From Nostoc sp. HK-01 (lineage in GTDB: Bacteria; Cyanobacteriota; Cyanobacteriia; Cyanobacteriales; Nostocaceae): a stretch of 64,000 nt of DNA. A program made the position numbers and the translations under genes. The notes beneath the pieces are model-generated. The model was not told the DNA's origin, did not search any database, and saw only the letters and a program-made list of their open reading frames with translations. Positions 1 to 64,000 of this stretch are shown here, in pieces. Each line of letters begins with the position of its first letter. Within the stretch, counting starts at the first letter, position 1. The DNA lies in NCBI GenBank assembly GCA_003990705.1, contig AP018318.1, forward strand, positions 2,917,501 to 2,981,500, written 5' to 3'.

Positions 1-2
1 GT

Positions 3-476
3 ATTACAGAAGTCCGTGCTACTGATGTGCAAGCAGCACAAGCTAATGTCGAGAGTGCAAAAGCTTCAGTTAAACAAGCTCAGGCTGAGTTGGATTTGAG
101 TTCTGTGCGAGCGCCGATAGCTGGACAAATTCTGAAAATTAATACTCGTCCTGGCGAAATTATTGGGACGAAAGGAATAGCTGACTTAGGCCGTACACAA
201 CAGATGTATGCAGTAGCAGAAATTTATGAAACTGATATTAAAAAAGTACGTTTAGGTCAGTCAGTCGTTATTACTAGTGATGCTTTACCAAAGCAATTAC
301 GAGGAACAGTCACAGATATTGGTCTGCAAGTCGGACAACAAAATATGTTTAATAATTTGCAAGTCGATACAGATAACAAAGTAATTGAGGTAAAAATTCG
401 GATTAACAACATGAAAGATTATAAACAAATTACCGCTCTTACTAACTTACAGGTGCAGGTACGCATTCGCATCTAA
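3..476 (+). CDS. devB: DevB/HlyD-type membrane fusion protein, 5' partial
   Basis: Periplasmic adaptor of a DevBCA (MacAB-like) exporter; in heterocyst formers DevBCA exports envelope glycolipids with TolC. The reading frame is open to the window edge (frame starts at base 3), so only the C-terminal part is seen. It shows the end of the coiled-coil hairpin (AQANVESAKASVKQAQ) and the lipoyl/barrel motif APIAGQILKINTRPGE, followed by the DevB-like stretch QMYAVAEIYETDI. It is followed by devC and devA in the same direction. The family call is firm. Which of the several DevBCA paralogues this is, and hence its substrate, cannot be told. Confidence 0.88.
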   Translation: MTEVRATDVQAAQANVESAKASVKQAQAELDLSSVRAPIAGQILKINTRPGEIIGTKGIADLGRTQQMYAVAEIYETDIKKVRLGQSVVITSDALPKQLRGTVTDIGLQVGQQNMFNNLQVDTDNKVIEVKIRINNMKDYKQITALTNLQVQVRIRI

Positions 477-554
477 TTTTATAGAGAAGCCTGGATGAAT
501 ACACCAACTAATTATTTTTTTGTAATGGGTAGTTTCTAGATATAGGACTATAAA

Positions 555-1727
555 ATGATTATTAATATATCTCTAGCTTGGCTACAGTTAGCCCGACAAA
601 AAGCTCGTTTCCTTGTGGCTGCGACTGGAATTGCTTTTATTGCGGTCATGATGTTTATCCAAGTTGGTTTTCAAGATGCTTTATATACTAGTGCTACACA
701 GTTACATAATCATCTCAAAGGCGATTTATTCATCATCAGTACTCAATATCAATCATTGACATTTAATCAAAGTTTTCCCCGTTGGTATTTATATCAGATA
801 CTAGGGTGTGATGGGATAGAATCAGTCAATCCATTGTATATGCAGTTTGCTAAACTAAAAAATTTAAATAATGGGATTAAATTTCCCATATTTGTATTAG
901 GTTTTGAACCGGATAAATCAATTTTAGATTTACCCATTATTCAGCAGAGTCACAGTTTACTACAATTACCAAACATAGTTTTATTTGACAGTAAATCTCG
1001 ATCACAATTTGGCCCAATCTCTCAAGAATTTGAAGAAGAAAAAACTGTAATTCTTGAAATATTTAACTATACTTCTTCAATTGGCTATAAAGTAAAAGTT
1101 GGTGGATTATTTAGCTTAGGGCCATCCTTTGGAGTTGATGGAAATTTAATTGTTAGTACCTCTACTTTTTTCCAAATATTCCAAGGTCGTTCAGTACAAA
1201 ATGTAGATATAGGCATCATTAATCTCAAACCCGATGCTAACCCTCAACGGGTTTTGGCTAGTTTAACTGCCAAATTACCTAAAGATGTAATAGTAATTAC
1301 ACGCCAGGATTTTATTAATCTGGAAAAAAACTATTGGACTGTCAGAGCGCCAATTGGATTTGTGTTTCAATTGATGGTGACTATGGTATTTATTGTTGGT
1401 GTAGTAGTTGTCTATCAAATTCTTTATAGTAATATCTCTAGTCATTTAGCTGAATATGCAACTCTTAAAGCAATGGGTTTTAAAAATAAATACCTGCTAA
1501 TTGTAGTATTTCAACAATCTTTAATATTAGCTTTTTTTGGATACATACCTGGTTTGGCTATATCTATAGCTTTGTACGATGTAGCTCAAGATTTTACTAA
1601 CTTACCAATTAGTATGAGTTTAGATAAAGCAGCGTTAGTATTATTTTTTATAGTGTTAATGTGCTTGGCTTCTGGGTTTATATCAACCAAAAAATTGCGG
1701 AATGTAGATCCAGCTAACTTTTTTTAA
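555..1727 (+). CDS. devC: DevC-type ABC exporter permease
   Basis: Inner-membrane FtsX/MacB-type permease of a DevBCA exporter. 390 aa, the usual DevC length. It has one N-terminal membrane segment (around residues 18-38, FLVAATGIAFIAVMMFIQVGF), a large periplasmic domain, and three C-terminal membrane segments (about 275-300, 320-345, 360-380), which is DevC topology. It starts 78 bp after devB and ends 27 bp before devA, consistent with one operon. The ribosome binding site before the ATG is weak. Confidence 0.9.
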   Translation: MIINISLAWLQLARQKARFLVAATGIAFIAVMMFIQVGFQDALYTSATQLHNHLKGDLFIISTQYQSLTFNQSFPRWYLYQILGCDGIESVNPLYMQFAKLKNLNNGIKFPIFVLGFEPDKSILDLPIIQQSHSLLQLPNIVLFDSKSRSQFGPISQEFEEEKTVILEIFNYTSSIGYKVKVGGLFSLGPSFGVDGNLIVSTSTFFQIFQGRSVQNVDIGIINLKPDANPQRVLASLTAKLPKDVIVITRQDFINLEKNYWTVRAPIGFVFQLMVTMVFIVGVVVVYQILYSNISSHLAEYATLKAMGFKNKYLLIVVFQQSLILAFFGYIPGLAISIALYDVAQDFTNLPISMSLDKAALVLFFIVLMCLASGFISTKKLRNVDPANFF

Positions 1728-1754
1728 TTTTATTTACGTAATTGCTTTGGTAAT

Positions 1755-2444
1755 ATGGTCATGACAGACTTTATTGTTGGCATCACAAATCTTAATCACT
1801 ATTTTGGAAAGCAAACATTAAAAAGTCAGATTTTATTTGACATTAGTTTCAATATTAAGTATGGAGAAATTGTAACTATGACTGGGCCTTCGGGTTCAGG
1901 TAAAACCACTTTATTAACTTTGATTGGTGGGTTACGTTCTGTGCAGCAGGGAAGTTTGAAATTTCTCGATCAAGAGCTTTATGGAGCTAGTAATGACAAA
2001 TTAGTAGAAGTGCGTCGTCATATTGGCTATATTTTTCAAACTCACAATTTACTGAATTTCTTAACATCTCGACAAAATGTTCAGATGTCACTTGAATTAG
2101 ACAATAGTATTCCTAAATGGGAAGCTCGTAAAAAATCAGAAGCTATGCTTCATGCTGTTAAATTAGGGAATCGAATTAATTGCTATCCATCTGAACTTTC
2201 TGGTGGTCAAAAACAACGAGTAGCAATTGCCCGTGCTTTAGTAAGTCATCCTAAATTAATTTTAGCTGATGAACCTACCGCCGCATTAGATAGTAAATCA
2301 GGTCGAGATATTGTGAACCTGATGCAACTATTAGCTAAGGAACAAAATTGTGCCATTTTAATGGTTACTCATGACAATAGAATTTTAGATATCTCTGAGC
2401 GAATAATACACATAGAAGATGGTCGAATAGTTAAAAAAGTTTAG
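1755..2444 (+). CDS. devA: DevA-type ABC transporter ATP-binding protein
   Basis: Cytoplasmic ATPase driving the DevBC exporter. 229 aa. Visible motifs: Walker A GPSGSGKT (44-51), Q-loop Q95, signature LSGGQKQR (148-155), Walker B LILADE (168-173), D-loop, and the switch histidine in THD (206). There is no C39 peptidase domain, so if this exporter handles the GG-leader peptide encoded just downstream, another protease would have to remove the leader. A second ATG two codons in is an alternative start. A hairpin with T-tract follows at 2468-2512. Confidence 0.93.
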   Translation: MVMTDFIVGITNLNHYFGKQTLKSQILFDISFNIKYGEIVTMTGPSGSGKTTLLTLIGGLRSVQQGSLKFLDQELYGASNDKLVEVRRHIGYIFQTHNLLNFLTSRQNVQMSLELDNSIPKWEARKKSEAMLHAVKLGNRINCYPSELSGGQKQRVAIARALVSHPKLILADEPTAALDSKSGRDIVNLMQLLAKEQNCAILMVTHDNRILDISERIIHIEDGRIVKKV

Positions 2445-2467
2445 GATTTATAAAAAAATGGCTAACA

Positions 2468-2512
2468 ACCATTTAAATCTGTTGACAAATGGTACTATTT
2501 TTTATTTTTTTA
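2468..2512 (+). terminator. Terminator-like hairpin after devA
   Basis: ACCATTT (2468-2474) pairs with AAATGGT (2487-2493) and is followed by a T-rich run. It probably ends most devBCA transcripts, so the small gene at 2582 may have its own promoter or depend on read-through. Confidence 0.5.
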
Positions 2513-2581
2513 AATAAATAACTCTCAATAATATGCTTCAATTTTCAAGACTATTGTAATTTCTGAGGAGAAAGCAAAATC

Positions 2582-2827
2582 ATGGCTAGTATCATAATTT
2601 CTTATTTTCACCCTACTGACGTAGAGGTATTTATGTACAATCTAACACTATCTCAATGTGAGGCTGTATTGGGAGGTTATACCTATGTTAATTTAATAAA
2701 TATTACTGATAGCGTAAATAGCATTAGTAATACATACTATTTAGGTTCTTACGCGTTTAATTTCCATGATAATAGAATTTACACAATAGACTATACAAGG
2801 TCTATTTACAACTTCTTCTATCTTTAG
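2582..2827 (+). CDS. Candidate double-glycine leader precursor peptide
   Basis: 81 aa (or 64 aa from the internal ATG at 2633). No family is recognised. The stretch LTLSQCEAVLGG matches the double-glycine leader pattern: leucine at -12, hydroxyl residue at -11, hydrophobic residue at -4, and GG at -2/-1. The core after GG is about 49 aa, rich in Tyr, Asn, Ser and Ile, without Cys. A good ribosome binding site, GAGGAG (2565-2570), lies 11 bases before the ATG at 2582; AGAGG (2623-2627) lies before the internal ATG, which would give a leader of typical GG length. It sits 137 bp after devA. Export by the neighbouring DevBCA proteins is inference; a bacteriocin or signal peptide is possible. Confidence 0.5.
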   Translation: MASIIISYFHPTDVEVFMYNLTLSQCEAVLGGYTYVNLINITDSVNSISNTYYLGSYAFNFHDNRIYTIDYTRSIYNFFYL

Positions 2828-3014
2828 TTATGAGACATTGGATTACCTCTAACTTCAGTTGGGCTTCTTCTGAGAGTTCTGTAACAATCACACTAGTCTC
2901 AGGAGATGTGTTGCTTTATTCTGATAGGGCTTGAGCAGCATTTATAGATGTATGAACAGTAAAGTCATACATAATATTTCTGTTCATGAATTAAAAGCAA
3001 TTTATAAATTCTGA
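2828..3014. other. Intergenic sequence inside the putative transposon end
   Basis: No convincing gene or RNA is seen between the GG-peptide gene and the repeat array. The stretch is AT-rich. Confidence 0.4.
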
Positions 3015-3171
3015 AGCGACAGTTAATTTGTCATAATTGCGGAAGGCGACATTTATTTAGTCACTGCCAAGAAATAGTTTAATACTTTTTGAATAGCTAA
3101 AACTCCTGCTGTATAAGCATTTGAGCTATGACATTAATTTGTCACAACGACATTTAATTAGTCAATGTACA
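3015..3171 (-). mobile_element. Terminal repeat array of a Tn7/CAST-like transposon (one end)
   Basis: Read from 3171 inward on the minus strand, the region begins TGTACA and carries four copies of a motif of the form TGAC-aaAATTAA-TGTCG: 3148-3164, 3130-3145, 3047-3064 and 3015-3034. This is the layout of TnsB-binding ends in cyanobacterial Tn7-like and type V-K CAST elements, which start TGTACA and carry TGACAAATTAATGTCR-type repeats. The interior points left, towards the GG-peptide and devBCA genes. No tnsB, tnsC, tniQ or cas12k is in the window, and no second end was found. Confidence 0.68.
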
Positions 3172-3186
3172 TAATTATTCTCAATA

Positions 3187-3654
3187 TTATCTATCCTGTT
3201 CTGCGGCGCTGCGTTCTCGTGCCAAGCCATCAATAGCATCACCCAAGGCGGTGGTGAGACTTTTGCGTGTTTGAGCGTGGCTTTCTTGTTCAGTTTTCAA
3301 TGCTTGCAATAGGCGATCGCGCTCTTTAATCGCTGCAATCAATTTTGTCTGCAATTCTTCCATAGTTTGGATTTGAGTAATTTCAGCTTGAATAGCTTCA
3401 ACTGCTTTACCATCAGCGAGTGTTGCAGCTTCAATACCTTGGAGTTTGTGAATATTGGCTTTGAGAGATGCGATCGTTTGTTGGAATAGATGCGCGTCTG
3501 TACGGCGTTGTTCTGCTTCTGTGTTGTAGAGTTTACGCCATTTCTCCGCACTTTCCCAAGCTGCTGCTAAATCAACTTTTTGTTCTGCAAGTTGGTTTTT
3601 GAGTGCTTGAATTTCAGCTAACCACTGCTGTGTTAAAGATATACTTTCACTCAT
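3187..3654 (-). CDS. Coiled-coil hypothetical protein
   Basis: About 155 aa from ATG 3654 (a GTG at 3696 would add 14 residues but makes a poor N-terminus). Unknown family. The sequence is almost wholly heptad-like and charged (LAEQKVDLAAAWESAEKW, LQTKLIAAIKERDRLLQ), so a cytoplasmic helical coiled coil is predicted. It lies just outside the Tn7-like end (stop at 3187, 16 bp from the terminal TGTACA), so it may be the gene next to the insertion point. No function is assigned. Confidence 0.6.
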   Translation of the reverse strand: MSESISLTQQWLAEIQALKNQLAEQKVDLAAAWESAEKWRKLYNTEAEQRRTDAHLFQQTIASLKANIHKLQGIEAATLADGKAVEAIQAEITQIQTMEELQTKLIAAIKERDRLLQALKTEQESHAQTRKSLTTALGDAIDGLARERSAAEQDR

Positions 3655-3813
3655 TTTTCTAAGGTTGTATTTGTATAGTGTCAGTTGTAACTGCACTCTG
3701 ATTATCTGTCACTCTTAATTTGGAGGTGTATCTGCCATCAAACTTGTAGATGGTGATGTTTGAGTATAATGGTTACAGTTCTACCATTGCCAATGCTTGG
3801 TGGATTAATCAAT

Positions 3814-4320
3814 TTACCAATTGTCTAATATCAGATTTGCATCTTCGCTAATTAGCTCTTCAGGGGATTGATCTGCCGACTCTATAATCATCTTCGCTTC
3901 AGGAGTTCCGATTTCTGCTAATGCTAGGAGAGACTTTCTTGGTACATTGAACCAAATATCATAAGACCATCGGTATGTCAACGCTTTGGATAATGCAGGA
4001 ATTGCTCTTTCATCGCGTAATACATCCAAAAGTTCAACAACTGATTCATGAAGACCATTATTACTCTCATCATTGAGGATTTGACAAAGTATAGGTGTGT
4101 AATCCTTTGATAAGTTACTCCATGCTGCCATCATGACAAACGAAGCCCCAGGATAATCTGGGTTTGAAGCATATTTTTTTAACTCCTGAATCACTTCGCT
4201 AACTGAAGGAGGTGATGTTTCAAATTCCTTTCTCATTTCATCAGCAATTCTGTCAGTTTCTCTATAATTAGGAGAATTCTTGAATAATTTCAGATATTTT
4301 TCAATAGTGTTACTTAGCAT
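3814..4320 (-). CDS. HEAT-repeat-like hypothetical protein
   Basis: 168 aa, no signal peptide or membrane segment. Helical repeat character with a HEAT-type signature in the middle (VVELLDVLRDERAIPALSKAL) and a second one near the end (SLLALAEIGTPEAKMIIE). Such small HEAT proteins often act as partner-binding or immunity-type proteins in gene-poor accessory regions, but nothing here fixes the role. Confidence 0.6.
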   Translation of the reverse strand: MLSNTIEKYLKLFKNSPNYRETDRIADEMRKEFETSPPSVSEVIQELKKYASNPDYPGASFVMMAAWSNLSKDYTPILCQILNDESNNGLHESVVELLDVLRDERAIPALSKALTYRWSYDIWFNVPRKSLLALAEIGTPEAKMIIESADQSPEELISEDANLILDNW

Positions 4321-4532
4321 TTTATAGTCTATTGATATTAGTGCGATCGCCTCTTGCGTAGGTTGGGTGAAATGTATACTTCCCGTAGGCTAGTGGAACC
4401 CAAAAAATGCTTTGAAGAAAACCGCAAAATTTTTAACTATAAAAATATCTCAATTCAACCGTCAAATTTACGCTGCAATTATTTTATCTGTTACAGTGTT
4501 CTCTCAAAATTTGATGATTTGGTAATACCAAA

Positions 4533-4556
4533 ACGGGATAGGCTAACCTATCCCGT
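4533..4556 (-). terminator. Terminator of ahcY
   Basis: Ten-base perfect stem ACGGGATAGG / CCTATCCCGT with a 4-base loop. On the minus strand it is followed by a T-run, as expected just after the ahcY stop at 4592. Confidence 0.7.
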
Positions 4557-4591
4557 CAACATATCCTATCGCTTAAACTTTAACACCAAGT

Positions 4592-5908
<1,317 letters not shown>

Positions 5909-6008
5909 TTACGCACTTTATTAGTTTATTGTACGACTAGGATTTTTGGGTTGCTTAGTTTGGATTTAGAATTGGATGGCGTGAAGGGCGATCGCTCCTG
6001 AGTTTAAT

Positions 6009-6191
6009 TTATTGCCTGTCTAACCAAGCCTGTAAATCAGCCAAACTGTTAAAATCCAACAATGCTTCGCTTAAATCTTCCAAAACAGGCAAAGGCAAAT
6101 CAGCAATTGCGGAGCGCATTTCGCCAGATGCTACTGAATCATATCGGTAAGCTTCTGCATTACTTGGCGGTGTGGCTAGTAATTGAAACAA
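6009..6191 (-). pseudogene. C-terminal remnant of a DUF4351/Rpn-type protein
   Basis: 60 aa. The C-terminal half (LEDLSEALLDFNSLADLQAWL) is the hallmark of DUF4351, normally the tail of roughly 300-aa Rpn/PD-(D/E)XK transposase-like nucleases in cyanobacteria. The nuclease part is missing, so this is probably a decayed fragment rather than a working gene. Confidence 0.55.
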
Positions 6192-6319
6192 CAGTGTAGG
6201 AGATTGTTGAAAAAGTTTGTAAAATATTGAATCTCAGCGAATGAAGTAGCAATAACAAGATATGTTCAATATTTTAAACTTATTTATCTGCCTGTATTAG
6301 TCTTGTCGATGCTGGACTT

Positions 6320-6457
6320 ATGCTTTTCGGAAAAGTCCTAGAAGAAACTGTGAGTGAGGTTGGCGGAATGGTTACAAGTCTACGCTGCGTTCAACTTGCT
6401 AAAAATACTAATGATAGGCTCGACAAGATTTTAGCTGAGTTGGATAACAAAAGTTAG
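6320..6457 (+). CDS. Small unknown ORF, possible remnant
   Basis: 45 aa, amphipathic and charged (FGKVLEETVSEVGG, NTNDRLDKILAEL). It resembles the tail of a larger coiled-coil protein and has no clear ribosome binding site. It may be a relic in the same decayed stretch as the DUF4351 fragment. Confidence 0.25.
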   Translation: MLFGKVLEETVSEVGGMVTSLRCVQLAKNTNDRLDKILAELDNKS

Positions 6458-6525
6458 AGACTTATTCCCAATAAATGCTTTAATTTATCTCTGGTAAGAA
6501 AATAATCATATATTCTGCTAAGTTA

Positions 6526-6654
6526 GCTCCAAAAGTTGATGAACCAAAATGTCATCTATCTAAAGAATTAAAAAATCTAAATGTCATAATTTTCAACATT
6601 TAAGCAGAAAATTCAACTTTAGATAGGTACAATTACTAAAGTCAATTTTGGAGC
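6526..6654. repeat. Three-tier nested inverted repeat before mscS
   Basis: Three stems sit one inside the other: GCTCCAAAA (6526-6534) with TTTTGGAGC (6646-6654); CTATCTAAAG (6556-6565) with CTTTAGATAG (6617-6626); TAAATGT (6578-6584) with ACATTTA (6596-6602). The block ends 48 bp before the mscS start. It could be a structured leader RNA or a MITE-like insertion. Confidence 0.6.
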
Positions 6655-6702
6655 ATAGCTAAGGAAGTAATCAAAATAGATTTTTCTTAAGGAGGTGTTG
6701 AA

Positions 6703-8340
6703 GTGCGTTGGCATTTTTTGGCGATTTTTGGTTCAATAACGGTGTCTGTTGTGTCTTTACCACCAGTGACAGCCCAGATTCCATTGTTACCACTGTTGCA
6801 AACTCCCAGCAGTCCCAGTAATGACTCTGATAATAGAACTGTTTCTGACTGGATTTATTTAGATGGTCGGCGTTTATTTCAGATAAGCGCCACGAAAACT
6901 AATTTATCAGAGCGCTTACAAAACATTCAACGAAATTTGAATCAAATTAGCCAGAATTACTTTCAATCCTCTGAACAAGAAGTCAATGTCGAGGTGCGGA
7001 AAGTTAACGAAATACCTGTAATTCAGGTTAATGGCGAATATCTGATGAGTGTCACTGCGGAGGATGCGAAACTCCGACAGGAAGATCAGCAGATATCGGC
7101 GAATCAAATTGCTGATGCTTTACAAGAAGATTTACAGCGAGCAAAGCAAGAACGACAAACTCAATATCTGATCAATCAAGGTAAAATTGCTGCTGGCGTT
7201 GGCCTGGTAATGGTGGTCACAAGTTGGGGTGTATATTATTGGCAGCGTCGTTCACGAAAAGAACCAGCACAGTCAGTTCCCTCAATCTCTTCAACAGCGC
7301 AACCAATTACTACGCAACTGAATCAACAGCAACATCGTCATTTCCAGGAAGTTAAGAAGCGTTTGTTTCAGTTAACGCAAGCAGGAATCTGGGGAGGGGG
7401 CAATTTTCTAATTTTGGGGCTATTTCCCTACACTCGGCCGTTTCAAGTAGCTATTCTCTCCGCTGCTCAAATTCCGATAAAACTCGCTGTTGTGGTGTTG
7501 GGGACTTATGTCGCTACCCGTTTCAGCTATGCTCTCATTGATCGCTTTACTACTACACTCATCAGCAGTGGGGCTTTATTAACCACTGATACCTCGGAAC
7601 GTCTGCGTTTACGAGTATCTACGTTTTCGGGCGTGACTAAAAGTATTGTCACTATTATCTGGGTAGGAGTTGGGATTTTACTCGCCTTAGTTTCTTTGGG
7701 TATCGATATTGTTCCCTTACTTGCAGGTGCAGGTTTAGTTGGCGTTGCTGTATCTTTGGCTTCCCAAAACCTGATTAAAGATGCAATTAACGGCTTCTTG
7801 ATTATCCTGGAAGACCAGTATGCTTTGGGTGATGTAATTAATGTTGGCAATGTGGGCGGCTTAGTGGAAAATCTCAATTTGCGGATGACACAATTGCGTG
7901 ATTCTGAAGGACGCTTAATCACCATTCCCAATAGTGAGATTAAAATTGTTGCTAACCTTTCTAGCCGTTGGTCACGCGCCGATTTAACTGTTCCCATCGC
8001 CTATGAAGCTGATGTTGACCATGCTTTGAACTTGATTAAAAAAGTAGCTTTAGAAATGGATCAAGACCTGCAATGGAAACATCAAATTATCGAAACTCCG
8101 CAGGTTTTAGGTATTGATAATTTTGGCGATCGCGGTTTAATTATCCGTGTTTGGATTAAAACCCAACCTCTTAAACAATGGGATGTCGCACGGGAATATC
8201 GCCGTCGCCTGAAAGTTACCCTCGACCAAGCAGGAATTAATATCCCTGTACCACAACAAGCAATTTGGGTGAACGATGCACAGCTATTGAATGCACAGAT
8301 GAATGGAAAAGCAGATGAGTCAATAGTCAATAGTCAATAG
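6703..8340 (+). CDS. MscS-family mechanosensitive channel with exported N-terminal domain
   Basis: 545 aa. It opens under membrane tension to release solutes. N-terminal signal-like segment (1-24), a periplasmic region (about 30-155), a membrane segment near 158-178, further membrane segments from about 225 to 350, then the MscS pore and beta domain. The pore helix GLVGVAVSLASQNLIKDAINGF and the following DQYALGDVINVG are characteristic. The GTG start is fixed by a perfect Shine-Dalgarno AAGGAGGTG (6689-6697). The last six residues SIVNSQ are encoded by a tandem heptamer repeat, so the natural C-terminus was probably extended by it. Confidence 0.9.
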   Translation: MRWHFLAIFGSITVSVVSLPPVTAQIPLLPLLQTPSSPSNDSDNRTVSDWIYLDGRRLFQISATKTNLSERLQNIQRNLNQISQNYFQSSEQEVNVEVRKVNEIPVIQVNGEYLMSVTAEDAKLRQEDQQISANQIADALQEDLQRAKQERQTQYLINQGKIAAGVGLVMVVTSWGVYYWQRRSRKEPAQSVPSISSTAQPITTQLNQQQHRHFQEVKKRLFQLTQAGIWGGGNFLILGLFPYTRPFQVAILSAAQIPIKLAVVVLGTYVATRFSYALIDRFTTTLISSGALLTTDTSERLRLRVSTFSGVTKSIVTIIWVGVGILLALVSLGIDIVPLLAGAGLVGVAVSLASQNLIKDAINGFLIILEDQYALGDVINVGNVGGLVENLNLRMTQLRDSEGRLITIPNSEIKIVANLSSRWSRADLTVPIAYEADVDHALNLIKKVALEMDQDLQWKHQIIETPQVLGIDNFGDRGLIIRVWIKTQPLKQWDVAREYRRRLKVTLDQAGINIPVPQQAIWVNDAQLLNAQMNGKADESIVNSQ

Positions 8341-8341
8341 T
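8319..8341 (+). repeat. Tandem heptamer GTCAATA, three copies
   Basis: AGTCAATAGTCAATAGTCAATAG at the 3' end of mscS; the repeat supplies the stop codon. The same repeat lies at 37318-37341. Confidence 0.75.
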
Positions 8342-8377
8342 AGTGTGGGCAAGATTTTGCCCACCTCTGGGCAAAGC

Positions 8378-8396
8378 AGTACATTTGTACTATAAT
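8378..8396 (+). promoter_or_regulatory. LexA box overlapping a -10 element
   Basis: AGTACATTTGTACT (8378-8391) is a perfect match to the Anabaena LexA consensus RGTACNNNDGTWCB. It abuts a consensus -10 TATAAT (8391-8396) and lies 37 bp before the start of the 87-aa gene, so SOS control of that gene is plausible. Confidence 0.65.
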
Positions 8397-8432
8397 AGAT
8401 ATAGCGTCCAGAAATCCTAGTGCAGTGCAACT

Positions 8433-8696
8433 ATGATCAAGCATTACATTCTCAACCTCAATCCAACTGCCAAGCACGAATGGGATCGCTGTATTTTACG
8501 TGACCCACTGACAGCTAAACGCCCAGACTTTTCCCGATTAATTGCCGAAGCAGTTGGTGCTGATACAGGAAGTTATTTAATCAGCGTAAATATTGAAGTA
8601 CAGGTATTAGAACAAGCCGCAGTACCCCAAGCTGAACAACTTTCGCTGTCTTTTCCAGAGGTAGCTGTTCAATCACCCATGAGGGAAGCGGCATAA
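8433..8696 (+). CDS. Hypothetical protein, probably LexA-controlled
   Basis: 87 aa, unrecognised. Soluble, with an N-terminal half of mixed strand and helix (KHYILNLNPTAKHEWDRCIL) and a Pro/Gln-rich tail. A consensus LexA box and -10 precede it. A closely matching promoter block precedes the 124-aa gene at 13652. The role is unknown; DNA-damage response is inferred from the promoter only. Confidence 0.6.
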   Translation: MIKHYILNLNPTAKHEWDRCILRDPLTAKRPDFSRLIAEAVGADTGSYLISVNIEVQVLEQAAVPQAEQLSLSFPEVAVQSPMREAA

Positions 8697-8721
8697 AGGG
8701 GGAGCAGAGAAGGGGAGAAAC

Positions 8722-9468
8722 TTACCACTGTAATTGAATTGGCCCACCAAACTTCCGCATCTCTGCAAAAAATTGTCCTTGCGCTCCTCCGTCTGGTAGC
8801 GTTGCTAAATAGACTGCTGTTTCTGCGCCTTCTTCTGCGGTGAATGGCGCATTCTCACCTCCCATATCAGTTTTCATCCAACCAGGAGAATAGGTATTGA
8901 CGAGAATATTCTCGTTTTGGAGTTCCCTAGCTAGAAGTATAGTTAGCCCATTGATCCCGACTTTGGAAAGTCTATAGGAAGGTGCTAGGGGGTAGTAGTC
9001 ACTGCCCATTGCATGCAAAGAAGCCATTTCAGTAGAAACGTTAACAATGCGACCGTAGTTGTTGAGTTTCATCAAGGGTATTAAAGCTTGAGAAATTCTC
9101 AGTACTGCTAGAACATTAGTGTTAAATGTAGCTTGCATTGTTTCTAGCCGAACAGTCAATAAGCTGGATTCTTCGGGTGTGGCGGTAGGATTAATACCAG
9201 CGTTATTCACCAGAATATCTACCTTACCGTAGGTTTGCTGTAGCCATTGGGTAAATTGTGTAACACTAGTATCACTATTTACATCAAGTACATGATGGTT
9301 GATATCTAGCCCTTCACCAGATAACTGCTGCTTGGCTGCTAGACCATCTGTTTCATTACGGCTGGTTAACACAACATGAATACCGTTTTGAGCCAATTTT
9401 CGGGAGATAGCATATCCTAAGCCACGATTGCTACCTGTAACTACGGCAATCTTGGTTTGAGTTGTCAT
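8722..9468 (-). CDS. Short-chain dehydrogenase/reductase
   Basis: 248 aa NAD(P)-dependent oxidoreductase of the classical SDR type. Visible: the cofactor motif TGSNRGLG (11-18), NNAGI (about 88-92), the catalytic serine region NVSTEMAS and the YRLSK motif (Y-x3-K). Substrate not predictable. It is transcribed divergently from a LysR regulator across an 85-bp gap, the usual sign that the regulator controls it. Confidence 0.9.
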   Translation of the reverse strand: MTTQTKIAVVTGSNRGLGYAISRKLAQNGIHVVLTSRNETDGLAAKQQLSGEGLDINHHVLDVNSDTSVTQFTQWLQQTYGKVDILVNNAGINPTATPEESSLLTVRLETMQATFNTNVLAVLRISQALIPLMKLNNYGRIVNVSTEMASLHAMGSDYYPLAPSYRLSKVGINGLTILLARELQNENILVNTYSPGWMKTDMGGENAPFTAEEGAETAVYLATLPDGGAQGQFFAEMRKFGGPIQLQW

Positions 9469-9521
9469 GTTGATAACTTTTAAATAACTGTTAGTTTTAC
9501 TTTACTGAGATGTTATAAATT

Positions 9522-9534
9522 AATCAAATTGATT
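9522..9534. promoter_or_regulatory. Putative LysR operator in the divergent promoter
   Basis: AATCAAATTGATT, a near-perfect dyad, lies in the 85-bp gap between the SDR gene and the LysR gene. LysR regulators bind such dyads (T-N11-A class). Confidence 0.45.
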
Positions 9535-9553
9535 GAAATAATGTGTTTCATCG

Positions 9554-10471
9554 ATGGGATTAATAGATTTATCTGCCGTTGATCTCAACTTGCTGGTTGC
9601 TTTTGAGGCACTTTTTGAAGAAAAAAGTGTGACAGCCGCAGCTACAAGACTGTATTTAGGGCAACCAGCCATGAGTGCAGCTTTAGGAAGGTTACGCACG
9701 CTATTTCAAGATGATCTATTTATCCGAATTGGCAGAGAAATGCAGCCTACAGCGAAAGCAGTGGCAATTGCACCCGGTATCAAAGGGGCTTTACAACAAA
9801 TTCGGCACACATTAGCAGCCAGCCAAACGTTTGATGCCACAACTTCTCAAAACACGTTTACAATTGGCAGTTCAGATTACACCAGCCATGTTGTGATGCC
9901 CAAACTTTTGCAAGTTTGCCATCAAATAGCACCAAAGATTAATTTTCGCTTGATTGGTTTTGCCAAAGACTCGGTAGGAGAACTACTAGAAAATCAAGAG
10001 ATTGATTTAGCCTTGGGTGTGTTCCAAAATCCACCCAGGCAAACGATACAGATGACATTATTTGCAGAACACTTTGTTGGCATCTGTCGCCGAGGGCATC
10101 CTGTAATTACTCAAAATGCGATCGCACCAGAAAATTTTGCTAATCTGCTCCATGCTCTGTTTACCATCAGACAAGATGAAGTTGGTGAAATCGACAAAGT
10201 TTTGGCTCAGTCCAATCTCCAACGCCGCATTGTTTTGACGACTCCCCATTTACTAGTGCTACCAGCAATTATTTCATCTAGTGACTTAGTGGCTGCCGTG
10301 CCATCACGGTTAGTAACATCCTTGGCAGATCAAGGTGCAGTAGAAATTTTTGAACTGCCTATACAAACACAACCGTGGATGATTTCAATGTTGTGGAGCC
10401 GACTAACAGATCAGGATCAGGCAAATTCTTGGTTAAGACAGATGCTCAAGAGTATTTGCGAGGAAATTTAA
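9554..10471 (+). CDS. LysR-family transcriptional regulator
   Basis: 305 aa. N-terminal winged helix-turn-helix (about 8-67: LNLLVAFEALFEEKSVTAAATRL, then AMSAALGRLR), followed by the two-lobed effector-binding domain (about 95-300). The N-terminus looks like the NodD/NahR-type subgroup. Probably controls the divergent SDR gene and itself. Its stop overlaps the last four bases of the convergent RTX gene. Confidence 0.9.
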   Translation: MGLIDLSAVDLNLLVAFEALFEEKSVTAAATRLYLGQPAMSAALGRLRTLFQDDLFIRIGREMQPTAKAVAIAPGIKGALQQIRHTLAASQTFDATTSQNTFTIGSSDYTSHVVMPKLLQVCHQIAPKINFRLIGFAKDSVGELLENQEIDLALGVFQNPPRQTIQMTLFAEHFVGICRRGHPVITQNAIAPENFANLLHALFTIRQDEVGEIDKVLAQSNLQRRIVLTTPHLLVLPAIISSSDLVAAVPSRLVTSLADQGAVEIFELPIQTQPWMISMLWSRLTDQDQANSWLRQMLKSICEEI

Positions 10472-12999
10472 AACACAAAATTCCTAGAGTCGTTCAAAGC
10501 GTTAGCAGATACATTGCGTAACCTCACTAACTCCAAAGCCACACGTTGACCAGCAGTACCATCTAAGTCAATTAAAACTGAGGTGTCTGTTCCTGCTGTT
10601 TGCAACTGCAAGTAACCGCCGGCAATGGCTGTGGCGAAGTTCAAGTTGCTCAAATCTAAACTCCGCCAGAGTGCTTGTAAGACAATTTTATCTGTACCAA
10701 CGGCAAAGTCTGTAATTGTATCGCCGCTATCAGCAAGGCTGGTATAAACAAAGCTATCTGCACCAGCACCACCCGTCAGCACATCTGCACCTCTCAAGCC
10801 GGCAATCAAATCATTGGCAGCCGTACCCCGAAGATTATCAGGATATGCTGTGCCATTAATTACAGATGCTTCATAAGCTCCGATATCTACCCGACCATTA
10901 GAAATACGTCGATAACCACTACCACGTTGATCAAAAGGTATGCCTTCGGTAGTATTGCCATCTCTATCTAAATCTGCAATGTCAGCAGGTATATCGGCGT
11001 TGTTACCTGCGTTAATGGCGGGACTGCCATAAACTAAGGCGTGGGTTTTGACTGGGCCGCCATTGTCACGCAGGATAGTATCAATAACTTGGGAAATGCT
11101 GACTTGCAGTTGTTCACTGGGATTAAAGCCTGTGCTGCCATCAAGGTTGCCAATGAGGTTATAGCCGTTGCTGATAAAGTTACCTACAACATCGGGGTTA
11201 ACTGCGCCAGGAATGCCATCGTTGTTACCTGCTATGATGCTGTTTTTGATGGTGGCTGTACCTGTGGCTGAGTTGTAGATACCTGCACCGCTAAATACAG
11301 TGTTTTCATCATCATAGTAAGACTTGTTGAGGGCGATCGTGCTGTTGCTGACGGTTAAGGTGCCAGAGTTATAAATTCCACCACCTTCGGAGTAGGACTG
11401 GTTGCCACTAATAGTACTGTTAACTAAAGTTAGAGTGCCAGAGTTGTTAATGCCACCGCCAATGCCTGCGATGTTGTTGTTAATGGTGGTGTTAATTACA
11501 GATGCAGTGCCGTAGTTGAGGATACCACCTCCTAACCCTACTGAGTTATCACTGATGGTAGAACTAATGATGGTTATGGTGCCATAATTAACAATCGTGC
11601 CATTTGCGGCTCCATCTGGATTGGAATTACCAGTGATAGTACTTCTAATAACTGTAAGATTGCTAGATGCTGAGTTATAGATGCCATTGCTGTTAATATC
11701 TCCCGTAAAATCTAAACCTCCTATGTTGCCGCTGATAGTGCTGTTGCTTAGTGTGACGTTGCCACTACCTCTAAGGCCTGCACTACTGAGACCTGCGCTA
11801 CCGTAGTCTGAGGAGTTATTACTGATAGTGCTGTTAGTTACAGTTGCGGTACCAAAAATACTAAGACCAGCATTACTAGAGTCGTAGTATGAATAGTTGC
11901 CATTGATTATGGTTTTATCTATCTTGCTGGTGCCATTAGCAACAAGTCCGCTAAAACTTCTACCGCTATTGTAATTAATCGAGCTGTTAGTTACTGTTAG
12001 GGTTCCTGAATGGATGACTCCACTTGACCAATAAGAAAAATTATTATCTATGTGGCTGTTGCTGATAATCAATATACCTGAGCTATCAATGCCAGCTCCA
12101 GCGCCACCAACTGCGATCGCTATATTATTACTAACACTACTATTTTTGATGGTTAGGCTGCCACTACTCACAATGCCGCTGAATGCAATGTACTCTTGGT
12201 TGTCTGACTGATTGTCATCAACATGGCTATAATTCAAAGTTACAGTGCCAGTATTGTAGAGGCCAGTACCACCACCTGCGCCTCGGTTATTGTTGATAGT
12301 GCTGTTTTTAGCTGTTAAAGTCCCAGTGTTATATATACCTGCACCGTTGCCTAAGCTATCGGGGGAGTAGGAGTCATTGTAGTACCCGGCAGAGTTGCCA
12401 TTAATGGCACTGTTGTTAAGAGTGACAATACCAGCGTTGTAGATACCACCCCCATCACCTGCATAAAAGAAACCCTCAGCATCAACTTGGCCTGCATAGT
12501 TAGCTGTAACGCTGCTGTTGTTGACCTTTAAAACTCCAGAGTTCGAGTTATAAATGCCACCACCATTGTTGCCGGAACTGTCTTGACCACCAGAAAAGTT
12601 ATTGCGAATGGTGACATTTCTTAATGTCAGATTACCGGCATTGTAAACGCCGCCACCTCCTCTTGTATCTGTGGCATAGCCATTAGCAATTGTTAACCCT
12701 TCAATGTCAACGGTGATGCCGTTAGCAATTTCAAATACACGAGATATGTTGTTGTCTTGAGCAAAATTGTAGTTACCGCTGATGGTGAGCAAGTTTGAAC
12801 CTCTACCATCAATGCTGAGGTCATCGGCTATGAACAAACTACTACCGCCAAGGCTGATAGTATCGGCAATGTTGTCGGTGAAGAGTCCGCCTGTAAATCT
12901 GATTAAGTCTTTGCCGGCTGAGGTGTTGGCATTTAAAATTGCTTGCTGTAATGAACCAAGACCACTGCTTTTAGTGTTGGTGACGTTAAAAGTAGCCAT
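10468..12999 (-). CDS. Secreted beta-helix protein with C-terminal RTX region
   Basis: 843 aa. It starts MATFNVTNTKSSGLGSLQQA, a start common in cyanobacterial right-handed parallel beta-helix proteins (choice-of-anchor type). Residues 85-610 are about 20 turns of a repeat of the form GTLTVxNSTIxxN, rich in Asn, Ser and Gly. The C-terminus (about 725-843) carries calcium-binding nonapeptide motifs (GLRGADVLTGGAGADSF) and the DTITDFAVGTDKI segment typical of type I secretion substrates. No signal peptide, which fits type I secretion. Likely a cell-surface or released protein; no catalytic motif was seen. Confidence 0.85.
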   Translation of the reverse strand: MATFNVTNTKSSGLGSLQQAILNANTSAGKDLIRFTGGLFTDNIADTISLGGSSLFIADDLSIDGRGSNLLTISGNYNFAQDNNISRVFEIANGITVDIEGLTIANGYATDTRGGGGVYNAGNLTLRNVTIRNNFSGGQDSSGNNGGGIYNSNSGVLKVNNSSVTANYAGQVDAEGFFYAGDGGGIYNAGIVTLNNSAINGNSAGYYNDSYSPDSLGNGAGIYNTGTLTAKNSTINNNRGAGGGTGLYNTGTVTLNYSHVDDNQSDNQEYIAFSGIVSSGSLTIKNSSVSNNIAIAVGGAGAGIDSSGILIISNSHIDNNFSYWSSGVIHSGTLTVTNSSINYNSGRSFSGLVANGTSKIDKTIINGNYSYYDSSNAGLSIFGTATVTNSTISNNSSDYGSAGLSSAGLRGSGNVTLSNSTISGNIGGLDFTGDINSNGIYNSASSNLTVIRSTITGNSNPDGAANGTIVNYGTITIISSTISDNSVGLGGGILNYGTASVINTTINNNIAGIGGGINNSGTLTLVNSTISGNQSYSEGGGIYNSGTLTVSNSTIALNKSYYDDENTVFSGAGIYNSATGTATIKNSIIAGNNDGIPGAVNPDVVGNFISNGYNLIGNLDGSTGFNPSEQLQVSISQVIDTILRDNGGPVKTHALVYGSPAINAGNNADIPADIADLDRDGNTTEGIPFDQRGSGYRRISNGRVDIGAYEASVINGTAYPDNLRGTAANDLIAGLRGADVLTGGAGADSFVYTSLADSGDTITDFAVGTDKIVLQALWRSLDLSNLNFATAIAGGYLQLQTAGTDTSVLIDLDGTAGQRVALELVRLRNVSANALNDSRNFVF

Positions 13000-13486
13000 T
13001 GTTTATCTCACTCCTGTTGGTTTTGGTTGTGTCAGCAATATGAGTAAGCTTTTTGGCTGCTTACTTTCGCTAAACACACAAAATGACGGCGCTGTTAGGA
13101 ACAGTGCTTTTTGGGTACGGGAACAATGAATGACAATTCTGGAGAGACACCAGTTAGATGAGGCTGGTGTAGACTAATTGCATAAAGTGGAGCAGGGAAA
13201 AGTAAATCAAGATTAGGAAATTAAAATCGCCTATTCTTTTTGGTTTTTCCAAGAAAAACCAATATTTGCTTTTGCAATAAGTCTGGTTTGGGAGTTGATC
13301 AGCACTAGTTTTGAGGGTAATCGCGAAAATTTACTTAACCCAATGAATTTAGGTGATGATTAAGATTTTACTAATACTCTTTTGAGAGAATATTAAGTAA
13401 GATTACGTAATTAGTTTGTGGAGCGATCGCCCTCTCTAATTTGCGTCAAAATCAAGCCTGCAAATATAGTTTTTTGTGGCGATTTC
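13000..13486. other. Upstream region of the RTX gene
   Basis: No gene seen. An ACACCAG/CTGGTGT hairpin lies at 13147-13170; the rest is AT-rich leader or promoter sequence. Confidence 0.4.
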
Positions 13487-13505
13487 AGTACATTTTTACT
13501 ATAAT
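13487..13505 (+). promoter_or_regulatory. LexA-like box overlapping a -10 element
   Basis: AGTACATTTTTACT (13487-13500), one mismatch from the Anabaena LexA consensus, joined to TATAAT (13500-13505). The whole block is nearly identical to the one at 8378-8400. Confidence 0.45.
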
Positions 13506-13651
13506 AGATATATCAAGTAAAGTTCTCAAAAAAGCAATCTTTTCGCTACTCTTAGAAGAAGTTTGAAAGCAGAGAATAGAAGTATTTTTTAATACTTCTG
13601 ATATCTCTTTTGCCAGGTGATGAATTGAGATTTTCAGAGGAAGAATAGTTG

Positions 13652-14023
13652 ATGATGCAAATGAGTCATTATCCATCTGCGATCGCTCAGGCTGCTCAAC
13701 GTGTAAATGAACTAGACTCGCAGTTGATGGCCGTACAGCACCAAATTAACCGCTTTGAAGGGAATGCAGATCGGGCGGCGGCTTTTGATGTAGATTTGAA
13801 AAATGATGCTCAACGCAAGGCGCGGCGCTTTGAGGTGTTGTTGCTGAATCACGAATATCAGAAGGCGATAGACACACAAATTCAACTGACTATGGAAAAA
13901 GCTAATGCGATCGCGCATTTAGAATATCTGCGTAACCAGTTTAGTGTAGCGAAGTTAGAGGCAAGATTAGCGATCACTCAACAACTCACTGATTATGAAT
14001 CACGGGAATTAGTCGGTTTGTAG
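13652..14023 (+). CDS. Hypothetical coiled-coil protein
   Basis: About 123 aa. Unrecognised; all-helical, charged, probably coiled coil (AAQRVNELDSQLMAVQHQINRFE, ending LEYLRNQFSVAKLEARLAITQQL), no membrane segment. The start at 13652 is chosen because GAGGA (13637-13641) lies 10 bases upstream. A LexA-like box/-10 about 150 bp upstream suggests damage-linked expression. Confidence 0.6.
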   Translation: MMQMSHYPSAIAQAAQRVNELDSQLMAVQHQINRFEGNADRAAAFDVDLKNDAQRKARRFEVLLLNHEYQKAIDTQIQLTMEKANAIAHLEYLRNQFSVAKLEARLAITQQLTDYESRELVGL

Positions 14024-14030
14024 TATCTAT

Positions 14031-14059
14031 GTAGAGACTTTGCACTGTAAAGTCTCTAC
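14031..14059. terminator. Hairpin between convergent genes
   Basis: GTAGAGACTTT / AAAGTCTCTAC perfect 11-bp stem, 7-base loop, between two convergent genes. The GTAGAGAC stem is a dispersed cyanobacterial hairpin type; a relative lies at 61281-61309. Confidence 0.6.
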
Positions 14060-14067
14060 TGTAAGAT

Positions 14068-14649
14068 TTATGCAGCTTGATTAGATTCAGCCAAGCTAGA
14101 ACGCGCATTTAAAGACAGCATCACGCGGGAAATACCTGTAACCACAATGCTAGAACCTAACAATGTGCCTAGTAGCCAAGGTGCGTTACTGGGAAACTGA
14201 AACCAAATAAGTGCGCCTAAAAATAGGGTAATAATGCCATTACCTAATACCCATGTCCAATTTTGTTGGGGACGTAAGCGGAATGCCAAAATTAACTCGA
14301 ATGTACCTTCTGTGAGCAAAAAGCTACCGAGTAACAGGGTGAGTGTGAGAATACCTGTTCGAGGATAAATTAATAGCATCACACCTGTAGCAATATAAAG
14401 TGCGCTTAAGAGAATTTTCCACAGAAAACCTCCTTCTCGGCGGGTATGAGTTGCATAAACGAGTTTGGCAAATCCCGCAGACATCAGAATTAGCGCCACC
14501 CAACTCTCAGCAAATATAGTTGTAATCACAGGTAAGGCGATCGCGATAATCCCTAAAATAATTAAGAGAGCGCCAATTACAATTGAAGTATTAACTTGCT
14601 TGTTAATATCGCTAGACTGATTGATATTATTAGTAACATCGTTTGTCAT
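14068..14649 (-). CDS. HdeD family (DUF308) membrane protein
   Basis: 193 aa with six hydrophobic segments in three pairs, the layout of the HdeD/DUF308 family (acid-stress membrane proteins in enterobacteria). Short polar Asn/Ser-rich N-terminus, then segments near 22-40, 47-65, 80-97, 100-120, 132-150 and 157-178. Its biochemical function in cyanobacteria is unknown. Confidence 0.8.
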   Translation of the reverse strand: MTNDVTNNINQSSDINKQVNTSIVIGALLIILGIIAIALPVITTIFAESWVALILMSAGFAKLVYATHTRREGGFLWKILLSALYIATGVMLLIYPRTGILTLTLLLGSFLLTEGTFELILAFRLRPQQNWTWVLGNGIITLFLGALIWFQFPSNAPWLLGTLLGSSIVVTGISRVMLSLNARSSLAESNQAA

Positions 14650-14746
14650 ACAAAATTTTTCCTTAATCTTGAGTAAAGTCTAAGATTAGGTTAAAAATTT
14701 TTGTTGAGGCTAAACAGAGTCTTAAGGTAGACACATTGGTAATAAA

Positions 14747-15934
14747 TTAATCCTGAGCATCCTCAAAATCTACGACCTCAGTATTACTCAAATCTATTTT
14801 CCCTGAAAACAACAGTTGAGCAATTTGCTGGTTAATAGTTGCAATCTCAAAACGCTGTCTAGCCATATTCCTGGCATTATCAGCGATAGTTGCAGTTATT
14901 TCTATGTCCTCAAGACAGGTGTTAATTACTTTTGCTAGTTCCTGGGGTTCTCCAGGTGTGGTTAAAAAACCATTTACGCCATGTTCGACTAATTCCATAG
15001 CGCCGCCTGCTTTGGCTGCGACTATCGGTGTACCGCACAACATCGCCTCAACGATGACTCTACCAAATGGTTCTGGTGCGGTGGAAGTATGAGTAACTAA
15101 ATTACAAGCTGACATTAATTGCGGAATATCAGCACGAAATCCTAAGAATTTGACACGATTTTCTAAACCCAGTTTGGCGACTTGTTGATGTAATTCTTGG
15201 ACATAATCTTGTTCTCCAAATAAGGCATCACCTACTAAAATCGCTGTGACTTGTGGCGGACACTGTGCTAATGCTGCAATTAAAATATGTTGTCCTTTCC
15301 AGGGAGCGAGTCGGCTGAAATGTCCAATTACAAATTTATCTTGTAACTCTAATTTTTGCTGGAGTTTTTGAATTTCAACATCAGAAATTTGATATTTTTT
15401 ACTATCAAAACCGTTATAAACAATTTCTGTTAATTCTGCCTTGCCTCCAGCTTGTACAAATGCTGTTTGACTAGCCTGAGAATTAGTAATGACTAATGAT
15501 GCGAAAATATTAGCTAAGGTAACAGCTACTCGCAAATTAATTGAGCTAAAGTGTTCTAAGGAAAGAATATCGTGTAAATGATAAACTAAGGGACGATGGG
15601 CTAAAAAACTAGCTAATGCGCCGATAACTAATGCTTTTTGAGTATTGGCATAAATTAAATCGTATTTTCTGGCAATTTTAGTAACTTTAATTAATAAAGG
15701 TACGAGTTGGATGAAGCTGGCTAATATTTGGAATAAATTACTTTGCTTTTGAACTTTAATTGGTTGTTTAGCTAATACTTCTACAGGGATTTTATGTTGC
15801 TGGAGTAAGGTTTTAAAGTCGCCATCGGCAAACAAGCCAACTAAAGCGCGATCACTATAGGGTTTAGCAATATCAATTAAACAAAGTTCTGCACCGCCAG
15901 GCTTACCACTTTGGTCTAGAAATAGAATTTTCAT
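14747..15934 (-). CDS. GT4-family glycosyltransferase
   Basis: 395 aa, GT-B fold. Domain 1 (1-190) has the GGAELCLIDIA start; domain 2 has GHFSRLAPWKGQ and the donor-site EX7E-type region EPFGRVIVEAMLCGTPIVAAKAGG (about 288-312). Probably transfers a sugar from a nucleotide donor to a lipid-linked or surface polysaccharide. It lies 24 bp downstream of another GT4 gene on the same strand, so the two likely share an operon. Confidence 0.9.
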   Translation of the reverse strand: MKILFLDQSGKPGGAELCLIDIAKPYSDRALVGLFADGDFKTLLQQHKIPVEVLAKQPIKVQKQSNLFQILASFIQLVPLLIKVTKIARKYDLIYANTQKALVIGALASFLAHRPLVYHLHDILSLEHFSSINLRVAVTLANIFASLVITNSQASQTAFVQAGGKAELTEIVYNGFDSKKYQISDVEIQKLQQKLELQDKFVIGHFSRLAPWKGQHILIAALAQCPPQVTAILVGDALFGEQDYVQELHQQVAKLGLENRVKFLGFRADIPQLMSACNLVTHTSTAPEPFGRVIVEAMLCGTPIVAAKAGGAMELVEHGVNGFLTTPGEPQELAKVINTCLEDIEITATIADNARNMARQRFEIATINQQIAQLLFSGKIDLSNTEVVDFEDAQD

Positions 15935-15958
15935 ATAATATTTATACTTGATAAAATT

Positions 15959-17134
15959 TCAATTTTGAGATAAAAGCACATCTCGTACTTTTTGAGCTAT
16001 AAAAGACCAATCATAGTGAGTAATAGCATATTCACGACAAGCTTGACGAGAAGGGATTTGAATTTGTCCTGAAAGTATATTTTCTAATTTTTCAGCTATT
16101 GCTGAAACTTCGATTGAACTAGTAATTAAATCTGGAGAAAATTGAGTTAAAATTTCTGGCATCCCTCCAACTGGTGTACATATAACTGGGGTTCCACAAG
16201 CTAAAGATTCAACAACTGCTAAACCAAAGCCTTCAAAAGATTGACTAGGCATCACAGTTAATTCAGCAGCTTGGTAAGCTATAGGTAATTGCTCATCTGG
16301 TAGAAATCCTAAAAACTTTACTGTATCTTCTAAGCTTAATTCTTTAGCTTGCTGTTGGAGTTCATCTTGCATGTAACCACGACCAGCAATTGCTAACCAA
16401 ACATCTGGAATTTTGGGTTTAATGATTGCTAAAGCTTGTAATAATTTATCAATACCCATCCGATAAACTAAGCGGCGAGATGTAAATAATATCCGCCGAT
16501 TATCTGGCCAGCCTAGTTGTTGTTGCGCCTCTTTTTGTGACAAGTTTGGCTGAAAGCGATGAATATTCACACCACCAGGAATAATGTGAATTTTTTCCCA
16601 AGGTACTTGATATTGTTGATGTAAAATATTGCCAAATGCTTTACTCAAAACAATAAAGCGATCGCAGCGATTATAAGTGTTTTTTTCGATTAACCAACGC
16701 TTGATAATCAGACTTATTTTATTACTAGCAACTTCTTGCTGACTTTCTGATGCCCAAGGGCCATGAAAGTTAAAGGTAATAGGGATATTTGGTGGTAAAA
16801 TATCCATAATCGGGAAGCTATATAATGCAAAATGCAAATTAATTGCATCTGGTTTTTTGATTTTTCTGTTCTGAAAGTTACTGCGAATAGACCAAAGTCT
16901 TTGCCAAATTGCAGTATCAGGATTGGCTAAGTTAGTTAACTGAATTGGAGAATTTAAATCAGTCTCTGGTAAACCAACTCCACATAATTCTATTTGGTCT
17001 TGACGCTCTGCTAATTGATGAGTTAGTTCATAAACATACCTTTCTAACCCTCCAGGTGTTTTGGGAAACCAGCCTAAACCCAATGTCAGTATAGATGCAG
17101 GGTTAGGCTGAAAATTTTCTTTTTTATATTCCAC
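15959..17134 (-). CDS. GT4-family glycosyltransferase
   Basis: 391 aa. N-terminal GLGWFPKTPGGLERYVYELT is typical of GT4 enzymes; the donor site shows QSFEGFGLAVVESLACGTPVICTPVGGMPE (about 300-330). First gene of a two-gene operon with the GT4 downstream. Likely a polysaccharide or glycolipid sugar transferase. Confidence 0.9.
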   Translation of the reverse strand: MEYKKENFQPNPASILTLGLGWFPKTPGGLERYVYELTHQLAERQDQIELCGVGLPETDLNSPIQLTNLANPDTAIWQRLWSIRSNFQNRKIKKPDAINLHFALYSFPIMDILPPNIPITFNFHGPWASESQQEVASNKISLIIKRWLIEKNTYNRCDRFIVLSKAFGNILHQQYQVPWEKIHIIPGGVNIHRFQPNLSQKEAQQQLGWPDNRRILFTSRRLVYRMGIDKLLQALAIIKPKIPDVWLAIAGRGYMQDELQQQAKELSLEDTVKFLGFLPDEQLPIAYQAAELTVMPSQSFEGFGLAVVESLACGTPVICTPVGGMPEILTQFSPDLITSSIEVSAIAEKLENILSGQIQIPSRQACREYAITHYDWSFIAQKVRDVLLSQN

Positions 17135-17914
17135 TGACTTCTCTCCTATGATTTTTGAGTGTGCGTGTTTTTACTATCACCCTCAGATTAAATACTTTTT
17201 CAATTTTGCAGTAGATTAATTCGACTAATACTTATTTCCTGTGATTTTTACAAAAATCAGCACTCTTTGTGTCTTACTATATGCAGATTTTGATTCTAGA
17301 TATCTAACTACTAAAATTTAAAAAGTTAATCATCAAAGAAAAGATTTTTTTGCAGAGGACAATAATTTATAAACCATTTATATGCTAGTGTCAAGCAAGA
17401 TTTGTGTTGTTTAAATTACATCATTTTTTCTCCTAAATTTTCACCAAGTAATAAAAAATATTGATTTTGGGTATAATTATTGACGCTGTGTATTCAGTTT
17501 TACTTTTTCAGCTATTTGTCAGTAAATCTTGATACAAATATAAAGATTATTCTGGGAATTACTAGCAGTTACTTGAAAAATTTGTGTGTTTTTCATAAAT
17601 TTTAGGTAAATATCAATTTTAAAATACCCAGTGTTTGTTATCTATGTAATATGTCCTTGAAGAATTAAGCTTAATTGTTGGAATTTCCAGCAGGCAGACT
17701 ATATCAGGTGAAACTACACATACCATCTCACCATAGACAGTAGTTGATGATTTCTCCTTAATGCACCAGGGTATTTGAGCAATCTCTATTTGTGTTGATT
17801 ATATTAGTCAGCATACAACTATCTCTAGTCAATTTTTAGCCAAAATTATGTTAGTGGCAGACTTTTTCATGTGTGTCTAGATGCGAGTAGCCTAAAAAAA
17901 TAATTAAAAATGTT
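17135..17914. other. 780-bp AT-rich intergenic region
   Basis: Divergent promoter region between the GT4 pair and the NHL protein gene. No coding sequence or structured element was recognised. Confidence 0.5.
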
Positions 17915-20128
17915 ATGCAAATAAATATACAGATGCACTTGAGAAAAATTTATCGACAACTTAATAAATACATCCAAAGAATATTTAAATCAGGAAATAA
18001 TCGGCAGTTCAAACCCATATATTTTATGTTGATGGGGATAGCTGTTGTATTTATTGCTTTTACCCTAGACGTAAGTACTGAAACAAGTGTTACGGGTGTA
18101 GCTGCAAGTACTTATAAAACATCTTGGATAGGAAATTCTTTTGGCGGTGGCGATAAGTGGGTACAAAATAATATTGAAGCAATGTATGTTGCACCTGATG
18201 GCACAGTTTATACTAATAGTCATTGGGATGAAGCTGGTAGAGAAGCAGGCATATATAAAGATGGCAATGTAATTGGAACTTTAGAAAGTACTCACGGCTG
18301 GAGTCGCAGTGGTGGTAAGGCGGTAGCAGCCAATAGTAAATATATTTATATTGCCTTAGCGCAAGGCTCAATTGGTAAAACAGATGAAGATTATCCACCG
18401 GAAGGCGTAACTTGGTATACTGTCAGACGCTATAACTTAGAGGGAAAACCAGCACCTTTTAATGGGGGAAGGGGTTGGGATAAAAGTATGTTAATTATCA
18501 GTAACAAAAGTGAAGTAACTGGATTAGCAACTGCGGGAAATGAGTTATATGTGAGTGATGCTGCAACTAACAAAATTCGCGTCTACAATAGCGAAACTAT
18601 GCAGGAACTACGTAGTTTTAGTGTAGTTAATCCAGGCGCGATCGCAGTAGACAAACAAGCAAATCTCTGGGTTCTGCAAAACCAAAATAAAATTTTGCGC
18701 TATTCTTCCACGGGTAAGCAATTACCGCAACAAATTACTAATATCACCAAACCAACGGCGATCGCGATTGATCATCAAGATAGACTTTTAATTGCAGATA
18801 ACAGTCAGCGTCAGCAAGTATTAATTTACAACATCAAGAATCAGCCTGTGCAAGTTGGCACTTTTGGGAGTAAAGGCGGTGTTTATGCAAGTACGCCTGG
18901 GGAAGTGCAACCATTGAAACTATATGGAATTACTGGAATTGGTGCAGATACCGCCGGGAATATCTATGTCAATAGCAATGGATTTAACAAATCCGGTACA
19001 GATTTACGCAAGTTTTCACCAGCAGGGAAGCAACTATGGCAATTACACGGATTATTATTTGTTGATAACGCTGATGCAGATCCGCAAACCGATGGTTTAG
19101 AAGTGTTCACTAAACAAGAACACTTTTTGATGGACTACAACCAACCGTCAGGTAAGCAATGGACTTACAAAGCTTACACCTTAAATCCCTTCAAATATCC
19201 CCAAGATCCGCGCTTACACACTTCCCCAGATGCTACTTTTGTTCGCCGTATTCAAGGTAAGCGGTTTTTATTTCTGACAAATATGTACGCCAGCTTTATA
19301 CAAATTTACCGCTTCGACTCGGCGAAAGATGGTAAGATTGCGATTCCTGCGGGGATGTTTGTTGGCACAAATGGCGGTGGTGAAAAATCAGTTAGTGGAA
19401 ATTGGCCGCCACATCAACCAAATAAAGGAGAATGGATTTGGCGCGATCGCAACGGTAACGGTGCATTTGATCAAGGTGAATATGATCAAAGTGAAGACTA
19501 TCCCTATTTAGGTGGTTGGTGGGTTGATAGTAAAGGTGATATTTGGAAAACCTTGCGGACTCAAGATGGAATTGGGATTCGCTACTATCCCCTCCAAGGA
19601 CTCGATCAATATGGTAATCCCATCTATAGCTATAGTTCTATGCAGAAGCAGAAAACTCCTAGCATGATTACCGATGTGCGCCGCATCGAATACTTCCCAG
19701 AAACCGATACGATGTATTTATCAGGCTTTACTGTTGATCATCCAGCGATCGGTGATGATGCTGGAGTCGTCGGTTCTGAGATTCTCCGCTTTGATAATTG
19801 GCGTAAAGGTAATAATCCCACACTTCGTTGGCGTGTTGTCATTCCCTACGACACCACAGGTAAGCGCGAAGTCTCCACCGCCGCCATGAGTGTTGCTGGC
19901 GACTATGTATTTGCTGTGAAAATGAAAACAGCAGAGGTTTATGTTTACAATGCCAAAACAGGCGCTACTGTCAAAACATTAAAACCAGGCGCAGAAGTTG
20001 CAGGTGAAAGTGGTTGGATTGATATACCCCAGGGTATCCGCGCTTTTCGGCGTTCAAATGGTGAGTATGTGGTGTTTGTTGAAGAAGATTGGAAAGGGAA
20101 AGTAATTATGTATCGCTTCCAAAGTTAG
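17915..20128 (+). CDS. Membrane-anchored NHL-type beta-propeller protein
   Basis: 737 aa. A basic N-terminus, one membrane segment (about 35-52, FMLMGIAVVFIAFTLDV), then a long extracytoplasmic part. Propeller-like repeats are visible: VSDAATNKIRVYNSETMQ, AIAVDKQANLWVLQNQNKILRYS, AIAIDHQDRLLIADNSQRQQ. The C-terminal part (about 500-720) has a Trp-rich segment with a DRNGNGAFD calcium-site-like stretch. It is divergent from two GT4 genes and precedes a PIG-L/GT4/AGE group, suggesting an envelope or exopolysaccharide role, which is inference. Confidence 0.72.
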   Translation: MQINIQMHLRKIYRQLNKYIQRIFKSGNNRQFKPIYFMLMGIAVVFIAFTLDVSTETSVTGVAASTYKTSWIGNSFGGGDKWVQNNIEAMYVAPDGTVYTNSHWDEAGREAGIYKDGNVIGTLESTHGWSRSGGKAVAANSKYIYIALAQGSIGKTDEDYPPEGVTWYTVRRYNLEGKPAPFNGGRGWDKSMLIISNKSEVTGLATAGNELYVSDAATNKIRVYNSETMQELRSFSVVNPGAIAVDKQANLWVLQNQNKILRYSSTGKQLPQQITNITKPTAIAIDHQDRLLIADNSQRQQVLIYNIKNQPVQVGTFGSKGGVYASTPGEVQPLKLYGITGIGADTAGNIYVNSNGFNKSGTDLRKFSPAGKQLWQLHGLLFVDNADADPQTDGLEVFTKQEHFLMDYNQPSGKQWTYKAYTLNPFKYPQDPRLHTSPDATFVRRIQGKRFLFLTNMYASFIQIYRFDSAKDGKIAIPAGMFVGTNGGGEKSVSGNWPPHQPNKGEWIWRDRNGNGAFDQGEYDQSEDYPYLGGWWVDSKGDIWKTLRTQDGIGIRYYPLQGLDQYGNPIYSYSSMQKQKTPSMITDVRRIEYFPETDTMYLSGFTVDHPAIGDDAGVVGSEILRFDNWRKGNNPTLRWRVVIPYDTTGKREVSTAAMSVAGDYVFAVKMKTAEVYVYNAKTGATVKTLKPGAEVAGESGWIDIPQGIRAFRRSNGEYVVFVEEDWKGKVIMYRFQS

Positions 20129-20155
20129 CTTTTCTTGTAAAAATTAGTGTGTTTT

Positions 20156-20188
20156 AGATCCCCGATTTCTTATATAAGTCGGGGATCT
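20156..20188 (+). terminator. Terminator/repeat hairpin
   Basis: AGATCCCCGA / TCGGGGATCT stem 28 bp after the NHL gene stop. Same repeat family as the hairpin at 38932-38960. Confidence 0.65.
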
Positions 20189-20531
20189 ATTTGTATAGGA
20201 ATAATTTTCAAAAAGTAGGATATTGATACTAAAGAACTATATTTATTAACATAAGAAATTGCTTTACATTGCTGATTGTTTTTTCATCAAATAAATAAAT
20301 ATTGACCTTCCATATATGCGATAAGTGAACTATCATACTAAATACATTTTACAATAATCACTCAATAAACTTTATGTACAGTTGTAAAAAACAAGCTGAA
20401 ACCTTTGAAATAAAAAGTAGATAGATATAGTTATTACTTGTTTGAGTTTGATAGATGAGCAACAATCCAAATCATCAAAAATAAATATCTGAATATATCT
20501 ATCTACATCCATATTTTTTGACCAAACATAT
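20189..20531. other. AT-rich intergenic region
   Basis: Leader and promoter region of the PIG-L gene; nothing else recognised. Confidence 0.4.
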
Positions 20532-21317
20532 ATGAAAATTAAAACTTATTTACAACAGTTACAAAAACTAATTCCTGGAGTTTGGCTGGAGAGAATACAA
20601 TATATTCATTCCAGTTTACTCATACGCTGGATTTTACTTCAAGGCAGTCAGCAATTAACTTTTAACCAAAAATCTGCTATGGTATTTTCTCCTCACCAAG
20701 ATGATGAAACATTTGGTTGTGGAGGGATGATTGCTCGCAAATGTGAGCAGGGTATTCCAGTAATAGTGGTGTTTATTACCAATGGTCAAGGTTCAGGAAA
20801 TATAGATACAGAATCGAGAAATAAAATTATTCAAACTCGCAGACAAGAGGCAATTAAAGCATTAAATATTTTGGGTGTTGAGACATCAGTAATTCACTTT
20901 TTAGATCAAGTAGATGGAGGCTTACAAGAGTTAAATCTCGCAGAAAAACAAGAGGCGATCGCCCAAATATCTGAACTTCTCCAACATCATCAACCAGAAG
21001 AAGTTTATGTACCCCACAGAAAGGACTGTCACCGTGATCATGAAGCGACATTTCATCTGGTGAAAGCCGCAATTCAGCAAGCAAACATTAAAGTTGACCT
21101 GCTGCAATATCCTATTTGGTTATTTTGGCGATCGCCATTATTTATTATGCTCAAATTATCAGATATAGCCGCAGCTTACAGTTTTTCAATTACCTCAGTG
21201 CAGCAGAAAAAAAATCAGGCGATCGCTGCCTATACTTCTCAACTTGCCAGTCTACCTCATGGTTTCGTCAATCGCTTTTTGGGTGCTTATGAAATATTTT
21301 TTAAAGTTGAGTCTTAA
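20532..21317 (+). CDS. PIG-L/LmbE-family deacetylase
   Basis: 261 aa zinc-dependent N-acetylglucosaminyl deacetylase family. The zinc motif appears as SPHQDDE (about 56-62, H-x-D-D) and the second site as HRKDCHRDH. Such enzymes deacetylate GlcNAc-containing glycolipids or polysaccharide precursors. It lies 48 bp before a GT4 gene and close to an AGE-family epimerase, so a role in modifying an amino-sugar glycan is likely. Confidence 0.88.
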   Translation: MKIKTYLQQLQKLIPGVWLERIQYIHSSLLIRWILLQGSQQLTFNQKSAMVFSPHQDDETFGCGGMIARKCEQGIPVIVVFITNGQGSGNIDTESRNKIIQTRRQEAIKALNILGVETSVIHFLDQVDGGLQELNLAEKQEAIAQISELLQHHQPEEVYVPHRKDCHRDHEATFHLVKAAIQQANIKVDLLQYPIWLFWRSPLFIMLKLSDIAAAYSFSITSVQQKKNQAIAAYTSQLASLPHGFVNRFLGAYEIFFKVES

Positions 21318-21365
21318 TTATTATCTACCTCCTACTATCAATGACATCTATAGAGAAAAAATCCT

Positions 21366-22505
21366 ATGAGAATATTACATATTACAAATCATGTCGAAAA
21401 AATTGGTAATGGCATCGTTAACGTAGCCGTAGACTTAGCCTGTCTGCAATCTCAAGATGGTCATGATGTGGCTGTAGCTTCTGCTGGTGGAGAATTTGAA
21501 ACATTACTAGCACGTCATAACATCAAACACTGCCAATTAGATCAATCTAGACAACCACTCAATTTACTCAAAGCTGCTTGGCGTTTTAGCGAGATTGTCC
21601 AGCAGTTTCAACCAGATATTGTCCATGCACACATGATGACAGGTGTCGTCCTGGCAGGTATTCTCCGCCAAGCATACCAGTATCATTTAGTATCTACAGT
21701 ACACAACGAATTTCAACGCAGTGCTGTCTTAATGGGATTGGCAGATCGAGTCATCGCCGTTAGCCAAGCAGTATCCGATTCAATGGTGCGTCGTGGTATA
21801 CCTCAGAATAAATTACGCGTGGTTTCCAACGGCACATTAGGTAGTCCTCGCCATCCCAACATTCAAGATTACCAACCTTTACCCTTACATCGCCCAGCCA
21901 TTACCACCGTTGCCGGGATGTATACTCGTAAAGGCATTGCAGAGTTAATCGCAGCATTTACAAAAATTGCCCCCAAATTTCCCGAAGCACACTTATATTT
22001 AGTAGGAAACGGCCCAGATCGTTCTATTTTTGAAGCAATAGTAGACAATATCCCCTGCGCCAAACTGCGTCAACGCATTCACTTTGAGGGTTTTCAGCCA
22101 GAACCCCAACGTTATATGCTGGCAACTGACATCTTTGTCCTGGCTTCCTACTGCGAATCTTTTGGTTTAGTGCTAACAGAAGCGCGAGAAGCGGGTTGTG
22201 CCATTATTGCCAGTGATGTAGACGGCATTCCCGAAACATTAGATAATCGCCAAGCTGGCATTCTTGTACCACCAAAAGATAGTCAATCTTTAGCCAATGT
22301 TTTAACGCAATTACTTGGTGATCCTGTACAACTTCAGTATTGGAAAAACCGTGCCAAACAAAATTTAGAACGGTTCAAAGCAGCACGAGTGCATGAAGAA
22401 ACAATGAATGTGTATCGTGAATTAGTGAAAAATTACAGCGTCCGTAGCGTTATGGATACTCAAGAAGTTTTACTCATGAAAACTCCCACCGCCCCAATGC
22501 GTTGA
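21366..22505 (+). CDS. GT4-family glycosyltransferase
   Basis: 379 aa. N-terminal GNGIVNVAVDLACLQ and ADIVHAHMMTG-like segment (QPDIVHAHMM); C-terminal donor site SYCESFGLVLTEAREAGCAIIASDVDGIPE (about 262-290). Third GT4 of the region, between the deacetylase and the epimerase gene, all co-oriented, suggesting one polysaccharide operon. Confidence 0.9.
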   Translation: MRILHITNHVEKIGNGIVNVAVDLACLQSQDGHDVAVASAGGEFETLLARHNIKHCQLDQSRQPLNLLKAAWRFSEIVQQFQPDIVHAHMMTGVVLAGILRQAYQYHLVSTVHNEFQRSAVLMGLADRVIAVSQAVSDSMVRRGIPQNKLRVVSNGTLGSPRHPNIQDYQPLPLHRPAITTVAGMYTRKGIAELIAAFTKIAPKFPEAHLYLVGNGPDRSIFEAIVDNIPCAKLRQRIHFEGFQPEPQRYMLATDIFVLASYCESFGLVLTEAREAGCAIIASDVDGIPETLDNRQAGILVPPKDSQSLANVLTQLLGDPVQLQYWKNRAKQNLERFKAARVHEETMNVYRELVKNYSVRSVMDTQEVLLMKTPTAPMR

Positions 22506-22548
22506 ACATACATGATACAGCCGTCTTAGGTAATAATTAACCCTGTAG

Positions 22549-23769
22549 ATGTCGACACAAGGGCGGAAATTTATGGAGTACGACTTCAAAGCATTAGCGG
22601 AACTTTACAAAAACGCACTCCTAAATGACGTACTCCCATTTTGGGAACAACACTCCTTAGACTTGGAACAAGGTGGTTACTTTACCTGCTTAAATCGTGA
22701 AGGCCAAGTTTACGACACCGACAAATTTATCTGGTTGCAAAACCGCCAAGTCTGGACTTTTTCGATGTTGTGCAACCAGTTAGAAAAACGCGAAAATTGG
22801 CTCGAAATTGCCAGAAATGGCGCTAAATTTCTTTCTCAACATGGCAGAGATGACGAAGGAAATTGGTATTTTGCCCTGACGCGCGAAGGTCAACCCCTAG
22901 TCCAGCCTTATAATATTTTTTCTGATTGCTTTGCCGCAATGGCATTTAGCCAATATGCCTTAGCTTCTGGTGAAGAATGGGCGCAAGATGTGGCAATGCA
23001 AGCTTACAACAATGTATTACGTCGCCAAGATAATCCCAAAGGTAAATATACTAAAACTTATCCCGGCACACGCCCAATGAAAGCCTTGGCTGTGCCGATG
23101 ATTTTAGCTAACCTGACTCTGGAAATGGAATGGTTACTCCCCAGTGAAACTTTAGAAAGTGTTTTAGCCACAACCGTTAAGGAAGTGATGAGTGATTTCC
23201 TCGACCAAGAACGAGGATTAATGTACGAAAATGTCGCCCCCGATGGTTCCCACATCAATTGTTTTGAGGGACGGTTGATTAACCCCGGTCATGGTATTGA
23301 AGCGATGTGGTTTATTATGGATATCGCCCGCCGGAAAAATGACAGTAAAACGATTAACCAAGCTGTTGATGTGGTGTTGAATATCTTGAATTTTGCTTGG
23401 GATGAAGAATACGGCGGTTTGTATTACTTTATGGATGCAGATGGACATCCGCCACAACAATTGGAATGGGATCAGAAGTTGTGGTGGGTACATCTAGAAT
23501 CGTTAGTTGCATTAGCAATGGGTTATCGCCTGACAAAACGTGCAGCTTGCTGGGAATGGTATGAAAAAATGCACGATTACGCCTGGAAGCACTTTGCAGA
23601 TCCTGAGTATGGGGAGTGGTTTGGCTATCTTAATCGGCGTGGAGAAGTGTTATTAAATCTCAAAGGCGGTAAATGGAAGGGATGTTTTCATGTACCCCGT
23701 GCTTTATATTTATGTTGGCAACAGTTTGCGGCTTTGAGTCGGATTTTCCCTACTGTTGTCAGTGAATAG
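22549..23769 (+). CDS. N-acylglucosamine 2-epimerase family protein
   Basis: 406 aa (alpha/alpha)6-barrel enzyme. Related cyanobacterial AGEs interconvert GlcNAc and ManNAc. Visible: RQVWTFSML near 63-71, [20 protein letters not shown] (about 230-250) holding one catalytic-type His, and [14 protein letters not shown] near the end holding the other. An internal ATG at 22573 (MEYDFKAL) is an equally good start. Its place after deacetylase and GT4 genes suggests supply of an amino sugar for glycan synthesis. Confidence 0.88.
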
Positions 23770-23846
23770 CAAAAACCCCGGCGAAACTTACCGAGGTCAA
23801 AGGAAAAGGTCTAAATGTCGATGGGATATACCGAAGTCTCAAAATC

Positions 23847-24017
23847 TTAACTAACTACAAACCCAAATAAAACTAAAGCTGTTACAAGTGCAGTTGCAAC
23901 TGCGCCTTGGATAACGTAACGGCGTTGTTCCCAAATGGCTGGATACTCGGCGTAATACATCTTAGGTTCGGTTGCATAGTTATTTAGAACGCCATCTTCG
24001 TTAATTGTGGTATACAT
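23847..24017 (-). CDS. psb34: Psb34-like photosystem II assembly protein
   Basis: 56 aa, a single-pass thylakoid membrane protein, too short for ordinary gene finding. It reads MYTTINEDGVLNNYATEPKM, matching the N-terminal pattern TTEEGGxLNNFAxEPKxY of cyanobacterial Psb34 (formerly grouped with HLIPs); the membrane helix is AVATALVTALVLFGF near the C-terminus. Psb34 binds the CP47 side of PSII during assembly. It stands alone, followed by no operon partner. Confidence 0.75.
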   Translation of the reverse strand: MYTTINEDGVLNNYATEPKMYYAEYPAIWEQRRYVIQGAVATALVTALVLFGFVVS

Positions 24018-24190
24018 AATTTTTTTCCTTGCTTGTTAACTTATGTAAATAAATTTAACAATATTGTTACAAAAGGTCAAGTAGGCTTGACAAAAAAAGT
24101 TTTATTGTTTTCATTGCTTTAACTTATTGATGCTGATGTTTGGGAAAATGTCGGATAATCCATCTTGGTTTTACACTGAAGTCTGGAGTG

Positions 24191-24682
24191 ATGAGGAAAA
24201 AGTTGATGCGATTGTTAATGAGTACATTACTTGCCAGTGTTAGCCTTGGAGTATCTGCATTAGCGGTTCCAGCACAACAGTCGGTTTCTAATACGCAAGT
24301 TGCAGCAATGGTAGAAGCGCTGCGAAAAGCTGCACCCCAAACGGGTAAAGTCAACGATGGACTTTATAGTGATTGGCAAGTTCAACCTGGTACAGTCAAA
24401 GCTTGGTCGAAATTTTGCCTCAAAAAAGAACTGACACCAACACAGTTTGAAAATAATCCAGCAACTGCACGCCAAGTTATTTCTTGCATTACGCGTCGGG
24501 AGTTAGACAAACAGTTACGCGCCGCTAACAATAATGAAACTGCGGCGGTTAATGGTGTTGCTTGTTGGTGGATGACTGGTAACTATACAGGTTGTAACAG
24601 TGGCTTTACTGCTGCTTATGTCCGAAAAGTTGTTGCTTTTTATCAGCAGCAGCGTACTAAACCCTCTACTACTCAATCATAG
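24191..24682 (+). CDS. Exported small hypothetical protein
   Basis: About 163 aa from the ATG at 24191, chosen because it gives a clean signal peptide (MRKKLMRLLMSTLLASVSLG, cleavage near AVPAQQ). An in-frame start at 24140 would bury it. The mature part holds four cysteines (CLKK, CITR, CWWM, CNSG), probably disulfides in the periplasm. No family recognised. Confidence 0.65.
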   Translation: MRKKLMRLLMSTLLASVSLGVSALAVPAQQSVSNTQVAAMVEALRKAAPQTGKVNDGLYSDWQVQPGTVKAWSKFCLKKELTPTQFENNPATARQVISCITRRELDKQLRAANNNETAAVNGVACWWMTGNYTGCNSGFTAAYVRKVVAFYQQQRTKPSTTQS

Positions 24683-24854
24683 AAATAGCGTTTCTCTTGA
24701 TTGCCTATCCCCGAACTGACTGTTCGATTTGGGGCAAAAGTATTGATTTTATTCGTTATCGGGGATTGTTGTGAGATTTCTAACGTTGTGGAAATTTGCC
24801 GAAAGGTAGAAAGCACCCTGAAGGTTGCGGATGATGGGAGTGGAATTTTTTTAG

Positions 24855-24879
24855 GTGGGTTAGCGATCGCCTAACCCAC
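24855..24879. repeat. Hairpin with HIP1 loop
   Basis: GTGGGTTAG / CTAACCCAC with a HIP1 site (GCGATCGC) spanning the loop, just after the stop of the TerB-like gene on the minus strand. It may act as a terminator. Confidence 0.5.
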
Positions 24880-24898
24880 TCCTAGTAATATTTAAAAA

Positions 24899-25378
24899 TT
24901 ATTCTTCGTCTTCGTCTTCGTCATCTTCACATTCTTCTTCGTCTTCTCCAAATACTTCATCTATAAGTTCTTGAGCGCGTTCGTTGGAAATATTCAAAGC
25001 TTCTTGCAACTCAGAAATATAATCTTGTTCGCTATCGGGTACTTCTTCATCAATACCTACTACCAAAATAGCGGTGATGTATGCGGCTTCACGATAACCT
25101 CTGTTTGGCAAGGATTCAATCGCTTTGGCAATTAAGTCTTCTGGATCTTCTTCTTCTAACAGAGAGACTAATGTTTCGCCTAATTCTTCAAAGTCGTCTT
25201 CAGAATAATCTTCAAATTGAGCAATTTCGCCCAGCATTTCACTCAAAGCGTATTCTTCGGAGTAGCTAATACCTTCACCATCAGCTGCGCCGGAAAATAG
25301 CCCGATAAGAGCGATCGCAACTTCTGGTTCTAAAGCAACTGAACTGGCGCTACGGCCTTTGGGCAAACGTCTAGACAT
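24899..25378 (-). CDS. TerB-like acidic protein
   Basis: 159 aa. The middle (VAIALIGLFSGAADGEGISYSEEYALSEMLG) resembles the TerB/DjlA N-terminal helical domain, with acidic residues placed for metal binding. The C-terminus is a run of Asp and Glu (FGEDEEECEDDEDEDEE). Cytoplasmic. Function in cyanobacteria unknown. Confidence 0.6.
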   Translation of the reverse strand: MSRRLPKGRSASSVALEPEVAIALIGLFSGAADGEGISYSEEYALSEMLGEIAQFEDYSEDDFEELGETLVSLLEEEDPEDLIAKAIESLPNRGYREAAYITAILVVGIDEEVPDSEQDYISELQEALNISNERAQELIDEVFGEDEEECEDDEDEDEE

Positions 25379-25492
25379 AAAAATCCTATAAAAGTTTGAT
25401 ACTGCTTAAGCAAGCAATTTCTCAGGCTGGAAATTGCTTCTTCGTTAGCATTCCCAAAAAAATCAGAAAAAACACAGGAATTCTGGTTTTTT

Positions 25493-26761
25493 TTATGTAA
25501 ACTTTTTTGCATTCTTGTGGTTGCTTGCTTTTGCTTTCGCTAAAAGTGCTGTCCCATAAGCGGCTTCGGTGTTTTCTGAGGCAACTACAGGTACTTTTAA
25601 ATGCCGTTGACGAATAGCATTCCAAGTAGAGTTTGTTGCACCACCACCTGCTGTATAAACTCGTGTTACTTGATTTGCACCCAAGTTTTGTAGTAATTCA
25701 TATCCCCGTGCTTCTATCCGCGCCATACTTTCTAGCAAACCGTGTAAAAATTCCCTTGGTGCTGCGGGGCGTGGTGTGAGTCTGGGTGGTAAATTAGGGT
25801 CATTAATGGGAAAGCGATCGCCTGGTTGCACTAAGGGATAATAATCTAAGTTGCTAACTTTGGCTGGATCAATTTCCTGACTCAAGCTTTCTAACTCTGC
25901 ATTGGTAAAAAATTCTCGCAAAACTGCACCACCAGTATTAGATGCACCGCCAGTCAACCACAAATCACCAAACCGATGACTGTAAATTCCATATCTGGCA
26001 TCTTCTATACGGGTATGGCTTAATAATTTCAGTACCAAGGTGGAACCCAAAGATGTCACCGCTTCCCCTGGAGATTCTGCACCACTGGCAATAAAAGCGG
26101 CGATACTATCAGTTGTTCCTGCACATACCAAGCAATCTTTTGGTAAACCGAACTGAGACGCAATATCCGGGCGAATTTCTCTAATTGGAGTTCCTGGTGC
26201 TAAAACTTTTGGTAACTGAATCGGTATTTCTAGTTTTTCCAACCATTCTGGATATTCCAAGGCTTCCACGTCATAGCCTAACTTTAAAGCATTGTGGTAA
26301 TCACTAATACCCAATTGTCCATGCAGGAGAAAGGCTAACCAATCGGCTTGATGCAGAAAATAGCGAGCTTCTGAAAAAAAAGACTGCTGTGACATCCACA
26401 GAAGTTTGGCAAGACTGGAAGTAGCACTTAATACTGTATGGTTTGGTGGTGCAACTTTTTTTAATTGCTCTAGCACAACTGCGCCCCGCCCATCGTTGTA
26501 AAGTAAAGGTGCAGCTACAGGCTCACCAGCCCCATCACACAGCAAAACAGTAGAGGAAGTCCCATTGATAGCGATCGCTCTGATTTCTCGCCGCAATGGC
26601 TCAGGAATCTCGGCTAATAAGCTCCATAAGGTACTTTTCCAGTGTGCAGCCTCCAACTTCTGCCCAGAATAGCGCACTTCTGTTTGTATTTTGCCTTGCT
26701 CATCAATTACCACCCCGCGTGCGCCAGAAGTGCCATAATCAATCCCTAAATACAAATCCAT
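25493..26761 (-). CDS. FGGY-family carbohydrate kinase (ribulose/xylulose kinase type)
   Basis: 422 aa, ATP-dependent sugar kinase of the ASKHA fold. Phosphate-1 motif DYGTSGARG (8-16), second phosphate motif NGTSSTVLLCDG, adenosine region TAGGGATNSTWNAIR near 375. It is shorter than classical xylulokinases and matches the cyanobacterial/plant kinases shown to act on D-ribulose or D-xylulose; the exact substrate is inferred. Single gene. Confidence 0.88.
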   Translation of the reverse strand: MDLYLGIDYGTSGARGVVIDEQGKIQTEVRYSGQKLEAAHWKSTLWSLLAEIPEPLRREIRAIAINGTSSTVLLCDGAGEPVAAPLLYNDGRGAVVLEQLKKVAPPNHTVLSATSSLAKLLWMSQQSFFSEARYFLHQADWLAFLLHGQLGISDYHNALKLGYDVEALEYPEWLEKLEIPIQLPKVLAPGTPIREIRPDIASQFGLPKDCLVCAGTTDSIAAFIASGAESPGEAVTSLGSTLVLKLLSHTRIEDARYGIYSHRFGDLWLTGGASNTGGAVLREFFTNAELESLSQEIDPAKVSNLDYYPLVQPGDRFPINDPNLPPRLTPRPAAPREFLHGLLESMARIEARGYELLQNLGANQVTRVYTAGGGATNSTWNAIRQRHLKVPVVASENTEAAYGTALLAKAKASNHKNAKKFT

Positions 26762-26919
26762 ATTTTTATAAATTTTTATAATGAAAGATAACTATAGACT
26801 ACTGACTGACAAGGGCTTTTGTTGCATCTTGTAACAAGATATTCCCCAAAATCAGCAAAACAAGGAAAAGTAGTAAACGAACTGTCCAATATTGATTTGA
26901 GCTTAGGAGATTTTCAACC

Positions 26920-27015
26920 ATGCCCATCTCAGATACCCAAGTTTATATTGCTCTAGTTGTGGCGCTAGTTCCAGGCCTTCTGGCTTGGCGTTTAGCGACA
27001 GAACTTTACAAGTAA
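26920..27015 (+). CDS. psaM: Photosystem I subunit XII
   Basis: 31 aa single-span thylakoid protein of PSI, needed for stable PSI trimers. The sequence [18 protein letters not shown], ending ATELYK, is diagnostic. RBS AGGAGA (26905-26910) lies 9 bases before the ATG. It is followed by a terminator hairpin at 27067-27099. Confidence 0.93.
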
Positions 27016-27066
27016 AACTACGCTCTGACTTCCTAAGCAGAGCTTAACAGTAAGTGCCACACCCTT

Positions 27067-27099
27067 ACACAACAATCAGGCTTTGCTTGGTTGTTGTGT
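27067..27099 (+). terminator. Terminator after psaM
   Basis: ACACAACAA / TTGTTGTGT 9-bp stem followed by TTATGTTT. Confidence 0.65.
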
Positions 27100-27326
27100 T
27101 TATGTTTGGAGACAGGTAATTAAAGATATACATTGCACCCATCACAGACAATGTAGGCGATCGCACATCACAATTTTTTATCCCCCAAATCATTCTTGTG
27201 GAAACAAGAACATCTACCACAAGTTAGAGGCTTTTGAAATTACACGCAGCAAACTGTTAATCATACCGGGTTGCAATTGCTGAAAGCAACTTGGGATGCA
27301 GAGAAACTCTTCGGGGGTCAAACACA

Positions 27327-27563
27327 ATGGTTAAGCTGTCTAACCCTGCTCTCCACGAAGAACCCCGTTATCAGCCAGCACCAATAATTCCTCTCAAGCA
27401 AGAGCAATCTTTACTTGATTGGTTAGCTAGTACTGGTCGATTACAACCTTACGTATTTGCAGAAAACTATTACGAAGATGAGGAAGACGACGAGGAAGAA
27501 GTGGTAGAGCTAATCGATACCTATGAAGATGAACCAGAAGAAATCGACCATTTAGAGGAGTGA
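27327..27563 (+). CDS. DUF3134-type small acidic protein
   Basis: 78 aa from the ATG at 27327 (RBS-like GGGGG at 27313-27317); an upstream in-frame ATG at 27291 is less likely. Cyanobacteria-specific family with the pattern NPALHEEPRYQPAPIIPLK and a Glu/Asp-rich C-terminus. No known role. Followed by a strong terminator at 27569-27608. Confidence 0.75.
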   Translation: MVKLSNPALHEEPRYQPAPIIPLKQEQSLLDWLASTGRLQPYVFAENYYEDEEDDEEEVVELIDTYEDEPEEIDHLEE

Positions 27564-27568
27564 ATTTA

Positions 27569-27608
27569 ACCACCAACAACATAAACTGCTGTTGGTGGTT
27601 CATTTTTG
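27569..27608 (+). terminator. Strong terminator
   Basis: ACCACCAACA / TGTTGGTGGT 10-bp perfect stem then TTCATTTTT, just after the DUF3134 gene. Confidence 0.8.
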
Positions 27609-27668
27609 CCGTATCCTACAAAAGCAGAAATGGCAAATTCTCCCATCCTCCCGTAATTTTTAAATCTG

Positions 27669-29069
27669 ATGATGAATGACAAAACCAGTGGCTCCAGATT
27701 GATTTCTGAAGTTAAACAATGTCTGCTGTTAGCTGTTCCGTTAGCAGCAGCACAAGTAGCGCAATCAGCAACTGGCTTTGTAGATACAGTGATGATGGGT
27801 TGGCTAGGAAGTCAGACGATCGCATCTGGAGGTTTGGGTGCTGCGATCTTTATCTTTTTTTTGATGATTACTACAGGGATGATTACGGCTGTCAGTCCTT
27901 TGGCGGCGGAAGCCTACGGAGCCGGAAAGCTGGAAGAAGTTGGTAAGATTGTGCGACAAGGGTTATTGATATCTCTGCTGTTAGGGATACCGATTACAGT
28001 CTTACTTTGGCATGGAAGTACTTTGTTGATGCTGTTGGGACAAAATGCTGATACCGCTGCATTAGCGCAAACTTATTTAAGAGCGATCGCTTGGGGTTTT
28101 ATCCCTGGATTGGGTTTTGCTGTGCTGAAAAGCTTTCTTTCTGCCCTCTCACAACCGCAGTTAGTGATGGTAACTGTGGTCTTGGGTACGTTACTCAATA
28201 TTACAGCTAACTATGTTTTAATGTTTGGCAAATTAGGATTACCCGCCCTTGGATTAGCTGGTATTGGTTGGGCAAGTACTCTGTCACTATGGAGTATGTT
28301 TATGGCCTTGACTATTTATATATTGAGTCAACGTCGCTTTGCTGTTTACCAAATCTTTCAATTTTCAGCTAATTCCAGTTTTCAGCAACAAAATCGCCAC
28401 GTTTTTTGGGATATTTTTCAGGTTGGCTTACCCATTAGCGGATTAATTGCCGTAGAAGCGGGATTATTCACTGTTGTCACATTTATTATCGGACAATTGG
28501 GGACAACTGCTCTGGCCGCCCATCAAATTGCTTTGCAAACGGCTTCTATGTCATTTCAGATGGTTTTGGGCATTTCTTTCGCCACTACAGTACGTGTAGG
28601 ACAGTTAGCCGGAGAGCAAAATTTGAAGGGTGTGCGTCTGGCTGGATATGTGGGAATTGCTTTGGGAGCTTTGTCTATGGCGATCGCCGGATTGATATTT
28701 TGGCTAGTTCCAAAATTGGTTGTTTCGCTTTACCTGGATATTGACAATCCCAACAATCAAGATGTGATAGCCTTGGCAATGAAATTACTGGCGGTAGCAG
28801 CGATTTTTCAAATTGTTGATGGAATACAAGTCACCGCAGCTGGAGCGTTACGCGGACTAAAAGATACTCGCATCCCAATGTTGATTGGAGTTTTTGCTTA
28901 TTGGTGTGTTGGTTTATTAACTGGTTACGCTTTAGAAATTTGGTTTGGGTTGGGAGCGATCGGTTTGTGGTGGGGGTTAGCAATTGGTTTAGCTAGTGCG
29001 GCTATAGTCTTGTCTTGGCGGTTTAACATTTTGTCTTCTAGGTTGAGAAAAGGAGTTGTGAGTAGGTAA
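27669..29069 (+). CDS. MATE-family multidrug efflux transporter
   Basis: 466 aa with 12 hydrophobic segments in two homologous halves. MATE signatures include the N-terminal PLAAAQVAQSATGFVDTVMMGWLGS and the mid-protein GLPISGLIAVEAGLFTVVTF, with two MatE repeats. Exports cationic drugs or metabolites in exchange for H+ or Na+; substrate unknown. ATG pair at the start (MMN). Confidence 0.92.
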   Translation: MMNDKTSGSRLISEVKQCLLLAVPLAAAQVAQSATGFVDTVMMGWLGSQTIASGGLGAAIFIFFLMITTGMITAVSPLAAEAYGAGKLEEVGKIVRQGLLISLLLGIPITVLLWHGSTLLMLLGQNADTAALAQTYLRAIAWGFIPGLGFAVLKSFLSALSQPQLVMVTVVLGTLLNITANYVLMFGKLGLPALGLAGIGWASTLSLWSMFMALTIYILSQRRFAVYQIFQFSANSSFQQQNRHVFWDIFQVGLPISGLIAVEAGLFTVVTFIIGQLGTTALAAHQIALQTASMSFQMVLGISFATTVRVGQLAGEQNLKGVRLAGYVGIALGALSMAIAGLIFWLVPKLVVSLYLDIDNPNNQDVIALAMKLLAVAAIFQIVDGIQVTAAGALRGLKDTRIPMLIGVFAYWCVGLLTGYALEIWFGLGAIGLWWGLAIGLASAAIVLSWRFNILSSRLRKGVVSR

Positions 29070-29087
29070 TATCACAACTCTTAATTT

Positions 29088-30611
29088 TCAAGACAGTTCT
29101 AAATCACGCAATGTTAAAGTAAACGTCGTCCATCCCTGGTTACTGATGACTTGAATGCTACCTTGCAGTTGTGCTATTAATTTCTGGACGATCGCTAAAC
29201 CTAAGCCTGTACCACCTTGGTTCCAAATGTCTGTATCAGGGATGCGGTAGAATTTTTCAAAAATCTTGGGTAATTCGGTGATGGGGATTTCTGCTGAGTT
29301 ACTAATGGTAATCAGCATTTTGACTGAAAATTCCGAAATTTCATGGCTGACACTCAAAATAATTACACCGCCACTAGGCGTATACTTACAAGCATTATTG
29401 AGCAATTCCACTAAGATGCGTTCTAAGCAGGTACGGTCGGAGAATAGTGAAGGCAGATTTTCTGGAAGATTTAACTGCAAGGTTTGTTGATGTTCTTGAG
29501 TGCGAATTTGAAATGGCTCGATTAACCAAGGTAGCCATTGTTGGAAGAGTAATAAATCAGGAGCCAGCAGGAGATTAGATGAATTTTCCAGGCGTTGTAA
29601 CTCTAATAAGTCGTTGATTAATTCCATTTCCCGATCGCACTCTGCTTCCAGAACGTCCAGAAAGTAATGCTGTTCTTGAACAGCCGTGGACAGCTGTAAC
29701 ATTTGGATCATACCTTTCATGTGGCAGAGGGGCGATCGCAATTCATGGGAAACTAAATTTAAAAAGTCATTTTTGAGTTGATTTAGCTGCTCCCACTGAG
29801 CTACAAGTTGTTCTTGTTGCATTTGCTTTTGTCGCGCTTCTAGTGCTTGTAGCCGTTCACTTACATCCCGAAACACTAACACTGCACCTGTAATATTATC
29901 TTTATCATCTTTGATAGGTGCGGCGCTCTGCTCAATTGGTGTTTCGCCCCCATTTTGAGCAATCAGTAAAGTTGTTGTCGAGAGAGGTGCGATCGCCCCT
30001 AATTGTAAAACTTTTGTTAGCGGATTTTCTAAGGGTTCACGAGTTGTTAAATCAATAATTTTAAATATTTCTGATATATTTTTTTCAATTGCTGCTGATT
30101 GTGTCCATCCTGTCAATTTTTCCGCCACCGGATTCATAAAAGTGACTAGTTGATTGCTATTACTCGATATCACCCCATCACTAATACTATTTAAAAGGGT
30201 AGATAACCATTTTTGATTAGTTTTTAATTGCTTTTCTAGTCTGTGTTTTGTAAGAGCTATTTCAATATTAGTTTGTAGTTCTCTTTCTTTAAAAGGCTTG
30301 AGCAAATAACCAAATGGCTCGGTAATTTTAGCTCTTTCTAGGGTATTTTCATCAGCATAAGCAGTTAGATAAATTATGGGAACATCTAAGTATTTATGAA
30401 TTTGCTCCGCAGCTTGTATACCATCCATTTGCCCCTTTAATCTTATATCCATTAGCACTAAGTCAGGAATAATTTCTACAGCTTTATTAATTGCTTCTTG
30501 TCCTGAAGAAGCAATAGCCGGTACTGTATAACCAAATTTTCTCAGTCTATTTTGTAAATCTTTAGCAACAATAGATTCGTCTTCGACAACTAAAATATTT
30601 GCGTCTGTCAT
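29088..30611 (-). CDS. Hybrid sensor: receiver-PAS-histidine kinase
   Basis: 507 aa, soluble. Receiver domain 1-120 with phospho-acceptor Asp55 (LVLMDIRL) and the K of TEPFGYLLKPFKE; PAS domain about 130-255; HisKA with H-box LVSHELRSPL near 285-300; HATPase with N-box LLNNACKYTPSGG and G-box GGTGLGLAIV. It lies 123 bp downstream of the ethylene-receptor-like kinase on the same strand; a phosphorelay from that kinase to this receiver is plausible. Confidence 0.9.
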   Translation of the reverse strand: MTDANILVVEDESIVAKDLQNRLRKFGYTVPAIASSGQEAINKAVEIIPDLVLMDIRLKGQMDGIQAAEQIHKYLDVPIIYLTAYADENTLERAKITEPFGYLLKPFKERELQTNIEIALTKHRLEKQLKTNQKWLSTLLNSISDGVISSNSNQLVTFMNPVAEKLTGWTQSAAIEKNISEIFKIIDLTTREPLENPLTKVLQLGAIAPLSTTTLLIAQNGGETPIEQSAAPIKDDKDNITGAVLVFRDVSERLQALEARQKQMQQEQLVAQWEQLNQLKNDFLNLVSHELRSPLCHMKGMIQMLQLSTAVQEQHYFLDVLEAECDREMELINDLLELQRLENSSNLLLAPDLLLFQQWLPWLIEPFQIRTQEHQQTLQLNLPENLPSLFSDRTCLERILVELLNNACKYTPSGGVIILSVSHEISEFSVKMLITISNSAEIPITELPKIFEKFYRIPDTDIWNQGGTGLGLAIVQKLIAQLQGSIQVISNQGWTTFTLTLRDLELS

Positions 30612-30734
30612 GTATGTATTTTGTACAGGTAATTACCAAACAAAGATAAAAATAAGTTTGTTAAAAAAATCCATGAGATGAAAACCTCTTTCTGCCTCCT
30701 GATGTCTGAGTATGTTAAATATGGATGACCTAAC

Positions 30735-32543
30735 TTATATTAATGGAAATGTTATTTGAAACTCTACACCAGGGTTAATTTTAATATCAATATTTCCTGC
30801 TATTTGTTGAGTCAAAGCATCAACCAACTGCCAACCTAAAGATGCTGTATTTTTGAAATTAAAATTAGGTGGTAAACCTACACCATTATCGCTTACGGTA
30901 ATGGTAAATTGCTGTTCTACTTTTTCTGAAATTCCAATAAAAATTTCTCCATCTCCACCATTAGGAAAACCATATTTTAAAGAGTTAGAAACCAGTTCAT
31001 GAATAATTAAACCACAGGGAATTGCTAAATCTAAGCCAAGTAACACCTGACAATCAACATTAAATCTTAAAGAGATTGCACCTTCGTAAACTTCGTAAGA
31101 ACTAAATAAACTAGTGACTAAATCTTGAATATATTCCCCAAAATCGATCCGAGCTAAATCAGGCGATTGATACATTTTTTCATGAACCAAAGCCATTGAG
31201 GCAATGCGCTGCTGACTTTGTTGAAAAATGGACAGATCTTGTTTGTCTTTAATATACTCAGATTGCAAATTGAGCAGACTAGAAATTACCTGTAAATTAT
31301 TTTTGACTCTGTGGTAAATTTCTTTCAGTAAGACTTCTTTTTCGAGTAATGATGCTTGAATTTGCGCTTGAGAATGTTTGCGATCGCTAATATCTTCAAT
31401 GACAGCAATAAAGTAATTAGGCTCTCCCGCAATATTGTGTGTTAAAGATACAGTCAGATTAATCCAGACAACAGAACCATCTTTGCAAAAGTAACGCTTT
31501 TCGATTGTATAAGTTTGAATATTACCTATTAATATTTCATCAACATATTTCAACGATGTAGTTAAATCATCGGGGTGAGTAATTTCTTGAAAAGTGCGTG
31601 ACTCTAATTCCTCGGCTGTATACCCAACAATATCACACAGCCTTTGGTTAACTAATAACCATCTTCCATCTAAACCTACATGTGCAATCCCAACTGCTGC
31701 TTGATGAAATGCAGTACGGAATCTCTCTTCACTATCTCGTAATGCCTTTTCTATCTCTCTACGTTTGGCGATTTCTGCCTCTAGTGATTCGTTGATTCTT
31801 TTTAACTCGGCTGTGCGTTCTTCTACTTTGATTTCTAGTTGCGCGAGTATTTCACTCAAAGTTTCTTCGGCTTGCTTGCGCTCAGTAATATCAGTATGAG
31901 AACCTACCATCCTGACTACATTACCCGCTTCATCCCACAATGCTTGACCCCGATCTAATATCCATTTATATGTCCCGTCTTTACACAGAACTCGAAATTC
32001 AGTCGCGTAAAATGACGTAACTTTGGCAAAGTGATCTTGCACTGCTTTCACTACAGAATCTAAATCCTCTGGGTGGACTCGTATCCAGATTTCTTGAAGG
32101 TTATTTTCAATCTCATTGTCTGCATAACCCAGCATTTCTTTCCAACGAGAGGAAAAGAAAACTTTATTTGTTTTGATATTCCAATCCCAAATACCATCAT
32201 TATTACCACGTAAAGCTAATTGCCATCGTTCTTCACTTTCTCTGAGTATTTCTTCTGTACGTTTACGTTCGGCAATTTCTGTTGCTAGTTGAGAGTTTGC
32301 TGCTTCTAATTGTGCATGGCTAGGTAAAGCTAGTGCTTGAGGGATCAACGGTAAAAGTTGTACAGCTGTAGTTACCGAAATTAAAGCTGTGATTGCTTTA
32401 ATCAATCCTGATAACCAATAGGTGGGATACCACAGCGTCCACACATCCATCACATGAGTTGTACCGCAAGCGATGATAAATGCGCCAAACATTAAAAATA
32501 TCCAGCCGAAAGGCACATCTTTTCTTTTGCTGACGAAATACAC
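30735..32543 (-). CDS. Ethylene-receptor-like PAS histidine kinase, 5' end frameshifted
   Basis: 602 aa as readable. The N-terminus [16 protein letters not shown] and [11 protein letters not shown] (with the Cys and His that ligate copper in ETR1, and their spacing) belongs to the ethylene-binding domain. The first membrane segment with the conserved [14 protein letters not shown] is also present but runs upstream of the GTG used here and is cut by a stop (32670-32672); see the separate entry. After the membrane part: two PAS domains (about 105-230, 270-395), then a HisKA_2-type kinase core ([19 protein letters not shown]) and HATPase ([13 protein letters not shown]). Homologous layout to the SynEtr1 type of receptor, although with a different kinase class. 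Confidence 0.85.
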
Positions 32544-32686
32544 CAGTATGAATGGTATTGAATAATAAGCTATTGCAATTAGTGTATCTGAAACAACATG
32601 CAGCCAGACTAATCCTGGCTTCCAGAGATAGCAATGTCCGTGGGGAATAAACTGGTTAGGAAAAAAAAATTATCTAAAAACGCCAT
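32544..32686 (-). pseudogene. Out-of-frame 5' end of the ethylene-binding domain
   Basis: In the kinase frame the sequence from 32669 down reads [19 protein letters not shown], then [20 protein letters not shown]: the missing first membrane helix. A stop TAA (32670-32672) blocks it. Adding one A to the A9 run (32661-32669) joins it to an ATG at 32686 reading MAFLDNFFF. So a single-base deletion, transcript slippage or a sequencing error separates the start from the gene. Confidence 0.7.
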
Positions 32687-33121
32687 CCTCAAAACCTATT
32701 TATTGTAAAAGTCTTTACTAGAGCGTCATGGTTGGCAAAGAGTTTTTTACTTCCTCAATGTACAGACACCCACAAAGTACCTATATCCTTCATACTGCAT
32801 AATAATGCACTTTTAAACTAAGTAATGTAATAAATATTGATTGACATTAAGTTATCTCAAAAACGAATTGCTTGTTACCGTAAATATTCTGAAATTGGCA
32901 TTCTCTCTGATAATAAATATAACTTATTATGATAACGATTTTGCCTGTAATATGAATGACCAACTATTGTTTATCCAAAATTGATCTAGGTTAGTCAATT
33001 TAAATGGCTATTAGTATTTGGTTAAAAGATGCAAATATGCTTCAGCTTGGTTAGTCATCTTGTAAGCAGTTACGCTATATTTTCATTGAAATGCTAGGTT
33101 TATTTGGAAGATAAAAGCAAA
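32687..33121. other. AT-rich divergent intergenic region
   Basis: Promoter region between the kinase and the lipoprotein gene. No small gene recognised. Confidence 0.4.
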
Positions 33122-34012
33122 ATGAAGCGTTTTTTGACGGGAATTATTGTACTAACTAGCTTATTGATCACACCTGGTTGCTCATCAGTACCAAAATCTG
33201 GAGAAACGCAGGTATCTGCTAGGGATTCACAACATACGGATCATCAGCATGATATGTCGAGTGATCATCAAGAAAACTCAATGGAACATACTGGTCATGA
33301 AGCTAATACAAAAATTACTACCCAAGCTAAACTGACTAAGCCAAAAAATATAGTGCCGAATCAGTCTGTAAATTTAGTCATTAATGTTCAAGATACTGCT
33401 GGCAAATCTATCGACAAGTTTGATTCTTTTCAAGAAAAACTTATGCACTTAATTGTCGTTAGAGATGATCTCGCTACTTATGATCACATTCATCCAACTT
33501 ACAAAGGTAATGGACGTTTTGAAGTAAGTGCTAATTTCTCTAGTCCTGGTGATTATAGCTTGTTTAGTGACTATAAACCATCTGGACAAAAAGAGGCAGT
33601 TTCACTGATGCAGGTCAAAATTCCCGGCTCAGTTCCACTACCGAAAAATTTAGAAAAGTTTGAAAAAACCAAGGTTTTATCTAATACTAAAGTTAATCTT
33701 AACTTTGCTAATAAAAATATTTCAGCAGGTAAAGAAGTAACCTTAAATTTTGATGTTAAAGATGCAGCAAATAATCAGCCAATTAAGGATCTACAACCTT
33801 ATTTAGGTGAAAGAGGGCATTTAGTGATTGTAAAAAGCTCATTACCTCTAGCAGTCTCCGATTATATTCATGCCCATGCTCTCAAAAATAGCGCTGATGG
33901 ACAAATACAATTTGTCACCAGCTTTCCCCAGCCGGGAACTTATAAACTTTGGATGCAGTTTCAGCGCAATGGAAAAGTTGACACAGCGGATTTTTGGGTC
34001 AATGTAGTATAA
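33122..34012 (+). CDS. His-rich lipoprotein, probable metal-binding periplasmic protein
   Basis: 296 aa from the ATG at 33122 (a TTG at 33104 is less likely). Lipoprotein-type signal, MKRFLTGIIVLTSLLITPGC, lipobox cysteine about residue 20. Next comes a His-rich stretch with repeated HQHD, HQEN, HTGHE motifs, then two immunoglobulin-like domains each with a MHLIVVRDD...YDHIHPT or GHLVIVKSS...DYIHAHA histidine pattern, as in secreted copper-binding proteins of the YtkA/FixH-like type. Role in copper handling is inferred. An ethylene-receptor-like kinase, which would need copper, lies next to it in divergent orientation. Confidence 0.7.
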   Translation: MKRFLTGIIVLTSLLITPGCSSVPKSGETQVSARDSQHTDHQHDMSSDHQENSMEHTGHEANTKITTQAKLTKPKNIVPNQSVNLVINVQDTAGKSIDKFDSFQEKLMHLIVVRDDLATYDHIHPTYKGNGRFEVSANFSSPGDYSLFSDYKPSGQKEAVSLMQVKIPGSVPLPKNLEKFEKTKVLSNTKVNLNFANKNISAGKEVTLNFDVKDAANNQPIKDLQPYLGERGHLVIVKSSLPLAVSDYIHAHALKNSADGQIQFVTSFPQPGTYKLWMQFQRNGKVDTADFWVNVV

Positions 34013-34418
34013 GTTTGGCGATCGCCTATACCAATTATGTAGACAAATGGCGATCGCTTACATATTTATTTAATATTAATTTTACATCTATCCAAAAGTA
34101 TATTTTTAGTTATTTAAAATACCTGCAAATCAAAAATAGTAGTTTTTGTAGGATGCAATTTGTTGCATAAGGGTTGCAATTAAATATCAATCAGTTTATT
34201 GTGTTTGATTAAATCACGAAAATTTGTACTGTTTGTTGAGAAAAGCGGGTAGAAAAAGTGGTAGGGAGAAAAATATATAACTATAAGTTCGTCCTACTTC
34301 TGATTACTCTATTCAGGCTTAACTTAACAGTATTTTAACTCAAGAGAAAGTGATAAAACCGTGTTGTAGAGGCGTTCTGTGTAATCGAACTTACAAGAAA
34401 CTATAAGGGCTTGCTGGT
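34013..34418. other. 406-bp intergenic region
   Basis: Contains two HIP1-like GCGATCGC sites close together near its start; no gene seen. Confidence 0.4.
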
Positions 34419-34742
34419 ATGAGACTATCTGAGCTAGATCCACTCATCCCGCTAAATGATTTAAGAGCAGAACTCTTGAAGTTACCGAAGGGTTACTTAT
34501 TTTACGAAGCAGAACTGGTAGATTTTTTATCTCGCAGAAGATGGCCTGAGAGCGATCGCCGTATTGACCGTACAACTTTTTGGCGCTGGCGAAACGATAA
34601 CGGAATTGAACGCCAAAAAGTATTTAGTCGATTGGATCTTATCAAACTCTGTCGTATCTGCGACCACTACCGTGTAGATGGAACTCGTAGTGAGTATTTA
34701 ACTATCATGAAACAAAAAAAAGAGTTAGCTTTTAACAGATGA
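34419..34742 (+). CDS. Hypothetical protein with helix-turn-helix-like segment
   Basis: 107 aa, basic and soluble. RTTFWRWRNDNGIERQKVFSRLDLIKL looks like a recognition helix followed by a wing (MerR-like), but the family is not recognised. A terminator follows at 34771-34815. Possibly a small DNA-binding regulator. Confidence 0.5.
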   Translation: MRLSELDPLIPLNDLRAELLKLPKGYLFYEAELVDFLSRRRWPESDRRIDRTTFWRWRNDNGIERQKVFSRLDLIKLCRICDHYRVDGTRSEYLTIMKQKKELAFNR

Positions 34743-34770
34743 GGATGAATCTTTAATACCAAAACACATA

Positions 34771-34815
34771 AACCCGATTTAGGCATAAATTCAGCCAAAA
34801 AATTGGGTTTTTTTT
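34771..34815 (+). terminator. Terminator
   Basis: AACCCGATTT / AAATTGGGTT stem (one G.T pair) followed by eight T residues. Confidence 0.75.
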
Positions 34816-35068
34816 ACTATTATTTAAAATTTATCTAAAACAAATTTTTATTTTACTTGCTGATATCAATTGAAGAAATGATTGCTAGAACCTAGATACA
34901 GACAGCAATGCCCCATCTAAAATCTAAAATGAGATGACATCTATCTATAGTCAGAAAATATATTTAGGTAGCATAAATTAAATCATGCTGTAAGAATGAG
35001 GTTTTTATTTAATTGTCCAGAGAGAATTTATAAAAAATAATTTATTTATAGACCTTGAATGTGCCACT
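34816..35068. other. AT-rich intergenic region
   Basis: No feature seen. Confidence 0.35.
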
Positions 35069-35269
35069 ATGTTCACCATTGGTGATTATGTGCTGAATCA
35101 ACAAACAGGTCATCTAGGAAAAGTGATTGGTTACGGACAGCAAATTATGAACCATAATATGGAAACCGTAACTTTGAAAGTGCTAGTAGCTGAGACTGCT
35201 AATTCTCAGAGACGAGAGTTTGTATTCGAGGATCAAGTTTCAGCTTGGGTAAGATGGTCTGTAGTATGA
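35069..35269 (+). CDS. Small hypothetical protein, SH3/KOW-like fold suggested
   Basis: 66 aa. FTIGDYVLNQQTGHLGKVIGYG resembles beta-barrel (KOW/SH3-type) small proteins that bind nucleic acid, but no family is recognised. It precedes another small gene at 35387 on the same strand. Confidence 0.45.
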   Translation: MFTIGDYVLNQQTGHLGKVIGYGQQIMNHNMETVTLKVLVAETANSQRREFVFEDQVSAWVRWSVV

Positions 35270-35386
35270 AACTGCCATTGATATGTGAGAAATTATATTG
35301 AAACTTATTAAATAGAATTCAGTATGAATTTTTTACCAGGGGCAAATTTATTAATTAGTTTATCTAGATAATAAAGGTGAAAAATT

Positions 35387-35590
35387 ATGGTAAAAGATGT
35401 GATTTTATGTCTCCAAGAAGCTGCTGCGGAGATAATATTTAAACCTAATTCAATATCTAACAAACTTAGTGAATGCTTCATTAGTCCGCCTTGTGGATGT
35501 GCTAATCCAGGGAAAGAACTGAAGTGTGAAGATTGTCCTTATCTTGAGGCTTGTTTATCTAGGATTAAATTAGCAAGTGAGGAGTGGTAA
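35387..35590 (+). CDS. Cysteine-rich small hypothetical protein
   Basis: 67 aa with a compact cysteine cluster in PPCGCANPGKELKCEDCPYLEAC (C-x-C, then C-x2-C, then C), able to hold zinc or an iron-sulfur cluster. RBS-like AAAGGTG lies 7 bp before the ATG. Function unknown. Confidence 0.5.
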   Translation: MVKDVILCLQEAAAEIIFKPNSISNKLSECFISPPCGCANPGKELKCEDCPYLEACLSRIKLASEEW

Positions 35591-35724
35591 GCTGTTAAGC
35601 ATTTAGTTTGCACATTGAGGCTGCAAGGGAGCAAGGGAGAAGGTTTGCAGCTTTTATTACCATGAAAATGATGCAATTTAAATGACGATTAGCTTAATAA
35701 AAAGATATGATTCCTAGCTTTTTT

Positions 35725-36495
35725 CTACAATAAACTAGCAGAATTTGTATCTAAAAATAACGTAGCCTGTGATTGATGACGGAGAATCGATGCAGGACAA
35801 TCGGTGCTGATTGTCTGTTGCAACATCTGTTTTACTACCTGAGCTTTACGTTTTGCTGGTGCTAGACAGATAATTTTATTAGCTGAACAAATTAATGGCA
35901 GAGTGACCGTAAAAGCATACTGTGGAACACTGTCAATATTAGGGAAGTGGCCTGTATTTACTTGTTGTTGGCGATTGACTAGATCTAATTTTACCAACTT
36001 GACACTATAAGGATCTTGAAAATTCGCTACCGATGGATCGTTAAAAGCCAAGTGTCCATTTTCGCCTACGCCTAAACAACATAAATCTATTGGCTGTGCT
36101 TGCAAAAGTTGAGTGTAGCGATCGCATTCAGCCACAGGCTCTAGTGTATCACCTTCAATATAGTGAAATTGCTGCGGATTCAGTTTATTTTCTACACGTT
36201 CGCGCAGATAACGCCGGAAACTTGCAGGATGATCAGCCGTAATTCCTAAATATTCATCTAAATGAAATAAAGTAATTTTTGACCAATCGACACCACCCAA
36301 CTGTATTAACGCATCTAAAAATTTGAGTTGGGAGTTACCTGTTGCTAATAAAACAGCTGCTTTATCCTGTTTTTTCAGGACATCTTCTAAATATTTGCGT
36401 ACGATTTGTGCAACATCGATAGCCATTTCCGCTTCAGAATTGTAAATCTGTACGGATAAATCATCAACGTGAAAAAAATTTTGGGTAGCTACCAT
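35725..36495 (-). CDS. nagB: Glucosamine-6-phosphate deaminase family protein
   Basis: 256 aa. Converts glucosamine-6-phosphate to fructose-6-phosphate and ammonia. Visible: LLATGNSQLKFL (phosphate loop), the FHLDEYLG motif with the catalytic Asp, and GENGHLAFNDPSV with the catalytic His. Could link amino sugar turnover (PIG-L/AGE region) to central metabolism. A heptamer-like GAAGTGT repeat precedes its start. Confidence 0.88.
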   Translation of the reverse strand: MVATQNFFHVDDLSVQIYNSEAEMAIDVAQIVRKYLEDVLKKQDKAAVLLATGNSQLKFLDALIQLGGVDWSKITLFHLDEYLGITADHPASFRRYLRERVENKLNPQQFHYIEGDTLEPVAECDRYTQLLQAQPIDLCCLGVGENGHLAFNDPSVANFQDPYSVKLVKLDLVNRQQQVNTGHFPNIDSVPQYAFTVTLPLICSANKIICLAPAKRKAQVVKQMLQQTISTDCPASILRHQSQATLFLDTNSASLL

Positions 36496-36497
36496 TT

Positions 36498-36525
36498 TTT
36501 GAAGTGTGAAGTGGGAAGTGTGAAA
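36498..36525 (+). repeat. Short repeat of GAAGTGT/GAAGTGG heptamers
   Basis: GAAGTGTGAAGTGGGAAGTGTGAAA upstream of nagB, the same heptamer family as at 58330-58397. Confidence 0.55.
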
Positions 36526-36657
36526 TTCACCTGGACAATAGTTATAGTGCTATTTCTACTTTTGCCTTGTTGCACTAGTTCCTAATATCAGTATAAAGAG
36601 AATCAAATAAGGTAAACTATGTAAATAAAGTTAATAATTATTTACAATTAAAGAATT

Positions 36658-37341
36658 ATGCTGGATGCAATTCTCTTCGACTTAGACGGCACTATTGTTA
36701 ATACTGATCCGATTCACTACCAAGCTTGGCAGCAAATGTTGGCAAGCCACAGCATCGAGATTGATGAAACATTCTACAAATCTCGGATTAGTGGTCGCTT
36801 GAACCCAGAAATTGTCAAAGATATCTTGCCGCAATTATCAGCAACAGCAGGGCAGAAGTTTGCTGACGACAAAGAAGCGCTTTTTCGCCAACTGGCTTCC
36901 CAACTACAACCTTTGAATGGTTTTGCTGAACTCATAGCCTGGACAGACACACATCAACTAAAACGTGCATTAGTTACCAACGCCCCCAGGTTAAATGCAG
37001 AATTTATGCTAGAGGTTTTAGGGATTAAAGAAGTTTTTCATACAGTAATTTTGGCAGAGGATTGCACCGCAGGTAAACCTGATCCGGTACCGTATCAAGT
37101 TGCCTTAAACAAATTAAAGATTAACGCAGAGAATGCGATCGCCCTAGAAGACTCTCCCTCTGGTATTCGTGCAGCCGTTGCGGCTGGTATTCCTACCATT
37201 GGCATCGCCTCCACCCACGATCCACAAATTCTGCAAACAGTCGGCGCATTTATGGCAATTCCAGATTTTACCGATTTGCAGTTGTGGACGTTTTTAAATT
37301 CTTTGATAATTAGTCAACGGTCAATAGTCAATAGTCAATAG
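36658..37341 (+). CDS. HAD hydrolase, beta-phosphoglucomutase-like
   Basis: 227 aa. Motif I DLDGTIV (8-14, nucleophile and acid Asp), helical cap, motif II TNAP, motif III-IV GKPDPVPY and ALEDSPSGI. Cytoplasmic phosphatase or sugar phosphate mutase; substrate unknown. The last residues SIVNSQ come from the tandem heptamer repeat, as in mscS. Confidence 0.82.
   Translation: MLDAILFDLDGTIVNTDPIHYQAWQQMLASHSIEIDETFYKSRISGRLNPEIVKDILPQLSATAGQKFADDKEALFRQLASQLQPLNGFAELIAWTDTHQLKRALVTNAPRLNAEFMLEVLGIKEVFHTVILAEDCTAGKPDPVPYQVALNKLKINAENAIALEDSPSGIRAAVAAGIPTIGIASTHDPQILQTVGAFMAIPDFTDLQLWTFLNSLIISQRSIVNSQ
37318..37341 (+). repeat. Tandem heptamer GTCAATA at the gene end
   Basis: Three copies of the heptamer form the stop region of the HAD gene; identical to the 8319-8341 repeat. 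Confidence 0.75.
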
Positions 37342-37364
37342 TTGTTGGGTAAAAATACTCGCCT

Positions 37365-38000
37365 CTATTGAACTTGTTCGCTGCTGAGGTGGGCGATCGC
37401 TTGTTTAATCCAATCTTCCACATAGGCATCTTTTGGTAGTCCAATGTCTTCGCTGACGACGTGTAAGGCGTGGCTAACTTCGTGGGCTGTATAACCTAAA
37501 GCGAACAAAGTCATCTGCACTTCTTCCAAAATCCCTGGTGCTGGGCCGCCTGTAGCGACGAAGAACCCGGCTGATTTACGCCACTCAATCAACTTGCTTT
37601 TGAGTTCTAAACAGATACGTTCTGCGGTTTTTTTGCCCACTCCAGGGGCTTGAATTAAGATTTGGGTGTTGCCAGCGATAATCGCTTGGACTAAATCTGG
37701 TAATTCTAAAGTGTCTAAGAGAGCGATCGCTAATGCTGCGCCAATACCGCTAACTGTTAACAAGTGACGAAATAAGTCCCGTTCTGCTGGTGAAGCAAAG
37801 CCGTAGAGTAAAGGCACTTCTTCCCGAACTTGGTAATGGGTGAAAATTTGCGCCACCCCTCCCGATTCTGGCAACTGCTGTGCCAATCGTTGCGGAACTT
37901 GCAAATCGTAACCTATGCCATTGACTTCCAGAGTCAGAATGACGCGATTACCGTTATTTGTCTGAACGCCAGCAATAATACCTTTGAGATAGCTAATCAT
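37365..38000 (-). CDS. ruvA: Holliday junction branch migration protein RuvA
   Basis: About 211 aa from [11 protein letters not shown] (38000), the usual RuvA start; an ORF extends further but outside the family. Tetrameric OB-fold domain, two HhH motifs ([29 protein letters not shown]), and C-terminal RuvB-binding domain (from about 155). The ATG overlaps the stop of the sppA gene as ATGA, so the two are coupled. Confidence 0.95.
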
Positions 38001-38743
38001 AAGAATCCAAAATATTGCAAACCTTCTAAAATTCCCCCAGCACAAAAACCTTGTGCTAAGTATCGATAGTCAGCAGGATACTCAGAATGCCATTGGAGTA
38101 ACTCTGATCTGGCATTACCGACTATGATTCCCCTTTCATTGCCCACAGCGAACAAAGCAATATCATTACCTGAATCACCGCAGACAACTGTTTGTTCTGC
38201 TGCAAATTGCCATTTTTGCCGAAGAAACTGCATTGCCTGACCTTTATCGCTGGAACGCGGCACAATGTCGAGGTCAATACCGCTGCTATAGATTAACTTT
38301 ATATTTAAAGCATACTTTTGTAGTTTTGTCTCAATCTGTGGTAAAATTTTATCTGCAAATTCTTGTTTAACAAAAAAACTTACCTTAAATGGGCGTTGTT
38401 CAGAATCCGGTTGTGGTGATAATTCTGGAAAAGACTTAGCTACTGAAAATACCAATTCGCGGTTCCATCCAGGCGAGAGGATATCTGACCAATCTGCATC
38501 TGGGCTGTCGCTGTGATTGAGATAAATTTCTGTCCCGACAGAACAGACAAGCGCATCTGGTTCGATGAGATTTTTTTCAACTTGCAATTCGCGGTAAAGC
38601 ACAGGCGATCGCCCCGTAGCATAAGCTATTTTTGTGCCGTACTCTTGGCGATGTTGACTCAGTATTTGATTTAGTTCTACTAAAGCTTCGTCATTACCTA
38701 CGAGGGTGTGATCCAAGTCAGTGACAAAGAGAAAAGGTTTCAT
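37997..38743 (-). CDS. Sucrose-6-phosphate phosphatase-like HAD protein
   Basis: 248 aa. The S6PP/Cof family shows [12 protein letters not shown] at the N-terminus (DxDxT nucleophile motif), [10 protein letters not shown], and the late motif [13 protein letters not shown]. Converts sucrose-6-phosphate to sucrose, if the assignment holds. Overlaps ruvA by four bases. Confidence 0.8.
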
Positions 38744-38931
38744 GATTTTTTCCCAGTTAGTAGTTACCTAAACACCTGAAAATTCGGCGGAAACGGATTT
38801 TCAGCTTACGTGTCCGAGTTACTCTACCAGATTTTTGCTCTTGTGTATTATTACTAACGAGAGAATTATTTTCAGGTTAAAAATCAGCAACTTATAGCAG
38901 GAAAGTTAGAACTAGCATCGGAAAAGTTCAA

Positions 38932-38960
38932 ATCCCCAACTTCTTGAAGAAGTCGGGGAT
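38932..38960 (-). terminator. Hairpin after xseB
   Basis: ATCCCC / GGGGAT with the inner ACTTCTT/AAGAAGT, mirror-image stem, downstream of xseB on the minus strand. Same family as the hairpin at 20156-20188. Confidence 0.6.
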
Positions 38961-38989
38961 ATTGTTGTGATAAATTTTGCTAAAACTAC

Positions 38990-39226
38990 TTACTCATCAT
39001 TCAGGGTTTCAATCAGTAAATCTACTTGCTGTTGTCGTTGTTGCAAGAAGCTTTCACATTGACGTATATGCTCAACAGCAGTAGCAAACTGCTCAAATAC
39101 TTCTTCTAATCCTAATTCACCCGCTTCAATCCGGGCGATAATTTTCTCAATTTCCGCTACCTTCGCCTCGTAATTCACACTGGCGATCGCTTCAGAATTT
39201 GAGGAACTTTTGCGTTTAACCATCAA
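38990..39226 (-). CDS. xseB: Exonuclease VII small subunit
   Basis: 78 aa. Typical Xse[45 protein letters not shown], a helical rod that packs on XseA. Overlaps xseA by 4 bases (ATGA), so the two form an operon. Function: single-strand DNA exonuclease used in mismatch repair and crosslink repair. Confidence 0.94.
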
Positions 39227-40473
39227 TCTTTTTGGGTTTTTGTAGTCACTTCCGTAACTTTCACTTTAACTTCTCCCTGACCCAACTGAATCAACAATTC
39301 TTGCCCGACGGTTAACTCTGTTGCAGTTCGCGCGATCGCCCCATTTTCTTGACGTACCACCGCATAACCCCTACTTAACACGGCTTTGGGGTCGAGGGTG
39401 GCTAACTTTTGCCGTAACATTTCTAAGTGCTGTGTGGCTTGTTGCGATCGCCTGCTGGTGATTTGCAAAAGTTGCTGACGCTTCCACTGTAACTTTTGCA
39501 TTTCTTGTTTGACTTGTCTATCTAACCCTAACCTTTGCAAGCGATTACGTAATGTTTGCAATTGATTTTCAGCAGATGTCCTCACCTTATATACCGCATC
39601 ATATAAAGTATCAATTCGCTGCTGATGTTGAGCATACAACTCTGACAACGCAGGCACAACCAATTCTGCTGCTGCGGTCGGTGTATGTACGCAGACATCA
39701 GCAACTAAATCTACTAAGGATTCATCTCGTTGATGACCAATCCCAGTAATTACCGGGATGGAACACTCGGCTACAGCCCTGACAACACGCTCATCATTAA
39801 AGCAAGCTAATTCTTCAACCGCACCACCACCCCGCGATAAAATTAGCACCTCGGCGCGACCATCTTTTTCGACTCTGGCGATCGCTTTAACTATCGATTC
39901 TGGCGCTTGTTCTCCCTGTACTGTTGCTGGCGAAAATAATACTTGTAAACCTGGGTATCTGTGTTTGAGGGTTTTTTGAATATCACCCCAAGCCGCAGCA
40001 GTGGGTGAAGTCACAACTGCGATCGTTTGGGGATGGGGTGGAAGCGGCTGCTTTCTTTCCTCTTCAAACAACCCTTCTGATAGCAAACGGTTACGTAATT
40101 GTTGATAACGCAGTGCTTGTAACCCTACACCCGCAGGTAAAGCTTGCCAAATTGTTAACTGGTACTCTCCTCTTTGCGGATACAGACGGATACTACCCAA
40201 AATAATTATTTGTTCGCCAACCGCAGGAATTTGTACTAGTTTTGCTACTTGGCTATTCCAGGCGACACACTTAATCCCTGCTGTTCCATCTGGATCTTGA
40301 AGTGTAAAAAATAACCCACTCCGATGGTGATTCGCGCTGGATACTTCCCCTGTTACCCAAACTTGCCGCAGTTGCTCATCTTGCTCTAATAGCAAGCGAA
40401 TATAATCAGTTAAACCAGCGACAGAAAGCGCTGTATTGAAAGTTACAGATTCGGTAAAATCGGAAGTCATCAA
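39223..40473 (-). CDS. xseA: Exonuclease VII large subunit
   Basis: 416 aa. N-terminal OB domain (about 15-110, [21 protein letters not shown]) followed by the catalytic domain ([62 protein letters not shown]) and a long coiled coil. Degrades single-stranded DNA to oligonucleotides. Confidence 0.96.
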
Positions 40474-40563
40474 TTAAAGAGAGAAAATAAACTAGTAAAA
40501 CATGGCAGTTGCTACCCTTTAGGAATCTACAAATCGGGGAACCTGCACAAGGTACTGCCTCTT

Positions 40564-40674
40564 CTATCCAAATCCTAACAAAACCGTGTATTTTCCAGCT
40601 TGGTAGTCCTGAATACCTCCGATAAAATTTTGCTTAGGAGGAAGTAACTTAGCAGCAGACTTAGGGGAAGCCAT
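40564..40674 (-). CDS. Small hypothetical ORF upstream of recA region
   Basis: 36 aa (starts MASPKSAAKLLPPKQNF). No ribosome binding site of note and no recognised family. It is listed because its composition looks coding, but it may be spurious. Confidence 0.3.
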   Translation of the reverse strand: MASPKSAAKLLPPKQNFIGGIQDYQAGKYTVLLGFG

Positions 40675-40781
40675 AATAGTTGAGGGGGAGAAAGACTACT
40701 CAAATTAGGTAGCGATCGCGTTACGATGTTGTCACGTTTATTTCTCTAAGAAATCCTATTTCCGCATTTTCTGGCTAAAAT

Positions 40782-40795
40782 AGTATATCTGTTCT
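40782..40795 (+). promoter_or_regulatory. LexA box of recA
   Basis: AGTATATCTGTTCT differs at one position from the Anabaena LexA consensus RGTACNNNDGTWCB; it lies 56 bp before the recA ATG, so SOS control is expected. Confidence 0.7.
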
Positions 40796-40850
40796 ACTTC
40801 ACCTCCAAACCTAACACTCCATAAATCCATATATATAGATAGAGGCAGTA

Positions 40851-41921
40851 ATGGCTATCAACACTGATAATTCCGGCAAGCAAAAAGCCCTGAATATGGT
40901 ACTCAACCAGATTGAGCGCAGCTTTGGTAAAGGAGCTATTATGCGCCTGGGCGATGCAACCCGGATGCGGGTGGAGACAATTTCCACTGGAGCGCTCACC
41001 TTAGATTTAGCACTAGGTGGTGGTTTACCCAAAGGGCGGGTAATTGAGATTTATGGCCCAGAAAGTTCTGGTAAAACGACAGTCGCACTACACGCCCTCG
41101 CTGAAGTTCAAAGATTAGGTGGTATTGCTGCTTTTGTGGATGCTGAACACGCCTTAGATCCTACTTATGCGGCAGCTTTGGGTGTAGATATCGAAAATTT
41201 GCTGGTTTCCCAACCAGATACAGGGGAAGCTGCTTTAGAAATTGTTGATCAACTAGTGCGTTCATCTGCTGTTGACATTGTAGTTATCGACTCAGTAGCA
41301 GCATTAGTTCCCCGCGCTGAAATTGAAGGCGATATGGGAGACGCTCATGTGGGTTTACAAGCACGTTTGATGAGCCAAGCTCTGCGTAAAATTACTGGTA
41401 ATATTGGTAAATCTGGTTGTACAGTAATTTTCATCAACCAGCTGCGGCAAAAAATTGGCATTACCTACGGTAGTCCAGAAACCACTACTGGTGGTAACGC
41501 CTTAAAGTTTTACGCTTCTGTGCGCTTAGATATTCGCCGCATTCAAACTTTGAAAAAAGGTACAGAAGAATTTGGCAACCGCGTTAAGGTAAAAGTAGCT
41601 AAAAACAAAGTAGCACCTCCTTTTAGAGTGGCGGAATTTGACATTATTTTTGGTAAGGGAGTGTCAATTTTAGGTTGTTTAGTCGATATAGCTGAAGAAA
41701 CAGGGGTTTTAACTCGCAAGGGTGCTTGGTATAGCTATAACGGTGACAACATTTCTCAAGGTAGAGATAACGCTATTAAATACTTAGAAGAAAAGCCGGA
41801 ATTCGTTGAACAAATTAAACAGCAAGTGCGTCAGAAACTTGATATGGGTGCTGTTGTTTCTGCCAATTCTGTAGCTAAAGTCAGTGAAGATGAGGAAGAA
41901 GAATACGAAGAAGAAGAATAA
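40851..41921 (+). CDS. recA: RecA recombinase
   Basis: 356 aa. ATP-dependent strand exchange protein and SOS co-protease. Walker A GPESSGKT (69-76), Walker B-type VIDSVAAL, and L2 loop region [14 protein letters not shown]. The acidic C-terminus ([12 protein letters not shown]) is as in other RecA proteins. Start chosen from [14 protein letters not shown], matching cyanobacterial RecA. Ends at a strong terminator at 42048-42088. Confidence 0.98.
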
Positions 41922-42047
41922 GTCAGATGGTGTGCGTTCAAGTTACACCTACTCTGGTTCAAGCTGTCATTAGTCCTTTGTCAATACTAATTACTCAGGA
42001 CTAACTGTACAGAAGTTATGTAATATTAGATGCGTTTTAGCTTAATG

Positions 42048-42088
42048 AACAGTGAACAGTGACAAATAATAACTGTTCACTGTTTTTT
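42048..42088 (+). terminator. recA terminator
   Basis: AACAGTGAACAGT / ACTGTTCACTGTT 13-bp perfect stem followed by six T. Confidence 0.85.
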
Positions 42089-42870
42089 CATATTGGCGAA
42101 GGCGTAATTTGGTTGAAAAATCTATCTAAAATATCTGATTTCTGTTCTGTACTAAAACCATCATGACTATTTGGAGGGTTTAATGCAAAATTTTTGGTAA
42201 ATGGAACAGCTTTGTCGGTAATTTCAGGTAAGTACTTCTCTGGAGCAACATAACTCAATGTATCGTCTATATTACAGCCTTTGCGAGATGAAAGCTGCAT
42301 TAGTAATTCCATTGCTACTGTTGGTAAAATGCGTCGGTTATTGTTGTAGAAAAAATTAAAAGTAAGATTACCGATGCGAACGCGATCGCCTTCTTTGAGT
42401 CTAATTCGCTGATAGACACGTTCACCATTCACAAAGGAACCATTAGTACTTTTAAAATCCACTAAGTAAAAACCTGGTTCATCATCTTGATCTATATATT
42501 GAATGGCAGCATGGCGACGCGACAGATATTTATCACCTATACATATCCCACAATGGCGATCGCGTCCGATTGTCCAAATTTGTTGTGCTTGTAGTAAAGT
42601 TTGGGTTTGATTATCTCCCAAGTTAGTGACTAAGTAAACCTTGCCATCATTCACTACACCTTGCACATAACTGGAGTTTAAACCTGTCATACTAGACAAT
42701 GATAGGTCTTCCATCTGAAGAATATCTTCTAGAAGTCCACTATGGTGTTCGTACAATTTGACAAATACTTGATATAAGCTTAACTTCCGCTCTATTTCCT
42801 TATTCTGGAACTCAGCAATTTTGGCTGAATTTTTTAGTGTAAATAGATATGATTTGCTGATGTTGATCAT
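42088..42870 (-). CDS. FHA-domain protein
   Basis: About 260 aa from the ATG at 42870 (MINISKSYLFTLKN), which resembles related proteins; an upstream in-frame start at 42948 would add 26 residues. A central forkhead-associated domain (about 105-185: IGRDRHCGICIGDKYLSRRHAAIQYI, VDFKSTNGSFVNGERV), a phosphothreonine-binding module. It lies next to a Ser/Thr kinase, which may phosphorylate its partners. Confidence 0.85.
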   Translation of the reverse strand: MINISKSYLFTLKNSAKIAEFQNKEIERKLSLYQVFVKLYEHHSGLLEDILQMEDLSLSSMTGLNSSYVQGVVNDGKVYLVTNLGDNQTQTLLQAQQIWTIGRDRHCGICIGDKYLSRRHAAIQYIDQDDEPGFYLVDFKSTNGSFVNGERVYQRIRLKEGDRVRIGNLTFNFFYNNNRRILPTVAMELLMQLSSRKGCNIDDTLSYVAPEKYLPEITDKAVPFTKNFALNPPNSHDGFSTEQKSDILDRFFNQITPSPI

Positions 42871-42948
42871 GAACTTTTTTCTCAGCCTACAATCAGGAAC
42901 AATTGCCTGTTTAGTCTTTGTTGCTATTTTAAAAATTTCGCAACTCAA

Positions 42949-43175
42949 TAGAATTAAGTTTGACGATTTTTACTAAGAATTCCTACTTAAATTTTGGTAC
43001 TTAGTTATGAATATCGTAAAACTTGAATTTAAAAAAAATATTATGTAACTTTGTTTTATATTGTAAATTACTGTAGTCTAATTTTAACAGATGCTAATCA
43101 TTAAGAATAATTTAAGCATTTCTTAAGTAATATTAGAAAGATTAAATTTACAGCATAAATTTCGGAGTGAATACG
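42949..43175. other. AT-rich intergenic region
   Basis: Upstream of the FHA gene; no gene recognised. Confidence 0.35.
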
Positions 43176-43220
43176 AAGAGCAAAATTAAGTAGAGCGTAT
43201 TACTACTTAATTTTGCTCTT
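43176..43220 (-). terminator. Long hairpin after the Ser/Thr kinase gene
   Basis: Perfect 18-bp stem AAGAGCAAAATTAAGTAG / CTACTTAATTTTGCTCTT, 9-base loop, located just downstream of the Ser/Thr kinase on the minus strand. Confidence 0.65.
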
Positions 43221-43294
43221 AATTAATCCAAACTATTAGAGTCTAATACTTACTTTTTAAAATTAGTAAAAATCTGCAATTTTTCACTATTGAA

Positions 43295-44914
43295 TTACAG
43301 TAAGCCACGTTTACCATTGGGACGTACTGTCATCCAATTAGTTTTTGCTAGTGCTAGTTGCTCATCTAAAATTTTGGCTCCAGTTAGATTAGCGCCACAC
43401 AAATTAGCACCTCGAAGATTAGCATTGCTCAAATGAGCATAACTAAGATCTGCTCCCCGCAGGTCTGCTCCTTCCAAGTCAGCATGATTGAAATAAGCTT
43501 TGCTTAAATTAGCATCTCTGAGATTGGCGCGAGTGAGACTAGCCCTACCAAAATCGCTATTGTGAAGATTTGCTCCTTGGAGATTAGTGCTTTGCAGTTG
43601 AGCCGAATGGAAATTGGTTTCTGACAATTCACTACCTTGGAGATTCAGGAAGTTTAAATTATGTAAGGCAAAATCTCTTCTTCCCTTGAGATAGGCTGTT
43701 AATAAAGTTTGACTGTCTAATCTACGTCCAGCTTTGGATTGTTGAGTATTCGCACTATTGCTATTGCTGTTAGGCAACATTCCTGGTTTACCCATAGCTG
43801 CTGGTCGTATTCCACCGGCATCTGCACCAGCGGCCTCGGCAATTTTAGCTCGTCTAGCCCGAATGGCTGCTGCTACCTGTGCTACTCCTGTAGCTGTAGC
43901 TCCTACAGCAGAAGGATTGCTGCATAAAATAGCAGAGTTGTCTCCAAGTTGCGATGTTTTTTCTTTAGTATTGGTGTCAGATTTTACTAGCAAGCTTTTA
44001 GCCAAACTATCTAAGTAAGGCTCCATCTCTAAGGCTCTGAGAACGTCTGCTGCTGATTGGTAACGATTGCGAACAGAAACATCTAACATTTTTCGCAATA
44101 CACCAGTCAAGTGATCACTCACATGCACCAACTGTTCCCACATCATTTCACCTGTTGTGGGATTGTAATCTAAATCTTTAGGAGTTTTGCTAGTGAGTAA
44201 ATAAATACAGGTGACTCCTAAAGCGTAGATATCACTCGCGTAAACTGGACGCATCGCCATTTGTTCTGGGGGTGCAAAACCAGGAGTACCAATTGCATAG
44301 GCAGTTAAGGCGGTCTGTCCTGATTGATTAGGTGCAGCTTGAGTAACTTGGTTTTTGACAGCACCAAAGTCAATCAAGACCATTCTGGCATCTTGACTAC
44401 GGCGAATTAAGTTGGCTGGTTTGATATCACGGTGAATTACCTTCTGCTCGTGGATGTATTGCAGTAAAGGTAAAATTTCGCTCAAAAATTGCTTAACGCC
44501 TACTTCGCTCAAAACTCCATTAGCTTTGATTTCCTGCTGTAAGGTTGCACCGCTAATATATTCTTGGACTAGATAGAATTGTTCCTGTTCTTCAAAATAG
44601 TCGAGTAGTCTGGGGACTTGAGGATGGTTGCCGATTTTACCTAGAGTTCTAGCTTCTCGCTCAAATAGTTCTCGCGCCATTTGCAAAACGTGTGGTGCAT
44701 TGCCTGAAGGACGTAATTGCTTGATGACACAACTCGGCTCTCCTGGTAAAGCTTCATCCTGAGCTAAGAAGGTTGCTCCAAAGCCACCTTGACCTAACGG
44801 TTTACTCACCCGATAGCGATCGCGCAGCAGTAGGCGCGAGCCACACGACTGACACCTTTGGCTATACACTACATTTTCTGGATTGGGACAGGTTGGATTT
44901 AAGCAGTAGCTCAT
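43295..44914 (-). CDS. Ser/Thr protein kinase with C-terminal pentapeptide repeats
   Basis: 539 aa. N-terminal zinc-ribbon-like CxxxxCxxPxxxxxxxxCxxCG, then a Hanks kinase domain (about 30-295): GQGGFGATFLA, catalytic HRDIKPANL and DFGAVKNQV. After a linker, about 430-530 forms a pentapeptide repeat block (SNLQGANLHNSDF, ANLRDANL, ADLEGADLRGADL). Eukaryotic-type kinases of this kind (the cyanobacterial SpkB type) regulate stress responses. Confidence 0.9.
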   Translation of the reverse strand: MSYCLNPTCPNPENVVYSQRCQSCGSRLLLRDRYRVSKPLGQGGFGATFLAQDEALPGEPSCVIKQLRPSGNAPHVLQMARELFEREARTLGKIGNHPQVPRLLDYFEEQEQFYLVQEYISGATLQQEIKANGVLSEVGVKQFLSEILPLLQYIHEQKVIHRDIKPANLIRRSQDARMVLIDFGAVKNQVTQAAPNQSGQTALTAYAIGTPGFAPPEQMAMRPVYASDIYALGVTCIYLLTSKTPKDLDYNPTTGEMMWEQLVHVSDHLTGVLRKMLDVSVRNRYQSAADVLRALEMEPYLDSLAKSLLVKSDTNTKEKTSQLGDNSAILCSNPSAVGATATGVAQVAAAIRARRAKIAEAAGADAGGIRPAAMGKPGMLPNSNSNSANTQQSKAGRRLDSQTLLTAYLKGRRDFALHNLNFLNLQGSELSETNFHSAQLQSTNLQGANLHNSDFGRASLTRANLRDANLSKAYFNHADLEGADLRGADLSYAHLSNANLRGANLCGANLTGAKILDEQLALAKTNWMTVRPNGKRGLL

Positions 44915-45174
44915 GCACTGTCAACTCGCTGCGCGAAGAATGGCTGGGAGCATTACGCTCTAGTTTAATTATTTAAACCAAAATCAACTCTTGGCAGGTA
45001 ATTTATGCTGGAAATCCTTTGAAGAGTTCCTAAAGTTTGACTGGTTTATCTAAGCGATCATCACAACAAGATAGCTGATGTGAGGCGCGATCGTCAGTAG
45101 TTATCAAGCTATTTGTGTAATAAGTTATTTTCAGCTAAAAATTCTACGTATTTTTACAGTTACTTAAGTAGTGC

Positions 45175-45376
45175 TGAGTTGAAAGTGCTGAGTGCTGAGT
45201 TGAGAAAGCGCCTACGGCACTAATGTTTGCAATTGCTTTGCAAGTTAGTATTTAGCAACACCACTTGCTTCAACTTTGGGAACCAAAGCAACGCAGTGGC
45301 TCCTCAGCACTCAGCGAGAAGTTGCGTGCGGGGGTTCCCCCCGTTGAGCAAACTTCGGTAACTCAGCACTCAGCAT
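45175..45376. repeat. GTGCTGA/TCAGCAC heptamer repeats, inverted
   Basis: Tandem GTGCTGA copies near 45174-45205 and inverse TCAGCAC copies near 45304-45376 (CTCAGCACTCAGC) flank a GC-rich loop. Typical short tandem repeat of Nostocales; no coding potential. No other feature in the 460 bp gap. Confidence 0.65.
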
Positions 45377-46675
45377 TTACAGATTAGACAATACTTCCCG
45401 TGCAACAGCTAGAGTCTGCTCAATATCTTCTTCAGTATGAGCCAAAGACGTAAACCCAGCTTCAAACTGAGAAGGTGCTAAATAAACACCACGTTCTAAC
45501 ATACCGCGATGAAAACGTCCAAATTTTGAGGTATCTGACTTTTTAGCATCTTCGTAGTTATGAACAGGCCCAGAGGTGAAAAATAAGCCAAACATGGCAC
45601 TAATGTAACCACCGCAAGCTCCATGACCAGTTTCTTGGGCAATTTGCAGTAAACCGTTTGATAGCTTTTGAGTAATTCGGTCAAGATACTCATAAGTTCC
45701 AGGTTTTTGGAGCAATTCCAGGGTTTTAATGCCTGCTGTCATTGCCAAAGGATTCCCGGACAGAGTTCCAGCTTGATACACAGGGCCTGCGGGAGCAATC
45801 ATGGACATAATCTCTCGCCGTCCTCCATAGGCTCCTACTGGCAAACCACCACCAATGACTTTACCTAGTGTTGTCAAATCGGGAGTAATGCCAAATTTCT
45901 CTTGAGCGCCACCGTATGCAATACGGAAGCCTGTCATGACTTCATCAAATACTAATAAAGCCCCATTTTCTTGGGTGAGTTCCCTGAGTCCTTCTAAAAA
46001 GCCAGCATCAGGAGGAATAAACCCAGCGTTACCAACAACTGGCTCTAGAATTACACCAGCAATTTGGTCGCGGTTTTCTTCAAATAAGGCTTTGACTGCT
46101 TCCAAGTCATTGAAAGGAGCCGTTAGGGTACTGCTAGTTGCTGATTTTGGTACTCCTGGGGAGTCTGGTAAACCAAGTGTCGCCACACCTGAACCAGCTT
46201 TTACCAAGAACATATCAGCGTGTCCGTGGTAGCAACCTTCAAATTTGATGATTTTCTCACGATTAGTAAAAGCCCGCATCAGCCGTAAAACTGCCATACA
46301 AGCTTCTGTCCCAGAGTTCACAAATCTGACCATTTCGATGCTAGGAACAGCATCAATGACCATCTCTGCGAGGACATTTTCTAGAACTGAAGGCGCTCCA
46401 AAACTAGTGCCTTTTTCTAAAGCTTCATGGAGTGCTGAGATAACTTCTGGATGAGCATGACCGCAAATTGCTGGCCCCCAAGTACCCACATAGTCTATGT
46501 ATTGGTTGCCATCAACATCCCAGAAGTATGCTCCTTTGACACGATCAAAAACTATGGGTTGTCCACCTACAGATTTAAATGCTCTGACAGGAGAACTGAC
46601 TCCTCCTGGCATGAGGTTTTGGGCGGCGGCGAAAATTTCTTGTGATTTTGTGGTTTTAATTGTGGTGTTTACCAA
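45377..46675 (-). CDS. hemL: Glutamate-1-semialdehyde 2,1-aminomutase
   Basis: 432 aa. Converts glutamate-1-semialdehyde to 5-aminolevulinate, the first committed precursor of chlorophyll and heme. PLP lysine lies in [19 protein letters not shown] (near 265-283); [16 protein letters not shown] near the start and [16 protein letters not shown] are diagnostic. Class III aminotransferase. Its stop is next to the heptamer repeat. Confidence 0.97.
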
Positions 46676-46784
46676 GGCTGTCTCCTAAAAGTGAGGAACA
46701 AAAAAAGCTCTATCTTAGGATAGGGTTAAAAACTGTGCATAATTTCTATCCTATAGAAATAGCTGAACCAGGAAAATAACAACC

Positions 46785-46979
46785 ATGTTGTACAAGTCCA
46801 ATGATGACTTGCCTTTAGAAATCCGGAATCGGTTATCTGAGGCATACCAGGAGCTTTACCGTGCTGCTTTTAACTCGGCTCTCCATTGGTATGGTGAAGC
46901 ATCAAAAGCTCATCAAGTTGCGTTAAGTGCGGTTAAAATGCAGTCTGCAATGGACAGAAATGTTGTTGTTTCAGGCTAA
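46785..46979 (+). CDS. ChaB-like small protein
   Basis: 64 aa. The pattern YKSNDDLPLEIRNRLSEAYQELYRAAFNSAL, then ALSAVKMQ, matches the start and helical core of ChaB (putative cation transport regulator); no toxin or enzyme motif. Monocistronic, 109 bp from the divergent hemL gene. Confidence 0.7.
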   Translation: MLYKSNDDLPLEIRNRLSEAYQELYRAAFNSALHWYGEASKAHQVALSAVKMQSAMDRNVVVSG

Positions 46980-47076
46980 ATAATAAATTTTCATTTTCGT
47001 AAAACATACCAGCTGTCATATTGAGAATGGTATCGTGAATCCATTAATCATTGTTGTTAGAGTCAAGTAAGTTGGT

Positions 47077-47727
47077 ATGTTTTCTACCGAATCAGATTCA
47101 TTGCGTCACGCTATTCCCGTTGAAAAAATTCGCTACGATGAACGGGGTTTGGTAGCGGCTATTGTGCAGGACTATTTAGATGGCACAGTGTTGATGATGG
47201 CGTGGATGAATCGGGAGTCGTTACAAAAGACTTTGGAAACTAGAGAAACTTGGTTTTGGAGTCGTTCCCGGCAAGAGTTATGGCATAAGGGAGGGACTTC
47301 TGGTCATATTCAAAAAGTTCAAAGCATCCGTTATGACTGTGATAGTGATGCTTTGTTAATTGGGGTGGAGCAAATTGGAGATATTGCTTGCCACACTGGA
47401 GAGCGCAGTTGTTTTCATCAAGTAGATGGCAAAATTAATCCACCGCCAGCAGATACATTATCGCAGGTGTTTCAGGTGATCTGCGATCGCCGGGACAACC
47501 CCACGGATACTTCTTATACCTGCAAGCTATTCGCAGGCGGCGATAATAAGATTTTGAAAAAGATAGGTGAGGAATCGGCTGAGGTTGTCATGGCTTTTAA
47601 AGATGATGAAGCAGATGCAATTGCCGGTGAAGTTGCGGATTTGCTTTATCACACCTTGGTGGCCTTAGCTCATCATCAAGTTGATTTAAAGGCTGTATAT
47701 CGAAAGTTACAAGAACGTCGTCGCTGA
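47077..47727 (+). CDS. hisIE: Bifunctional phosphoribosyl-AMP cyclohydrolase / phosphoribosyl-ATP pyrophosphatase
   Basis: 216 aa. HisI part (1-125): [29 protein letters not shown], and zinc site [12 protein letters not shown]; HisE part (about 130-216): [11 protein letters not shown] and [15 protein letters not shown]. Steps 2 and 3 of histidine synthesis. Confidence 0.95.
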
Positions 47728-47800
47728 AGAATCAGGAAGTGGGAGAAAAAAGTCATTATTCAGACTTCACATTTTTTGTAATTCTTATCATTCGCTGAAA

Positions 47801-47864
47801 TTTTCCTCACTGATTCCACAGGGTTTCCACAGGCATTTTAGTAGTTTTCCACAGATACTCCACG
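47801..47864 (+). promoter_or_regulatory. 11-bp phased DnaA-box-like array
   Basis: TTTTCCTCA (47801), GATTCCACA (47812), GTTTCCACA (47823), TTTTCCACA (47845) and TACTCCACG (47856) start exactly 11 bases apart, with one empty register at 47834. TTTTCCACA is the cyanobacterial DnaA box. It lies in the 465-bp gap after hisIE. Confidence 0.6.
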
Positions 47865-48046
47865 AGATGATCAGCACTTGCGATGTTACTGGGGATTTTT
47901 ACTTCACAGTTATTGCTTAGTTCAGTGACTGAGTTTTTGTGAATTTATGTAACAAAAACTTAGCTCTAAGTCTGATTATTGCGTCAAGATTTCTTTTTGA
48001 AAGAACCGGTTTTAACATTTCGCAGCATTGACAAACCTACCCCCTC

Positions 48047-48156
48047 TTGAAGCACAATGATGCGACTGGCACTTTTTTCTAGCCCAAGTTATCTGGGGAA
48101 CTCAAAACATTCCTGAGATGTTTGGAGGTTCCATTCTTTGCTTCAAAAGTGCCAGT
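48047..48156 (+). ncRNA. Structured leader RNA candidate
   Basis: A perfect 12-bp stem ACTGGCACTTTT (48065-48076) with AAAAGTGCCAGT (48145-48156) encloses a hairpin GGAACTC..AAACAT (48097-48110) / ATGTTT..GAgGTTCC (48118-48132). A second 8-bp pairing, TTGAAGCA (48047-48054) with TGCTTCAA (48139-48146), overlaps the first by two bases and competes with it or forms a pseudoknot. It ends 36 bases before the DUF2811 gene start. Confidence 0.5.
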
Positions 48157-48192
48157 AAATTCGCTTGATCGACCTCAGAGAAGGAAAATCTC

Positions 48193-48390
48193 ATGAACGC
48201 AACGGTGAGCATTTTTACGGAAATTCCCGAAACACTCCATGAATCCCTCAAAAGCTATTTAGAAACTCACCCTGATTGGGATCAAACCCGTGTGCTGACA
48301 GCAGCATTGTCACTGTTTTTACTGCAAAATGGGGATAGCGATCGCCGTGCTGCTCGTGTTTATTTAGAAACTTTATTCCATAACTGCTAG
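48193..48390 (+). CDS. DUF2811 small protein
   Basis: 65 aa cyanobacterial family with the pattern IFTEIPETLHESLKSYLETHP and LSLFLLQNGDSDRRAARVYLETLF. RBS AGAAGGA (48177-48183) is 9 bases before the ATG. Function unknown. It sits behind an unusual structured region, which suggests control of its translation. Confidence 0.8.
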   Translation: MNATVSIFTEIPETLHESLKSYLETHPDWDQTRVLTAALSLFLLQNGDSDRRAARVYLETLFHNC

Positions 48391-48597
48391 TTATGTAGTA
48401 GGGGATAGGGGACAGAATTTAAAATCTTGTGCGGTTGTTTAAATTTCCTGATATCTTAACTATCTTGGCGATCGCTATATAGCAAAGTGCTAAGGAGAAA
48501 ACCAGTAATCTCAAGGCTTTGAGCAATCAATACTGTCCTCATCTATGTGACTACGGCTATACCAATCAGGACTTAGGCAAAAACAGAATACATAATA

Positions 48598-48625
48598 GTC
48601 AGGGCGAACATTTGTTCGCCCTGAC
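48598..48625. terminator. Hairpin between convergent genes
   Basis: GTCAGGGCGAAC / GTTCGCCCTGAC perfect 12-bp stem with a 4-base loop, between the DUF2811 gene and the convergent response regulator. Confidence 0.7.
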
Positions 48626-48651
48626 TTAGTATTAATTATGAAACAATTAAT

Positions 48652-49389
48652 TCAAGGGTTGGTTTCCAATTGCGGAGAATGAGTAGGACATTCAAATTTA
48701 TAACCTACGCCACGTACCGTCTGAATTAATGCTGGTTGGCTGGCATCAACTTCAATTTTCTTACGAATTTGACCGATATGTACATCTACAACCCGTTGGT
48801 CGCCAACATATTCATAGTCCCAAACCTCTTGAATTAGTTCGGCTCGTCGCCAAACCCGCCCAGGATGGCTGGCTAAAAAATGTAACAGGTCAAATTCTAA
48901 GGCTGTTAGGGGTACTGGTAGGTTGTTCAATGTCACTTCCCGACGGACGGGATCGATCATCAGTTTTTCAAATACTAGGCGTTTTTGTTCTGCCGTTGTC
49001 ACAACCCGTTTTCGCCGCAAAATAGCAGCAACTCTGACTTCTAACTCTCCTAAACCAAATGGCTTGGTGAGATAGTCATCAGCACCTTTAGCAAAGCCGC
49101 GAATCTTGTCAGCTTCATCCGCACGGCTAGTGAGCATGAGAACAAACACACCATTACGACTTTGCATCTCTTGGCAGAGGTTGAACCCGATAACGTCTGG
49201 TAAATTTACATCTAAAATTACCAAGTCAGGGTTAAATTGCTCGAATAGCGCTAAGGCTGTTTTACCATCCTCAGCCGCCTCCACCTGATAGTTCTGCTTA
49301 ATCAAAAAGCGTTGGATTAAGTTGCGAACCGCAGGGTCGTCATCAACTACAAGAATCTTGGCAGGAGCCATGACCATCACTTTGCACAA
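48652..49389 (-). CDS. OmpR-family response regulator
   Basis: 245 aa as found; MAPAKILVVDDDPAVRNLI is the likely start, about 5-7 residues in. Receiver domain with phospho-acceptor in LVILDVNLPD and the conserved lysine in DDYLTKPFGLGELEV; winged-helix DNA-binding domain in the C-terminal half (LTALEFDLLHFLASHPGRVWRRAELIQEVW and RVVDVHIGQIRKKI). No kinase partner is adjacent. Confidence 0.93.
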   Translation of the reverse strand: MCKVMVMAPAKILVVDDDPAVRNLIQRFLIKQNYQVEAAEDGKTALALFEQFNPDLVILDVNLPDVIGFNLCQEMQSRNGVFVLMLTSRADEADKIRGFAKGADDYLTKPFGLGELEVRVAAILRRKRVVTTAEQKRLVFEKLMIDPVRREVTLNNLPVPLTALEFDLLHFLASHPGRVWRRAELIQEVWDYEYVGDQRVVDVHIGQIRKKIEVDASQPALIQTVRGVGYKFECPTHSPQLETNP

Positions 49390-49933
49390 AAATTCGTAAG
49401 ATTAACAGGAGAATTGCGTATTTGGGATTGTTACACAACATTTGCTAGTGTTACCCGCACTTGAGATGCTGGTACTGTAATCGCTAGTTATAGCAGTTCT
49501 GTAACTTAGGAAAATTTCCTACTCCCAATTACTTGGTAATTTAAAGCTTTTCAATTTTAATATCGATATGCTTGTGGATACCACTAGTGATTGTGAAGCT
49601 AGTTCATCTAAATTGCCTCAAGGCACGGTAAATTGCCAAATTTGAAACATAAAAATTAATTTTTTCATAAAAAAATAAGTTTTAAGAAGTCTTAGTTCAA
49701 ATTCTAGAGTAAAGCCCTCACTGGTCAACGACATGAGGGGATACACGGAGTTCTAGCAATATGTTAAAGTTGCTATAGTTAAATTTCCTGGGTCAGTTTA
49801 ACTTACCCGTGCTACTATTCCTGGTAGAGCATATTAAGTTGCTGGCAACATTTGTTTAAATCTAGGCAAAACCTAAAGTTGTTTTCCAAAAAGCAAAATA
49901 CCGCCGCTGACTAAGGTTGAAGTGTAAACTCCC
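49390..49933. other. 544-bp intergenic region
   Basis: Promoters of the response regulator and the CPP1-like gene; no small gene or structured RNA recognised. Confidence 0.4.
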
Positions 49934-50560
49934 ATGAGCGATCAAAATCCCTACGACAAACTTGGGGTGTCCGAAGATGCAAGCTTTGATGAAATTCAGG
50001 ATGCTCGCAATCGCCTATTGGAGCAACACAGTGGCGATGCTAAGAGTCTGGAACTCATTGAAGCTTCTTATGACGCGATTTTAATGGATCGGTTACGGAT
50101 GCGTCAGGAAGGCAAAATCAAAGTACCTGAGCGAATCCGGTTTCCAGAACTACGAGTGCAATTTCCTCCTAAAGAAGTTTCCACTCCTCGTGAACAGTCA
50201 CCTGCATGGCTACAAAGAATATTAGATCAGCCAACAACGGCAGATGTACTGTTGCCAGGTGCTTGGTATTTGGGTTTGAGTGCTATCGGTATTTTTTATC
50301 CTGCCACGGGTGATCAAGTTTTACAGTTGGTGTTAGTGGTTGGGGTAGGTATTAGTGTTTACTTTCTCAATCGTAAAGAAGGTAAGTTTGGTAGAGCCGT
50401 TTTGTTAACGCTGATTGGTCTGATACTAGGCTTGATTATTGGCGGATTAGTTGCAAGCTGGCTTTTACCACAATTCAATTTAGGTAGGCTGAGTACTGAG
50501 CAATTTTCTACAGTGTTCACATTTATATTATTGTGGTTGATTAGTAGTTTTTTGCGGTAA
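49934..50560 (+). CDS. CPP1-like (DUF3353) J-like membrane protein
   Basis: 208 aa. N-terminal J-like domain (NPYDKLGVSEDASFDEIQDARNRLL) lacking the HPD triad, then membrane segments (about 105-125, 130-150, 155-175, 190-205). Matches plant CPP1, the chloroplast DnaJ-like protein that aids protochlorophyllide oxidoreductase. Thylakoid location is expected. Confidence 0.82.
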   Translation: MSDQNPYDKLGVSEDASFDEIQDARNRLLEQHSGDAKSLELIEASYDAILMDRLRMRQEGKIKVPERIRFPELRVQFPPKEVSTPREQSPAWLQRILDQPTTADVLLPGAWYLGLSAIGIFYPATGDQVLQLVLVVGVGISVYFLNRKEGKFGRAVLLTLIGLILGLIIGGLVASWLLPQFNLGRLSTEQFSTVFTFILLWLISSFLR

Positions 50561-50631
50561 GGTATAAAGCTTGAAATTATTTATGGGTAGCAGATGATTT
50601 ATGCTGTTACCCATTTTTTGCACAAGAGGCA

Positions 50632-51330
50632 CTATCTGAGAGCTAGAGTTCTATTCTCTAAGATGAGAGCCACTGCTGAACTTAAATCGGGAACAATTAA
50701 GTCGGGGTGGTACAGTTCTAGTTGAGTGCGATCGCGGATACCAGACTCGACTGCCATAACTTGAATATTATGTTTTTTAGCAGCAGTGATATCAGCTTCT
50801 GTATCTCCTACCATCCATGTATCAGCAGCGGGAGATAGTTCTTTTAATGCTTTTGCCATTAACATTGGCTTATCTTCGATGTCACGAGTCTTCACATAAT
50901 CGTTACTTAGGCAATAACAGCGATTTTCCGGGAAAAATCTCTCTAAATCAAATTTCTGGAAGGCGAAGTCTAATTCCCAGACTCTTCGCATTGTCATGAC
51001 TGCTAAATCAATTCCAGCTGCTTGAATTTTGAACAGTGCATCTACTGCACCTGGTACTAGGGTGTCATATTCAAAATAAGGTTGTGTATGTACTGTTTTC
51101 CGCCGCAGTTGAGAAAATTCTTGTGCTTGCACCTCATCCAGTCCGGAATTTAAAGCAATTTGGATTTCGGGAATGCGCGATCGCTTCTGTTGCCAAAATT
51201 CAGCTTTTTTTAGTTGGCGAACCGCTTGTCCTGGACGTTTAGTTTTTTCTAAACAATATTGATAAACGCGATAGTACCGTTCAGAAACATCAACAATGGG
51301 GCCGTCGAAGTCGGTAAATAGTCTTAGCAT
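50632..51330 (-). CDS. HAD-superfamily phosphatase
   Basis: 232 aa with the DFDGPIVDV motif I (7-15), a helical cap, and WMVGDTEADITAAKKHN late motif. Substrate unknown. Ends with a VALILENRTLAL tail. Confidence 0.82.
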   Translation of the reverse strand: MLRLFTDFDGPIVDVSERYYRVYQYCLEKTKRPGQAVRQLKKAEFWQQKRSRIPEIQIALNSGLDEVQAQEFSQLRRKTVHTQPYFEYDTLVPGAVDALFKIQAAGIDLAVMTMRRVWELDFAFQKFDLERFFPENRCYCLSNDYVKTRDIEDKPMLMAKALKELSPAADTWMVGDTEADITAAKKHNIQVMAVESGIRDRTQLELYHPDLIVPDLSSAVALILENRTLALR

Positions 51331-51425
51331 CGGCGGAATTTAAATGTTAATTTTTCTTAAGAGTAACTTACTTGTGTATCAATAGTCATCAATCAATATA
51401 TTTATATAAATATTTATTTTAAATT

Positions 51426-51452
51426 GTTGGGTTAAGCAATGCAAAACCCAAC
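51426..51452. repeat. GTTGGGTT hairpin repeat
   Basis: GTTGGGTT / AACCCAAC stem, a common dispersed repeat of filamentous cyanobacteria; lies between HAD and trpC genes. Confidence 0.5.
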
Positions 51453-51567
51453 TTCTTGATGGGTAAGACTAATTTAGAGGGGTAGAAAGGATGATTCAGA
51501 ACTAAAGTTGCGTGTCTGAGATTTTTTGTTGAAGCTGCCCATACACTAAATTAGTCCGATCATGCTA

Positions 51568-52425
51568 CTACTCTTTGAACGTTGAAGAATCAATATTCAG
51601 CAAACGGCGTACAGCTTGTTCTATATCTGTTTCTTTGATTAAAGATTCTCCGATTAAAACGGCGTTAGTACCGGCTTCAGCCATGAGGGATAAATCCGTA
51701 TTGGTATACAAACCTGATTCACTAACAACGATCGCACCTAAGTTTTGGATTTGCGATCGCCTGGCTGCTAGTAATCTTTGAGTTGTGCTGATATCCACGG
51801 TGAAGTCAACCAAACTTTGGTTGTTAATCCCAATCAAACGAACATCATCTAGCTGCAATACTCGATCCAGTTCCGCTAGGGTATGCACTTCTATTAAGGC
51901 ATTCATCCCCAAATAATGAATAATGCGTTGAAAATCTTGTAGTTGTCTATCTGTAAGAATTGCGGCTATCAGTAGAACTGCATCTGCACCTGCGGCTCGT
52001 GCTAAATAAATTTGGCAGGGATCAATAATAAACTCTTTGCAAAGCAGTGGTACTGATACTTTGTGGCGAATTATCCGCAGACTTTCAAAACTACCTTGAA
52101 AAAATGTTCTTTCAGTGAAAACAGAAATACAAGCAGCACCAGCACGTTGATATGCTTTGGCGATCGCAATAGCATCAAAGTCTGCACGAATCATGCCATA
52201 ACCCGGAGAAACTTTTTGAATTTCTGCAATCAGACTAGGATGATGAGGGCTTTGTTGTAAAGCTGTTAAGAAATCTCTTACAGTTGGCGCAGCTGTTAAC
52301 TGACGTTGCAAAGAAGCTAAAGACATGTGTTGTTGAATCTGTGCTACTTCTTGCTTTTTCTGCCACACAATTTCTCTTAACATCGGTTGGAGATGAGAAT
52401 TCACAGTAGTCATCGGATAAATCAT
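51568..52425 (-). CDS. trpC: Indole-3-glycerol phosphate synthase
   Basis: 285 aa, TIM barrel. Ring closure of CdRP to indole-3-glycerol phosphate in tryptophan synthesis. Visible: AEIQKVSPGYGMIRADFD (N-terminal motif), VPLLCKEFIIDPCQI, LIGINNQSLVDFTVD and VVSESGLYT. A four-residue upstream ATG/internal ATG uncertainty (MIYPMTT). A trpE fragment lies about 1 kb upstream on the same strand. Confidence 0.94.
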   Translation of the reverse strand: MIYPMTTVNSHLQPMLREIVWQKKQEVAQIQQHMSLASLQRQLTAAPTVRDFLTALQQSPHHPSLIAEIQKVSPGYGMIRADFDAIAIAKAYQRAGAACISVFTERTFFQGSFESLRIIRHKVSVPLLCKEFIIDPCQIYLARAAGADAVLLIAAILTDRQLQDFQRIIHYLGMNALIEVHTLAELDRVLQLDDVRLIGINNQSLVDFTVDISTTQRLLAARRSQIQNLGAIVVSESGLYTNTDLSLMAEAGTNAVLIGESLIKETDIEQAVRRLLNIDSSTFKE

Positions 52426-52632
52426 AAGTTGTAAAAAATTGGCAGATGAACTAAATCAGAAATTATGAAGCATTCACCTCAGCCAAACAAATCTTGCTGA
52501 GTAAAGTTGTTTTCACTAATCTTGGAAAGCTGAAGTTTTGGCATTTTTATAGGAAAGTTACAGTTACACCAAAACTTTTAGTGGAGTAACGAAACCCAAA
52601 ATCATCCAGGCTTTGTTGGGTAAAGCTCCCGC

Positions 52633-52676
52633 TACATGTTTTGAAATAGCCTATATAGGCTATTTCAAAACATGTA
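52633..52676. repeat. 44-bp perfect palindrome
   Basis: TACATGTTTTGAAATAGCCT with its exact inverse and no loop (centre at 52654/52655). It can form a 22-bp hairpin or cruciform. There is no T-tract on either side, so it is not an ordinary terminator. Confidence 0.9.
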
Positions 52677-52739
52677 AATTAGCCAGAAACATCTGGCCAA
52701 TGATTAAATTTCTTCTGGGTAGTTAAGCAAGTGGAGTTT

Positions 52740-53015
52740 TTAAGAGCGTACCCAATTTGATTTGATGTCAAAAACGCCTAATTTTTGTTCGGAATCTTTT
52801 GCTTCTTTTCGCTTTGCACCTTCAAGTAAGTAGTTATTTTTTAGGAGGCGAATGTAGGTGCGATATGGGATGTAATCTATAGGGTTATAACCAGAAAACC
52901 GGAGCATTAAAACACATGCCCAGGAATACTTACCGGCAATAATTGCTTTAACAATTTGTTCAACTTGTTCTGTATTAATTTTTTTGGCGTTTTGTAAATT
53001 GTCGAGTTGATGCAT
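52740..53015 (-). CDS. HetP-family protein
   Basis: 91 aa. The middle EQIVKAIIAGKYSWACVLMLRFSGYNPIDYIPYRTYIRLL matches the conserved core of HetP and its Anabaena paralogues, which act in the commitment to heterocyst differentiation downstream of HetR. Residues 1-18 are an asparagine/lysine-rich lead. Which paralogue cannot be told. Confidence 0.8.
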   Translation of the reverse strand: MHQLDNLQNAKKINTEQVEQIVKAIIAGKYSWACVLMLRFSGYNPIDYIPYRTYIRLLKNNYLLEGAKRKEAKDSEQKLGVFDIKSNWVRS

Positions 53016-53322
53016 AAAACCCTCTCTCTGGCTTTAAGCTCCAGATTTTATAGTTTGGATTGTCTCTAACACCAAAAACTCTGTTCAGGGTATCCGCCTA
53101 TTAGTTCACGGATATAAATAGGATGTAGTAAAGGCTATATAATCGATAGTTTCTTTCACAATTAAACAAATATTGTCAACCCATAAGCGCTGGGATTGAT
53201 TTGTTTTTATGTTTGGCATAGCTGACTGGGTGGCTGTTCACAGGCCTGAAAAAAGTTTTGACTCGGAACTACTTCAAATAAATCACCCTGGCTAAAGTAG
53301 TCAAGTGCCACCTCAACTAATT

Positions 53323-53652
53323 TCACCTACTAACCTGTTTCGTGGTCAGCGTTGTGTGTTGGTAGAAGACGTTGAACCCTATTTGCGTGGTAGATTGCTG
53401 GTGCTGCTTGTGATGTCTGGCGCGATCGCTTTGTGCCGAGAAAGTGAAAGCTTGTTCTCTGATGGTTAATTCCATTAGAGAATTCAAGTTAATTGCCCAT
53501 CTTTTATATCGTTCTGGATATTCGTAGCTGCTGGTAAATAAGCTTCTACGCTGAGAATCCAGGTGAAACAGGCTATCTGCTAAGGCAGTGTCCATTTTAA
53601 CTTTAGTGATAGTGCGCGATACACGAACATCGCCAAAGGTATTGTAGGTGGG
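53323..53652 (-). pseudogene. trpE (anthranilate synthase) N-terminal fragment
   Basis: The frame from 53652 to 53323 reads TYNTFGDVRVSRTITKVKMD then TALADSLFHLDSQRRSLFTS and YEYPERYKRW, the N-terminal region of cyanobacterial anthranilate synthase. A stop lies just before it, the 3' side drifts into unrelated sequence after about residue 60, and the glutamine/chorismate domains are missing. A decayed remnant. Confidence 0.7.
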
Positions 53653-54817
53653 TCAATCACAAATCATCGGCATTTTTTTGAAACTGTTGTAGGGAACATA
53701 GTGCGATCGCCTGATTTTCCAATTAATCTCGCTACCTCAACAAAACTAGTTTGACACTACAGCACAAATGAAATTTGAAAATAGGGGTGGATTAAATCAA
53801 CTAGCATTATGATCTGCTGAGTGAATTTAGAAATATCCTCCCCCTATCAATAAACCGTGTTGCAGAAGCTGCTTCTTTGTTAAGACTACTGAATATTAGG
53901 TCGCAGATATATGATCATTGTTTTGCTAGACCTATCTGTTTTTTCGCTCTTGCCATTGATTAAATTTTGTCAAGACTAAATATATCTCTGCTTGTTGGAA
54001 AAAATGCTGCAAATGCAATCTGGTTTGGAGTCATAACACTGTCTAGATAACCATAAATGTGTCAGTCTAACTTTGGTTTTTTTGTCCATTTCATGAATTT
54101 TATGTATTCTACAACACATTAAATCTTAATTTTTTTTATTTCTTCAGAGGGAAGTAAAGGCAATTATTTTACTTATTTTATCTGTTGATTTATCTTAATT
54201 ATCAAATTATTTATATCTTTAGATAGATGATTTAGTCTATTATTTTATAGTTAGATTCCATAGGGAGTAAAATTTAAAAAATCAATACAACATGAAAAAA
54301 GTAAGACTATAAAATACACATATATTTGACAAAAATATATTTTTGTGGATGAGCGATAAAAGTAAATATATGCGAGTTTACACCATGATAACTACACTAA
54401 GAGAATTTTTATTATATTCAATAATAATCTAAAATTGTTAGATAAATTTATACTATTTAGCTCTAGGAAAATACTAATTATTTATTAGATGGTATGAATT
54501 AAAAATACAGATTTTGATTAGGGAAATATGCTAATTCTCTTCTGAGAATTGCGATACATTGGCAATAAGAATGAAGTAATCTTTATCTTGTCTATATAAA
54601 AATCTTAATTTATAAAAAGAAATGTTTTTTCTCAGTAAAAAATCGAAGTGATATCTTTTTATTGGTAGAATATTTTTAAATAAATCAGAAATTTAAATTA
54701 TTTTTTAATTTCCCTTTGCTATTGCCATTAATGATTTACAGCCGGATTCAGCCTGTGAAAGTTGCCAATTCTCCGCTATATAGCTTTAGTGTCAAATAGT
54801 TAAAAGGAGTGCGGGAT
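53653..54817. other. 1.2-kb gene-poor AT-rich region
   Basis: No gene or repeat recognised. Very AT-rich in the last half, as in promoter or decayed DNA. Confidence 0.5.
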
Positions 54818-56095
54818 ATGAATACTAACGGCTACGCGTTAGTTCTTTCCATCTCGAAATCGGTGCTAAAGCCACAATCCGAGTTGTGGGGATTTAACTA
54901 CTTTTGTAGGTGTAAGAGTGATGAAATAGTAGAGTTAAATATGCACACTTTGATTGAGGAATTAAAACAGGTTAACAAACATTTACTGCAAGAAATTGTA
55001 GAACGGAAGCAGAAGGAGGCAAGTTTAGAAAAATCTGTCACTTTACTTCGTTCTATTTTGGAATCAACGGCTCATGGCATGATTGCAGTTAGTTTAGAGG
55101 AAGATATTGTTAGTTTTAATCAACAATTTGTCCAGATGTGGCAGATACCCAACTCTCTGACAATATCGAGACATAGTTTTCCATGCCAAGCTTTTTTTGA
55201 GAATCAACTCAAACAGCCGCAACTATTTCGGGATTCGATGTGGGAAATGAAGTGTGATTGTCAGAGCGATCGCTACGATATTCTAGAGTTAAAGGATGGT
55301 AGAGTCTTCGCTCAATACTCTAAACCGCAGAAGGTAAATCACGAAGTGATTGGTAGAGTTTGGAGTATTTGGGATATTTCCGAACTGAGCCAAGCTTTAG
55401 AACAGTCTAAACAACTGGGTGAATTGAGAGCGCAATTTTTATCTATGCTTTCTCATCAATTACGTACACCGCTGAATGTAGTTTCATTTTCTAATAGCTT
55501 ACTCAAGAGACACATCTATGAATGGACAGAGGAAAAAACTAAACCATTATTAGATCGCATTCAAATAGCTGTAGAACAACTCAGCAAAATGCTAGACGAC
55601 ATTATTTTTTTTGCTAAAGCAGAAGCGGCTAAACTCCACTTTGAGGCTAAACCACTGAATGTAGTGCGGTTTTGTCATGAGATTGTGGCACAAGTCCATA
55701 CCTACAGTAGCGAAAACAGAATTAATTTTGTCAGTCAAGATTGCTCTTTTACTGCCTTTTTCGATAAAAAATTGCTGGAGCCAATACTGAAGAACTTGCT
55801 CGACAATGCAATCAAGTATTCTCCATCAGGTGCTGTGGTGGATTTCCAACTTTCATGGGAACAAGAGACAGTGATTTTTCAAGTCACGGATAGAGGTATT
55901 GGTATTCCCACAGCAGATAAAGCGCGGCTATTTGAACCATTTTATCGAGGTAGTAATATTGCGAATCTACCGGGTACTGGACTAGGACTAGCAATTGTGA
56001 AAACTCTGGTTGACTTACACGGTGGTCATATTGATATGAAAAGTGAAGTTGGTGTAGGCACAACTTTTACTATTATGCTGCCATCAGTGAAATAA
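54818..56095 (+). CDS. PAS sensor histidine kinase
   Basis: About 425 aa from ATG 54818 (AAAAGGAG at 54802-54809, 8 bases upstream; a GTG at 54809 is less likely). Soluble. Coiled coil near 45-75, PAS domain about 75-195, HisKA with LSMLSHQLRTPLNVV, HATPase with NLLDNAIKYSPSGA and PGTGLGLAIVKTL. The next gene begins 5-50 bases downstream and encodes a response regulator, likely its partner. Confidence 0.9.
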   Translation: MNTNGYALVLSISKSVLKPQSELWGFNYFCRCKSDEIVELNMHTLIEELKQVNKHLLQEIVERKQKEASLEKSVTLLRSILESTAHGMIAVSLEEDIVSFNQQFVQMWQIPNSLTISRHSFPCQAFFENQLKQPQLFRDSMWEMKCDCQSDRYDILELKDGRVFAQYSKPQKVNHEVIGRVWSIWDISELSQALEQSKQLGELRAQFLSMLSHQLRTPLNVVSFSNSLLKRHIYEWTEEKTKPLLDRIQIAVEQLSKMLDDIIFFAKAEAAKLHFEAKPLNVVRFCHEIVAQVHTYSSENRINFVSQDCSFTAFFDKKLLEPILKNLLDNAIKYSPSGAVVDFQLSWEQETVIFQVTDRGIGIPTADKARLFEPFYRGSNIANLPGTGLGLAIVKTLVDLHGGHIDMKSEVGVGTTFTIMLPSVK

Positions 56096-56100
56096 AAGTT

Positions 56101-56997
56101 TTGAATGAGTTTTTTCAACCTGCCACAAATCCTAGTAGTAGAACAATGATGCACACATCGTCGCCAACAATTCTAGTCATTGAAGATGATGCTGTTACCC
56201 GCAATCTCTTCTTAGACAGTTTACAAGCTGAAGGTTATGACACAATCGGTGCAGAAAATGGTCGTATTGGTATTCAACTAACACAAGAGCATTTACCAGA
56301 TTTGGTGATCTGCGATATCTTAATGCCAGATATGGATGGTTACGATGTTTTAAATGCTTTGCGTCAAGACCAACTGACAGCGATTATTCCTTTTATTTTT
56401 CTGACCGGTAGCGATACTAAGGATGCTTTACGTAAAGGGATGGAGTTGGGTGCGGACGATTATCTGACCAAACCTTTAACTGTTGAGCAATTGTTGAGGG
56501 CGATCAATATTCGATTGGAAAAACAAGCTCTGCTTAGGTATTGGTATGCTACTCAAACACATCAAATATCGCAATCTATACCTGCAAATATCGCGGTGTC
56601 GAACACTCCTGAGCCATTTTTCCCTTCGGTTCCTCAATTCCAAAAAGTTTTCGACTACATTGAAGCTAATTATCACCAAGGAATTACCTTAGCTAAAGTT
56701 GCTGAGGCGGTGGGTTATTCCCGGGCTTATTTAACTAATAGAGTTGCGAAACACACAGGAGAAACTGTCAATGGATGGATTGTTAAGCGGCGAATGATGG
56801 CGGCGCGTTCTTTGTTGAAGAATACTAACCAAACCGTTGAGCAAATTGCTCTGGCTTTAGGTTATCAAAATGCTTGTCACTTTTCTCGCCAGTTTCGACA
56901 GCATCATGGCATACCTCCCAAACATTGGCGAAAAAAGCAGGAGTTTTTTAATACTTGCACTCAGTTGGAAAAGTGCTTACCTGTTGTTCAAACATAA
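56101..56997 (+). CDS. Response regulator with AraC-type DNA-binding domain
   Basis: 298 aa from TTG at 56101; an ATG at 56146 (MMHTSSPTILVIEDD) is likely the true start. Receiver (phospho-acceptor in LVICDILMPDMDGYD; conserved lysine in DDYLTKPLT), then a two-helix AraC/XylS domain (about 200-285: ITLAKVAEAVGYSRAYLTNRV and TVEQIALALGYQNACHFSRQF). Directly downstream of the histidine kinase. Confidence 0.92.
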   Translation: MNEFFQPATNPSSRTMMHTSSPTILVIEDDAVTRNLFLDSLQAEGYDTIGAENGRIGIQLTQEHLPDLVICDILMPDMDGYDVLNALRQDQLTAIIPFIFLTGSDTKDALRKGMELGADDYLTKPLTVEQLLRAINIRLEKQALLRYWYATQTHQISQSIPANIAVSNTPEPFFPSVPQFQKVFDYIEANYHQGITLAKVAEAVGYSRAYLTNRVAKHTGETVNGWIVKRRMMAARSLLKNTNQTVEQIALALGYQNACHFSRQFRQHHGIPPKHWRKKQEFFNTCTQLEKCLPVVQT

Positions 56998-57014
56998 ACA
57001 GGCCAGCAATAATT

Positions 57015-57332
57015 TTAATTATTCTTTGGCTGAGACAACTGCTGGATTAATAGTTGCACACCCAAAGCTATTAATCCGAGCGCTACTATTCCAAATATCC
57101 CACTGCCTAAAGCAACTATACCAACTACTAAGGTACGTACCGCAGAGGTAATTTTGATGACTAGTTCATTAGTAGAATGGACGGGTTTGCTGGCAAAGGA
57201 AGTTGCGATCGCAATCATCAGCGAATATAAAGCATAAGCCATTCCACTGGAAATTATGGCACCTGTAATGCAGCGTAGTGGTGATGCTTGCGCCTGGGTT
57301 GCTGTTTCTTGTGGTGTAATGTTTTCACTCAT
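57015..57332 (-). CDS. DUF3082 membrane protein
   Basis: 105 aa with three hydrophobic segments (about 20-45, 65-85, 82-100); cyanobacterial family, often next to ispE and rsmA as here. Starts 30 bp downstream of ispE on the same strand, so likely in one operon with rsmA-ispE. Function unknown. Confidence 0.8.
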   Translation of the reverse strand: MSENITPQETATQAQASPLRCITGAIISSGMAYALYSLMIAIATSFASKPVHSTNELVIKITSAVRTLVVGIVALGSGIFGIVALGLIALGVQLLIQQLSQPKNN

Positions 57333-57361
57333 AAAACTGTTCCCTATAACCTGTTCCCTTC

Positions 57362-58321
57362 CTAAGATGCTATCTGAATGCCGTGGGTAATGGTGCGAGT
57401 CACGAACAATTCTAAATCTTCATTGGGTATTGCTTCTCTAATGTATTGTTTCACGGCTTGGGCTTGTGGTTCAGACTCAATAATTGCAAAGACACTCGGC
57501 CCGGAACCAGACATCATTGTTCCTAAAACTCCTGGTTGAGTTGCAAAAAGTTCGCGTAGTTGCATAACTTGGGGATGAGCAGGTAAAACAACACGCTCTA
57601 AGTCATTGTGCAGTTTTTGGGCAATTTCGGCTGCATCTTTATGCACAATGGCTTTGACTATTTCACCAGAATGAACTGCGGCGGCGCGTGCTGCTAAATC
57701 TTCGGTAGTTTTAATATAGGTATGACCAAATTCTTGACGATAGGTTTTGTATGCCCAAGGTGTAGAAATTTCTAGACTGCGATATTTGGCTAATACTATA
57801 TATATATGATCTAAATTTGGCAGTGGCGCAAGTTGTTCACCTCTACCTGTGGCGATCGCTGTCCCACCTGCGACACAAAATGGTATATCTGAACCTAGGG
57901 TAGCGCCCAATTCTTCGATTTCTGTTTGGGTAAGTCCCAAGTTCCAGAGTAAATCTATTCCTACCAAAACTGCTGCGGCGTTTGTTGAACCTCCCGCCAA
58001 CCCAGCCGCGACGGGGATGTTTTTCTCCAGTGTAATTTCCACTCCACCATGTTTAGCCCAAGCTTCGGGAAATTGTGTCGCCATCAGTTCGGCGGCGCGA
58101 TATACCAGATTAGTTTTATCTGTGGGGACTTGGGGATGGTTACAGTGAACGCGAATAGTTTCGTCACTGATGGCGCGAATATTAATTCGGTCGGCGAGGT
58201 CGATGCTTTGCAAAATCATGACTAATTCATGATAACCATCAGCGCGATCGCCGATGATTTCTAAATACAAATTTATTTTGGCAGGAGCAATTAAACTGTA
58301 GGAACGCATGTTCAAAAACAT
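57362..58321 (-). CDS. ispE: 4-diphosphocytidyl-2-C-methyl-D-erythritol kinase
   Basis: 319 aa (the natural start is likely MRSYSLIAPAKINLYLEI, four residues in). GHMP kinase of the MEP isoprenoid pathway. Motif 1 APAKINLYLEI, motif 2 PVAAGLAGGSTNAAAVLVG (about 95-115), C-terminal GTMMSGSGPSVFAI. Confidence 0.95.
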   Translation of the reverse strand: MFLNMRSYSLIAPAKINLYLEIIGDRADGYHELVMILQSIDLADRINIRAISDETIRVHCNHPQVPTDKTNLVYRAAELMATQFPEAWAKHGGVEITLEKNIPVAAGLAGGSTNAAAVLVGIDLLWNLGLTQTEIEELGATLGSDIPFCVAGGTAIATGRGEQLAPLPNLDHIYIVLAKYRSLEISTPWAYKTYRQEFGHTYIKTTEDLAARAAAVHSGEIVKAIVHKDAAEIAQKLHNDLERVVLPAHPQVMQLRELFATQPGVLGTMMSGSGPSVFAIIESEPQAQAVKQYIREAIPNEDLELFVTRTITHGIQIAS

Positions 58322-58329
58322 TAAGGATT

Positions 58330-58397
58330 AAGTGTGAAGTCTGAAGTGTGAAGTCTGAAATGAATACTTCATACTTCACACTTCATGCTTCCCACTT
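58330..58397. repeat. GAAGTGT/ACTTCAC heptamer repeats
   Basis: Direct copies of GAAGTGT/GAAGTCT followed by inverted ACTTCAC/ACTTCAT copies form a hairpin between rsmA and ispE. The repeat enters the 3' end of rsmA (last residues SMKCEV). Confidence 0.6.
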
Positions 58398-59196
58398 CAT
58401 TAGCGAGAGTTACCCATTGCTGAGTGCTGATGTCTTCAGCTCTAGCTTGGGGATTTATTTCTAATTGTTCCAGTAAATGAGTCAGGCGATCGCGGTCAAT
58501 TACAGATTGCAAATTATTCCGCAACATTTTGCGCTTTGACCCAAATCCTAACTTTACCAGATTCTCTAATCTGCGTGGGTCGTTGGCAAGAATTTCCAAT
58601 TGACGCGGACGCAATCTCACTACTGCTGAGTCTACTTTTGGTGGTGGGTAAAATGCACTTGCGGGAACTGGACAAATTAACTCACATTCTGCTAAATACT
58701 GCACTCTTACTGATAAAGCTCCAAAAGTTTTTGACCCGGCTTTAGCATACAATCTTTCTGCTACTTCTTTCTGAATTAATAGCACTATGGAATCAAATGG
58801 TTTGGGGTTAGGATTGGCGATGGTTCCTAATAGTTTTTCGATGATAGGCCCGGTGATATTGTAGGGAATGTTCGCCACTACTTTATTTGCATTTTGAAAT
58901 TGAGGAAATGCTACTAAATTTGTTTCTAAATTTAACTCTAGAAAATCACCTTGTAATAATAAAAAGTTTTCTTTACTTCCTAATTCTTTGACTAATAACT
59001 TACATAAATCTCTATCGATTTCGACTGCTACCAAAGCCTGTATTAAAGGTAATAAACGTCGAGTTAGAATGCCTGTACCTGGCCCAATTTCCAGGATGCG
59101 GTCATTTGTACTACACTCTGCCGCCTGCACAATTGCGTTGAGTGCCTTATCACTTTTGAGCCAATGCTGAGCAAAAACCTTGCGCGGTCGTACCAT
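58369..59196 (-). CDS. rsmA: 16S rRNA dimethyladenosine transferase
   Basis: 275 aa. Methylates two adenosines in helix 45 of 16S rRNA. SAM motif ILEIGPGTGILTRRLL (about 34-49), NIPYNITGPIIEKLL motif, and C-terminal KVDSAVVRLRP region. The C-terminus is encoded by the heptamer repeat. Confidence 0.94.
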   Translation of the reverse strand: MVRPRKVFAQHWLKSDKALNAIVQAAECSTNDRILEIGPGTGILTRRLLPLIQALVAVEIDRDLCKLLVKELGSKENFLLLQGDFLELNLETNLVAFPQFQNANKVVANIPYNITGPIIEKLLGTIANPNPKPFDSIVLLIQKEVAERLYAKAGSKTFGALSVRVQYLAECELICPVPASAFYPPPKVDSAVVRLRPRQLEILANDPRRLENLVKLGFGSKRKMLRNNLQSVIDRDRLTHLLEQLEINPQARAEDISTQQWVTLANEVGSMKCEV

Positions 59197-59592
59197 TTAT
59201 TTTTCTTGCTATATAACGTTTTCAGGATTTCTCAAAAAATTCATTTCTTACTTTTTGCTTACTTTTAAAAGTAAAATTTTATTATAAAAACTAGCTTTTT
59301 ATTTGACTAATGGTTGTAAATATGGTAAATATAACGCATTTTTTGAAAGAGATAAAAGCATTGTGTATGAGGAAATGAATCAAGGAAATTTAGGCGATCG
59401 CTAATTAACCTGTGCCTCTGAACCTTCAAATTGTAATCCATTCAGGCAGCTAAATTACTGGAAATGTGTATATATTAATCAACTTTGCTTCATCAGCTAT
59501 TGACTATTACATAAGAGATTTCTTTGCATCTTTGCGCCTCTGCGTGATACAAAATATTTATGCAAAAATGCTAAATAAACACTGAGTTTAAT
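59197..59592. other. 396-bp intergenic region
   Basis: Contains a CTTTGCGCCTCTGCGTGA-type dispersed repeat (near 59530-59550), common in Nostocales. No gene. Confidence 0.4.
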
Positions 59593-59970
59593 ATGCCAGA
59601 CACATCTCAAGACAGCATTTGGATTGTTACCGATGACGTTCCACAAATTTCAATTCCTGACGGTGCAAAAGGCGGAAGTAATACACGCAGTTGGAAAGAC
59701 GAAACGGTAAAGGAATCTACTAGCACTAAAGACGATGCCGTGAAAGTTAACGCTCAAATATTAGAGCAAAACATGGGAAACTTTCTGCAAGTAGTAGGAC
59801 GCTTGTTTAGCCGTGCAGAACAGCAAGCAAATTCTAAAATGCAGCTAGAAGAAATTGAATTATCGGTGGAAATTAGCGGTGAAGGGGAAGTCAAGTTAAT
59901 TGGAAGTGGTGCAAAAGCTAGTGGGAAAGGCGCGATAAAGCTGACATTCAAGCGACAAGAACCAAAGTAG
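59593..59970 (+). CDS. Pepco-like caspase companion protein
   Basis: 125 aa. Its C-terminal half (NFLQVVGRLFSRAEQ, ELSVEISGEGEVKLIGSGAKAS) resembles the Pepco-type domains that accompany caspases in cyanobacterial NTP-dependent conflict systems. The gene ends in TAG directly against the ATG (59971) of the caspase-like gene, a translational coupling layout. Regulator or substrate recogniser of the caspase, inferred. Confidence 0.6.
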   Translation: MPDTSQDSIWIVTDDVPQISIPDGAKGGSNTRSWKDETVKESTSTKDDAVKVNAQILEQNMGNFLQVVGRLFSRAEQQANSKMQLEEIELSVEISGEGEVKLIGSGAKASGKGAIKLTFKRQEPK

Positions 59971-59981
59971 ATGGCGAAAAA

Positions 59982-60779
59982 TTGGGCGTCGCAGTCGGTA
60001 TCAACAGGTATGATTATCTGCAACAGCTAAATTATGCCAAGCGGGATGCAGAATTAATCCAGCAGTTTCTTCGCACCGAGGCGGGGTTTGAGAGGATTTT
60101 TTTCTTTACCGATGACTCTCCTGATATTGGTGGAAAATCGACTCGTCCCACCCGTGCAAATTTGCGGCGTGTATTTTTAGAGTTATTTAATCAACCCTTC
60201 ATGGGTGCAGGTGATAACTTTTGGTTCTTTTTTAGTGGACAAGGGATACGTCATGCTGAACGTGATTATCTCATGCCTTTAGATGGGAATCCCGCAGATA
60301 TTGAAGAAACGGCGATACCCATTAACTTTGTCACGGAACGGTTGCGGTGTTGTGGTGCAGATAATGTTGTGTTGATTTTAGATGCTTGTCGCAACCAAAG
60401 TGAAAAAAGTGGTGAAGGTATTGGGAGACAGACGGCTGAGGAAGCGCGTCAACAAGGAGTTATTAGTATATTTTCCTGTAGTCCGCAGGAATATTCTTAT
60501 GAAATTGAAGCGTTACAACAAGGTGCTTTTACTACGGCGTTATTAGAAGGGTTAGGTATTCAAGGTAAATGCGCCACCGTTGAGAGGTTAAATCAGTATC
60601 TTAATTTGCGTGTGCCGGAAATTGTGCGTCAGCATAAAAATGCGCGGCAAACACCATATATTATTGCGGAACCTGTAAATAAATCGCACCTCATACTTGT
60701 ACCGCGATATGCAACCTTAGCAGATGTTAGCACTCCAGAACAACTAGAAGCAGAATTGAGAAAAAGACTTGCTTCTTAA
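59982..60779 (+). CDS. Caspase-like (C14) protein, inactive or frameshifted
   Basis: 265 aa as readable from TTG 59982; the original start is probably ATG 59971 (MAKNW), one base out of frame. Peptidase C14 fold: VGINRYDYLQQLNYAKRDAELIQ, GDNFWFFFSGQGIRH, NVVLILDACRNQS, SIFSCSPQEYSYE. The cysteine of DAC is kept, but the usual SGHG histidine is Gln (SGQG), so protease activity is doubtful. Preceded by a Pepco-like gene. Confidence 0.78.
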   Translation: MGVAVGINRYDYLQQLNYAKRDAELIQQFLRTEAGFERIFFFTDDSPDIGGKSTRPTRANLRRVFLELFNQPFMGAGDNFWFFFSGQGIRHAERDYLMPLDGNPADIEETAIPINFVTERLRCCGADNVVLILDACRNQSEKSGEGIGRQTAEEARQQGVISIFSCSPQEYSYEIEALQQGAFTTALLEGLGIQGKCATVERLNQYLNLRVPEIVRQHKNARQTPYIIAEPVNKSHLILVPRYATLADVSTPEQLEAELRKRLAS

Positions 60780-60850
60780 GATGATGAGAAGGAATGAGAA
60801 GCGATCGCAATCTCCTGTAGATTAGGTGAAACGTAGTGTAACCCAATAAT

Positions 60851-61231
60851 TCAAGCTGAATTATTGTGGAGAGAGTATGGCTGAATCAATACCTCCGCCG
60901 GAATTCCCAAACAGGAATGCAAACGCCGAATCATGTCTAGTGTTAGTGCTTGCTGGCGACGCAACACAAGAGTAACTTCTCCGCGATTTCCAATAACAGA
61001 CTCTAAATGCTGCCAAGATAGCTCACGGGATTCGAGATAGTATAAGATTGCCTCAATGGGATCTGGTGGAAAGATAGGATAATGTTGTTGTTCGTATGCT
61101 TCCACCAAAGTTGTTAAAACTTCTAGGCGATCGCATTCTGGTGTATTCTGTTCTGCATCAAATAACCGTTCAATTTCATCAAGTACTGCAAGATAATCAG
61201 CTTCATTTCGGATAGGGCGGAGTTCCAGCAT
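60851..61231 (-). CDS. HigA-like antitoxin (HTH), orphan
   Basis: About 126 aa from ATG 61231 (AAGGTG-type RBS; an in-frame ATG-rich leader up to 61300 is unlikely). The C-terminal half has the helix-turn-helix of the HigA/type II antitoxin class (QHLESVIGNRGEVTLVLRRQQALTLDMIRRL). No HigB-like toxin precedes it, so it is orphan. Confidence 0.7.
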   Translation of the reverse strand: MLELRPIRNEADYLAVLDEIERLFDAEQNTPECDRLEVLTTLVEAYEQQHYPIFPPDPIEAILYYLESRELSWQHLESVIGNRGEVTLVLRRQQALTLDMIRRLHSCLGIPAEVLIQPYSLHNNSA

Positions 61232-61280
61232 CTGCTTCACCTTAAATCGCAGATTTAGAGAATTGGTTGAACACATTAAA

Positions 61281-61309
61281 ATAGAGACGTTGCAATGCAA
61301 CGCCTCTAT
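61281..61309. repeat. GAGACGTTGCA palindromic repeat
   Basis: ATAGAGACGTTGCA / TGCAACGCCTCTAT near-perfect palindrome, related to the GTAGAGAC hairpin at 14031-14059. Confidence 0.55.
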
Positions 61310-61316
61310 ATCTAGG

Positions 61317-61580
61317 TTATTGCATCAAGATTTGCCTGATTAAAATACTCATCACCTCATCTGGGTTGGCGGTGGGTAGCAGTGGACTCCAATCTCCCAC
61401 ACTGGCGTAGCCAATTACTTGTAGATGGTGAATTGTACTATTAACAACATCAGCAGAACCATCAGGATGTGCTTTATCGGTTTTCTGTGGGGATTGCTGG
61501 TAGGTGTATTTGAGCCTTCGCTTGAGTAGTGTTCTAGCTTTGATTGTGCCATCATTATATTTGTACTCCGATACTGGGGT
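61317..61580 (-). pseudogene. 5'-truncated coding remnant
   Basis: 87 codons open in one frame, ending ILIRQILMQ and containing KARTLLKRRLKYTYQQS and IGYASVGDWSPLLPTANP, with a stop directly upstream and no start codon. It looks like the tail of a larger lost gene. A HIP1-rich stretch replaces its 5' side. Family unknown. Confidence 0.35.
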
Positions 61581-61838
61581 TTACATAAAGGCGATCGCCC
61601 TCCGGCCAAAGATGTGTGCGATCGCCTTTATCATGCCTTTATATTAATGTATAAAATTATACGTTTCAATCATAAATACAAAAATTCTTGTTAACAATTA
61701 TCCAGATTTAACAGGGATTAAATAATAGTAAATAGTCAGGCGATCGCCTTAAAAAATCAGCATATTGTTTTACTCAAACAAGTAAAAAATACTTTAAAAT
61801 CATATACATAGGTATCAGCAGTCTATTATTTTATAATC

Positions 61839-62417
61839 ATGACAGCTATTACATTCAACCTCAACTCAATTGTTCAAATCACCGACGAGCAATTTTACCA
61901 ACTGTGTCGAGAAAATCCTGATGTTAAATTTGAACGTAATGCCAAAGGAGAAATAATTGTTATGCCACCTACAGGGGGAGAAACCGGAAAACGTAATGCA
62001 GGATTTACCGCAGATTTTGTGATTTGGAATCGGACATATCAACTTGGTGAAGTATTCGATTCTTCCACCTGCTTCAAACTTCCCAATGGTGCAAATCGTT
62101 CACCTGATGTAGCGTGGGTAAAAAAAGAGAGATGGGATGCACTCACACCACAAGAAAAAGCGAAATTTCCCCCAATTGCGCCAGATTTTGTTCTAGAGTT
62201 AATGTCTCCTAGTGATGACTTGGAAGAAACTCAAGCCAAAATGCGAGAATATATAAATAATCAAGTCAAACTTGGTTGGTTAATTAATCCTCAAGCCAAG
62301 CAGGTGGAAATTTATCGTCAAGCTCAACCAGTAGAAATTTTAGATTCGCCTAAACAGCTATCAGATGAAGATATACTACCGGGATTTATTCTAGATTTAG
62401 GAATAGTTTGGAATTAA
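61839..62417 (+). CDS. Uma2-family restriction endonuclease-like protein (DUF820)
   Basis: 192 aa. PD-(D/E)XK fold typical of cyanobacterial Uma2: NRSPDVAWV, PDFVLELMSPSDDLEETQAKM. These proteins are abundant and of unknown physiological role. Its 3' end faces the kinase gene. Confidence 0.85.
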   Translation: MTAITFNLNSIVQITDEQFYQLCRENPDVKFERNAKGEIIVMPPTGGETGKRNAGFTADFVIWNRTYQLGEVFDSSTCFKLPNGANRSPDVAWVKKERWDALTPQEKAKFPPIAPDFVLELMSPSDDLEETQAKMREYINNQVKLGWLINPQAKQVEIYRQAQPVEILDSPKQLSDEDILPGFILDLGIVWN

Positions 62418-62421
62418 ATGA

Positions 62422-64000
62422 TTATTTGCGGCTTTCTGGTTGGTTAATCGGGATTTCAATCACAAATTCTGCTCCTTTTTGCGGTGCTGAGTTGCAATAT
62501 AACTTACCGGCATGTCTATCTACTATAATTTGATAACTAATTGATAGACCTAATCCTGTACCCTTACCGACATCTTTAGTAGTAAAGAAAGGGTCAAAAA
62601 GTTTAGAAATTGCCGATTGAGTAATTCCCATACCATTATCTGATATATGGATAGCGATTCGGTTACTATTAATCCGTTCCGTGCGGATACAAATTTTTCC
62701 TTGTTTGCCGACAAAAGCATCATCTAAAGCATCAATAGCATTACTCAAAATGTTCATGAATACCTGATTGAGTTGACCAGGATAACACTCTATTAGTGGT
62801 AATTTGCCATATTCCTTAATAACTTCAATTTCTGGATGATCTTGTTTACATTTGAGACGGTTGTGTAGAATCATTAAAGTACTTTCTATACCTTCATGAA
62901 TATCTACTTTTTTGAATTCAGCTTCATCCAAACGAGAGAAATTACGCAGCGATAATACAATTTCCCGGATGCGTTGAGTTCCTACTTGCATAGATTGAAG
63001 TAGTTTAACTAAATCTGTTTTGAGAAATTCAAGGTCAATATCTGCTATTTCTGCTTGAATTTCTGCGGGAGGCTCAGGAAAATGTTGTTGATAAAGTTCT
63101 ACCAGTCCTAATAAATCTTTAGTATATTCACTGGCTGGAATTAGATTACCGTGAATAAAATTAACTGGATTGTTAATTTCATGGGCTACACCTGCAACCA
63201 TATTACCCAAAGAAGACATTTTCTCACTTTGAATGAGTTGAGATTGAGTACGTTGAAGTTCTGATAAAGTATTTTCTAAATTTCTGGCTTGTTCTTGTAA
63301 TTGCATTACTGCTTGTTTGCGTTCAGTTTCTGCCTGTTTGCGTGATGTAATATTTAACGTTGAGCCAACAATCTGATAAATTCTGCCTTGACTATTTTTC
63401 AAGGGATTAAGAGTAGTAAACCACCAAGTTTCTGCACTATCAAAAGTTAAACATTCTTCATAATTAATACTATCACCAGCATCTACACAGCTTTGATAAC
63501 GTTGAGTTATACCAGCACCTTCAACCTCACCATGTAATTCTTCTGGAGTTTTACCTACAATTTTTTCGTGATTAATCCCGACGATTTTTTCTGCGGCTGA
63601 GTTACAACCAGCAAAACGAAATTTACCATTTTCTAAAACATTGACTACAAATATTAATTGGGGAAATCCATCATAAATAGTGCGTAAAAATTGCTCCTTC
63701 TCTTGTAATGCAGCTTCTGCTTGTTTGCGATCGCGGATATCACGCGTAATAGTTGATAGATATAAAGGTTCACCAGTCTCAGGATTTTTGATCAAAAAAA
63801 GATTGTAATCAACAGGTATTGGTTCTTCGGTTTGAAAGTGTCGGAAACGATATTCGCCTTGCCAGACACCATCTCTCATCACTGTAGGAATAATATGCTG
63901 ATATACATATTCTTTATCTTCTGGGCTAAAGCATTGATCAATTGTGAAATCTTCACTAAAACTTTGACTATCTAATCCCAACAGTTGTTTGCCAGCTTCA
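62422..64000 (-). CDS. PAS sensor histidine kinase, 5' partial
   Basis: At least 526 aa, cut by the window edge: the frame stays open to the last base. PAS/PAC domain about 10-85 (FRHFQTEEPIPVDYN), second PAS about 90-205, coiled coil, then HisKA with VAGVAHEINNPVNFIHGN (residues about 255-275) and HATPase with NILSNAIDALDDAFV and GKGTGLGLSISYQI. Soluble in the part seen. Confidence 0.92.
   Translation of the reverse strand, partial: EAGKQLLGLDSQSFSEDFTIDQCFSPEDKEYVYQHIIPTVMRDGVWQGEYRFRHFQTEEPIPVDYNLFLIKNPETGEPLYLSTITRDIRDRKQAEAALQEKEQFLRTIYDGFPQLIFVVNVLENGKFRFAGCNSAAEKIVGINHEKIVGKTPEELHGEVEGAGITQRYQSCVDAGDSINYEECLTFDSAETWWFTTLNPLKNSQGRIYQIVGSTLNITSRKQAETERKQAVMQLQEQARNLENTLSELQRTQSQLIQSEKMSSLGNMVAGVAHEINNPVNFIHGNLIPASEYTKDLLGLVELYQQHFPEPPAEIQAEIADIDLEFLKTDLVKLLQSMQVGTQRIREIVLSLRNFSRLDEAEFKKVDIHEGIESTLMILHNRLKCKQDHPEIEVIKEYGKLPLIECYPGQLNQVFMNILSNAIDALDDAFVGKQGKICIRTERINSNRIAIHISDNGMGITQSAISKLFDPFFTTKDVGKGTGLGLSISYQIIVDRHAGKLYCNSAPQKGAEFVIEIPINQPESRK

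What the first reader, a model, noticed from the sequence alone, without database searches (positions are those of the whole stretch)
2582..2827. GG-leader peptide gene next to a DevBCA exporter
The small gene 137 bp after devA encodes LTLSQCEAVLGG, which fits the double-glycine leader pattern (L-12, T-11, V-4, GG at -2/-1). The core is Tyr/Asn-rich and lacks Cys. DevBCA proteins are known as glycolipid exporters; pairing with a GG peptide would be new. The ATPase has no C39 peptidase, so leader removal would need another protease.
Basis: partly seen in the sequence, partly recalled or inferred. Interest (0 to 1): 0.62.

Follow-up and report, generated by a model that had tools for sequence, protein, structure and literature searches.

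The report
Double-glycine peptides tied to DevBCA pump
This small gene belongs to a large, apparently unnamed family of double-glycine leader peptides in Nostoc-type cyanobacteria, and in one branch of them the peptides always sit beside their own copy of a DevBCA-type ABC pump, which suggests that a transporter class known for heterocyst glycolipids also handles secreted peptides.

Summary
The 81-aa gene has a 32-aa leader ending in Gly-Gly, a 49-aa core without Cys, and starts 137 bp after devA. It is one of several related GG peptides in a cluster whose other members lie just upstream of the window, with a second peptide (PepB) directly before devB. The family has no Pfam or NCBIfam model. 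It occurs in 68 of 218 Nostocaceae genomes, with GG at the site in 54 of 65 diverse members, and is under purifying selection. The GG is a true module boundary: PepA and PepB share a core but not a leader, and PepB and PepC share a leader but not a core. The linkage is specific. All 10 genomes with this DevBCA subtype (DevC at least 74% identical, one clade, support 100/100) have it beside these peptides; 0 of 20 sampled sister devBCA operons do. In other genera, 12 loci of the same family sit beside a C39-peptidase ABC exporter with HlyD, and this genome carries an unlinked orthologue of it. Best model: the C39 exporter removes the leader in trans, and DevBCA with a TolC pumps the mature peptide out. 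An immunity pump is the main rival. No experiment shows either.

The parts
1..476 (+). 3' part of devB (membrane-fusion protein); the whole gene begins upstream of the window, L011:11763 (GTG) or 11790 (ATG) to 12977
   Evidence: TIGR02971 heterocyst_DevB 177 bits, cut-off 129; full ORF
555..1727 (+). devC, MacB/FtsX-type permease of the peptide-linked subclade
   Evidence: TIGR01185 devC 405 bits, cut-off 290; clade support 100/100
1755..2444 (+). devA, ABC ATPase without a C39 peptidase domain
   Evidence: TIGR02982 356 bits, cut-off 296; Pfam ABC_tran, no peptidase domain
2468..2493 (+). weak ACCATTT...AAATGGT hairpin followed by a T-rich run; possible attenuator between devA and pepA
   Evidence: read in the sequence; the 137-nt gap folds no better than shuffles, z -0.88, and the terminator scan does not list it, so only a suggestion
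2564..2570 (+). ribosome-binding site TGAGGAG
   Evidence: sequence; similar AAGGAG site before the orthologue in L007
2582..2677 (+). PepA leader (type A), 32 aa, ending in Gly-Gly
2678..2824 (+). PepA core, 49 aa; family motif HDNKIxTIDYSRxxYN (stop codon 2825-2827)
   Evidence: dN/dS of the core 0.07-0.24

Best explanation
The gene makes a secreted peptide precursor (PepA) of a Nostocaceae family of double-glycine peptides. Shown by sequence: the leader and core are separate modules meeting at Gly-Gly, the family is under purifying selection, and in one branch PepB-devBCA(-PepA) is a conserved unit with its own DevBCA subclade. Inferred: a long-type C39-peptidase ABC exporter with HlyD, encoded elsewhere in this genome (C1:999288-1003969), cuts after GG and moves the core across the inner membrane. 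DevBCA, a MacB-type pump whose relatives take substrates from the periplasm, then drives the mature peptides out through a TolC-type channel. The peptides' role outside the cell (antagonism, signalling or matrix) is open.
For: GG at the site in 54 of 65 relatives. Module shuffling at GG: PepA core vs PepB core Z 10.2 but leaders Z 1.2; PepB vs PepC leaders Z 17.0 but cores Z 0.8. The PepB core carries a type-A leader in g53 and a type-B leader in g1/g38. dN/dS 0.18-0.28. DevBCA subtype beside PepB in 10 of 10 genomes against 0 of 20 sister operons, Fisher p 3e-8; the subtype is one clade, 100/100. The flanking genes of the cluster differ between genomes while the cluster stays together. In 12 loci of other genera the same family sits beside HlyD plus a C39-ABC exporter whose closest relative here is the unlinked operon, 76-84% identical over most of its length in 11 of 12; all 18 genomes checked have close relatives of it, full length in most. 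TolC-type genes are present. A C39 exporter processes GG proteins in Synechococcus elongatus (PMC4997328). MacB-type pumps take substrates from the periplasm (PMC5985334).
Against: G038 and G075 have the orthologous PepB-PepA pair without this devBCA, and about 40 of 62 family loci have neither exporter nearby, so DevBCA is not essential for the family. A C39-ABC/HlyD/TolC system can export on its own, which would make DevBCA redundant for export. The 10 genomes are related, so the Fisher test overstates independence. PepA is separated from devA by 137 bp. There is no expression, processing or export data.
Confidence: 0.45

Rival explanations
1. DevBCA is a self-protection pump: the peptides are bacteriocin-like, exported by the C39-ABC/HlyD system alone, and DevBCA removes re-entering peptide from the periplasm or inner membrane of the producer.
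For: A complete C39/HlyD exporter exists in trans. MacB-type pumps act from the periplasm and give resistance (PMC5985334). No other immunity gene was seen in the cluster. ABC transporters without C39 beside bacteriocin genes often serve immunity (general knowledge).
Against: G038 and G075 encode orthologous PepA and PepB without this devBCA. Toxicity of the peptides is not shown; the cores are not Cys-bridged and show no obvious amphipathic pattern.
Confidence: 0.25
2. DevBCA exports something else (glycolipid or other small molecule), and the peptides are only co-regulated with it, for example as envelope, matrix or developmental components.
For: Characterised DevBCA of Anabaena exports heterocyst glycolipids (PMC8277102). 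The same peptide family exists without devBCA in most loci.
Against: This subclade is linked to GG peptides in 10 of 10 genomes and its sister in 0 of 20. No lipid or polysaccharide gene was recognised between the peptide genes and devBCA. The flanks vary but the peptide link does not.
Confidence: 0.2
3. The linkage is inherited synteny: devBCA landed once between pepB and pepA and has stayed by descent without functional coupling.
For: The 10 linked DevC form one clade. In G038 and G075 PepB and PepA are neighbours without devBCA, as if a cassette were inserted or lost.
Against: DevC proteins across the group are down to 74% identical, three genera are involved, the arrangement around PepB-devBCA was reshuffled in g53 while the link was kept, and flanking genes were replaced.
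Confidence: 0.08

Closest known systems
EbfG1-4 / PteB of Synechococcus elongatus (PMC4997328)
   Same: Clustered small cyanobacterial proteins with a GG leader, processed and secreted by a C39-peptidase ABC exporter
   Different: PepA/PepB cores form a family by their own motif and are linked to DevBCA or to a long-type C39 exporter; sequence relation to EbfG was not tested here; function unknown
Cyanobacterial bacteriocin gene clusters, groups I-VII (Wang 2011, PMC3140520)
   Same: Arrays of GG precursors; the C39 plus HlyD neighbours in 12 loci look like the long-type transporters of groups I/II/VI
   Different: Those groups are defined around C39-ABC/HlyD genes. The DevBCA-linked cluster has neither; the paper does not mention DevBCA
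DevBCA-HgdD of Anabaena PCC 7120 (PMC8277102)
   Same: Same three protein families, same gene order, likely TolC partner
   Different: Known substrate is heterocyst glycolipid; this copy is a separate subclade linked to GG peptides
MacAB-TolC and PvdRT-OpmQ (PMC5985334)
   Same: MacB-type pumps that drive peptides or peptide siderophores from the periplasm out through TolC
   Different: Their substrates reach the periplasm by Sec or other pumps, not through a GG leader and C39 exporter
CTB family bacteriocin, NF038167
   Same: GG-leader cyanobacterial precursors; some members match weakly
   Different: All matches are below the cut-off or too weak to assign

Membership tests
Double-glycine leader peptides (C39-type substrates) | Leader ending in GG with hydrophobic -4 and -12 | tested here: met
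   Window peptide and 54 of 65 relatives have GG; -4 I/V/L in 61, -12 L/I/M in 64
Double-glycine leader peptides (C39-type substrates) | Leader and core are separable modules meeting at GG | tested here: met
   Core-only and leader-only homologies switch at GG (leader swap of PepB)
Double-glycine leader peptides (C39-type substrates) | Cleavage after GG by a C39 peptidase | not testable with these tools
   C39 genes are present in the genome, unlinked
NHLP / Nif11 precursors, CTB bacteriocin, Bacteriocin_IIc | Match to the curated model above cut-off | tested here: not met
   PepA: no such Pfam or NCBIfam match; 65 members: none in Pfam, 3 weak CTB matches in NCBIfam
Wang bacteriocin gene clusters, groups I-VII | C39-ABC transporter and HlyD in the cluster | tested here: not met
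   Absent from the window locus; present beside relatives in 12 loci of other genera
DevBCA-type ABC exporter | DevB, DevC and DevA models above cut-off in order BCA | tested here: met
   177, 405 and 356 bits, all above cut-off
Heterocyst glycolipid exporter DevBCA (orthologue of alr3710-3712) | Orthology to the characterised operon and glycolipid export | not tested
Lanthipeptide or other modified RiPP | Modification enzyme in the cluster and Cys-bearing or otherwise modifiable core | tested here: inconclusive
   No Cys in the core; no modification gene was recognised among the ORFs of the surrounding 17.5 kb, but that list was read by eye and only partly scanned with family models

The most novel reading that the evidence does not exclude
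A DevBCA subclade has become a dedicated transporter or immunity pump for GG-leader peptides, so that processing (C39 exporter in trans) and outer-membrane extrusion (MacB-type pump) are split between two systems, with leaders and cores exchanged between precursors at the GG junction.
Probability: 0.55. Interest if true: 0.72.

Novelty: new variant of a known kind. Interest (0 to 1): 0.58.

Why it matters
Heterocyst-forming cyanobacteria carry many DevBCA paralogues, and apart from the heterocyst glycolipid exporter most have poorly known substrates. A subclade linked to defined small peptides gives a direct, testable substrate guess for one of them. It also adds an apparently unnamed, widespread family of Nostocaceae GG peptides for which current family models give no name, with natural leader and core swaps that mark the cleavage site, and suggests that peptide processing and export can be shared between two transporters.

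Tried and rejected
Known peptide families: no Pfam or NCBIfam family fits PepA, PepB or 65 relatives. Shorter start at 2636: rejected, since M1 and the first residues are conserved and the ribosome-binding site fits 2582. Structure prediction (11 rows): mean pLDDT 37, not used, no fold search made. Terminator or attenuator between devA and pepA: not supported by folding or the scan. Gain versus loss of devBCA in G038/G075: the tree of locus genes does not resolve it. DevBCA as a general neighbour of GG peptides: rejected, since sister operons and the own genome's other devC loci within 1.5 kb show no such peptides. Literature: no held paper was found that links DevBCA with double-glycine peptides; the held library lacks most subscription journals. 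One early idea, that the sister DevBCA group is the heterocyst glycolipid exporter, was dropped as untested.

Full report
What is there. The window is G000:C1:2917501-2981500 and begins inside devB. On the + strand follow devC (555-1727), devA (1755-2444) and, after 137 bp, the 81-aa gene of the finding (2582-2827). All three transporter genes pass their NCBIfam cut-offs as DevB, DevC and DevA, and DevA has no peptidase domain. A TGAGGAG ribosome-binding site stands 11 nt before the ATG. I call the peptide PepA.

The cluster upstream of the window. A search of the same genome with PepA gave five further copies, four of them within 7 kb upstream. In L011 (C1:2905000-2922500; window position = L011 position minus 12501) the order is: a 234-aa protein and a sigma-70-like factor (both -), PepA paralogues at 8812 (+), 9251 (-) and 10028 (+), a GG peptide with another core (PepC, 10846), PepB (ends 11717), devB, devC, devA, PepA. 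PepB lies directly before devB on the same strand. No modification enzyme or C39 gene was recognised in these 17.5 kb; this rests on reading the ORF list, with only part of the ORFs scanned against family models.

The GG is a real module boundary. In 65 diverse relatives the two residues are GG in 54; G at -2 in 62, L/I/M at -12 in 64, I/V/L at -4 in 61. PepA and PepB cores are homologous (Z 10.2 against shuffles) while their leaders are not (Z 1.2); PepB and PepC leaders are homologous (Z 17.0) while their cores are not (Z 0.8). The PepB gene before devB has a type-B leader in g1 and g38 and a type-A leader in g53. Coding selection is purifying (dN/dS 0.18-0.28 overall).

A Nostocaceae family without a name in the libraries. 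The PepA profile matches 68 of 218 Nostocaceae genomes in 28 of 56 genera. A 65-member profile over the order finds full-length members almost only in that family, with three weak matches outside. None of the 65 members has a Pfam family; three have weak CTB bacteriocin matches in NCBIfam. The core motif is HDNKIxTIDYSRxxYN. Whether these peptides are among the 'other' precursors of Wang 2011 (PMC3140520) could not be checked, because supplementary tables were not available.

Linkage to DevBCA. In the family-wide DevC search the ten best matches (100 to 74% identity) come from ten genomes (G000, G158, G116, G167, G122, G128, G165, G202, G200, G203), and every one lies in a PepB/PepA locus. In the seven genomes of g1 and g38 the order is PepB-devBCA-PepA; in the three of g53 PepB still precedes devB, but the PepA copies lie on the other side of PepB. 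The next tier of DevC (66-73%), a separate group present in other and sometimes the same genomes, was read at 20 loci: none has a GG peptide of these types within about 3 kb of the operon. The ten linked DevC form one clade with support 100/100. Fisher's exact test on 10/10 against 0/20 gives 3e-8, but the genomes are related, so this is a description, not an independent-sample probability. L007 and L010 of the first collection search are the same records as G167 and G165, and L008 and L009 as G038 and G075 (equal contig lengths), so they are not counted twice. Genes flanking the cluster differ among L007, L010 and L011, so the link is not just a long conserved stretch.

Where devBCA is absent. 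G038 (Cyanocohniella) and G075 (Goleter) have PepB and PepA adjacent (57 bp apart in L008) with no devBCA between, and no DevC above about 60% elsewhere. A tree of the locus genes does not decide between loss and later gain. About 40 of 62 family loci read have neither exporter nearby.

The C39 connection. In 12 loci (L064, L068, L073, L080, L082-L084, L086-L088, L105, L109) of genera g12, g15, g16, g18 and g20 the same peptides sit beside a HlyD-type protein and a C39-peptidase ABC exporter. These are closest to the own genome's operon at C1:999288-1003969 (C39-ABC 76-84% over most of the protein in 11 of 12 loci, 79% over 745 aa in the other; HlyD 61-74%), which has no GG peptide beside it. 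All 18 genomes checked have close relatives of this exporter; in G158 the best copy is split between two places. TolC-type outer-membrane genes are present.

Mechanism. Shown: gene content, module boundary, selection, clade-specific linkage. Inferred: cleavage after GG by the unlinked C39 exporter, as shown for EbfG1-4/PteB in Synechococcus elongatus (PMC4997328), and action of DevBCA on the mature peptide from the periplasm, as for MacB-type pumps (PMC5985334). Export and self-protection cannot be told apart by sequence. The persistence of the peptides in genomes without this devBCA argues against DevBCA being essential for the family as a whole.

Limits. The AlphaFold model of PepA (mean pLDDT 37) is not usable. 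Which characterised Anabaena DevBCA is closest was not established. PepA's function outside the cell is unknown.

Noticed in passing
L011:6661-7365 (-) and 7516-8163 (-), upstream of the window: A sigma-70-like factor and a 234-aa protein without a Pfam or NCBIfam family stand as a pair beside the GG-peptide clusters in nine of the loci read (L011, L050-L057), and also beside type-B leader peptides in G208 (L189) where no devBCA is present; a candidate regulator of the peptides.
   Followed up: partly
L110:14289-18970 (G000:C1:999288-1003969): C39-ABC exporter and HlyD operon with no GG peptide beside it; its closest relatives in other genera sit next to the PepA family.
   Followed up: yes
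L011:10846-11052 and L010:1-2082: Type-B leader peptides (PepC) with Ala/Gly-rich hydrophobic cores, up to four in a row in L010; one matches the CTB bacteriocin model weakly.
   Followed up: partly
L011:10028-10282: PepA paralogue that stops four residues earlier (TGA) than its relatives, possibly a recent truncation.
   Followed up: no
L058:6248, L090:6342, L092:5134: A different ABC ATPase (34% to DevA) lies 1-2 kb from lone PepA copies in three genomes, with shared neighbours; not identified.
   Followed up: no
G158:C1:1403797 and C1:4730618: The C39 exporter related to the own genome's operon appears in two separate pieces (residues 2-273 and 256-1023), as if split by a rearrangement.
   Followed up: no
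L064:1950-2192, L068:1869, L073:1297: Type-A leaders on unrelated hydrophobic cores near the same C39/HlyD operons, so this leader is reused beyond the PepA core family.
   Followed up: partly
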